This document shows, in pieces, positions 1 through 37,991 of a DNA stretch of 37,991 nt. Origin of the DNA: Methylococcales bacterium (GTDB taxonomy: Bacteria > Pseudomonadota > Gammaproteobacteria > Methylococcales > Methylomonadaceae); the NCBI GenBank assembly GCA_003584875.1, contig QVQD01000211.1:1-37991 (forward strand). The letters run 5' to 3'. Made by a program: the position numbers and the translations under genes. A model generated the notes under the pieces. It did no database searches and had not been told where the DNA came from. It was given only the letters and a program-made list of their open reading frames with translations. Within the stretch, counting starts at the first letter, position 1, and every line of letters starts with the position of its first letter.

Positions 1-97
1 TAATACCTTCTGCCTTGCTATTCCAACCTTTTCTGCTACCGGCTTGTTCTTCCATGCTGCTATTCCAAACAATTCTGCTAACAGTTTGTTTTTCCAT
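1..97 (-). CDS. possible partial small ORF with 14-residue in-frame repeats
   Basis: Read on the minus strand from an ATG at 97, the frame stays open to the window edge (32 codons, incomplete). It encodes two consecutive 14-residue units, MEKQTVSRIVWNSS and MEEQAGSRKGWNSK, which match at 8 of 14 positions. The DNA repeat is therefore a 42-bp imperfect tandem duplication that keeps the frame. There is no clear Shine-Dalgarno sequence before the ATG. I do not recognise the product. It may be the start of a repeat-bearing small protein, or a non-coding minisatellite that happens to be open. Confidence 0.25.
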   Translation of the reverse strand, partial: MEKQTVSRIVWNSSMEEQAGSRKGWNSKAEGI

Positions 98-98
98 A
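14..98. repeat. imperfect 42-bp tandem repeat, two units
   Basis: Each unit contains GCTATTCCAA, then TTCTGCTA about 5 bases later, then a stretch ending in TTCCAT. The two units lie at about 14-55 and 56-97. The period is a multiple of three, which fits either a coding duplication or a short minisatellite. Confidence 0.55.
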
Positions 99-137
99 AA
101 GCTAAGCTAACTTTCAACAATCAATAACCAGACAGGG

Positions 138-153
138 TGGGCAAACGATAAAA
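138..153. repeat. fragment of a GTAGGGTGGGC-type REP
   Basis: The 16 bases TGGGCAAACGATAAAA at 138-153 recur exactly at 33899-33914, where they form part of a GTAG-headed palindrome. Here only one arm is recognisable, so it looks like a decayed copy. Confidence 0.4.
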
Positions 154-213
154 AACAGCATTATACGGGCAGCTCATCTGTCATGAGTATAGATAAATTG
201 CGAAAATCATACT

Positions 214-271
214 TTAGGGGCGACAGATTCACCACGATTAACAGACAAATGTACTGAGCGAAACTGTCGTC
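214..271. repeat. degenerate REPIN-like pair, GGGGCGACAGATT family
   Basis: TAGGGGCGACAGATTC at 215-230 faces an imperfect reverse complement, GCGAAACTGTCGTC, at 258-271. The left core is shared with copies at 7065, 26622 and 36508. The arm is mismatched compared with the clean copy at 36508-36567, which suggests an old copy. Confidence 0.5.
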
Positions 272-337
272 ACTTCAAGATAATAGCTTTTGAAATTCAA
301 ACATACCTCGCTATGCTTTCCCAACAGGAATCATTAA

Positions 338-403
338 TTATGTAGATAAATATGGCTGTTACATAGGGAGAAGCTAAAATAATAATACTTTCACAGTCTC
401 TTA
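338..403. repeat. right half of the composite inverted-repeat element
   Basis: AATACTTTCACAGTCTCTTA at 384-403 is the right-end sequence found again at 12281-12300, and with one mismatch at 26997-27014. The preceding GAAGCTAAAATAATAATA and the segment near 338-355 (TTATGTAGATA) match the right side of the element at 26640-27014. No matching left end is visible upstream, so this copy is truncated or rearranged. Confidence 0.5.
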
Positions 404-406
404 GCC

Positions 407-460
407 GTAACCCGATTAACAATTACTGTGTCGGGTTACGCTACGCTAACCAGACCTATA
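407..460. repeat. degenerate REP of the TCGGGTTA family
   Basis: GTAACCCGA at 407-415 is complementary to TCGGGTTAC at 431-439. The sequence from 430 on (GTCGGGTTACGCTACGCTAA) belongs to the same family as 31571-31648 and 37696-37730. It lies just downstream of the trmL stop codon, so a transcribed hairpin at this end is possible. Confidence 0.5.
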
Positions 461-485
461 CATAGCTATCCGATATAAAAATAGA

Positions 486-950
486 TTACTCACCACCCAC
501 AAATCCTAATTGTCGCCAAGATTCATAACTGACTAAAGCAACAGCATTTGATAAGTTCATACTTCGATTATTGGGATGCATTGGGATTCTTAACTGATGC
601 TCTGAAGGTAATGATTGATGGATATAACTAGGTAGACCCGCTGTTTCTGAGCCAAACAATAAAACATCACCTGATTGATAGTCAATATTGCTATACAAAT
701 GACTGCCTTTTGTTGTGATGGCTAAGATTCTATTGCCTTGCATGGCGAATAAAAAGGCTTGATAATCTGGGTATCGGCTAATCTTAGCCATATCAAAATA
801 ATCTAGTCCAGATCGACGTAAGTTTTTTTCTTCGAAGTCAAAGCCCAAAGGCTCTATTAGATGCAAATGATAGCCGTTATTGGCAGTTAATCGAATAATG
901 TTACCGGTATTTTGCGGAATTTTTGGTTCAAATAGTGCAATATTTAACAT
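486..950 (-). CDS. trmL: tRNA (cytidine/uridine-34 2'-O)-methyltransferase TrmL
   Basis: SPOUT-class methyltransferase of 154 residues, the usual TrmL length. Three family motifs are visible: PQNTGNIIR at residues 12-20, [11 protein letters not shown] at about 97-107 and [18 protein letters not shown] near 122-139, the last forming the knotted SAM site. In this family the enzyme methylates the wobble ribose of tRNA-Leu isoacceptors in the cytoplasm as a homodimer. It starts at an ATG and is divergent from the yheT-like gene. Downstream there are only repeats. The short single-domain form argues against the larger SpoU enzymes TrmH and RlmB. Confidence 0.93.
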
Positions 951-1016
951 GTTTTTGTTTTAGGGTCTTTAAGGTAAGCTGTACTAATTAGCATAATTAA
1001 CTTGAGGATAAACCAT

Positions 1017-2021
1017 TTGTTAATCGAAACAAACTTTAAAGCGGCATGGTGGCTAAAGAACGCTCATTTACAAACTTTATATCCTGCCTTAATTAGAACG
1101 ACACCTATCTTAAATTTAAGGCGTGAGCGTTTAATAACACCTGATCATGATTTTGTTGATCTTGATTGGTATGGTGAAGAACATCAGCCTTTAGTTATCT
1201 TATTGCATGGCTTATCGGGCAGCTCAAAATCTACTTACATCAATGGTTTACAACGCTCCTTAGCCAGCCATGGTTTTCGTAGCGTCGTTTTAAATTTTCG
1301 CGGCTGTAGCGGTGAATACAACCATACTGCACGTTGCTATCATTCTGGTGAAACCGAAGACATCCACTTTCTTTATCAAACACTCAGACTAAGAGAGCCT
1401 AATACGCAAATGGCGGCTATTGGTTTTTCTTTAGGGGGGAATGTTTTGTTGAAATGGTTAGGCGAGCAAAATGATCAGTTATCGTTATTTGCGGCTGTCG
1501 CAGTTTCAGTACCTCTGTTATTAGATGCCTGCGCGACTAAATTAGATCAAGGTTTTTCTAAAGTATATCGAGGCTATTTGCTAGGTGAACTCAAAGTCTA
1601 TATTCGAGATAAATACCATTATTTACAACAACTCAATAAACATGAAGAAGCCAATAAACTTGCCCAACTAGGTGACTTATCTAAAATCAATTCCTTTTGG
1701 CAATACGATGATCAGGTCGTTGCCAAATTACATGACTTTGAAAGTAGCCAAGATTATTATCAGCGTTCTAGTTCGCGGCAATTTCTTAAAGCCATAACGG
1801 TACCTACTTTGTTAATCCAAGCAACTGATGATCCGTTCATGACCGCCTCGGTTATTCCAGAGTTAGATGAGTTATCTGGCAGTGTAAAGCTAGAGCAAAC
1901 GACTAAAGGTGGTCATGTAGGCTTTGTGATGGGCAATAATCCTTTTAAACCTTATTTTTGGTTAGATCAGCGTATCCCTGAGTTTTTAAAGTCACAGACA
2001 CAGCATGATATTGTCGCGTAA
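1017..2021 (+). CDS. yheT: YheT-family alpha/beta hydrolase
   Basis: Alpha/beta-hydrolase of the YheT/EMB8 family. AAWWLKNAHLQTLYPAL near the N-terminus is the family's conserved entry motif (NPHLQT in E. coli). The frame could open at a TTG at 1002, but that codon has no Shine-Dalgarno. A second TTG at 1017 is preceded by GAGG at 1004-1007 with a 9-base spacer, so I start there. Counting from the 1002 codon, LLHGLSGSS forms the oxyanion region, GFSLGGN holds the nucleophile Ser143, and Asp277 in ATDDPF and His305 in GGHVGF complete the triad. The physiological substrate is not known for the family; an esterase activity is assumed. It stands alone, divergent from trmL. Confidence 0.85.
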   Translation: MLIETNFKAAWWLKNAHLQTLYPALIRTTPILNLRRERLITPDHDFVDLDWYGEEHQPLVILLHGLSGSSKSTYINGLQRSLASHGFRSVVLNFRGCSGEYNHTARCYHSGETEDIHFLYQTLRLREPNTQMAAIGFSLGGNVLLKWLGEQNDQLSLFAAVAVSVPLLLDACATKLDQGFSKVYRGYLLGELKVYIRDKYHYLQQLNKHEEANKLAQLGDLSKINSFWQYDDQVVAKLHDFESSQDYYQRSSSRQFLKAITVPTLLIQATDDPFMTASVIPELDELSGSVKLEQTTKGGHVGFVMGNNPFKPYFWLDQRIPEFLKSQTQHDIVA

Positions 2022-2082
2022 ATTATTGAATAGTTAATTGGACTATCATTTCCTAATATAAATTTTTAGGATTTGAATATCT

Positions 2083-2100
2083 GTAGGGGCGACACCTAGC
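2083..2100 (+). repeat. single GTAGGGGCGACA REP head
   Basis: GTAGGGGCGACACCTAGC carries the GTAG head and core of the family seen at 7065 and 36508, but has no inverted partner nearby. It lies between the hydrolase gene and infA. Confidence 0.4.
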
Positions 2101-2182
2101 CTAACTTAGATTCATGCCATCTTGTCAACATCATTATCATGTGATGATTTAAGCAACTATTAAAATTCACTTGATTCAACTA

Positions 2183-2209
2183 TTGTTAACTATCAAGTTA
2201 TGATATGAT
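2183..2209 (+). promoter_or_regulatory. candidate promoter of infA
   Basis: TTGTTA (2183-2188) and TATGAT (2204-2209) resemble sigma-70 boxes with a short 15-base spacer, about 30 bases before the infA start. A second TATGAT reading at 2199-2204 overlaps, so the exact register is unsure. Confidence 0.3.
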
Positions 2210-2239
2210 TAGCGACTTTTATCGTTGAGACAGTAATAA

Positions 2240-2458
2240 ATGGCCAAAGAAGATCAGATTGAAATGGAAGGCAAGGTAATTGACACGCTTCCTAATACCA
2301 TGTTCCGTGTCGAGCTTGAAAACGGTCACGTAGTGACTGCACACATTTCAGGAAAAATGCGCAAACATTATATCCGTATATTAACGGGTGATAGTGTTAA
2401 AGTCGAAATGACCCCTTATGATTTAACTAAAGGCCGTATTACATTCCGTATGCGCTAA
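2240..2458 (+). CDS. infA: translation initiation factor IF-1
   Basis: A 72-residue protein, exactly the usual IF-1 length, made of one S1/OB-fold domain. [20 protein letters not shown] at the start and the end GRITFRMR are near-identical to well-known bacterial IF-1. It binds the 30S A site and helps IF-2 and IF-3 select initiator tRNA. It is adjacent to clpA but on the opposite strand, so the two converge, as in many Gammaproteobacteria where infA and clpA are neighbours. No strong Shine-Dalgarno is present before the ATG (CAGTAATAAATG). Confidence 0.97.
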
Positions 2459-2477
2459 AACATCACCATCTCACGAT

Positions 2478-2503
2478 GGTTACTCCGCCCTTAAGGAGTA
2501 ACC
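2478..2503. terminator. hairpin between convergent infA and clpA
   Basis: GGTTACTCC at 2478-2486 and GGAGTAACC at 2495-2503 form a perfect 9-bp stem with an 8-base loop. There is no T-run on either side, so it is either a weak bidirectional terminator or an mRNA-stabilising hairpin. Confidence 0.4.
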
Positions 2504-2560
2504 CCGCACCTATTAATAGATTAGCGACTGTTAGCTATTAAGTTCAACTGAGTTGCCGTA

Positions 2561-4831
2561 TTAAAAATCGGCCTCAGAAACAACCAATTCATTGCTTTCA
2601 ATAGCGAAACAGACTTCATCTTTTTCTATGAAAATTCTGACATGACCACCATTAGTGAGCTTGCCAAACAGCAAGTCATTCGCCAAAGGTTTCTTGATTT
2701 TTTCTTGGATTAATCGTGCCATAGGCCTTGCTCCCATCTTAGCGTCACAACCATTTTGGGCTAACCATAAACGGGCATCGGCATCTAATGCCAGTGTTAC
2801 TTGTTTTTCACTAAGCATGGCTTCTAATTCAAAAATAAACTTATCCACCACAGAGCCTACGACTGAAATATCTAAAGGCTTGAATTGAATAATGGCATCT
2901 AAACGATTTCTAAATTCTGGACTAAAGCCTTTTTCAATTATTTTCATGCTATCACTGGCATGATCTTGCTGAGTAAAGCCCATGGAGGCACGACTACCCT
3001 CTTCTGCGCCCGCATTAGTGGTCATCACTAATATAATGTTACGAAAATCTGCTTTACGACCATTATTATCAGTCAAGGAGCCGTGATCCATGACTTGCAA
3101 CAGCAAATTAAAGACATCGGGGTGGGCTTTTTCAAGCTCATCAAGCAATAGCACTGCATGGGGATGTTTATTAACCTGCTCAGTCAACAATCCCCCTTGA
3201 TCAAAACCAACATAACCTGGAGGTGCGCCAATTAATCTAGAAACGGTGTGCCGCTCCATATATTCGGACATATCAAAACGAATTAATTCTACACCTAATA
3301 CTTTAGCCAACTGACGAGTGACTTCTGTCTTACCTACGCCCGTTGGACCTGCAAATATAAATGAACCGATAGTCTTCTGCGCATCCCTCAAGCCAGCTCG
3401 CGACAACTTAATCGCTGAAGCTAAAGAAGAAATGGCTTCATCTTGACCAAACACGAGCATTTTTAAGTTTTTCTCAAGATTAGCTAGCTTATCAATATCG
3501 CTTGAAGACACTGATCTTGCAGGTACTCTTGCAATTTTTGAAACAATATCTTCAATCTCAGCAACATCAATTTCATCTTTACGCGCAGCAACTGTTGCCA
3601 TACGCTGTTTTGCACCCGCCTCATCTATAACATCAATAGCTTTATCAGGTAAATGTCGATCGGTGATATAGCGATCCGATAACTCAGCCGCAACACGCAA
3701 TGCATCCGCAGAATAAGTCACGTTATGGTGCTCTTCAAAACGTGATTTAAGTCCTTTTAAAATTAAAATAGTATCTTCTACAGAGGGCTCTACAACATCA
3801 ATCTTTTGGAATCTACGTGCCAAAGCATGATCTTTTTCAAATATGCCACGATATTCCTGATAAGTCGTTGAACCTATACAGCGCAACTGACCAGAAGCTA
3901 AAGAAGGCTTAATCAAATTAGAAGCATCCATAACGCCACCTGACGCTGATCCAGCTCCAATAATGGCATGAATCTCATCAATGAATAAAATAAAGTCAGG
4001 CTCTTTTTTGAGCTGATTCATTAATGCTTTAAGGCGCTTTTCAAAATCACCTCGGTATTTAGTACCCGCCACAAGCGCACCCAAATCTAAAGAATAGATC
4101 ACACTATTCAGTAATATGTCAGGCACTTCTTTATCAACGATTCTTTTCGCCAAGCCTTCTGCAATTGCCGTTTTACCAACACCCGCTTCTCCGACTAACA
4201 AAGGATTATTTTTACGTCGACGACATAAGGTTTGAATGGTACGTTCGAGCTCAAGCTCTCTGCCTATTAAGGGATCAATACGCCCTTGCAACGCTTCTTC
4301 ATTAAGATTGGTTGTGTACTTTTCCAAAGGACTGCCCGCTTCACCTTCAGAACCGGCAGATTCAGAAGCTGAGTCTTTTGTAGACTCCTGATCGTGGTCT
4401 TTTTTAGAAATACCATGAGCAAGATAATTAACGACATCCAATCGAGAAACATCTTGTTTATTTAACAGGTAAACAGCATGAGAGTCTTGTTCGCTAAATA
4501 AAGCCACAAATAAATTAGCACCTGTCACTTCTTTTTTATCAGAAGCTTGAACATGAAAAACAGCACGTTGCAGTACGCGCTGAAAACCTAAAGTAGGTTG
4601 TGTTTCACGATCAATATTTAAAGGAATCAGAGATATGGTATCTTCAATAAAGTGTGCTAACTGCTCTCGCAATAGAGTGAGATCGCAGCCACAGGCTTTC
4701 ATAATCGTTTCTGCTGCCGTGTTATCAAGCAACGCTAATAACAAATGCTCAACAGTGATAAATTCATGACGATTATCGTGCGCGTTTTTAAAGGCAGTAT
4801 TTAAGGTGACTTCAAGTTCTTTACTTAACAT
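2561..4831 (-). CDS. clpA: ATP-dependent Clp protease ATP-binding subunit ClpA
   Basis: Class I Clp/Hsp100 unfoldase, 756 residues. Order of parts: double Clp-N repeat (about 1-140), an acidic/serine-rich linker (about 145-170), AAA-1 with Walker A GEAGVGKT (214-221) and Walker B FIDEIHA (283-289), then AAA-2 with Walker A GPTGVGKT (495-502) and Walker [10 protein letters not shown]. There is no long coiled-coil middle domain, which separates it from ClpB. The loop that docks ClpP is MGF at 617-619, where E. coli has IGL. The ATG has AGGAG six bases upstream. It lies 12 bases behind clpS on the same strand, so the adaptor and unfoldase are co-transcribed. ClpA unfolds substrates and feeds them to ClpP. 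Confidence 0.97.
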
Positions 4832-4843
4832 AAACGCTCCTAA

Positions 4844-5167
4844 TTAGACCATTTCCATCGAACACATTAACGGGTGCTGATAGCTTCGTGAATATTCGTT
4901 GACCATATAGACCTTAGTCTCAGCCACATCTTTACTATAAATACCACAAACCCCAACACCTTGAGTATGTATTTGTAGCATCACCTGCGTGGCTTTTTGC
5001 TCAGACATAGCAAAAAAATCCATCAATATTTCAATAACAAAATCCATCGGCGTATAGTCATCGTTTAATAAAATAACTTTATATAACGGAGGTTTTTTTA
5101 GCTTTGGTTTTGCATCTTGGAGTGCTATACCACTTCCATTATCTTCGTACGGTTCAAAATCAGACAT
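4844..5167 (-). CDS. clpS: ClpS, N-degron adaptor for ClpAP
   Basis: ClpS family protein of 107 residues. A flexible N-terminus is followed by the conserved substrate-pocket signature LNDDYTPMDFV at 34-44, with Asn35, Asp36 and Asp37, and by His67 in the second pocket segment; all match known N-degron-binding residues. In the family, ClpS binds the ClpA N-domain and presents proteins with Leu, Phe, Tyr or Trp N-termini. The gene begins at an ATG and directly precedes clpA, forming a two-gene operon. The region upstream of 5167 is AT-rich and faces the divergent nudJ. Confidence 0.96.
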   Translation of the reverse strand: MSDFEPYEDNGSGIALQDAKPKLKKPPLYKVILLNDDYTPMDFVIEILMDFFAMSEQKATQVMLQIHTQGVGVCGIYSKDVAETKVYMVNEYSRSYQHPLMCSMEMV

Positions 5168-5372
5168 ATTTAAGCAAATAAACTAATAACGATAAGTTTG
5201 TAACATGTTGCTAATGGTAGAGTATTTCAAGCCTATGTAAATAACAAAATTTGTATACTTATAATTAAATGCTAGGCCAAGACTAATAATTCAGCTTAAC
5301 AGAACCATTTTTACCAACATAATTTACTTGAATCTAGTAACATATCAAATTTTTATCAGCCGGAAATCATCA

Positions 5373-5834
5373 ATGGTTTGGAAACCACACGTCACTGTTG
5401 CAGCTATCATTCATCAAGATAATCGTTTCTTGCTCGTAGAAGAAGAGACTGCACATGGACTCCAATTCAACCAACCTGCAGGACATCTCGAAGAAAACGA
5501 AGATCTAATTAGTGCTGTCCGAAGAGAAACCTTAGAAGAAACTGCATGGCTATTCGAACCAGAGCACATTATTAGCATTCAACTTTGGCGCAAAAGCTTG
5601 GAATTGCCAACCTTTTTGCGCGTCTGCTTTTCTGGTCTTTGTCACAGTTATAATCCCAATTTAACATTAGATGAAGGCATTGTTGCAACTCATTGGCTTA
5701 CTCGAGATGAAATCGCAGCACAGCAACATCGCTTGCGCAGCCCATTAGTATTAACAAGTGTAGATGAATATCTCAGTGGACAACGCCATCCGCTATCTTT
5801 GCTTAAATCCTATCTAGCTACAAGTCATGAGTAA
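5373..5834 (+). CDS. nudJ: NudJ-like Nudix phosphatase
   Basis: Nudix hydrolase of about 153 residues. A longer reading begins at TTG 5328, but alignment to NudJ (which starts MFKPHVTVA) and GGA 8 bases before the ATG at 5373 favour [11 protein letters not shown] as the true start. The Nudix box [20 protein letters not shown] is complete apart from Ala in place of the final conserved Gly (TAW). Members of the NudJ group hydrolyse thiamine pyrophosphate derivatives and nucleoside di- or triphosphates; the substrate here is inferred. Its last 8 bases overlap mnmA, which suggests translational coupling. The nudJ-mnmA pairing is well conserved in Gammaproteobacteria. Confidence 0.9.
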
Positions 5835-6918
5835 AAACATCATTGTTGGTATGTCTGGCGGCGTTGATTCTTCAGTCACTGCCTTACAACTCCTAGAACA
5901 AGGCCACCAAGTTAGCGGCTTATTCATGAAAAATTGGGAAGAAGATGAAGGCACAGAATATTGCACAGCAATGGAAGATCTCGCTGATGCCCAACAAGTT
6001 TGCGACAAACTAGGCATTAACTTAAAAACCGTTAATTTTGCTGCCGAGTATTGGGATGAGGTCTTTGAAGTATTTTTATCTGAATTTAAAGCCGGCCGCA
6101 CCCCAAACCCAGACATACTTTGTAATAAGCACGTTAAATTCAAAGCCTTTCTAAATTATGCAATTGAAGACTTGGGTGCCGATTACATAGCAACCGGTCA
6201 CTATGCACGTGTTGCTGAGAAGAATGGTGAATTTCAGTTATTAAAGGGCCTAGATCCTAATAAAGAACAAAGTTATTTCCTGTATACCTTAGGACAAAAG
6301 GCCTTATCGAAAACGCTATTTCCGATTGGTCATCTACATAAACCAGAAATTCGTGCCTTAGCAAAAAAAGCAGGCTTTGATAATCATAAGAAAAAGGACA
6401 GTACGGGTATTTGTTTTATCGGTGAACGTAAATTCACCGAATTTTTGCAACGCTACTTACCCACTCAACCTGGCGAAATGGTTACTCCTGAAGGCCAATA
6501 TATAGGTAAACACCAAGGCTTAATGTATTACACCTTTGGACAACGCCAAGGACTAGGTATTGGTGGCGTAAAGAATGCACCCGATGAACCTTGGTATGTA
6601 CTCGAAAAAGATTTAGAAAACAATAGGCTGATTATTGGGCAAGGTCATGATCACCCGCTTATGCTACATAACACTTTAGAAGCTAATCAACTGGATTGGT
6701 GTAACAATCAAGCATTAACAGAAACTATTGTTTGTAAAGCAAAAACACGCTACCGACAAGCAGACCAAATTTGCAAGGTAATTCCCATTGAGAATAATCG
6801 CTGCCGCGTCTTATTTGATCAACCACAACGCGCCATTACCCCTGGACAATCAGTTGTTTTCTATCAAGATGAAATATGTTTGGGTGGCGGAATTATTGAA
6901 TCCAAGTCAAATAGTTAG
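5827..6918 (+). CDS. mnmA: tRNA 2-thiouridylase MnmA
   Basis: 363 residues, typical for MnmA. The PP-loop GMSGGVDSS (8-16) binds ATP to adenylate U34. The two catalytic cysteines are Cys99 in [11 protein letters not shown] and Cys196 in [12 protein letters not shown]. The C-terminal beta-barrel includes TPGQSVVFY and GGGIIES. The enzyme takes sulfur from the IscS/Tus relay and makes 2-thiouridine at the wobble base of Glu, Gln and Lys tRNAs. Its ATG lies inside the nudJ end. The usual next gene in enterics, hflD, is absent; a repeat region follows instead. Confidence 0.97.
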
Positions 6919-6967
6919 TGGCATTAATCAATGCTTAAGTTTTCGCATAACAAGTAGAAGTGACTAA

Positions 6968-7091
6968 AGAGACTGTGAAAGTATTTTTTATAATCATCAA
7001 AAACGATAGCATTTGCCCTGAATATTACTCCACCCCAACCCTGACTCTGCACAGTTAAGCATTTGTAGGGGCGACAGATTAGCCCCTAAAG
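6968..7091. repeat. left half of the composite element with a GTAG REP
   Basis: AGAGACTGTGAAAGTATT at 6968-6985 is the left terminus shared with 12110 and 26640. At 7065-7091 GTAGGGGCGACAGATTAGCC begins a REP of the A family, whose own short hairpin runs into CCCCTAAAG. No right terminus follows before the 6S RNA gene, so this copy is one-sided. Confidence 0.5.
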
Positions 7092-7272
7092 TTTTCTAAT
7101 CCTAAATGTTGACGGTGACGCTTTGTGTTAGAACTATGAATTAAAATCAAGCGGCTTAATCGCTTAGCAAAAAAATAAGCTAATTGGTACTAATAAATTT
7201 CACGTCATATTTATGCGGAACTTACTCAACTAAAGCTATCGTTTTTTGGATTCATCGGGGTAAAATAGCACC

Positions 7273-7455
7273 CGTATCTCCTGCAGTAATCGAGAGTGTG
7301 CTGGGTGTTTCCTGAACCTGTTTTTACCCCGGGGTTGAAATCCGCTAATGGTGTGTATGCCCGTTTTATACGGGAAACCTGATTTACCGGTTACGTCCCC
7401 ACTTGAACCTCCGGTTCAAGGACGAAAGCACATAACGACACAGGCGGGAGATGCA
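7273..7455 (+). ncRNA. ssrS: 6S RNA
   Basis: The ends ATCTCCTGC (7276-7284) and GCGGGAGAT (7444-7452) pair over nine positions to close a long imperfect hairpin, as in 6S RNA. On the 3' side, TTGAACC/GGTTCAA (7403-7419) is the same small hairpin as in the E. coli RNA, and a CCCGT/ACGGG loop tip lies at 7360-7374. Length is about 180 nt. A -10-like TAAAAT sits at 7261-7266, which puts the start near 7273. The RNA mimics an open promoter and traps sigma-70 RNA polymerase in stationary phase. The common neighbour ygfA is not here. Recognised by eye only; a covariance-model search would settle exact ends. Confidence 0.88.
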
Positions 7456-7582
7456 ATTTCAATTGACTAGCTTTCTTGCTACATTGGGTTAATCACATAA
7501 CAATTAACGTTATATTTCAATAGAAATAAAAACCCACAAAACTATTAAAATATTTAAACCATCAAATATCCGCTTACCCATC

Positions 7583-7611
7583 ATGACGATACCCAGTTAA
7601 TTATGTATAAT
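7583..7611 (+). promoter_or_regulatory. candidate sigma-70 promoter of the thioredoxin-like gene
   Basis: A perfect -10 TATAAT (7606-7611) lies 17 bases after ATGACG (7583-7588), a 4-of-6 match to the -35 consensus. The start codon is 66 bases downstream. Confidence 0.45.
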
Positions 7612-7676
7612 GTCCAACATTTTTGTTGGCAAGATATTATTCATTCTATAAAACATAAACAGAGATGAGGTAAAAC

Positions 7677-8228
7677 ATGGTTTCACTAGAAACGCCAGTT
7701 TGTAACTTTGGCTTAAAAGCAATTGATTTTACCTTGCCTGGCATAGATGACCGAACTTGGTCACTTCAGGAATGCATGGGTGAAAAGGGTTTATTGGTTA
7801 TGTTTATCTGTAATCACTGCCCATATGTTAAAGCGGTACAAGATAGAATCGTTAGAGATGCCTTGGAACTTAAACAATTCGGCATTGAATCCGTTGCCAT
7901 CATGTCTAATGATCCAACTAATTATCCTGAAGATTCTTTCGACAATATGAAACTATTTGCCGAACGTTTGAATTTTAGCTTCCCCTATTTATTTGATGAA
8001 AGCCAGGAAATAGCTAAACAATATAATGCTGTTTGCACGCCTGATTTCTTTGGCTATAACGCTAACTTTGAATTGCAATATCGAGGTCGACTAGATGCAA
8101 GTCGTAAAGAAACAGCTGCACCTGAGACTCGTCGCGATTTATTTGAGGCAATGAAATTGATAGCCCAAACAGGCAACGGCCCTAAAGACCAAATTCCTAG
8201 CATGGGTTGCTCCATTAAATGGAAATAA
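7677..8228 (+). CDS. thioredoxin-like (AhpC/TSA, redoxin) family protein
   Basis: 183 residues with a thioredoxin fold of the redoxin/AhpC-TSA type. A CXXC motif, CNHC at 45-48 inside LVMFICNHCPYVKAV, sits after the first beta-strand, and a cis-proline region lies around VCTPDFFGYN. There is no signal peptide, so the protein is cytoplasmic. Close relatives are widespread and usually annotated only as thioredoxin family protein; a peroxide- or disulfide-reducing role is likely but unproven. The Shine-Dalgarno is GAGG, and the gene is 58 bases upstream of pgk on the same strand, so read-through into pgk is possible. Confidence 0.83.
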   Translation: MVSLETPVCNFGLKAIDFTLPGIDDRTWSLQECMGEKGLLVMFICNHCPYVKAVQDRIVRDALELKQFGIESVAIMSNDPTNYPEDSFDNMKLFAERLNFSFPYLFDESQEIAKQYNAVCTPDFFGYNANFELQYRGRLDASRKETAAPETRRDLFEAMKLIAQTGNGPKDQIPSMGCSIKWK

Positions 8229-8286
8229 GCAATACCGTACTTAAAGCTGATTACTTTACAACACTAACAAACCGAGAGCATAAAAT

Positions 8287-9459
8287 ATGTCGATACTAAG
8301 AATGGTTGATCTTGATTTATCAGGAAAACGTGTATTAATTCGCCAAGACCTAAACGTACCCGTTAAAAATGGTGTCGTTACTAGTGATCTTCGAATACAA
8401 GCCAGTGTACCAACCATTGAGTTTGCCTTAGCTGCAGGTGCTGCAGTTATATTGTTATCACATTTGGGTCGACCTGTTGAGGGTCAATATGACGACGAGT
8501 CATCATTAAAGCCAGTTGCAGATCAATTAGCTAAGTTATTAGGTAAATCAGTACGATTAGAAAAAGATTGGATTGATGGCATCTCTATTGCACCAGGCGA
8601 AGTTGTATTATGCGAAAACGTACGTTTTAATCTTGGCGAAGAAAAAAACAGTGAAGAATTAGGCCAAAAAATGGCGGCTTTATGCGACATTTTTGTTATG
8701 GATGCTTTTGGTACAGCTCATAGAGCTCAAGCATCAACTCACAGTGTTGCTAAATTTGCACCTATTGCTTGCGCAGGCCCTTTATTAGCCAGTGAGCTTG
8801 ACGCATTAGGCAAGGCATTAGAAACTCCTACTAAACCTTTGGTCGCTATTGTTGGTGGCTCTAAAGTTTCCACAAAATTAACAGTATTAGAGTCACTTTC
8901 AGAAAAAGTAGACCAATTGATCGTTGGCGGTGGCATTGCCAATACATTTATTGCTGCAGCAGGATTTCCAGTTGGAAAATCTTTATATGAAGCAGATTTA
9001 ATTCCTGAAGCACTGCGTTTAATAGCTGCTGCAAAAAAAGCAGGTTCAGATATTCCAATTCCAGTTGATGTAGTTTGCGCTAAAGAATTTTCTGATACTG
9101 CAATTGCTACTATTAAGAATGTTGCCGACGTAGAAGCGGATGATTTAATTTTAGATATAGGCCCTGATACTGCTAAACAATATGCAGAATTAATTAAATC
9201 TGCTGGCACTATCGTTTGGAATGGTCCCGTAGGTGTATTTGAAATTGAGCAATTTAGTCACGGTACTCAATCTATGGCGACTGCGATTGCTGAAAGTAGC
9301 GCTTTTTCTATTGCAGGTGGCGGCGATACTCTTGCGGCTATTGATAAATACAATATTAACGACCAAGTTTCTTATACGTCAACAGGCGGCGGTGCATTTC
9401 TTGAGTTCCTAGAAGGCAAAGAACTTCCTGCAGTGGCTATATTAAAAACCCGCAGCTAG
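8287..9459 (+). CDS. pgk: phosphoglycerate kinase
   Basis: Full-length PGK, 390 residues. RQDLNVP near residue 19 and the substrate-binding arginine segment LLSHLGRP lie in the N-domain. The hinge region contains [15 protein letters not shown], and the C-domain has WNGPVGVFE and the nucleotide loop GGGDTLAAI. The enzyme interconverts 1,3-bisphosphoglycerate plus ADP and 3-phosphoglycerate plus ATP in glycolysis and gluconeogenesis. It does not sit with gap, tkt or fba as in many Gammaproteobacteria; those genes are not in the window. The start ATG has weak upstream purines (GAGCATAAAAT). Confidence 0.97.
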
Positions 9460-9479
9460 AAATATCCAAGCGAGGCAAT

Positions 9480-9518
9480 AGCGGTTGAATGTTTAGATCT
9501 TATCTAACTTCAACCGCT
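9480..9518 (+). terminator. hairpin after pgk
   Basis: AGCGGTTGAA (9480-9489) and TTCAACCGCT (9509-9518) form a perfect 10-bp stem with further pairing in the loop (TTAGAT against ATCTAA). No T-run follows, so termination may be weak or Rho-assisted. Confidence 0.5.
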
Positions 9519-9632
9519 GCCAAAATTAAAATCATCAGTTTTACATCTTGACCTCGCTGTCAGTACCTTGTACCTTACATCCCCTATCTGTGTGTAACAA
9601 ACAGATAATTTTTCACTTACCTAGGTTTAAAA

Positions 9633-9872
9633 ATGGCAAGAATTACCATCGAAGATTGTTTAGAGCATGTAGAAAATCGTTTCAAATTAGTTCTATTAGC
9701 TAGCACAAGAGCACGTCAACTAAGTCATGGCGCTACTGAATTTTTACCACGCGGCAAAGATAAAGATACCGTTCTTGCCTTACGCGAAATAGCTGCAGGC
9801 CACGTTACGACAGACAACATTAATCTTCTTCATCGCGTAGGCGACAGCCACGACCATAATCCAATGTTTTAA
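9633..9872 (+). CDS. rpoZ: RNA polymerase omega subunit
   Basis: 79 residues. [20 protein letters not shown] and the block [15 protein letters not shown] match the omega fold that wraps the beta-prime C-terminus; [14 protein letters not shown] is the second conserved helix. Omega assists assembly of RNA polymerase and forms part of a ppGpp site at its N-terminus. A weak AGG lies seven bases before the ATG. spoT starts 12 bases after its stop codon, the standard rpoZ-spoT order, so the two are almost certainly co-transcribed. Confidence 0.95.
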
Positions 9873-9884
9873 TTATCGTTAACT

Positions 9885-12059
9885 ATGTCGAAAATAGACG
9901 AGGCACATACTCATAATCAACTTCAAGATGAACTGATTGCTCGTTTATGTGCCGCTTTATCTGTCTATTTAGACCCTGCTCAAATTAACGATTGTATACG
10001 TGCCTATGAATTTGGTGCCGATGCGCATCTAGGACAATTCCGTAAAAGTGGCGAAGCTTATATTTGCCACCCTGTTTCTGTCGCCATAACTCTTGCCGAA
10101 ATGCATATGGATGCAAGTGGCATTATGGCGGCAATTTTGCATGATGTTATTGAAGACACCCCTGTCACAAAAAAGGAACTTGCTCAACTATTTAACATAG
10201 AAGTTGCTGAACTAGTTGACGGTGTTACCAAACTTACCAAAATTGACGGAAGATCCCAAAGTCGCGCTGAAACTCAAGCGGAAAATGTCCGCAAGATGTT
10301 TTTGGCTATGGGCAAAGATTTAAGGGTTATTTTAGTTAAGCTTGCTGACCGGTTGCATAATATGCAAACCTTAGGCAGCATGCCTTCAGAAAAAAAACGT
10401 CGCATTGCTCGGGAAACGTTAGATATTTATGCACCGATTGCCAATCGATTGGGCATGAATAAAATCAGACACAAACTCGAAGAGTTAAGTTTTGAGGCTA
10501 TGTATCCTATGCGCCATAGGGTATTGACTCAAGCCATAAAAAAAGCACGTGGCAATCGCAGCAAAATTATCAATACCATTGAAACTACCATTACAAAACG
10601 CTTACAACAAGCCGACTTGCCTTGTGAAGTTTCAGGTCGAGAAAAGAATATCTATAGTATTTATCAAAAAATGCTGATTAAAAAGCTATCTTTAGCCGCA
10701 GTTTTTGATGTTTACGCTTTTAGAGTTTTTTGTGACTCCGTCGATTCTTGTTATCGTGTCCTTGGTATTATTCATAATCTATTTAAGCCAATCCCGGGTC
10801 GCTTTAAAGACTATATTGCCTTACCTAAGGCTAATGGCTATCAATCACTACATAGCATTGTCATTGGACCTTATGGCGTACCTATCGAAATACAAATTCG
10901 TACTCATGAAATGCACCGCATGGCAGAATCTGGAATAGCTGCTCATTGGCTTTATAAATCAGAAGATGATAAATCTGAAAAATTTCAAATGCGCGCCAAT
11001 GAATGGCTTCGAGATTTATTAGAAATACAAAAATCAGCTGGAGATTCTCTTGAGTTTATAGATAATTTAAAAGTTGATCTATTTCCTCAGGAAGTTTTTG
11101 TATTCACCCCCAAGGGTAAAATAATTAAAATTTCAAGAGGCGCAACGATCATCGATTTTGCTTACGCTGTTCATACTGATATTGGCAATGCTTGTATTTC
11201 TGCTCGTATAGACAAGCAATTAGCGCCGTTACAAACAAAACTTGAGAACGGCATGACTGTTGAAATTCTTACGGCTCCTTGGGCAAGACCTAATCCACAG
11301 TGGCTTAATTATGTAACCACCGTAAAAGCACGCACTAGTATCAGAAATCATCTTAAGCATTTTAAGCAACAAGAAGCTATTAGCTTAGGTAGACGATTAC
11401 TGGAAAAAGAATTAAAAACTTTAAATATTCATTTAGAAAACATAGATGCTAATCGCATTAGAGCCTTACTGAAAATATTGAACTTTTCATGCCTCAATGA
11501 TTTGTTAGAAGATATTGGCCTAGGCAATAAAATGCCATTTTTAATCGCTAAGCAACTCACGCAAAGTGATATTAATGCTCAAATCAAATTAAATGATCAT
11601 GATAATATCCAACAAACGCCTCTAATCATCAAAGGCACAGAAGGCATGGTCATTACTCTAGCAAAATGCTGTAGACCCATACCTGGCGATCATATAATCG
11701 GTTATTTTAATCCCGGCAAAGGGATCGTTGTTCATCACCACGAATGCCGTAATCGTGCAGTGATCAGAAAAAAACACACTAATTGGTTAGATGTTGAGTG
11801 GAGCCAAGAAATTGCCGATGATTTCCCAACCGAATTAAGGATTGAAATACTTAATCAGCGTGGTGCCCTCGCAACATTAGCTTCAACCATTTCTGATCAA
11901 GCTTCAAATATTGAAAATGTCACCGTAGTCGACCAAGATGACAGTGTTTGCGTTGATTTAATTACTCTGACTGTTAGAGATCGCGTGCATTTAGCAAAAA
12001 TTATGCGGCGTTTAAAAGAATTATCTATCGTGTTAAAAATAACTCGCGTAAAAGGCTAA
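9885..12059 (+). CDS. spoT: bifunctional (p)ppGpp synthetase/hydrolase SpoT
   Basis: RelA/SpoT homologue of 724 residues. The N-terminal HD hydrolase domain has YICHPVSVA (His62) and HDVIEDT (86-92). The synthetase domain follows, with RFKD at 306-309; this basic RXKD form marks bifunctional enzymes, whereas RelA has EXDD. Then come TGS (about 393-455, EVFVFTPKGKIIKISRGAT), a helical/zinc-finger-like segment with AKCCRPIPGD, and a C-terminal ACT domain (about 650-720). An intact hydrolase motif plus the rpoZ neighbour support SpoT rather than RelA. It controls stringent-response alarmone levels. In many Gammaproteobacteria trmH or recG follows; here a MITE-like repeat does. Confidence 0.96.
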   Translation: MSKIDEAHTHNQLQDELIARLCAALSVYLDPAQINDCIRAYEFGADAHLGQFRKSGEAYICHPVSVAITLAEMHMDASGIMAAILHDVIEDTPVTKKELAQLFNIEVAELVDGVTKLTKIDGRSQSRAETQAENVRKMFLAMGKDLRVILVKLADRLHNMQTLGSMPSEKKRRIARETLDIYAPIANRLGMNKIRHKLEELSFEAMYPMRHRVLTQAIKKARGNRSKIINTIETTITKRLQQADLPCEVSGREKNIYSIYQKMLIKKLSLAAVFDVYAFRVFCDSVDSCYRVLGIIHNLFKPIPGRFKDYIALPKANGYQSLHSIVIGPYGVPIEIQIRTHEMHRMAESGIAAHWLYKSEDDKSEKFQMRANEWLRDLLEIQKSAGDSLEFIDNLKVDLFPQEVFVFTPKGKIIKISRGATIIDFAYAVHTDIGNACISARIDKQLAPLQTKLENGMTVEILTAPWARPNPQWLNYVTTVKARTSIRNHLKHFKQQEAISLGRRLLEKELKTLNIHLENIDANRIRALLKILNFSCLNDLLEDIGLGNKMPFLIAKQLTQSDINAQIKLNDHDNIQQTPLIIKGTEGMVITLAKCCRPIPGDHIIGYFNPGKGIVVHHHECRNRAVIRKKHTNWLDVEWSQEIADDFPTELRIEILNQRGALATLASTISDQASNIENVTVVDQDDSVCVDLITLTVRDRVHLAKIMRRLKELSIVLKITRVKG

Positions 12060-12109
12060 ACACAAGCAATATAACAGCTAACAACTTAAGGTGAGACACG
12101 GTGCAAGGC

Positions 12110-12301
12110 TTAAGAGACTGTGAAAGTATTTTGATTTTAGTTTCCCCATCGGTACATTTTACACCGTAGGGACAGGTCGCGACCTGTCCCTACATTACGA
12201 TCGGCCTCTAGAGTAAGATCGATTTAAGGATTATTTTAATATATCAAATCTACCCTTCTTTGCTAGTTAGGGGAAATAATAATACTTTCACAGTCTCTTA
12301 A
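12110..12301. mobile_element. MITE-like element with 21-bp perfect inverted ends
   Basis: The ends 12110-12130 and 12281-12301 are exact reverse complements over 21 bases (core GAGACTGTGAAAGTATT plus a TTAA edge), and the similarity continues inward as TTTCCCC against GGGGAAA. The interior has no ORF but holds a 28-bp perfect palindrome at 12166-12193. The TTAA at both edges could be a target duplication or part of the repeat. Related ends occur at 384-403, 6968-6985, 26640-26656 and 26997-27014. A non-autonomous transposon is the simplest reading; no matching transposase is in the window. Confidence 0.65.
12166..12193. repeat. 28-bp perfect palindrome, GTAGGGACAGG family
   Basis: GTAGGGACAGGTCG is followed directly by its exact reverse complement, ending CCCTAC. 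A second copy at 36585-36610 shares both the core and the outer flanks (ACACCG on the left, CATTACGATCGGC on the right). A third fragment is at about 37931-37946. The GTAG head resembles REP sequences. Confidence 0.75.
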
Positions 12302-12303
12302 CT

Positions 12304-12388
12304 GCTCGTCCTGAGCCTGTAGAAGGATGTAGGGTTAAGCCACTCATAGTTCGGTTCGACTGGGCTCACCCGAACGTCTTAACCTTAT
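12304..12388. repeat. imperfect palindromic intergenic repeat
   Basis: GTAGGGTTAAG at 12329-12339 pairs with CTTAACC at 12378-12384. Outside and inside this lie GTCCTGAGCCTGTAGAAGGA and TTCGACTGGGCTCACC, which are imperfect reverse complements and resemble a common dispersed intergenic repeat type. It directly abuts the right end of the MITE-like element. Confidence 0.45.
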
Positions 12389-12422
12389 ACCGTATAGTCT
12401 TAAGTTGCTAACCAACTTAAGC

Positions 12423-13187
12423 TTACATCAACGACAATAGTTCTTTTAAAATAAGTCCATTAGTCGCTAAGATTTGTTTAGGAAAAATACCGGCATTTCC
12501 TTTGAAATCAGTTAAAGTAGCACCCGCTTCTTTGGCAATTAAGGCCCCGGCAGCCACATCATATAAATTAAGCTCCTGCTCCCAAAAAGCATCAACTTGG
12601 CCATCTGCGACTAAACATAAATCCACAGCAGCTGAACCATATCGACGCTGACCTGTAGTGCTTTGAGCAATCCTAGCAAAACGCGGCAAATTATTTTCTT
12701 CTAAATAAGATCTCAAACAAGCAAATCCAGTAGCTACCATAGATTCAGCCAAATTATCGACAATAGAAACACTGATTGCTAGACCATTTTTACTAGCGCC
12801 TTTGCCCTGCTCTGCACAGTAATAATCATTTAAAGCCGGAGCATAAACAGCCCCCATGACTAACTCTTGATTAATTTCTAATGCGACACTAATTCCCCAA
12901 AAATACTGCCCTCGTGAAAAAGAATGCGTGCCATCAATAGGATCAACAATCCAACGATTAGTCTGATTGGCACTTTGACCGCTTTCTTCGCCCCAAAAAC
13001 CATACTCTGGACACCTATCAGTCAACGTTTGTTTTAAAAATGCCTCAACAGCGACATCGGCTGCCGTAACAAAGTCTCTAGGGCTTTTTTTATTAACTTC
13101 GACATTCTTCAAATCATTAAAATACGTTAACGCAATAGTTCCTGCTTCACGAACTATTTCCTCAAGCAGAGCGAGCGAAATTGACAT
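12423..13187 (-). CDS. inositol monophosphatase family protein
   Basis: 254 residues of the IMPase/FIG superfamily of Mg2+-dependent sugar phosphatases. Metal and phosphate ligands are visible as GEESG (66-70), VDPIDGTHS (81-89, with Asp82 and Asp85) and the distal Asp210 in YDVAAGALIAKEAG. Candidate substrates are inositol-1-phosphate, histidinol phosphate (HisN type) or 3'-phosphoadenosine compounds (CysQ type). PIDGTHSF differs from the PLDGTTNF of SuhB, so I do not assign one. The gene stands alone on the minus strand; uspA lies upstream with a 143-base gap. Confidence 0.85.
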   Translation of the reverse strand: MSISLALLEEIVREAGTIALTYFNDLKNVEVNKKSPRDFVTAADVAVEAFLKQTLTDRCPEYGFWGEESGQSANQTNRWIVDPIDGTHSFSRGQYFWGISVALEINQELVMGAVYAPALNDYYCAEQGKGASKNGLAISVSIVDNLAESMVATGFACLRSYLEENNLPRFARIAQSTTGQRRYGSAAVDLCLVADGQVDAFWEQELNLYDVAAGALIAKEAGATLTDFKGNAGIFPKQILATNGLILKELLSLM

Positions 13188-13330
13188 TGATATTAACCTT
13201 GTATAAAAAAAGCATAATTATACGACAAGGCTTAAATTGACGTTGAAAAGTGAATAACTATTAAAAAACTCTTTCAGTATTTTGCATCAAGTTGTCTGAA
13301 ATAAGTTGTTGTCTTAATTCAAGCTTCAGT

Positions 13331-13774
13331 CTACTCCATTGGCAATCTAACAGCCATAACGTCACAGTCGGCAGTATGCAATACTGCAGTTGCTGTAGAT
13401 CCCAACAACAGAGCTAAACCATGACGCCCATGAGATCCCAGTACAATTAAATCAACGTGTTGTTGCTTAGCAAAAGTAATAATTTCTTGCTTGGGAATCC
13501 CCCAAACTAAATGCTGATGATCAACGGTCACTCCTAAGGCTTTACCTAACTCCTTTAGCTTAGATTTTTCTACTTCCAGTAAGTCATAATCTGAATCATG
13601 ATTCAAATCGATTACCGTTCCATAGTTAGTATCCGGCATGGGAATATTATCCAAGACATGAATAATACTAAATTTGGATTGATATTTATGTGCTAAAGAT
13701 AATGCTTTTTCTGAAACATATTCACCATATTCTGATAAATCTACGGCTAGTAAAATATGCTGATATTTATTCAT
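13331..13774 (-). CDS. uspA: universal stress protein, UspA family
   Basis: 147 residues, one Usp domain. It begins YQHILLAVDLSEYGEY, close to E. coli UspA (YKHILIAVDLSPES). The nucleotide-binding signature G-2X-G-9X-G-S/T is intact as GSHGRHGLALLLGSTA at about 113-128, so ATP binding is likely, although E. coli UspA itself lacks a functional version. Expected role: a cytoplasmic stress or stationary-phase protein. It is expressed as a single gene on the minus strand; I cannot see a convincing promoter in the AT-rich sequence upstream. Confidence 0.88.
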   Translation of the reverse strand: MNKYQHILLAVDLSEYGEYVSEKALSLAHKYQSKFSIIHVLDNIPMPDTNYGTVIDLNHDSDYDLLEVEKSKLKELGKALGVTVDHQHLVWGIPKQEIITFAKQQHVDLIVLGSHGRHGLALLLGSTATAVLHTADCDVMAVRLPME

Positions 13775-14144
13775 TGAACCTACCTCTCTGTTACATTGAA
13801 TATTGTGAAGTACTAGTATATCTGAGACTAAAAGCTAATTATTATTAATTGCCGTCCTCAGCTCTTGAAGGGTTGCTTAGTTTATGCATCAATAAAGCTG
13901 AACAAACACCCTAACAAAGTCAGCTCAAAATAGTTATTTTGAAAATCAATAAAAACTAAATTAATACAATTTGCTTGGCTACTTGAGTATACCTAAAACT
14001 TAACTGCGTCCACTATAATTCATTTAATATTCAGAAAAGTTATGCTAAAGTTCTTGGCGTCATGTAACCCACTATATTATCTTAATTTTCTTGTGGTTTA
14101 TGACCTAATAACTATAACAATAATTATAATGAGGTATAAATATT
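13775..14144. other. gene-free spacer between divergent uspA and a secreted-protein gene
   Basis: 370 bases, AT-rich, with no repeat element, no RNA gene and no ORF that I can support. It must hold promoters for the two divergent genes. TTGGCG at 14054-14059 with TATTAT at 14075-14080 is a weak candidate for the rightward one. GAGG at 14131-14134 is the Shine-Dalgarno of the gene at 14145. Confidence 0.5.
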
Positions 14145-14627
14145 ATGAAATTATTAAAAAGCACTATCGTTGCAACCACATTAGCACTTTCTCTAGGGTC
14201 TTTTCCAGCAACTGCTGATATTTGTTTAGGTATGGCTTGCATGTATAACAGAATGACTGCAGCGGAAGGTATTGATGCTACTATCGTTCAAGTTAATGAG
14301 GCAATGAAAGCAGTAACCAACAAAGCGGGTGATGAAGCTATCATAGAAAACATCAAAGAAGCATTAGCAATGAGTAAAGAAATTAATGCAAATGACAAGC
14401 TTGACCGTAACCGCAATCGTGCCAATGATTCTTTAAAAAAAGCACGTAGTGCTGTCAAGGAAGGTGATTTAGCTAAAGCTACAGAATTTTTAAAAGAAGC
14501 AGAGAGTCGATTTGCAGGTCTTAAATCGATGATTGATTTAACACAGGAAGATAGAATATCTCAACAAACAAACTTAATAAATCGTATTATTGATAAGCCA
14601 GACCCAAACGCTGGCGCTCGTAAATAA
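14145..14627 (+). CDS. secreted helical protein of unknown function
   Basis: 160 residues that I do not recognise as a named family. The first 24 residues form a clear Sec signal peptide (Lys at 2 and 5, hydrophobic core, cleavage after PATA). The mature part begins DICLGMACM, with Cys27 and Cys32 close together, either a possible disulfide or metal pair. The rest is predicted mostly helical, charged and soluble, with heptad-like stretches (NRANDSLKKARSAVKEG, LAKATEFLKEAESRF). It is probably a periplasmic helical bundle. It has its own Shine-Dalgarno (GAGG, 10-base spacer) and a hairpin terminator, so it is a single transcription unit. The small size and self-contained expression suggest an abundant envelope or stress protein, but this is a guess. 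Confidence 0.75.
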   Translation: MKLLKSTIVATTLALSLGSFPATADICLGMACMYNRMTAAEGIDATIVQVNEAMKAVTNKAGDEAIIENIKEALAMSKEINANDKLDRNRNRANDSLKKARSAVKEGDLAKATEFLKEAESRFAGLKSMIDLTQEDRISQQTNLINRIIDKPDPNAGARK

Positions 14628-14655
14628 TAACTTTACATCCTTCCGCTAAAAATCT

Positions 14656-14693
14656 GTACCAGAATAAAACTAACTATTGATTTATTCTGGTAC
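14656..14693 (+). terminator. terminator-like hairpin after the secreted protein gene
   Basis: GTACCAGAATAAA (14656-14668) and TTTATTCTGGTAC (14681-14693) form a perfect 13-bp stem with a 12-base loop. A T-run (AATTTTTT) follows about 8 bases later, so it is not a textbook intrinsic terminator, but the position and stem quality fit one. Confidence 0.6.
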
Positions 14694-14843
14694 TCATCGA
14701 AATTTTTTAAGTAACGAGTAACACCTTTTATTTTTCAGTACTTTGCTTTTTAAATAACTTAAATTATTTCGCGAATTCAACTCTTAACAAGCAAACCTCT
14801 GCTACCTCTAATTTCATATCAACGAGAACAAATAAACTAAATA

Positions 14844-14852
14844 TGAGATAAT
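14844..14852 (+). promoter_or_regulatory. candidate extended -10 promoter of the kds/lpt/rpoN cluster
   Basis: TGAGATAAT fits an extended -10 (TGN plus GATAAT) 42 bases before the kdsD start. No good -35 box lies at the normal distance, as expected for this promoter class. Confidence 0.35.
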
Positions 14853-14893
14853 GCGATCCTTTTACATTTGAAAGCGATTATTTCTAACAAGCC

Positions 14894-15871
14894 ATGGACC
14901 TAAATGATCAAAAACTACGCGAATTAGGTTTAGCTGTTATTCGTGTAGAAACTCAAGCCGTTTCAGGGCTTGCGAAACAAATTAATAATGATTTTGTCAC
15001 CGCTTGTAAATTGCTGTTTGCCTGCCAAGGAAGGGTTGTTGTAATCGGCATGGGTAAATCAGGGCATATTGCTGGAAAGATAGCAGCAACCTTAGCAAGC
15101 ACAGGGACACCCGCTTTTTTTGTACACCCTGGTGAAGCCAGTCATGGTGATCTAGGTATGATTACTAGGCATGATGTCGTTTTAGCTTTGTCCAATTCTG
15201 GTGAAACTGAAGAAATAGTTAGAATCTTACCCTTGATTAAACGTTTGGGTATTCCACTTATCGCAATGACCGGAAATCCCGATTCAACGTTAAGCAGCAT
15301 TTCTTCCGTTCATATTAATGTTGCTGTTGAACAAGAAGCCTGTCCTTTAGGGCTTGCACCCACCTCCAGTACCACTGCGGCATTGGTCATGGGTGATGCT
15401 TTGGCGGTATCGCTACTTGATGCTAGAGGCTTTACCCGCGATGACTTCGCTTTATCTCATCCAGGTGGTAGCTTAGGGAAGCGGCTTTTATTAAGGGTCA
15501 GTGATATTATGCATGTCAATGAAGAAATGCCCGCAGTACCAGCGACTGCTTTAATCGGTCAAGCCTTATTAGAAATGACCGAAAAAAAATTAGGCATGAC
15601 GGCTATTGTTGATGAAAGCTATCAAGTCATCGGTATTTTTACCGACGGCGATTTAAGAAGAACTTTAGCTAGAAACATCGATATTCAAAATACAGTTATC
15701 AGTGAAGTAATGACCCCTCAATGTACGCTTATTTCTGCGAATATTCTTGCCGCTGAAGCCATGCAAATCATGGAACAAAAAAGGATTAATGCCTTAATCG
15801 TTGTTGATGAGAATAATATTGCTGTAGGTGCTTTAAATATGCATGATTTAATACGCGCAGGAATCGTCTGA
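14894..15871 (+). CDS. kdsD: arabinose-5-phosphate isomerase KdsD
   Basis: 325 residues against 328 in E. coli. An N-terminal SIS sugar-isomerase domain (about 38-170) contains GMGKSGHIAGKIAATLASTG and SNSGETEE. Two CBS domains follow (about 205-260 and 270-325), the second with EQKRINALIVVDENN. It converts ribulose-5-phosphate to arabinose-5-phosphate, the first step to KDO. It is the first gene of an eight-gene cluster and overlaps kdsC by one base (TGATG), so coupling is very tight. The position next to kdsC and lptC favours KdsD over the capsule paralogue KpsF or the sugar-alcohol paralogue GutQ. Confidence 0.96.
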   Translation: MDLNDQKLRELGLAVIRVETQAVSGLAKQINNDFVTACKLLFACQGRVVVIGMGKSGHIAGKIAATLASTGTPAFFVHPGEASHGDLGMITRHDVVLALSNSGETEEIVRILPLIKRLGIPLIAMTGNPDSTLSSISSVHINVAVEQEACPLGLAPTSSTTAALVMGDALAVSLLDARGFTRDDFALSHPGGSLGKRLLLRVSDIMHVNEEMPAVPATALIGQALLEMTEKKLGMTAIVDESYQVIGIFTDGDLRRTLARNIDIQNTVISEVMTPQCTLISANILAAEAMQIMEQKRINALIVVDENNIAVGALNMHDLIRAGIV

Positions 15872-16413
15872 TGCAGGCCAATCAAAATATGCAGTTAATT
15901 GTTGAAAAAGCAAAAAAGCTTAAGTTATTAATATTGGATGTTGATGGCGTATTAACAGATGGGAAATTATTCTTTGACAATGAAGGCAATGAATATAAGT
16001 CATTCCATGCGCGTGATGGACATGGCATAAAATTATTACGCCAAACCGGAGTTGAAGTGGCGGTTATTTCAGGGCGAAAATCAAATTCAGTTGCACTAAG
16101 AATGAAAAGCTTAGGCATTGATCATATCTATCAAGGCCATGAAGATAAGCGCGCTGCTTTTAACGAACTGCTAACTAAAGTGGGGGTCACCTCTGAACAG
16201 GTGGCACATGTCGGTGATGATTTACTTGATTTACCTATCATGACCCGAGTAGGTCTTGCTATTGCAGTTAATGACGCTAATTTTGCAGTAAAAAAGCACG
16301 CCGATTGGTGTACAACAACTCCAGGTGGTCAAGGTGCCGTTCGAGAAGTATGCGATTTTATTATGCAAGCACAGGGACATTTTGACGACGTATTAAATAC
16401 CTTTTTAAAATGA
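15871..16413 (+). CDS. kdsC: 3-deoxy-manno-octulosonate-8-phosphate phosphatase KdsC
   Basis: HAD-superfamily phosphatase of 180 residues without a cap domain, as in KdsC. The nucleophile motif is DVDGVLTDG (Asp23, Asp25), motif II is ISGRKS, and motif III/IV is GDDLLDLPIM. It removes phosphate from KDO-8-phosphate in the cytoplasm; the active enzyme is a tetramer in this family. The start overlaps the kdsD stop and its own end overlaps lptC by 4 bases. The C-terminal segment VREVCDFIM is the tail that closes the active site in homologues. Confidence 0.96.
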   Translation: MQANQNMQLIVEKAKKLKLLILDVDGVLTDGKLFFDNEGNEYKSFHARDGHGIKLLRQTGVEVAVISGRKSNSVALRMKSLGIDHIYQGHEDKRAAFNELLTKVGVTSEQVAHVGDDLLDLPIMTRVGLAIAVNDANFAVKKHADWCTTTPGGQGAVREVCDFIMQAQGHFDDVLNTFLK

Positions 16414-16982
16414 CATTAAGAGAAAATAAATTTTATATTTATATCACTGCAGTTGCTTTATTAAGTTGGTTTATGCTTAGAATGACTGGCATGATTGAAA
16501 CTCACAATAACCAAGCGCCTGCACATAGCCCAGATTATTACAGTAAAGGCTATACAAAATGGGAAATGAATGAGTTAGGCATACTCAAGAAAAACTTGAT
16601 CGCTGATGAAATGATTCATTACAGTGACGATGGCACGACCCACATGGTAAAGCCAGTCATAACATTTATTAATGCTAATTCAAAAACTCCACCTTGGATT
16701 GTTAAGTCTGAAGCGGGGTTATTATCTAGTGACGGCAAAGATTTATCGCTTAATGGCAAAGTATTTATTGATAGGGCAAAAGCATTAGGTATTAGCCCTC
16801 TTAAAATCAATACAAGTGAGTTAAAAGTAAAAACAGAAACAAATTTCGCAGAAACAGTTGAATGGGCAGAGTTAATTAGTGAACTAAACAAAACCGAAGG
16901 GTTAGGCATGAAACTAATGTTTATTGATCCTATTCATATTGAACTACTTGCCCATGTAAAAGGAAGCTATGAAAAAAAATAA
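16410..16982 (+). CDS. lptC: LPS export protein LptC
   Basis: 190 residues, the normal LptC length. One N-terminal membrane anchor (about residues 8-25, FYIYITAVALLSWFMLRM) is followed by a periplasmic beta-jellyroll typical of the OstA/LptC family (DUF1239). It is anchored in the inner membrane with LptB2FG and passes LPS to LptA. The identity rests on position and topology, since the sequence is fast-evolving. It overlaps kdsC by 4 bases and lptA by 14. Confidence 0.88.
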   Translation: MTLRENKFYIYITAVALLSWFMLRMTGMIETHNNQAPAHSPDYYSKGYTKWEMNELGILKKNLIADEMIHYSDDGTTHMVKPVITFINANSKTPPWIVKSEAGLLSSDGKDLSLNGKVFIDRAKALGISPLKINTSELKVKTETNFAETVEWAELISELNKTEGLGMKLMFIDPIHIELLAHVKGSYEKK

Positions 16983-17508
16983 ACAATCAATCCTCTTTTA
17001 CTGCAGTGTATTTTTAATGATGCTACAGAGTTTTAATGCGCGTGCTTTAGACACTGACGCCGAACAACCTATAACGATTGATTCCAATACAGCCACTTAT
17101 GATGACACTTCTGCTACTAGCACTTATATCGGCAATGTTATCTCTATTCAAGGTAGTATCGTCGTTCACTCTGATAAATTAGTCGTTTACTTTGTCAATG
17201 GTGACGCTGAAAAACTAGTTTTTACTGGCAATAAAACAAAGTTTAAACAAACACCTAGTATCGGTTCTAAAGATATAACAGGTGAGTCATATATTGGTCA
17301 CTATTTTCCAAAAGCCAATCAATTAGTCCTCATTGATAGTGCAACTATTTGGAAAGATGATGGTATTTATGCTAGTGATTTGATTGAATATAATACTAAA
17401 ACATCTTTAGTTAATGCAGGCGAAAAATCGACTGATACCAAGCGAGTCCATGTCATTTTAAAACCTAAAGCCAAAGAACAGTCGCTCAAAAAGAGCGCAA
17501 ATCAATGA
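16969..17508 (+). CDS. lptA: LPS transport periplasmic protein LptA
   Basis: 179 residues: a signal peptide (about 1-26, ending FNARA) and an OstA-like beta-jellyroll beginning QPITIDSNTATYDDTSATST. The mature protein forms the bridge that carries LPS from LptC to LptD across the periplasm. The Lys-rich tail after residue 160 is poorly conserved in the family. It starts 14 bases inside lptC, and a 67-base gap separates it from lptB. Confidence 0.93.
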   Translation: MKKNKQSILFYCSVFLMMLQSFNARALDTDAEQPITIDSNTATYDDTSATSTYIGNVISIQGSIVVHSDKLVVYFVNGDAEKLVFTGNKTKFKQTPSIGSKDITGESYIGHYFPKANQLVLIDSATIWKDDGIYASDLIEYNTKTSLVNAGEKSTDTKRVHVILKPKAKEQSLKKSANQ

Positions 17509-17575
17509 TTGGCAAACCTCAATATATTAAGTATTTTCTGTTAATTATTTACCTTTAGCTATTTAGTATTTATAA

Positions 17576-18301
17576 ATGACAATTTTAACTGCGCACCAAC
17601 TCATTAAAACCTACAATAAACGAAATGTGGTCAATGGCGTATCATTGCAGGTAAGCACCGGTGAAATTGTTGGTTTATTAGGTCCTAATGGTGCAGGAAA
17701 AACCACTAGCTTTTATATGATGGTAGGTTTAATTAAAGCTGATCATGGAAACATATCTCTTGATGACAAAGATATCACTCACTATCCTATGCATTTAAGA
17801 GCGATAAACGGCATTGGTTATTTGCCTCAAGAACCCTCAATATTCCGTAAACTCAGTGTTAAAGACAACTTACATGCGGTCTTACAAATTCGTTCTGAAT
17901 TATCAGTAGAACAACAAGAACAAGTCATTGAAGATTTATTGCAAGAATTTCATATTGGCCATCTACGCAATCAAATGGGGCTAAGTTTGTCAGGCGGAGA
18001 ACGAAGACGTCTAGAAATAGCTAGAGCATTAGCAACTAATCCAAAATTTATTTTGCTCGATGAACCTTTCGCCGGCGTTGACCCTATTTCAGTAGAAGAT
18101 ATTAAAAAAATCATAGAGCATTTGAAAAATCGAGGTATAGGTATACTGATTACCGAACACAATGTGCGAGAAACATTAAGTATTTGTGATCGCGCCTATA
18201 TACTTAGCGATGGAAAAGTCATCGCTGAAGGGGGTGCGACTGATATTGTTGCAAATGAAGAAGTTCGTAAAGTATATTTAGGTAACAATTTTAGCCTTTA
18301 A
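17576..18301 (+). CDS. lptB: LPS export ABC transporter ATPase LptB
   Basis: ABC ATPase of 241 residues. Walker A is GPNGAGKTT (36-44), the Q-loop is [10 protein letters not shown], the signature is [15 protein letters not shown] from 138, Walker B is [12 protein letters not shown] and the switch histidine lies in ITEHNVRE (His195). The [10 protein letters not shown] segment and the EHNVRET end region are specific to LptB rather than LivF or other ABC ATPases. It powers LPS extraction from the inner membrane with LptF and LptG, which lie elsewhere. rpoN follows 80 bases downstream. Confidence 0.97.
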
Positions 18302-18381
18302 ATGTAAGGTAATACTTTAAAATTACACTAACATAAAAACTAAAATCCCATGAAGCATTAATCCTAACTATTTGTGACTGA

Positions 18382-19827
18382 ATGAAACAATCATTAAATC
18401 TTCGGCTAGGCCAACAATTAACAATGACGCCTCAATTACAACAGGCTATTAAATTGTTACAAATGTCGACTTTAGATTTGCAGCAAGAAATACAGCAAGT
18501 GCTTGACTCTAATATCATGTTAGAGATCAGCGAAGATGAAAATAGTAACCGTGACTCTTTAAACACATCTGAAAGTAACACTGAATATTCCGAATCGTTT
18601 ACTAGCGAAGGCTCACAGACCAATATACCTAATGAATTACCTATAGATTCCTCATGGGAAGATACTTATGAAACCGTTTCAGTTTCAGGCAGCAATAATC
18701 CTGAACCAGTTGAATTTGAATCACAGCGAAGTAACGAAGCAACACTTCTAGCTCATCTTTTATGGCAAGTTGAATTAACTATTTTTTCAGAGCGCGATCA
18801 TGCTATCGCCATAGCAATTATTGATTCAGTTAATGACGAAGGTTATCTTGGCAATACGCCAGATGACATTTATCAAGGCTTACAAAGCCAACTTGAAGAT
18901 TTAGACTTTGATGAAGTTATTGCGGTACTCCATAGAGTGCAACAGTTTGATCCTCCTGGTATAGCCGCTATTGATTTAAGTGACTGCTTAAAAATACAGC
19001 TCTTACAATTACCCGAGACGACTCCCTACCGTGATCAAGCATTGCTTTTGGTTACACGCCACATAAATTTATTAGCAAGTCACGACCAAGCCAAACTTTT
19101 GCGCAAATTGGCTATAACAGAAAGACAATTGGATGATATAGTTTCCCTTATAAGAACCTTAGATCCAAAACCAGGTGAAAAAATTCAAGACTCAAGCTCT
19201 GAGTATGTTATACCTGATGTTTATGTCACCAAATACAATGATGTCTGGCAAGTTAATTTAAATCAAGATATAGCCCCAAAACTTCGAATTAATAGCTACT
19301 ATTCATCTTTGATTAAAAGAGCCGATAACAGCAAAGATAATGCTTGTATGAAAGGCCACTTACAAGAAGCTAAATGGTTTATTAAAAATCTTCATAACCG
19401 TAACGATACACTTTTACGTGTAGCTCGTTGTATTATTGAAAAACAAACAGGGTTTTTAGAGCATGGTTCAATTGCCATGAAACCTATGGTTTTAAGAGAT
19501 GTAGCAGAGATACTTGAATTACATGAATCAACAATATCCAGAGTGACAACGCAAAAGTTTATGCATACTCCAAACGGAATTGTTGAATTTAAATATTTTT
19601 TTTCTAGTCATGTTTCAAGGGAAGGCGGTGGTGAGTGTTCTTCTACTGCCATCAGAGCTTTTATTAAAGAGTTAATCGATAATGAAAATCAAGCCAAGCC
19701 ATTAAGCGACAATAAAATTGCTGATTTTTTACAAGAAAAAGGCATCAATGTCGCAAGAAGAACTATTGCTAAATACCGTGAAGCCATGTTTATATCATCA
19801 TCAAGTCAGCGCAAACGTCTTTTTTAG
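18382..19827 (+). CDS. rpoN: RNA polymerase sigma-54 factor RpoN
   Basis: 481 residues. The Gln-rich activator-interacting region (MKQSLNLRLGQQLTMTPQLQ, then QQAIKLLQMSTLDLQQE) is followed by an acidic region II (about 50-120), the core-binding domain (about 125-310), the helix-turn-helix region with LRDVAEILELHESTISRVT, and the RpoN box ARRTIAKYRE at 458-467, which reads the -24 element. It directs RNA polymerase to -24/-12 promoters that need AAA+ activators, commonly for nitrogen, pili or flagella. The lptB-rpoN-hpf order is standard for Gammaproteobacteria. Confidence 0.97.
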   Translation: MKQSLNLRLGQQLTMTPQLQQAIKLLQMSTLDLQQEIQQVLDSNIMLEISEDENSNRDSLNTSESNTEYSESFTSEGSQTNIPNELPIDSSWEDTYETVSVSGSNNPEPVEFESQRSNEATLLAHLLWQVELTIFSERDHAIAIAIIDSVNDEGYLGNTPDDIYQGLQSQLEDLDFDEVIAVLHRVQQFDPPGIAAIDLSDCLKIQLLQLPETTPYRDQALLLVTRHINLLASHDQAKLLRKLAITERQLDDIVSLIRTLDPKPGEKIQDSSSEYVIPDVYVTKYNDVWQVNLNQDIAPKLRINSYYSSLIKRADNSKDNACMKGHLQEAKWFIKNLHNRNDTLLRVARCIIEKQTGFLEHGSIAMKPMVLRDVAEILELHESTISRVTTQKFMHTPNGIVEFKYFFSSHVSREGGGECSSTAIRAFIKELIDNENQAKPLSDNKIADFLQEKGINVARRTIAKYREAMFISSSSQRKRLF

Positions 19828-19876
19828 CGCCTATTGAAATTCCAACCAACCATTAATTAAAATAAAGGAGTATTCC

Positions 19877-20167
19877 ATGCAACTTATAATAACAGGTCAT
19901 CATCTTGAAGTTACTGAAGCATTAAAAGCACATATTCATTCAAAATTTGAAAAATTGGCACGTCATTCAGACAATGTTGCTGATGTACACGTAATTTTAA
20001 GCGTTGAGAAATTAATTCAAAAAGCGGAAGCGACGTTGCAAGTCAGTGGTGCGAATTTTTTTGCAGAAGATCATCAAGAAGACATGTATGCGGCTATTGA
20101 TGAGTTAGTTGATAAACTTGATCGTCAAATCACTAAGCACAAAGAAAAAACCGGCAGCCATAGATAA
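19877..20167 (+). CDS. hpf: ribosome hibernation promoting factor, short form
   Basis: 96 residues, a single HPF/YfiA domain and no C-terminal dimerisation extension, so it is the short type that works with RMF to form 100S ribosomes. MQLIITGHHLEVTEALKAHI and the acidic end EDMYAAIDELVDKLDRQI are conserved. AAGGAG lies 7 bases before the ATG, the strongest Shine-Dalgarno in the cluster. Downstream the expected ptsN is missing; a 57-base gap with a hairpin leads to rapZ. Confidence 0.95.
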   Translation: MQLIITGHHLEVTEALKAHIHSKFEKLARHSDNVADVHVILSVEKLIQKAEATLQVSGANFFAEDHQEDMYAAIDELVDKLDRQITKHKEKTGSHR

Positions 20168-20177
20168 TAAGGTAAAG

Positions 20178-20215
20178 GGCGAAAGACGAAAGCAAATAGC
20201 ACTTTATCTTTCGCC
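20178..20215 (+). promoter_or_regulatory. hairpin immediately upstream of rapZ
   Basis: GGCGAAAGA (20178-20186) and TCTTTCGCC (20207-20215) form a perfect 9-bp stem that ends 9 bases before the rapZ ATG. There is no T-run and no clear Shine-Dalgarno before that ATG. It may process or stabilise the transcript, or mask rapZ translation. Confidence 0.4.
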
Positions 20216-20224
20216 TAATTAATT

Positions 20225-21082
20225 ATGAAACTACTTATTGTCAGCGCCCTTTCAGGCTCAGGTAAAAGTATCGCTTTAGATACTTTAGAGGATTGTGGCT
20301 ATTATTGTATAGATAATTTACCTGTTACCTTACTTGAAGATTTCATTAATCATGTGATGCTGGCAGATCAGCAAACTTATGCCAAGACAGCTGTTGGTAT
20401 AGATGCTAGAAACCAAAGTGAAAGCCTAGCTAACTTTTCAGAAATATTAAAATCAATCCGTGCTAAAGGCATTGATTGTGAAATTATTTTCATGCAGGCC
20501 GAAGAAGCGACCTTATTAAAACGTTATAGTGAAACACGTCGCAGACATCCTTTAACGGATATCAATACCCCGTTAAAAGAAGCATTAAAAATTGAAAAAG
20601 AAATGCTAATACCTTTAGCAAAGCATGCCAATGTCGTCATTGATACCAGTCGAACTCACTACCATCAGTTACGTGAACTGATAAGAGACCAAATTGGTGA
20701 GCGTGATTACCGTCATATTTCCTTACAATTCCAATCTTTTGGCTTTAAACACGGCGTACCTTTAGATGCGGACTTTGTTTTCGATGCACGCAGTTTACCC
20801 AATCCTTATTGGGTTCCAGAATTACGCGCATTAACCGGTAAAGATCAAGCTGTAGCCGATTTTCTAACTGAACAACCTCTAGTAGATGAATTTTTTCAGG
20901 ATATCAGTAATTTTCTTGAGCGCTGGATTCCTCGATTTGAAGCAGAAGGTCGTAGTTACCTGACTATCGCAATAGGCTGTACAGGTGGGCAACATCGCTC
21001 AGTGTATTTAGTAGAATCACTCATAAAACGTTTTAATAGTCCCACCGTCAATGTCATCGTTCGTCATAGAGAAATCCAATAA
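20225..21082 (+). CDS. rapZ: RNase adapter protein RapZ
   Basis: 285 residues, the usual length. The N-terminal P-loop is SALSGSGKS (7-15), where E. coli has SGRSGSGKS. The C-terminal RNA-binding domain contains GCTGGQHRS from 251, a hallmark of the family. In E. coli RapZ guides RNase E to the sRNA GlmZ and so tunes glucosamine-6-phosphate synthesis; whether that sRNA exists here is unknown. It ends the cluster, and a convergent gene lies 14 bases away. The usual PTS-Ntr partners ptsN and npr are absent around it. Confidence 0.95.
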   Translation: MKLLIVSALSGSGKSIALDTLEDCGYYCIDNLPVTLLEDFINHVMLADQQTYAKTAVGIDARNQSESLANFSEILKSIRAKGIDCEIIFMQAEEATLLKRYSETRRRHPLTDINTPLKEALKIEKEMLIPLAKHANVVIDTSRTHYHQLRELIRDQIGERDYRHISLQFQSFGFKHGVPLDADFVFDARSLPNPYWVPELRALTGKDQAVADFLTEQPLVDEFFQDISNFLERWIPRFEAEGRSYLTIAIGCTGGQHRSVYLVESLIKRFNSPTVNVIVRHREIQ

Positions 21083-21096
21083 GATCATTACGTCTC

Positions 21097-22224
21097 TTAT
21101 TTAAAGGGTAAATAAGTCTTTGCAACTTCTTTATAGTGCTGAATCTGTTTTTGTTCTACCTCTAAAAAGCTTTCTAAGGCTAATGCGAATCGCTCATCTC
21201 TTAGCCAATGAGCAGAATAAGTTGTAACTGGCTCAAAACCTCTAGCAATTTTATGCTCACCTTGAGCTCCCGAATCAAATCGATCTAAACCTTGTTCTAT
21301 ACAATAATCCAGTCCTTGGTAATAGCAGGTTTCAAAATGCAGACTATGATATTCATCATAACAACCCCAATAACGGCCATATAAAGTAAGGTCACCAATA
21401 AAACTTAAAGCCGCAGCAATAGGTAATTCATCCTTAATTGCAAATACTAAGAGTAATTGCTCGCCCATCGCGGCAGCAATTTGTTTAAAAAAAGTCAGAT
21501 TCAAATAAGGTTCAGAATTTCTTTTCAAGTACGTCAAAGAATAAAAGCGAAAAAAATCCTGCCACTGCTGCTCATTGACATCTGATCCCAAAATACGCAC
21601 TAATTTTATACCCTGCTCAGAGACTCGGCGTCGCTCTCGTTTTAGCATTTTTCTTTTACTGGAATTCATAGTATTCAAAAAATCATTAAAATCCCTGTAG
21701 CCTCGATTAAACCATTGATACTGAATACCCTCACGCACACTTAATCCCATTGAACGCAATTGCTCTAATTGTTGCAACTCAGGAAATAAGCAGTGCCATG
21801 ATGAAATACCCTGCTGCCCTGCCTGTTGTTTAATAAAACTAATAAACAAGCGCATAACTTCTAGTGGATCAATGCCAGTCTGTGCAAGCATTCTTGGGCC
21901 TTGACAAGGCGTAAAGGGAATAGCACTCAGCCATTTAGGATAATAATCTAAGCCATTTTGATGATAAGCTTTAGCCCACGCTTGATCAAAGACGTATTCT
22001 CCCCAAGAATGATATTTGAGATACATGGGCATAAAGCCGAGCAATTGCTCTTTATTTATGACGACTAGATGTCCAGCTAACCAACCACTAGACTCGCAAA
22101 CTGAACCACTTTGCTCTAAGGCAAATAAAAACTCATGGCGTAAAAATGGATAAGCATTACCCGCAATCGAATTCCAGGCATCAGCATTAACTTGAGTCAT
22201 ACTATGGATTTGTTTTACTTCCAT
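21097..22224 (-). CDS. GNAT/FemAB-like protein, DUF482 family
   Basis: About 375 residues of the DUF482 group (COG3146), a GNAT-like fold often labelled peptidoglycan biosynthesis protein. Conserved pieces are CQGPRML near residue 115, the basic SSKRKMLKRERRRV, and near the end CYYQGLDYCIEQGLDRFDSGAQGEHKIARGF split over the catalytic core. An open frame can begin at TTG 22230 or GTG 22227, but ATG 22224 is the most likely start. Function is unproven; acyl or aminoacyl transfer is expected from the fold. It converges with rapZ and diverges from the DUF938 gene. Confidence 0.8.
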   Translation of the reverse strand: MEVKQIHSMTQVNADAWNSIAGNAYPFLRHEFLFALEQSGSVCESSGWLAGHLVVINKEQLLGFMPMYLKYHSWGEYVFDQAWAKAYHQNGLDYYPKWLSAIPFTPCQGPRMLAQTGIDPLEVMRLFISFIKQQAGQQGISSWHCLFPELQQLEQLRSMGLSVREGIQYQWFNRGYRDFNDFLNTMNSSKRKMLKRERRRVSEQGIKLVRILGSDVNEQQWQDFFRFYSLTYLKRNSEPYLNLTFFKQIAAAMGEQLLLVFAIKDELPIAAALSFIGDLTLYGRYWGCYDEYHSLHFETCYYQGLDYCIEQGLDRFDSGAQGEHKIARGFEPVTTYSAHWLRDERFALALESFLEVEQKQIQHYKEVAKTYLPFK

Positions 22225-22277
22225 CACCAAAACCAGTAAAGTTAAAAACTACAGAATATCATCAATTATTACTACAG

Positions 22278-22874
22278 ATGAGCAATAAACCTTTTTCTCA
22301 AGCCTGTGAAAATAACAAAGAACCTATATTACAAATTATTCGCCAGGTTTTTGCAAACACGACCCATGTTTTAGAAATTGGTAGCGGCACCGGTCAACAT
22401 GCTTGTTATTTCTCACAACACCTTCCGTATTTAATCTGGCAGCCTAGCGACAAACCCGAAAACATTGCTGGCATTAACTTATTGCAAGAATCTTGCCGCC
22501 AGGTTAATTTAAAGCCAGCAATAGCTTTGAATGTCACTGATAAGACCTGGCCATTCGATAGCATAGACGCAGTATTTACAGCAAATACCCTGCACATCAT
22601 GTCTGAGCAAGAAGTACAAATAGCTTTCGATAGACTTAGTTTATATTTAACCCCAAAGGCACTATTATGTATTTATGGCCCTTTTAACTACAATGGCACT
22701 TTTACTAGTGACAGTAATGCTCGATTTGAGAACTTGCTTAAAAGCCAAAATCCTTTAAGTGGCATAAAAAATATTGAAGATATTTTATTGTTAGGCACAG
22801 ACAGAGGTATTCACTTAATCAATGATTTCGAGATGCCCGCTAATAATCGATTATTAGTTTTACAGAAAAGCTGA
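22278..22874 (+). CDS. DUF938 SAM-dependent methyltransferase-like protein
   Basis: 198 residues, the normal DUF938 length. A class I SAM-binding motif HVLEIGSGTGQHACYF lies at 30-45, an acidic motif II around NVTDKTWPFDSIDAVFTANT, and the family block GPFNYNGTFTSDSNARFENL is present. The substrate is unknown. It begins at an ATG 54 bases from the divergent DUF482 gene; that short spacer must carry both promoters. A REPIN follows its stop. Confidence 0.85.
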   Translation: MSNKPFSQACENNKEPILQIIRQVFANTTHVLEIGSGTGQHACYFSQHLPYLIWQPSDKPENIAGINLLQESCRQVNLKPAIALNVTDKTWPFDSIDAVFTANTLHIMSEQEVQIAFDRLSLYLTPKALLCIYGPFNYNGTFTSDSNARFENLLKSQNPLSGIKNIEDILLLGTDRGIHLINDFEMPANNRLLVLQKS

Positions 22875-22899
22875 GCATTGCTTGATATAAAAAAACTTA

Positions 22900-23040
22900 T
22901 AGGGGCATATTGCATACGCCCATTTATTGAAAGTTCAAGGTTTTAGGATGTATTTTATAAGGGCGTATGCAATACGCCCCTACGATATTCACCACAATGT
23001 TATCGTTCTTGCGTTGAATTTTTTTAATTATGTAGATACC
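22900..23040. repeat. REPIN-like pair plus long arm, GGGGC-TATTGCATACGCCC family
   Basis: TAGGGGCATATTGCATACGC at 22900-22919 and GGGCGTATGCAATACGCCCC at 22961-22980 are inverted copies separated by about 40 bases. The right flank continues with ACCACAATGTTATCGTT (22991-23007), an exact 17-base inverted match to 36484-36500, and ends in TGTAGATACC at 23031-23040, which matches the outer arm at 26681. Only the right long arm is present here. Confidence 0.7.
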
Positions 23041-23116
23041 AAATCAGCTAAAAAATAATTACAAAATAATGAACACCTGCTCAATAATGCTCTTAACCTC
23101 ACTATAGGTTTCAAAC

Positions 23117-23602
23117 ATGTCTTTTACAACAGCGGCACTTTGCGATAGTTATTCTAACCAAGATCATTTCCAGATTGCCGAATCATTATTTATGTCTTTT
23201 GGCGGCAACAGCACTTTTTCTGGTCAAATAACTACCTTAAAAACATTTGAAGATAATGTATTAATCAAAGAAATATTAGAAGAGAAAGCAGAGAATCGAG
23301 TTTTAGTGATAGATGGTGGCGGCTCACATCGTTGTGCATTAATAGATGCAAACCTAGCTGAATTAGCTATTAAAAATGGTTGGCAAGGCATCGTTGTTTA
23401 TGGCTGCATACGTAATGCTGAAACAATAAATAACATGCCAATTGGCATACGCGCGTTACATGCCCATCCTTTAAAAAGTCATAAAAGAGATCATAGTGAC
23501 CGTGACCTTTTAGTCTCTTTCGCTGGAGTCAATTTCAAAAAAGATCATTATTTATACGCTGATAATGACGGAATTATCGTATCAGCAACGATCTTGAGTT
23601 AA
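23117..23602 (+). CDS. rraA: RraA-family protein (ribonuclease E activity regulator)
   Basis: 161 residues, single RraA domain. FGGNSTFSGQITTLKTFEDN, LVIDGGGSHRCALIDANLAE, GIVVYGCIRN and HYLYADNDGIIVS follow E. coli RraA closely in spacing. RraA trimers bind and inhibit RNase E in enterics. Some members of the same fold are 4-hydroxy-4-methyl-2-oxoglutarate aldolases that use a GxxxR-D/E pattern; GCIRN here gives only a partial match, so the regulator call is preferred but enzymatic activity is not excluded. ispH follows 35 bases later on the same strand. Confidence 0.85.
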   Translation: MSFTTAALCDSYSNQDHFQIAESLFMSFGGNSTFSGQITTLKTFEDNVLIKEILEEKAENRVLVIDGGGSHRCALIDANLAELAIKNGWQGIVVYGCIRNAETINNMPIGIRALHAHPLKSHKRDHSDRDLLVSFAGVNFKKDHYLYADNDGIIVSATILS

Positions 23603-23637
23603 AATATAGCCTATTAACCAACTAATGAAGTCAAGAT

Positions 23638-24597
23638 ATGCAAATTGTACTCGCTAACCCTCGTGGATTTTGTGCCGGCGTAGACCGTGCCATAGAAATT
23701 GTAGACCAAGCCATCGAAACTTTCGGGGCTCCCATTTATGTCCGACATGAAGTTGTACACAACCGTACCGTAGTCGATGGCCTAAAAGAAAAAGGTGCTA
23801 TTTTTATAGAAGAATTAACTGACGTCCCTGTTGGTTCATATTTAATTTTCAGTGCGCATGGCGTATCAAAACAAGTGCAGCATGAAGCCAAAGAGCGAAA
23901 ATTAACCGTCTTTGATGCGACCTGCCCCTTAGTCACAAAAGTTCATATACAAGTCGCTAAACACGCGAAATCTGATCGTGAAGTGATACTCATCGGACAT
24001 GCTGGCCATCCTGAAGTCGAAGGCACTATGGGGCAATATGAGAAATGCACCGATAATGGCGGAATCTATTTAGTGGAAACACCTGAAGACGTTAATCAAT
24101 TGGTCGTCAATAACCCTGACAATCTCGCCTACGTCACGCAAACAACTTTATCAATGACAGATACCAAAATCATGGTTGATGCCTTGAGAGCGCGCTTTAA
24201 GTCTATACAAGAACAAAAGAAAGATGATATTTGTTACGCAACTCAAAATCGTCAAGATGCTGTTTATGAATTAGCTAAAACTGCTGATACTATTTTAGTG
24301 GTTGGCTCATACAATAGCTCTAATTCTAATCGTTTGCGTGAGATTGCTGAACAACTAGGCAAAAAAGCTTATTTAATCGATACTGCAAGTGATATGCAAG
24401 AAAGTTGGTTTAATGGTGTTGCTACCGTTGGCGTCACTGCAGGAGCTTCAGCCCCTGAAGTCTTAGTCCAAGAAGTCATTAATAAATTAAAACAATGGGG
24501 CGGAAAATCAACCATTGAAATTCAGGGCATAGAAGAAAAAGTAGTTTTTTCTTTACCCAAAGGCTTAAAGAAAGAAAAAGACTTGAGTGCACACTGA
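23638..24597 (+). CDS. ispH: 4-hydroxy-3-methylbut-2-enyl diphosphate reductase
   Basis: 319 residues. The three cluster cysteines are present: Cys12 ([12 protein letters not shown]), Cys96 ([11 protein letters not shown]) and Cys199 ([10 protein letters not shown]). Diphosphate-site residues His41, His74, His124 and the proton-donor Glu126 (HPEVEG) are all in place. The enzyme uses a 4Fe-4S cluster to make IPP and DMAPP in the last step of the MEP isoprenoid pathway. The start has a Shine-Dalgarno-like GAAG. Its last 11 bases overlap the start of hslR. Confidence 0.97.
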
Positions 24598-24988
24598 GTC
24601 AGACACTATACGCTTAGATAAATGGCTATGGGCTGCGCGTTTTTATAAAACGCGCAAACTAGCTGCAGACGCCATCTCGGGTGGCAAAGTACATTTAAAT
24701 CAACAACGCACTAAACCAGGCAAAGAAGTTAAAATTGCCGATTTATTATCTATATCTAAAGACAACTGTCGCTGGGACATCACCATCATCGTTGTTTCGG
24801 CCCAACGTCGTTCTGCCAAAGAAGCTGTATTACTCTATGAAGAAAGCCCTGAAAGCTTTAAGAAGCGCCAACAACAAATCTTATTGTTACGCACTGAACG
24901 TGAGCTTTTTGATTTTAGCGGCCGCGATCATAAACCCAACAAGAAAGAACGACGCCTTATACATAAATTTAAGGTAAATACAGAATAG
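24587..24988 (+). CDS. hslR: heat shock protein 15, S4-domain RNA-binding protein
   Basis: 133 residues with an N-terminal S4 domain ([20 protein letters not shown], residues 9-28) and a basic C-terminal tail ([18 protein letters not shown], then [12 protein letters not shown]). This is the Hsp15 pattern. In E. coli it binds 50S subunits that still carry a nascent chain after abortive translation. The start is GTG at 24587, inside the ispH end, the only in-frame start that keeps the whole S4 domain. The ispH-hslR overlap is a local arrangement and suggests translational coupling. Confidence 0.9.
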
Positions 24989-25107
24989 AATGGCTTATGT
25001 ATCCATAATTTCTTCGACTGTTAGTTCATCACTTTAAAAAAATAGAAAACATATTCTATTATTCCACTATCATAATAATAAAACTTTACCTTTACTAAGG
25101 AGATAAG

Positions 25108-25818
25108 ATGTCTTTGCTTTCGCCGTTCACAAAAAAATCAAAACTGACTACCGCTAATAAACAAACTGCCGAAGCTAGGATTAGCGAAGGAACTACTCGC
25201 GACGGACTTTTTAAAGCCGCTTACTTAAGCTATGCAGAAATCTTACAAGACGATGCATTACGCGCAGAAACATTATATCAATGGGGCTTCGCCTTATACC
25301 ATCAAGCCACCACCAGAACAGACGATAGTGCCGCCAACCTTTATCAAGACGCAATTGATAAATTTGCTTTTTGTATGTTGATCAATCCTAACTATTTAGC
25401 TGCAGCGATTGATAGTGGCGTTGCTTATATGGATTTAGCAAGATTAAAACAGGTTGAAGCTGATGATAGATTATATCTTCTCGCTAAAAATCAATTTGAA
25501 AAAGCTAATATCATTCAAGCTGGAACCGCTTCTTATAATTTAGCCTGTATTTATGCTTTACAAGGCAATGCTGATGCTAGTTTAGCAGAACTTGAAATTG
25601 CCCGAGCTAAAGTGACGCTACCAGCGATTGACGATATTTTAAATGATCCAGATATGAGTTCCGCTAAAGACCAAGCTTGGTTTATTGCGTTCATAGAGAG
25701 TTTACATCAAGATATAGTGGATGCTAAAGCCAAGGCTGAAGCAGAAGCAGAGGCAAAAATCATTGCTGAAGAACAAAAAAAGTTAAAGAAAGTTTCTAAA
25801 GATGCAAACTATTACTAA
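25108..25818 (+). CDS. TPR-repeat protein of unknown function
   Basis: 236 residues, cytoplasmic, no signal peptide. Helical repeats run from about residue 35 to 175. TASYNLACIYALQGNADASL resembles the TPR end-of-group motif, followed by its typical DPDMSSAKDQAWF closing segment. The last 35 residues are a charged Ala/Glu/Lys helix (DAKAKAEAEAEAKIIAEEQK), probably a single helix or coiled coil for partner binding. I cannot name a partner. It has an excellent Shine-Dalgarno (AAGGAG) and is followed 55 bases later by the dedA gene, so the two may be co-transcribed. Confidence 0.75.
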   Translation: MSLLSPFTKKSKLTTANKQTAEARISEGTTRDGLFKAAYLSYAEILQDDALRAETLYQWGFALYHQATTRTDDSAANLYQDAIDKFAFCMLINPNYLAAAIDSGVAYMDLARLKQVEADDRLYLLAKNQFEKANIIQAGTASYNLACIYALQGNADASLAELEIARAKVTLPAIDDILNDPDMSSAKDQAWFIAFIESLHQDIVDAKAKAEAEAEAKIIAEEQKKLKKVSKDANYY

Positions 25819-25873
25819 TAGTACATTGCAAAACACAAACATACTAAATTTGTAGAAAATTTTAGGAAACCCA

Positions 25874-26521
25874 ATGGAGTATCTTTCTCAATTTATCGAT
25901 ATTTTTTTACATCTCGACAAATCACTAAGCACTGTAATCCAAACCTTTGGATCAACGACTTATATTATATTATTTTTGGTTATTTTGTGTGAGACTGGCT
26001 TAGTTGTATTGCCTTTTCTGCCAGGTGATTCTTTACTTTTCGCAGCTGGAGCTTTTGCCGCAAAAGGTGATATGAATGTTGCAAGCTTATTGATGGCTTT
26101 ATCAGTCGCTGCCATCATAGGTGATTCTATCAATTATGAGATAGGTCGTTTAATCGGCCCTAAAATTGCCCAGCAAGAGAGGAGTCGATTCATCAATAAA
26201 GAGCATATCGCTAAGACTCATGAGTTTTATGAAAAATATGGCACTAAGACTATCATTATTGCCAGATTTATTCCTATCATTCGAACCTTTGCACCCTTTG
26301 TGGCCGGATTAGGCAACATGAGCTACAAAAAGTTTATTCGATATAATATGGTCGGAGGCATCGCTTGGATTAGTATTTGTTTGTTTGCCGGTTATTTTTT
26401 TGGCAATATTTCCATCGTTAAACAAAACTTTAGTTTAGTTATATTGGCTATTATTATAGTTTCACTGATCCCAGCAGTTATTGAGTTTATTAGACATAAA
26501 TCTAATTCCAAAGCAGCTTAA
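25874..26521 (+). CDS. DedA/VTT-family inner-membrane protein
   Basis: 215 residues with about five hydrophobic stretches. Family motifs: ETGLVVLPFLPGDSLLFAAG (F-PGD near residue 48-52), GDSINYEIGR, and RFIPIIRTFAPFVAGLGNMS, which holds the conserved arginines. DedA proteins move polyprenyl or other phospholipids across the membrane and influence proton-motive force and resistance to antimicrobial peptides. Several paralogues usually exist, so a gene name is not given. The nested repeat element starts soon after its stop. Confidence 0.9.
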   Translation: MEYLSQFIDIFLHLDKSLSTVIQTFGSTTYIILFLVILCETGLVVLPFLPGDSLLFAAGAFAAKGDMNVASLLMALSVAAIIGDSINYEIGRLIGPKIAQQERSRFINKEHIAKTHEFYEKYGTKTIIIARFIPIIRTFAPFVAGLGNMSYKKFIRYNMVGGIAWISICLFAGYFFGNISIVKQNFSLVILAIIIVSLIPAVIEFIRHKSNSKAA

Positions 26522-26529
26522 TAAATCAC

Positions 26530-26560
26530 GTAGGTCGAGTTTGCGATAGCCTAACTCGAC
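26530..26560 (+). repeat. GTAGGTCGAGTT REP
   Basis: GTAGGTCGAGTTTGCGATAG followed by CCTAACTCGAC forms an imperfect hairpin with the GTAG head at its foot. It is a variant of the TCGGGTTA family at 31571 and 37696, with G-to-A changes that pair on both arms. It begins 9 bases after the dedA stop. Confidence 0.55.
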
Positions 26561-26639
26561 TTTGCATAGTGTGTTAGTTGATTCACGGCTTCGTTGAAGG
26601 GTCGGCAGACGAAGTTTAAATTTTAGGGGCGACAGATTT

Positions 26640-27014
26640 GAGACTGTGAAAGTATTCTTTTTATTTCCCCCTCTTTAGCCATAGGTATCTACACAAATAA
26701 TTGTTAGCATTCCCACACGCTAACGATAACAAAGATAGTAGGGGCCTATTGCATACGCCCTTATAAAATAAGCTCTTTATCATTGGGCTTTCAAAGTTGG
26801 GCGTATGCAATACGCCCCTAGGGAGATTTTTATCGTTTCCACGCCGATAATAAACTTGTGTAAATACCTATGCTCTTTAGCAAAGAGGGGTTATGGGAGA
26901 TTGGGTCTATTATAAATAATCATTAAATATTAGTAGCCTATAACACAAAAAAACCCACCTCAGCCCCACTTTTACAAAGGGGGAAGCTAAAATCATAATA
27001 CTTTCAAAGTCTCT
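26640..27014. mobile_element. composite nested inverted-repeat element (three shells)
   Basis: Outer shell: GAGACTGTGAAAGTATT (26640-26656) against AATACTTTCAAAGTCTC (26997-27013), 16 of 17 matching. Middle shell: ATAGGTATCTACACAA (26681-26696) against TTGTGTAAATACCTAT (26856-26871), flanked by CCCTCTTTAGC and its complement-like GCTCTTTAGCAAAGAGGG. Inner shell: a REPIN of GTAGGGGCCTATTGCATACG (26738) against GGGCGTATGCAATACGCCCC (26799-26818). An unrelated palindromic repeat (CAGCCCCACTTTTACAAAGG at 26962) sits in the right part. No ORF lies inside. It fills the gap between convergent dedA and kup. Confidence 0.65.
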
Positions 27015-27042
27015 AGCGCTTACCCACACTACAGAGTAAAAG

Positions 27043-28935
27043 TTACAACTCTATACGAATACCCAACTCAACTACACGATCTACAGGTATTTTGAAAAAC
27101 TCTATAGCGCTAGTTGAATTGTGAAATAGAAAGCGGAATAAAGCTCTACGCCATTTAGGCATAGGGCTTTTATTTCTAAAGGATAATTGTTCGCTACCGA
27201 TAAAGAAGGAAGCATTTTTAGGGTTAATTTCTAAACCCTCTTTGGCGCATAATTCTAAAGCACGACGGACGTCTGCAGTTTGTTTAAAACCATAATATAG
27301 CTTTATTCTGTAAAAATTTCGTTCTTTACCAAAGGTTCTAATTTTAACGAGGTTTTCTTCACTAACATATGGCTCATTAGTCGTCACTATTGTTAAAACA
27401 ATGATGCGTTCATGTAAAACATGATTATGTTCTAAATTATGCAGTAATACTTGAGGCACACCGTGTAAGCTTCTAGTCAAATAAATGGCTGTTCCTTCAA
27501 CTTTAGCTAGCTTAGCACTGACTTTTTCTTCTAAATCTTCAAATAAGATCTTTCTTTCGTCCATATAGTTGCTTAATAACGCCCTGCCCTTAATCCAGGT
27601 TGTTAATATTAGAAATAATACTGCCCCAACTACTAAAGGCAACCAACCACCGGTTGGAATCTTTAAACTATTAGACGAGATGAATACCGTATCTACCGTT
27701 AAAAAAATTGCTAAAAATGCGACGCTAGTATATTTATTCCATTGCCATAAGGCTTCAATGACAATGAAGGACAATATGGTTGTGGCCAACATAGTACCTG
27801 TTACAGCAAGCCCATAAGCAGAGGCCAAAGCGGTCGATGATTTAAAACTAAGTACCAATATAAAAACAGCGACCATTAATAACCAATTAACCGCAGGAAC
27901 ATAAACCTGACCTCTCTCTTGACCTGAGGTATGTAATATAGTCACACGTGGACAATAGCCTAACTGCACAGCTTGTCTAGTCATGGAAAAAGCGCCAGAT
28001 ATAACGGCTTGCGAGGCAATGACCGTCGCTAATGCAGCTAATATTAATAATGGGTAGAGTGCCCATGTAGGTGCTAATAAATAAAAGGGATTTTCTATGG
28101 CTTCGGGATGCTGAATTAATAAGGCACCTTGTCCAAAGTAATTGAGCAGCAAAGATGGGAACACAAAACCAAACCATGCATAACGTATCGGCTTCAAGCC
28201 AAAATGCCCCATATCTGCATACAATGCTTCTGCACCAGTAATAGCAAGCACCACAGCACCCATAATAAAGAAACTATGCCAGCCATATTCAATCAACAAA
28301 GATACGCCATAATACGGATTTATTGCCATCAACACTTCTGGCATTTCAACAATGTTGATGACACCCATCACTGCAAGTAAGGTAAACCAAATACACATAA
28401 TAGGCGCGAACATTATACCCATCTTGCCAGAGCCTTTAGATTGTATGACAAATAACAAGCCCAGTACTGCGATAGTTATAGGTTCGATATATTCAACTAA
28501 CTGAGGGGCAACAATTTGCAAACCTTCAATGGCGCTTAAAACTGAAATAGCAGGTGTAATAATACTGTCACCGTAAAATAGCACCGTACCCAATAAGCCT
28601 AGGGTAATAATAAAGCTAATTTTTCTTGCGCTACCATGTTCACCTTTAGTGCCTTCTAAAGCGAGTGCGGTTAATGCCATGATGCCACCCTCACCTTTAT
28701 TATCTGCTCGCATGATAAATATAGCGTACTTAATAGTGACCACGAGAGTGAGCGTCCAAAAAACTAAAGACAAAGCGCCAAACACATGCAACTTATCAAT
28801 GGTCAATCCACTTAGAAAGACTTCTTTGAGCGCATATAAAGGGCTAGTTCCAATATCACCGAAAACTACGCCTATTGCGCCCATAGCAAGAGTAGCGATT
28901 TGTTTTTTTGTTTGATTTTGTGTGTGAGATGACAT
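27043..28935 (-). CDS. kup: KUP/HAK/KT-type potassium uptake protein
   Basis: 630 residues, the usual Kup length. The first membrane segment carries the signature GVVFGDIGTSPLYALKEVF (22-40), about 12 transmembrane helices follow to residue 460, and a C-terminal cytoplasmic domain takes up the rest (ending PVDRVVELGIRIEL). It imports K+ with H+. The ATG has AGGTCTG about ten bases upstream. It lies 57 bases behind nhaD on the same strand, which suggests a shared transcript for Na+/K+ balance. The end faces the nested repeat element. Confidence 0.95.
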   Translation of the reverse strand: MSSHTQNQTKKQIATLAMGAIGVVFGDIGTSPLYALKEVFLSGLTIDKLHVFGALSLVFWTLTLVVTIKYAIFIMRADNKGEGGIMALTALALEGTKGEHGSARKISFIITLGLLGTVLFYGDSIITPAISVLSAIEGLQIVAPQLVEYIEPITIAVLGLLFVIQSKGSGKMGIMFAPIMCIWFTLLAVMGVINIVEMPEVLMAINPYYGVSLLIEYGWHSFFIMGAVVLAITGAEALYADMGHFGLKPIRYAWFGFVFPSLLLNYFGQGALLIQHPEAIENPFYLLAPTWALYPLLILAALATVIASQAVISGAFSMTRQAVQLGYCPRVTILHTSGQERGQVYVPAVNWLLMVAVFILVLSFKSSTALASAYGLAVTGTMLATTILSFIVIEALWQWNKYTSVAFLAIFLTVDTVFISSNSLKIPTGGWLPLVVGAVLFLILTTWIKGRALLSNYMDERKILFEDLEEKVSAKLAKVEGTAIYLTRSLHGVPQVLLHNLEHNHVLHERIIVLTIVTTNEPYVSEENLVKIRTFGKERNFYRIKLYYGFKQTADVRRALELCAKEGLEINPKNASFFIGSEQLSFRNKSPMPKWRRALFRFLFHNSTSAIEFFKIPVDRVVELGIRIEL

Positions 28936-28992
28936 TAAAACAGACCTAATGGTTACAATTAATTAACAAAAACTAAGCATGTAATTAAGCGA

Positions 28993-30441
28993 TTAAAAAT
29001 ACCTAGCATTTATCCAAAAATGCATAGCAATACTGGCAAAATACCCCAGAAGAATGACAGGCATCCAGCGCATGTGATAAGCAAAGGTATAGCCTTCTTT
29101 AATTTGACCTAACAATGCGACGCCAGGTGCTGAACCTATAGCTAGCAAGCTACCGCCCACACCTAATGTTAAAGTTAACAATAGCCATTGACCCACAGGC
29201 AAATCAGGATGCATGCTTAAAACCGCAAACATTAGAGTACCGTTATCAACAAAAGCCGATGACAAACCAATCATGATGTTGGCTAAAGTCGGGCTAATTT
29301 GACCGAATAGATAGTGAGCAATAACGTCCAAATAGCCAATAAAACTTAATGCCCCAATCATCATCATGGCACCATAAAAAAACAATAACGTATCCCAATC
29401 AACCGTACCAATATTTTTAAAGACATCAAAATCTTGTCTACGATTAATACTCGGAATTTCTACTTGAAAGAGCCGATAAACATGGGCAAATTCACTTTCT
29501 ATTTCGTGAGCGGTTTTAGTTAAATAAAAACTGAAAAATTGTAATAAGCCCAGCCCTGCCATCATGCCTGCAGCCGGTGGAAGTTCTAAGACAATATTGG
29601 ACCAAACGGTAATAGCTAAAGTGACAACAAATAGGAAAATAACCCGTTTACTACCTCGTCGCAGCCAGATTGTACTGGTAGAGGCGGCAGGCGTTTCTTT
29701 AGGTACAAAAAAATGCATGATGCTGGCAGGCAGTAAGAAGTTAATTAAACAGGGAACAGCTAAAAACAAAAACTCATAAAAAGGCATAATCTTGTTTTGC
29801 CAAACAAACAAGGTAGAGATACCGCCTAATGGACTTAATGAACCACCGGCATTAGTCGCCACAACGACATTAACACAAGCCAAGGCAACAAAATCTTTGT
29901 TTTTCTTACCAACCGCTGCCGCTACTGCACCTAATAATAAAGCGACTGCCATACCGTTAATCACAGTAGACAAAATGAAAGCCAAGCCTCCAGTAATCCA
30001 GAATAATTGCCGATAACTATATTGCCGATTAAGCAACCAAATCCTTAGACCATCGAAAACACCGCGCTCTTCCATGGCATTCAGGTAGGTCATAGAAACC
30101 AGAATAAATAAAAACAACTCAATATAAGCTAATAAATTACTTTCAAATGCAACCGCAGCAACCTTAGCTTCTCCATGTAATGCGTAATAAATACAAATAG
30201 CAAACCAAATAATGGCCGAACCCATCACCATAGGTTTAGATTTTCTAAGAGATAGAGCCTCTTCAGACATGGCAGCAATGTAAGCTAATACAGTAACGCC
30301 AATAGCTAGATAACCGACGAAATGGTCGGTAATATTTAAGGGTTTAGCAGGACTTAAAAGGTTGGCAACATCGCTGGCAAAAGCACCTGCAGGTAACATC
30401 AAAAAGGCAAAGCATAAGATTTTTAATGTATTACTGTTCAT
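28993..30441 (-). CDS. nhaD: NhaD-type Na+/H+ antiporter
   Basis: 482 residues. An N-terminal signal-like segment (MNSNTLKILCFAFLMLPAGA) is usual in NhaD, followed by about 12 helices. Characteristic blocks are NAGGSLSPLGGISTLFVW (about 195-212) and GLSSAFVDNGTLMFAVL (about 390-410), which contain polar residues in the transport path. Members export Na+ or Li+ for H+ at alkaline pH. Its placement 64 bases behind rsfS and 57 bases ahead of kup suggests read-through along the minus strand. Citrate or other ion-transporter family members are a less likely alternative. Confidence 0.9.
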   Translation of the reverse strand: MNSNTLKILCFAFLMLPAGAFASDVANLLSPAKPLNITDHFVGYLAIGVTVLAYIAAMSEEALSLRKSKPMVMGSAIIWFAICIYYALHGEAKVAAVAFESNLLAYIELFLFILVSMTYLNAMEERGVFDGLRIWLLNRQYSYRQLFWITGGLAFILSTVINGMAVALLLGAVAAAVGKKNKDFVALACVNVVVATNAGGSLSPLGGISTLFVWQNKIMPFYEFLFLAVPCLINFLLPASIMHFFVPKETPAASTSTIWLRRGSKRVIFLFVVTLAITVWSNIVLELPPAAGMMAGLGLLQFFSFYLTKTAHEIESEFAHVYRLFQVEIPSINRRQDFDVFKNIGTVDWDTLLFFYGAMMMIGALSFIGYLDVIAHYLFGQISPTLANIMIGLSSAFVDNGTLMFAVLSMHPDLPVGQWLLLTLTLGVGGSLLAIGSAPGVALLGQIKEGYTFAYHMRWMPVILLGYFASIAMHFWINARYF

Positions 30442-30505
30442 TTATTTCCCATTACTATTTGATTAATTGCCACAAAGATTTAAGGTCCTTAGTGATTTAT
30501 TCTTA

Positions 30506-30874
30506 TCAGTCGATTGATGCGCTTGTATCTTTTTCAGCATCAGTAAGATCGCCTTCGATAGACCATAATTTTTCTAACTGATAAAAACCTCTAGCTTGGG
30601 CAGTCATCGCATGAACAATCACATCACCCAAATCTAATAACACCCAATCTGAACCTAAATCACCCTCTATTCCTAAAGGTCTTGTACCTTGTTTTTTAAC
30701 TTCGTCAACCACATAATCACACATAGATTTTAAATGCCTATCGGAAGTACCGGTGACGACAACCATATAATCGGTAAAACTGGTTTTACCACGCACATCA
30801 AGAGTCGTAATATTATGGCCTTTACGTTCGTCTAAAACAGTTTCGACGATTTTTAAAATTGCTTCTGCTTGCAT
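30506..30874 (-). CDS. rsfS: ribosomal silencing factor RsfS
   Basis: 122 residues, DUF143/Iojap family. Conserved blocks are TLDVRGKTSFTDYMVVVTGT (about 24-43) and SDWVLLDLGDVIVHAM (about 80-95), followed by FYQLEKLW. RsfS binds uL14 on the 50S subunit and prevents subunit joining when nutrients are low. AGGAA lies six bases before the ATG. It follows nadD by 24 bases, the standard nadD-rsfS pairing. The common next gene rlmH is not here; nhaD follows. Confidence 0.95.
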   Translation of the reverse strand: MQAEAILKIVETVLDERKGHNITTLDVRGKTSFTDYMVVVTGTSDRHLKSMCDYVVDEVKKQGTRPLGIEGDLGSDWVLLDLGDVIVHAMTAQARGFYQLEKLWSIEGDLTDAEKDTSASID

Positions 30875-30898
30875 TCAAATTCCTAGTAGGTAATGAGA

Positions 30899-31522
30899 TC
30901 AATGTCTCTGGTAAAGCTGATGTTGCTTAATGTAAGCTAACACCATATCGGGCAGTAAAAAGCCCGGATTCTGTTGATTAATAATCTGCTGTCTGATAGC
31001 CGTAGCCGAAATATCAAGCGGGGTAACTTGCTGAAAGTATAACTTACCAGCCCTAGTGCTTGCCAACTCACTTAACTGTTGACATTGTCTCTGCTTAAAA
31101 AAAGCATCTAAGGTATCTATTTCAGTCCCTGGTCTAGTCAACACTATAATATGAGCTAGGTCGAATAAACGTTGCCATTGATGCCAATGCGTTAAATGTT
31201 TAAAAGCATCACTACCAATAAATAACAACAAACTTTCTTGCGGATAATCTTCGCTTAAAGATGCGAGTGTATCAACCATATAAGATGGCCCATCATGAGC
31301 TAACTCTCTGGCATCAACGCAGAGCTCAGGATGATTGCTAACCGCTAACTCCAACATCTGCAAACGCTGAGTTGCACTCGCCTCAGGTTGCCTTCTATGT
31401 GGTGGTTGGGCGCTAGGAATTAACAGCAGCTTTGCTAAACCAAAAACTTCTTTAACTTCTAATGCTGAACGCAAATGACCATAATGAATAGGATCAAAAG
31501 TGCCGCCAAATATTCCTATCAT
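30899..31522 (-). CDS. nadD: nicotinate-nucleotide adenylyltransferase NadD
   Basis: 207 residues. The nucleotidyltransferase signature GGTFDPIHYGHLRSA is at 6-20, the second, ISATAIR, at 171-177. It couples ATP and nicotinate mononucleotide to deamido-NAD in the cytoplasm. The order proA-nadD-rsfS is common in Gammaproteobacteria; here a REPIN-containing 186-base gap separates it from proA. The ATG start aligns with MIGIFGGTFDP of known NadD. Confidence 0.96.
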   Translation of the reverse strand: MIGIFGGTFDPIHYGHLRSALEVKEVFGLAKLLLIPSAQPPHRRQPEASATQRLQMLELAVSNHPELCVDARELAHDGPSYMVDTLASLSEDYPQESLLLFIGSDAFKHLTHWHQWQRLFDLAHIIVLTRPGTEIDTLDAFFKQRQCQQLSELASTRAGKLYFQQVTPLDISATAIRQQIINQQNPGFLLPDMVLAYIKQHQLYQRH

Positions 31523-31570
31523 CTAGCTTGCCAACCTAACACAGAACAGCAATCGATCTACTAACGTTAA

Positions 31571-31648
31571 GTAGGTCGGGTTAGCAGAGCGTAACCCGAC
31601 ATTTAGTAGGCAATTTTGTCGGGTTACGCTATCGCTAACCCGACCTAC
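31571..31648. repeat. REPIN, TCGGGTTA family, inside proA-nadD gap
   Basis: GTAGGTCGGGTTAGCAGAGC (31571-31590), whose own hairpin closes with GTAACCCGAC, faces an inverted second copy ending GCTAACCCGACCTAC at 31634-31648. Each copy has the GTAG head on its outer side. The pair spans 78 bases with an 17-base centre, the classic REPIN layout. An ORF through this region (31523-31708) is judged not to be a gene. Confidence 0.8.
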
Positions 31649-31708
31649 ATTAAAATTCGATTTAATGATAGTGACGAAGAGTCTGAGAATGATAAAAATA
31701 CCTATCAT

Positions 31709-32965
31709 TTATTGCCTGATATGACCGTCACCTAAAACTATATACTTTAGCGAGGTCAAGCCAATTAAGCCCACCGGGCCACGGGCATGAAGTTTGTTAG
31801 TGCTAATGCCTATTTCAGCACCTAAACCATACTCAAAACCATCTGCGAAACGCGTAGAGGCATTAACCATCACTGAACTTGAATCTACTTCTCGCAAGAA
31901 GCGTCTGGCTTTAGTGTAATCTTCGGTCACGATGGCCTCGGTATGGCTAGAACTGTAATGATTGATATGGGCAATGGCTTCATCTAAATCATGGACAATT
32001 TTAATCGCTAAAATCGGTGCTAAATATTCCGTATGCCAATCGTCTTCGCTAGCTCTAGCACAATGAGGAATAATGGAACAGGTTTTAAGACAACCGCGTA
32101 ATTCAACGCCCTTTTCGAGATAATTAGCTGCCAATAAAGGCAGAACTTGAACAGCAATACTTTCAGCAACCAGTAAGGTTTCCATGGCATTACAAACGCC
32201 ATAGCGATGAGTTTTAGCATTGACGGCAATAGCGACAGCCTTATTGATCTCAGCCATGTCATCAATGTAAACATGACAAATACCATCTAAATGTTTTATA
32301 ACTGGAATAGTGGCATCATTAGCGATACGTTCTATCAAACTTTTGCCACCACGTGGCACGATAACATCAACATACTGCTGCAGGGTAATCAATTCACCTA
32401 CCGCAGCTCTGTCAGTCGTTTCAACAATCTGAACCGCCGTCACAGGTAAACCCGCAGCAATCAATCCCTGACTAATACATGCAGCTATCGCCTGATTTGA
32501 ATGTATTGATTCAGAGCCGCCTCTTAAAATACAGGCATTACCCGATTTAAGACATAAGGCAGCCGCATCAACAGTCACATTAGGGCGAGATTCATAAATA
32601 ATACCAATAACGCCCAAAGGCACACGCATTTGACCGACTTGAATACCGCTGGGTTGATAACTTAAATGACTTATTTCACCGACAGGATCAGGCAAAGCCG
32701 CAATTTGCTTTAAGCCAGTAATCATGGCTTGAATACTAATTGGAGTTAAAGCCAGTCTATCGAGGGACGCTGCATCTAAGCCATTAAGCTTACCAGCAGC
32801 CAAATCTTTTTGATTTTCAGTAATTAGCAGAGCTTGTTGTTTATCCAATGCTTCAGCAATCGCCAATAATGCCTGATTCTTTTTGCTGGTATCTGCGCAA
32901 CTGATAACGCGCCCAGCTGCTCTAGCTTGCAAGCCTAAGCCTTGCATATAGTCTTTAATATCCAT
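31709..32965 (-). CDS. proA: gamma-glutamyl phosphate reductase
   Basis: 418 residues of the aldehyde-dehydrogenase superfamily. The NADPH-binding region includes [17 protein letters not shown] and [13 protein letters not shown]. Cys230 in [14 protein letters not shown] fits the catalytic thiol, and the ProA tail [14 protein letters not shown] is present. It reduces gamma-glutamyl phosphate to the semialdehyde, the second step of proline synthesis; proB is not in the window. The gene opens the minus-strand run proA, nadD, rsfS, nhaD, kup. Confidence 0.97.
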
Positions 32966-33342
32966 GTATACTCATAAACTGGAATAATATAGTCGGTAAT
33001 TATAGCGGTAATAGCTCATTATTAACAGGCTTTAAGCAAGTAAATAGCGGTTAAACAACAGATTATCTAAACTAATAATGACTCTAAACGTCGTCATTAG
33101 CCCAGTGCCAAACAAATTCTTAAAATGAATATGAAGCGATGGAACAACGAAAACATAATTTACTCTGTTTTGCTGCTCTAGGTGTTTTTACGGATAGCAC
33201 AACAAGCAACTATCTATTAAGCTATGCGAGAATTATCTAAATCCGCGTAAATCTAGCGGTAATGACCTTTAGCATTCTGTTCCACCTCGCTTTATAAAAC
33301 TCAGCTCTACTAATGATATTTAACTTTACTGTCAGGATACAC
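32966..33342. other. gene-free region upstream of proA and the pilin gene
   Basis: 377 bases between two divergent genes. I see no repeat of the GTAG type and no ORF. TATAAA at 33293-33298 could be a -10 for the pilin, but no matching -35 is visible. I looked for a sigma-54 GG-N10-GC pattern, known for some pilA genes, and did not find a good one. Confidence 0.4.
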
Positions 33343-33843
33343 ATGAAAACTCAATACACTAAACTGCAACAAGGTTTTACCTTAATCGAGCTGATGATCG
33401 TAGTTGCGATTATTGGTATATTGGCGGCTATAGCCATTCCTGCTTATCAAGATTACATCGTTCGTGCAAAAGTAACTGAAGGCTTAGCTTTAGCGGATTC
33501 AGCAAAAGTTACTATTTCGGAAAATGCAATGAGCGGTGCTGCAGCCCTAGGTACAGGTTGGGTAGCGCCTAATGCCACTGCAAACGTTACTAGTGTTACA
33601 GTTGCAGCCGCAACAGGGGAAATTACAATCACCTACACCGCTACAGCTGGCGGCATAGCTGGTGCCAATACTTTAATCCTCGCTCCTTACACTGGCACAA
33701 CTGCAGCACCAAATGCAATCGCAGCAGGTACAGTACCAACAAATTCAATATCATGGAGTTGCAACTCTGCTGGGGGGGTAAACACTGTAATTGGTACTCC
33801 AGGAACAATGCCTGCCAAATATGTACCTGGGAATTGTCGATAA
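33343..33843 (+). CDS. pilA: type IV major pilin (PilA-like)
   Basis: 166-residue type IVa prepilin. I start at ATG 33343, with CAGGA five bases upstream, rather than at 33313 (no good site). The leader [11 protein letters not shown] is cut before Phe12, and the mature N-terminus [20 protein letters not shown] has the required Glu5 and the hydrophobic helix. A variable globular part follows, rich in Ala, Gly and Thr. Cys140 and Cys165 near the C-terminus form the expected D-region disulfide. Assembled pili serve adhesion, twitching or DNA uptake. Seven consecutive G bases lie at 33772-33778 between the two cysteine codons. It stands alone, with its own terminator. Confidence 0.92.
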
Positions 33844-33855
33844 TAGACCCTTAAA

Positions 33856-33884
33856 GTGGGCAACGCTTTTCTGCCCACCTCTTT
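33856..33884 (+). terminator. pilin terminator, possibly REP-derived
   Basis: GTGGGCA (33856-33862) and TGCCCAC (33872-33878) make a perfect 7-bp stem followed by CTCTTTTATTTT. The stem GTGGGCAACGCTTTTCTGCC looks like a core of the GTAGGGTGGGC repeat family found right after it. Confidence 0.75.
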
Positions 33885-33898
33885 TATTTTCAAAAATC

Positions 33899-33931
33899 TG
33901 GGCAAACGATAAAACTGTTTACCCACCCTAC
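33899..33931 (-). repeat. GTAGGGTGGGTAAAC REP, minus orientation
   Basis: Read on the minus strand from 33931, GTAGGGTGGGTAAACAG is followed by a near-complement ending TTTGCCCA. The arm TGGGCAAACGATAAAA is identical at 138-153. It sits between the two terminators. Confidence 0.5.
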
Positions 33932-33937
33932 ATGACT

Positions 33938-33974
33938 AAGCACCTAAATCTTCTAGGTTTAGGTGCTTTTTTGT
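33938..33974 (+). terminator. strong intrinsic terminator
   Basis: AAGCACCTAAA (33938-33948) and TTTAGGTGCTT (33958-33968) form a perfect 11-bp stem with a 9-base loop and a TTTTTT run at 33967-33972. It is a second terminator behind the pilin gene. Confidence 0.85.
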
Positions 33975-34052
33975 ATCTGTACTTTTAAAACATTTAATCA
34001 TTACTGCGTTCTGCTTGGGAATGGCATCACCACAGAGATGCCAGAATAAACT

Positions 34053-34146
34053 GTAGGCCGGTGAAGACTTTACTAGCGTAAGCGAGTAAAGCGTTTCCGG
34101 CATAGCTAACGATCCTGTGCCGGAAACGCCACCACTCGCTAAGCTC
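34053..34146. repeat. GTAGGCCGG palindromic repeat
   Basis: After a GTAGGCCGG head at 34053, AGCGAGTAAAGCGTTTCCGG (34081-34100) faces an imperfect complement TGCCGGAAACGCCACCACTC (34118-34137). The long stem lies downstream of the sulP stop and could also act in ending that transcript. Confidence 0.6.
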
Positions 34147-34216
34147 GGGTGTTCTTATTTCGACCAACAACTAAAGTTTTATCAGCATTATTCACCGCAC
34201 TTGTAATTGCCGGTGA

Positions 34217-35866
34217 TTAATTCTGCTTTATTTTTTGAGCACCAGCGACTGCATCAGCAACACTCCAAAACATTTTATGTTGAAATTGCGCGGGTGCTAA
34301 TTTTAATAATAACAATCGTAATGGATCTTTAACTCTCGCTAATAAAAGCACTTTATTTCGCTGCGCCAAATGCTCAGCAAACTCTATTAAAGACTGCACC
34401 GAGGTACTGTCTAAGTCAGCACTTTGCTCTAGGCTAATAATAAGAATATCTGTGTCTTTACGAGCTTTTAACTTGCCATATATCTCAGCTATTAAGCCTT
34501 CAACACTGGCAAAAAACAAAGGCGCTTCGGGGCGTAGGATTAATAATTTATCTTGAGGCAAAGCTTTGGGATGATTTTCTCTATCCACATAATCTCGTGA
34601 ACTGCCTAATTCTGCCAACTCTCTTACAACGGGCTGACTAAATGATCGTATCGCTAAGGCTAACGATAAAGCGACCGCAATCAACATACCGTGCAACACC
34701 CCAAACGCGAGTACTGCAGCAATGGCCGCCAAGGCTAAATATTGATCTCTATTGATACGCCATAATAACAATAATGCTTTTGGATTTAAGGCGTGGCTTA
34801 AAGCATTAATCACAGCCGCTGCCACTATAGGTTGAGGAATTAAGGCGATCCATTGTTTGCCAAAAACAGCCATGAGCAACAACACAGTTGCAGCGATAAC
34901 GCCTGCCATTTTTGTTTTGGCACCGGCATCTTCATCAGCAGAACTGACCGAAAAACCCGCACCTACAGGCATACCCTGTAATAGTCCCGAGCCTAAGTTT
35001 GCCACACCTAAGGCTAATAACTCGCGATTAGAATCAACTTTATCCCCATGTATTAAAGAAAGACTCCTAATACTACCCCAAGATTCTGCGACGATAATCA
35101 CCATCAAACCACAAGCTAATTCCGCTAACTGCAACCATTTTTCTACTGGCAACTGGGGAATGCTTAATTCAGGCAGTTGTATTAAAACTGAGCCTACCGT
35201 AGCAATTTGATAATCTGCCAAATCAATACTATGGCTTAGGATAATACCTAAAACCAATACAATAAAAGCACCAGGCAAGGTTGGCCAACGCTTTAATAAT
35301 GACAACAAACATAAAGCAAGCACACCGAGGACAGCACTCCAAAGCGATGCTTCTTCAATTCTTAAAACGAGTTCTACATACAATTTATACAAATTAGGCG
35401 CTTGCAAAGTAATACCCAGCATAATCGGTATTTGTTTGCTGATAATGGTCACAGCCAAAGCAAAGGAAAAACCATGTAGCACTGGCCTAGATACAAAAGC
35501 AGATAACCGCCCTAACTTTGCTTTTGACAACATCAATAAGCCCAAGCCCGTGAGTATCACTAAAGCAGAACCTAAACTTACTATGGCCTCAGTATCAGAA
35601 GGACGCATTGATAAAACGACTGCAGCTAATAAAGCCGCAGCAGAAGATGTTGGAGCCACTATCGCAAAAGGACTATCACCTAACAGCGCATAAACCACTA
35701 AACCAATTAATGCAGCTGTTATCGATGCTTGTATAGTCAAGTGAGCAATCGCCGCATAAGCGACAGCTTCGGGTAATAATATAAATGCCACCGATAAGCC
35801 TGCCACTAAATCGGCTAGTAATAAATGCTTGGATAGCGCTTGAATATTGAGAGCGTTAAAATTCAT
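34217..35866 (-). CDS. SulP-family anion transporter with STAS domain
   Basis: 549 residues. An N-terminal membrane domain (about 20-400) with LLADLVAGLSVAFILLPEAV at the start matches the SLC26/SulP fold; the segment GLLQGMPVGAGFSVSSADEDAGAKTK is split around the substrate-site helices (about 292-317). The cytoplasmic STAS domain follows (about 440-549, with LEQSADLDSTSVQSLIEFAE). Substrate in the family may be sulfate, bicarbonate or other anions; the sequence alone does not decide. No carbonic anhydrase or sulfate gene is adjacent. It starts at an ATG and is monocistronic by its neighbours. Confidence 0.88.
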   Translation of the reverse strand: MNFNALNIQALSKHLLLADLVAGLSVAFILLPEAVAYAAIAHLTIQASITAALIGLVVYALLGDSPFAIVAPTSSAAALLAAVVLSMRPSDTEAIVSLGSALVILTGLGLLMLSKAKLGRLSAFVSRPVLHGFSFALAVTIISKQIPIMLGITLQAPNLYKLYVELVLRIEEASLWSAVLGVLALCLLSLLKRWPTLPGAFIVLVLGIILSHSIDLADYQIATVGSVLIQLPELSIPQLPVEKWLQLAELACGLMVIIVAESWGSIRSLSLIHGDKVDSNRELLALGVANLGSGLLQGMPVGAGFSVSSADEDAGAKTKMAGVIAATVLLLMAVFGKQWIALIPQPIVAAAVINALSHALNPKALLLLWRINRDQYLALAAIAAVLAFGVLHGMLIAVALSLALAIRSFSQPVVRELAELGSSRDYVDRENHPKALPQDKLLILRPEAPLFFASVEGLIAEIYGKLKARKDTDILIISLEQSADLDSTSVQSLIEFAEHLAQRNKVLLLARVKDPLRLLLLKLAPAQFQHKMFWSVADAVAGAQKIKQN

Positions 35867-35910
35867 GGTTTAAAACTTAGTTTTCAAGTAGCAACATTTA
35901 AAGAAGAATA

Positions 35911-35953
35911 TCCAACTCCACCCTTTGTAAAAGGGGGGCTAGGGGGAGATTTT
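35911..35953. repeat. palindromic repeat, CCCTTTGTAAAAGGGG type
   Basis: ACTCCACCCTTTGTAAAAGG followed by GGGGCTAGGGGGAGATTTT forms an imperfect palindrome just upstream of sulP. A related piece, CCCCACTTTTACAAAGGGGG, lies inside the composite element at 26965-26984. Confidence 0.55.
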
Positions 35954-35977
35954 AAAATTATCGTGCACCTACCAAAA

Positions 35978-36355
35978 CTAAACAATTTTACAAAAAATCA
36001 GAGCATCTTCATCAAATTCATAGATAGCACATAAACGATGATAACCATCAGCAATAATAACGAGCCCATTAAGCTCATCTCTCACTAATAATAAAGGTGA
36101 CAAGGCGATACCTTTATCAATCTTCTTACTATCTTTTTGTACATGGGAATTACTCACGCCCAACAATGATAACTTTGAAGCTCGAAAAATATCCTTAGCT
36201 TTAAACTGAACTAAGTTAGAGGCTTTTAGATTGTCGACAATTTGAGCCACTTTGGCTGGATTATAAATAATACTTAAATAAGATTCTGCTGCTGGGTAAT
36301 CATGTGCTTCCACATCTGGTAACCAGTTGATTTCTTTTTTGTTTGATTTTGACAT
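35978..36355 (-). CDS. small ParB/sulfiredoxin-like domain protein
   Basis: 125 residues. The C-terminal half has GLVIIADGYHRLCAIYEFDE (about 98-117); the D/E-G-x-H-R-L core is the phosphate-binding motif of the ParB/Srx fold. The N-terminal half (YNPAKVAQIVDNLKASNLVQ) is helical. There is no DNA-binding HTH as in true ParB, and no parA beside it, so chromosome partitioning is unlikely. Related stand-alone proteins are uncharacterised; nucleotide binding or hydrolysis is a reasonable guess. It lies alone between repeats. Confidence 0.7.
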   Translation of the reverse strand: MSKSNKKEINWLPDVEAHDYPAAESYLSIIYNPAKVAQIVDNLKASNLVQFKAKDIFRASKLSLLGVSNSHVQKDSKKIDKGIALSPLLLVRDELNGLVIIADGYHRLCAIYEFDEDALIFCKIV

Positions 36356-36446
36356 GCTTTATAACCTTAGGAAGTAAAAATTTATAGGTGCCTAGGCAAT
36401 GATTGATCAATCGTACATCGTAACAACTCTTTCCCCTGACTCATAA

Positions 36447-36622
36447 GTATCTACACAAATAATGGTTAGCATTCCCACGCGAAAACGATAACATTGTGGT
36501 AAAGATCGTAGGGGCGACAGATTCGCCCAGTATATTCGTTTGTTTAAACATTGCGAATCTGTCGTCCATACAGTATGAACACCGCAGGGACAGGTCGCGA
36601 CCTGTCCTACATTACGATCGGC
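36447..36622. repeat. chimeric repeat: long arm, A-family REPIN and B-family palindrome in a row
   Basis: The segment starts with the long arm (TATCTACACAAATAATGG and AACGATAACATTGTGGT, shared with 26684 and, inverted, with 22991). Next is a REPIN: GTAGGGGCGACAGATTCGCC at 36508 against GCGAATCTGTCGTCC at 36553-36567. Then the B-family palindrome (36585-36610) with ACACCG and CATTACGATCGGC flanks as at 12162-12208. The right long arm is missing. Confidence 0.7.
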
Positions 36623-36772
36623 AATATAAGCTCATTCCTTCCTTATCCTGTTCGGAATTTCGCTACTTTTAAGGTCCGCAATCTGGTATTGTGTGACTTA
36701 ACAGTTAAAGTCGCTGGCAAATAGAGTATTTTACTCACTACATCCAACATTCTCTTATTCTTTTAAAATATT

Positions 36773-37693
36773 ATGCTCATTCAGTGGTACCCCGGTCACA
36801 TGCACAAGGCCAGTAAAGAAATCAAAGAAACGCTACATCAGGTTGATTTGATGATCGAAGTCATCGACGCTCGCATCCCCTTTAGCAGTCAAAATCCCAT
36901 GCTTAGCCAGATACGTGGCAACAAGCCTTGCATTAAAGTACTCAGTAAAAGTGATCTAGCTGATCCTATCATCACCGAACAATGGCAACAGTATTTAGAA
37001 CAAGAGCAAAACGTAAAAACCATCGCGGTCACTGTTGATCAACCCGAAAAGATACGCCAACTGACAGATTTGTGTCACAAAATGGTTCCTAATAAAGGTT
37101 CGAGTGATAAACCCATCCATACTTTGATTATGGGTATACCGAATGTAGGAAAATCAACACTGATTAATATCTTAGCCGGCAGAATGATTGCTAAAACAGG
37201 CAATGAACCGGCCATCACCAAAATGCAACAGCGTATCGATATTGGTAACGGTATTATTTTAGTCGATACCCCAGGATTACTATGGCCGAATGTGGAAAAC
37301 AAAAATAGCGGCTTTCGATTAGCAACAACAGGAGCTATTAAAGATACCGCTATTAGCCATGATCATATTGCTTATTTTGCCGCTGACTATTTGTTAAAAC
37401 ATTATCCAGATTTAGTTAAAACCCGTTATGAATTAAAACATGCACCCGAAACAGAGCTGCAATTATTAGAAGCCATAGGCAAAAGTCGCGGTTGTTTGCG
37501 TTCAGGTGGCCGCATTGATATGGACAGAGTATCTAAAATATTCTTAACCGAATTACGTGCCGGCACTATTGGAAGACTCAGCCTAGAAACGCCTCCGATG
37601 ATGGAAGAAGAACTCATAGAAGTCGGTATTATTCGCGAGGAAAAAGCGGCTAAGAAGTTAGCACGAAAACAAAAAGTATTGGGTTCTAATTGA
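36773..37693 (+). CDS. rbgA: circularly permuted GTPase, RbgA/YlqF family
   Basis: 306 residues. GTPase motifs occur in permuted order G4-G5-G1-G2-G3: SKSD at 58-61 (G4), GIPNVGKST at 121-129 (G1) and DTPGLLWP from 165 (G3). The family's N-terminal WYPGHMHKASKEI motif and a helical C-terminal RNA-binding domain are present. In Bacillus the protein matures the 50S subunit; the gammaproteobacterial orthologue is presumed similar. G4 has Ser in place of the usual Asn of NKxD. It is monocistronic, starting at an ATG with weak upstream purines. Confidence 0.9.
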   Translation: MLIQWYPGHMHKASKEIKETLHQVDLMIEVIDARIPFSSQNPMLSQIRGNKPCIKVLSKSDLADPIITEQWQQYLEQEQNVKTIAVTVDQPEKIRQLTDLCHKMVPNKGSSDKPIHTLIMGIPNVGKSTLINILAGRMIAKTGNEPAITKMQQRIDIGNGIILVDTPGLLWPNVENKNSGFRLATTGAIKDTAISHDHIAYFAADYLLKHYPDLVKTRYELKHAPETELQLLEAIGKSRGCLRSGGRIDMDRVSKIFLTELRAGTIGRLSLETPPMMEEELIEVGIIREEKAAKKLARKQKVLGSN

Positions 37694-37695
37694 TG

Positions 37696-37730
37696 GTAGG
37701 TCGGGTTACGGCTAGCGCCTAACCCGACCG
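37696..37730 (+). repeat. GTAGGTCGGGTTA REP
   Basis: GTAGGTCGGGTTACGGCTAG followed by CGCCTAACCCGACCG forms a hairpin with a GTAG head three bases after the rbgA stop. It belongs to the 31571 family, but is present as a single copy here. Confidence 0.65.
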
Positions 37731-37757
37731 TAAGTGCTTTGTCCCGTGTTAAGTTTT

Positions 37758-37896
37758 GTAGGGTGGATAAGTTTTGTAGGGTGGATAAGCGCCAGCGCAT
37801 CCACCCAGTATGATCGAGTCCGTTTAGTCTACAAACTCAATGAGTGTCGCACACGATGCTATGTCTTGGTGGATGCGCTAGCGCTTATCCACCCTA
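37758..37896. repeat. REPIN, GTAGGGTGGATAAGCG family, with partial tandem head
   Basis: GTAGGGTGGATAAGCGCCAG (37776-37795), closing with CGCATCCACCC, faces an inverted copy ending GCGCTTATCCACCCTAC at 37880-37896. In front, an extra GTAGGGTGGATAAG at 37758-37771 duplicates the head, with AAGTTTTGTAGGGTGGATAA repeated in tandem. Confidence 0.75.
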
Positions 37897-37930
37897 CATG
37901 GCTATCCAAGGCGCCCATTGGGCAGCGCGT

Positions 37931-37946
37931 ACTGTCCCTACGGTGT
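37931..37946 (-). repeat. fragment of the GTAGGGACAG palindrome family
   Basis: ACTGTCCCTACGGTGT is the reverse complement of ACACCGTAGGGACAG as seen at 12161-12175, plus one base. The second arm is absent. Confidence 0.5.
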
Positions 37947-37991
37947 TTCAAAGCAACAGTCGTTGGACAAGGGTAGCACTGCAAAAGTTAT

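Follow-up and report, generated by a model that had tools for sequence, protein, structure and literature searches.

How three inverted repeats come to lie one inside another in a single intergenic gap is the question raised by a locus beside kup in the DNA of a Methylococcales bacterium. The window, meaning the whole stretch of 37,991 nucleotides that was analysed, comes from a host genome that its Kup protein relates to Methylococcaceae and Methylobacter. The preferred answer, to which we give a probability of roughly 0.87, is that non-autonomous elements inserted one after another to form the shells, and that each layer offers the hairpin favoured by the next. The nested repeats would then be roughly coaxial because each element prefers the palindrome supplied by the previous one.

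The gap, which the preliminary description placed between dedA and kup, is bounded by two convergent open reading frames (ORFs), ending at 26521 (+) and 27043 (-), and contains no ORF of 100 aa. Its outer inverted repeat (17 bp, 1 mismatch) bounds an element called O, the middle one (also 1 mismatch) bounds an element called M, and the inner REP is called REP1 (Table 1). Allowing up to 3 mismatches, the outer end GAGACTGTGAAAGTATT was matched 6 times in the window against 0.10 expected, and none of 100 shuffles reached 6; the middle end was matched 4 times against 0.12 expected, and the inner REP 6 times against 0.00, palindromes being scored on both strands. Genome-wide, at up to 2 mismatches, there were 132 outer ends, 220 middle ends and 318 inner REPs, and the reversed-pattern controls gave 0 matches for all three patterns. 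The three shells of the preliminary description are therefore real, and their numbers are far above the handful of copies below which it had regarded mobility as unlikely.

The common axis that it had proposed holds for the middle and inner repeats, centred at ~26776 and ~26780, but not for the outer repeat, centred at ~26827; M lies 40 bp from the left end of O. The other four outer-end matches in the window correspond well to what had been described. Those reported alone at 384 and 6968 are single ends, at 384 and 6969, the former adjoining a decayed M end (338-354), and the ends said to enclose a different core at 12110-12301 are an O pair at 12114/12281 with a GTAGGGACAGGTCGCGACCTGTCC REP inside. 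The middle arm reported near 36447 also leads into another core, as the arm at 36442 is followed by GTAGGGGCGACAGATTCGCCC. By contrast, 22983-23040, which had been taken for a further core, looks like a decayed M half joined to the same REP type. Elsewhere in the window are a 6S RNA at 7275-7454 (RF00013, 71.8 bits; no other Rfam family reaches its gathering score in the window), a GTAGGGTGGATAAGCGC-type pair of 34-bp inverted repeats 56 bp apart and 94% complementary (37775-37898), and two tandem copies, 79% alike, of a 42-bp unit (16-99).

Table 1. Coordinates of the repeat features in and around the kup gap and of related features elsewhere in the window
Feature	Positions	Strand	Evidence or remarks
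Uninterrupted REP hairpin GTAGGTCGAGTTTGC[GATA]GCCTAACTCGAC	26530..26560	.	Window sequence
Half of GTAGGGGCGACAG-type REP abutting O left end	26623..26639	+	Repeat family
O, interrupted by M	26640..27013	+	TIRs 26640-26656 and 26997-27013; no TSD at window copy (ATTT left, TAGC right)
Left copy of 9-bp target duplication CTCTTTAGC	26671..26679	+	One side of O-internal hairpin CCCCCTCTTTAGCAAAGAGGGG
M, 193 bp	26680..26872	+	TIRs 26680-26696 and 26856-26872; empty site rebuilt
REPIN core of M	26738..26821	.	GTAGGGG-tagged REP 26742-26760, spacer, inverted REP 26799-26817
Right copy of 9-bp target duplication CTCTTTAGC	26873..26881	+	Window sequence
Half of second REP type (TAGCGCTTACCCACACTAC), right of O	27014..27032	-	Window sequence, flanks
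O with perfect 4-bp TSD (TTAA), GTAGGGACAGGTCGCGACCTGTCC REP inside instead of M	12114..12297	+	
REPIN (22903-22979) joined to decayed M half (22983-23040)	22903..23040	.	Same REP type as window core
M left arm with different core GTAGGGGCGACAGATTCGCCC at same GTAG junction	36442..36528	+	Arm match
O right end	384..400	-	Beside decayed M end 338-354 (3 mismatches)
Lone O end	6969..6985	+	

Insertion was studied in 113 segments of the host genome, 266 kb in total, taken around listed matches. These contain 37 paired copies of O (43 single O ends were excluded) and 162 M ends, from which 56 paired copies of M were obtained, unpaired ends again being excluded.

An exact 4-bp target duplication (TSD) flanks 20 of the 37 copies of O, and in 9 more the two sides match at 3 of 4 positions; 8 copies have no recognisable TSD. 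When the flanks were re-paired, a mean of 2.0 exact duplications was obtained, with a maximum of 8 in 5000 shuffles. None of the 37 copies has an exact duplication longer than 4 bp. The TSD lies in the frame GC-N4-GC in 18 copies, and this is the loop of REP hairpins, for example GGGTTACGC[TATC]GCTAACCC. O thus inserts into palindromes and sits mostly in REP-hairpin loops with a 4-bp duplication. Folding energy was also considered as proof of loop targeting and was judged weak: the REP targets gave -10.1 kcal/mol against -8.3 (sd 0.5) for the controls, a value within reach of the lowest of 200 controls (-10.2). The copy of O in the window has no TSD, which counts against loop insertion at this site. 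A half REP lies on either side of it, and as the two halves belong to different REP types the flanks are hybrid; the loss of the TSD and the hybrid flanks probably result from recombination between O copies or from a flanking deletion.

The paired copies of M are mostly 199-202 bp long; the window copy is shorter than the family length of ~201 bp, 8 bp being missing from its left arm. Exact 9-bp TSDs were found for 15 of the 56 copies, 9-bp TSDs with one mismatch for 5 and exact 8-bp TSDs for 3, compared with a mean of 1.0 duplications and a maximum of 5 when the flanks were re-paired in 2000 shuffles. The M-like pairs of other genomes behave similarly (14, 4 and 3 of 43, respectively). Copies with no recognisable TSD, 33 of 56 here and 22 of 43 in the other genomes, count against this. 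The 31 exact 9-bp duplications available (15 here, 14 elsewhere and 2 from plasmid insertion sequences, a few of them repeated) approximate to CYYTNARRG. Their two halves are more complementary than when shuffled, 1.58 of 4 pairs compared with 1.01 (sd 0.15), but the top of 5000 shuffles was 1.61 and some TSDs in the set repeat. The targets of M include the GTAGGGG-like heads of REPs.

At the window itself, M is flanked by a perfect 9-bp duplication, CTCTTTAGC. Removal by script of M and one 9-bp copy leaves flanks that match solo O with 97% identity over 71 bp, and for 9 of the 56 M copies a solo O was matched across the junction after M had been removed in this way.

Some very short M-type forms were also observed. 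The smallest, in L225 (G020:C232, ~2511-2551), is 41 bp long and consists of two 17-bp TIRs separated by 7 bp, two of them N, with a perfect 9-bp TSD CCCGTTGGG; L222 and L223 contain forms of 64 and 68 bp whose TSDs are likewise perfect. They may be either very small movers or the products of deletion after insertion, and mobility is not claimed for the 41-bp element because its TSD would survive a deletion that came later. Separately, eight contigs of the host genome (G000), C25, C36, C56, C118, C124, C141, C159 and C168, start within ~150 bp of an M end, and some of the breaks in the assembly may therefore be due to M.

Empty sites were sought by comparing an 18-kb part of contig C4 with three related genomes, G019, G002 and G016. 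The M at C4:32860-33223 is missing in G019, where a single contig spans the site and the target is present once. This target is a ~270-bp dispersed repeat (L347:12200-12360 plus 12724-12835) with many copies in G002 and G016. The O (with M) at C4:28152-28585 is missing in G019 as well: the REP there reads GGGTTAGC[GACA]GCGTAACCC, and in the host the loop is present twice as GATA, flanking O on both sides. The next REP, empty in the host genome, holds an O in G019 with GCCA on both outer sides. The G019 sequence breaks at this O, the left contig entering other DNA and another contig starting inside O and resuming the right flank, and a rearrangement or an assembly join must therefore be involved. 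The preliminary description had looked to empty sites in a sister strain to reveal the insertion unit; orthologous empty sites thus exist in G019 for one M and one O.

The kup locus was also compared among relatives. Among 11 relatives' loci within 900 bp of kup, an O pair was found only in L204, from a Crenothrix polyspora MAG, arranged as GGTCGGGTTAGCGATA-[O]-GATAGCGTAACCCGAC; O matches there at both ends and M is not matched. The REP of L204 that is orthologous to 26530-26560 has O in its loop, and the uninterrupted REP of the window therefore represents the empty site. In L177 and L178 the two flanking genes are adjacent, with neither O nor M, and in L176 other DNA lies beside kup, with REP1. 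Matching contig coordinates identify L204 with G002, L176 with G019 and L177 with G016.

The innermost layer behaves differently from the other two. Among the cores of the 56 copies of M, 47 consist of two inverted GTAG-tagged REPs (GTAGGGGCGTATTGCATACGCCC ... inverted copy), 6 of one REP only (its loop in one orientation in four copies, in the other in two) and 2 of a GTAGGGGCGACA core, with 1 doubtful composite. At 161 arm junctions the arm leads into REP1 in 144 cases, into GTAGGGGCGACA in 4 and into something else in 13, namely 9 direct GTAGGG starts (several sequences, one of them a REP1 variant), 3 starts ~5 bp further in and 1 false arm match. No empty M slot was seen among the 161. As the slot starting with GTAG holds several REP types, the core is exchangeable. 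Of the first 100 of the 318 REP1 places, 90 were examined; an M arm or TIR lies near 84 of these (control 60 of 1000) and neither lies near the other 6. This indicates that REP1 spread mainly as cargo of M, and the idea that the REPIN spread chiefly on its own was set aside, 6 of the 90 REP1 places being without traces of M.

The possibility that the slot is a true exchange cassette, in which a RAYT acts at the GTAG tag in M and swaps REPINs in place, so that M is the docking platform of two transposition systems, was considered in the light of these counts. The varied REP types found at the same junction alongside the REP1 majority are in its favour, as are the single REPs in either orientation. 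The host genome has five Y1_Tnp (RAYT-type) genes: REP1 lies more than 1 kb from one of them (L173) and a GTAGGGGCGACAG REP lies ~200 bp from another (L171). That one of the five is ~200 bp from a GTAGGGGCGACAGATTCGCC REP also favours a cassette. The same products would, however, be given by recombination or conversion via the shared GTAGGGGC tag, or by slippage from one REP to the other at their 8-bp direct repeats; moreover, empty slots are absent from the junctions, and REP1 is without a demonstrated cognate RAYT. A RAYT-driven cassette is therefore conceivable but rather unlikely, and exchange in the slot may have occurred via RAYT action or via recombination at shared GTAGGGGC tags.

O and M are not confined to the host genome. 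At up to 1 mismatch, O ends occur in 17 of the 35 genomes of the genus, the host included, with 0 to 293 per genome, and M ends in 19 of the 35, with up to 205. Across the order, 67 of 301 genomes, from 15 of 50 genera, contain the exact M TIR, with 0 matches to the reversed pattern; at 2 mismatches the reversed pattern gave one match each in 3 of 8 genomes. M-like cores differ between species and the 43 pairs span 41-271 bp. Contigs filed as viral also gave matches, 5 to the exact M TIR and 4 to the O TIR, and four of the five M matches lie in or at open reading frames. The fifth, L340 11707-11723 (IMGVR_UViG_3300016670_000056), resembles a real element end.

This distribution bears on whether selection, rather than target choice, assembled the nest. 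On that account hairpins accumulate in convergent gaps because they serve to terminate transcription or to stabilise RNA, and nesting reflects no more than crowding in tolerant gaps. The window gap is indeed convergent, and excerpts of one account place REPs mostly between unidirectional and convergent ORFs (PMC3733652). Crowding, however, would not yield a duplicated 4-bp loop, or M in hairpins internal to O with a 9-bp duplication, and the range of O ends among the 35 genomes of the genus is burst-like. Selection as the origin of the nesting is thus improbable.

That the outer, middle and inner repeats move together as one composite element is more improbable still. The same three layers do recur in the same order at C23:1880 and C8:4850. 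Solo O, with a length of ~170 bp, is nevertheless represented by 9 copies of 155-175 bp that have no M, and L204 provides a further O without M. Within 420 bp, O ends lie on both sides of 13 of the 56 copies of M, on one side of 13 and on neither side of 30, from which it follows that O is only one of the targets of M. For M with at least one perfect end the figures are 8 of 44 (both sides) and 10 of 44 (one side), compared with 0.35% and 8.7% for 2000 random 200-bp slots in the window. M also lies at varied places and in varied orientations within O, each element having a TSD of its own length, and at C16:9245, C25:4560 and C55:2801 a perfect 4-bp TSD for O is found together with a perfect 9-bp TSD for M. 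Reverse nesting, with O inside M, was rejected as a pattern, only one doubtful case (C89:5098-5512) having been found. In that case, at ~399-813 of L103 (G000:C89), the REP that holds O has a decayed M-like end on each side.

An artefact of collapsed repeats in a draft assembly of 240 contigs, at least 8 of them starting within ~150 bp of an M end, is scarcely credible, as the nested copy of the window lies inside a contig between long ORFs and separate assemblies share the elements and the matching empty sites.

Nested insertion is therefore well supported for O and M. Of the two possibilities raised by the preliminary description, insertion of non-autonomous elements into each other is borne out for these two layers by solo copies, distinct TSDs, restoration of the target and empty sites, the REPIN being instead mainly cargo of M. 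A single element that swaps its core applies to the innermost layer alone, where different GTAG-type REPs occupy the same junction in the M slot. It had held that shells never found apart, in copies that are all colinear, would mean one element; solo copies of both O and M speak against this.

The possible parents of the two elements were also sought. In L215 (G041, 305-1740), TIRs matching those of O at 17/17 and 16/17 positions surround a 411-aa transposase in an element of ~1.4 kb. The transposase matches the IS1182 model NF033551 with E 4e-96 (322.7 bits, cut-off 270). This copy has no exact 4-bp TSD (CCCA/TCCC), and the host genome gives 0 matches to the transposase at E 0.001 in an assembly that is 97.55% complete; both points count against this parentage. 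The L215 transposase may be shortened, and another of this group, in L309, runs off its contig. In G003, G004 and G020, too, O TIRs lie beside ORFs, or pieces of them, that resemble IS1182, and the remaining IS1182 relatives fetched have no close O TIR. Judged by its ends, O is a MITE of an IS1182-family insertion sequence (IS).

For M, a 1.37-kb IS on an Acinetobacter plasmid (L398, 480-1849) has an uninterrupted gene annotated as a transposase. Its TIRs match those of M at 17/17 (left) and 16/17 (right) positions and its TSD, CCTTAAAAG, has 9 bp, the same length as that of M. A Citrobacter plasmid copy (L400) has the TSD CCCAAGATG and 3 and 1 TIR mismatches. Both were reached through the plasmid relatives of one piece of a decayed 1.39-kb copy with M ends in G095 (L314), whose pieces match IS4 models weakly and mostly behind an FlhF model. 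The assignment of L398 to IS4 is made via a 63.5%-identical relative, L397, whose matches to IS4 models fall short of the curated cut-offs. Among NCBIfam models, L397 scores highest against one for FlhF (76 bits, the cut-off being 951), which is taken as an oddity of that model. The whole IS4-like copy with M ends comes from another order than the host, which counts against a direct link, and lone M ends in G041, G018, G003, G020, G007 and G016 have no adjoining transposase in flanks inspected by eye. M would accordingly be classed as a MITE whose termini are those of an IS4-like IS, the closest known counterpart being the IS4 family of the IS50/IS10 kind. IS1182 and IS4-like transposases, respectively, probably moved O and M.

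On the preferred reading, successive insertion proceeds as follows. REP hairpins are present at gene ends. O enters a REP loop and duplicates its 4 nt, bringing with it two hairpins of its own (such as CCCCTCTTTGCTAAAGAGGGG and CCCCCTTTGTAAAAGGGGG in L204). M inserts in such hairpins, and also elsewhere, at palindrome-like targets of 9 bp (CYYTNARRG), and carries a GTAG-tagged REPIN in a slot that can hold other REP types. As M carries the REPIN as cargo, its transposition would multiply REPs.

A more speculative extension, which we advance tentatively and consider doubtful, is that M both carries REPINs and serves for their exchange: as an IS4-like (DDE) MITE it would spread a GTAG-bounded docking slot in which a RAYT or tag-guided recombination loads and swaps REPINs, while REPs attract O, O hairpins attract M and M plants REPs. 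If this were true, REPs would be amplified by three transposition systems that feed one another in a cycle, and not by RAYT alone. The multiplication of REPINs as MITE cargo bears on how REPs become so numerous, and an IS1182-type element that duplicates a 4-nt hairpin loop offers a natural test of structure-guided transposition.

A limited literature search gave no recognised published account of O, M or such nesting; although the components belong to known kinds, their layering and the exchangeability of the innermost one look new. According to excerpts of its description, IS1272 (IS1182 family) inserts at inverted repeats, the hairpin being replaced and no TSD formed, and its authors' model draws loop duplication as one pathway (PMC5678879). 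O resembles it in having the TIRs of an IS1182-family IS (L215) and palindromic targets, but differs from what is described there in keeping the hairpin, duplicating the 4-nt loop and having no transposase gene (PMC5678879). REPs are known targets of IS, and Tobes and Pareja, in the portion of their paper concerned, report the IS4-family ISRm22 inside REPs (PMC1525189). M shares its 17-bp TIR and 9-bp TSD with the IS4-like L398, but it is ~201 bp long and geneless, has a GTAG-REP slot and is nested in another MITE.

The inner core of M, two inverted GTAG-tagged REPs and a spacer, is like the GTAG-REPs and REPINs described in excerpts of two papers (PMC3733652, PMC3116915), and GTAG-15 dimers are reported to lie within long palindromes in Anabaena variabilis (PMC3733652, section 7). 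Compared with these accounts, in the parts cited, the surrounding palindrome here is a TSD-bearing MITE that spreads the REPIN, with several REP types in its slot. The MITE with a minisatellite in Porphyromonas gingivalis, as excerpted, is likewise a bacterial MITE with an internal repeat, but the cargo of M is a REPIN and the whole is nested in another MITE (PMC4596501). The novelty of the present system resides in its matched target preferences and in the REP slot.
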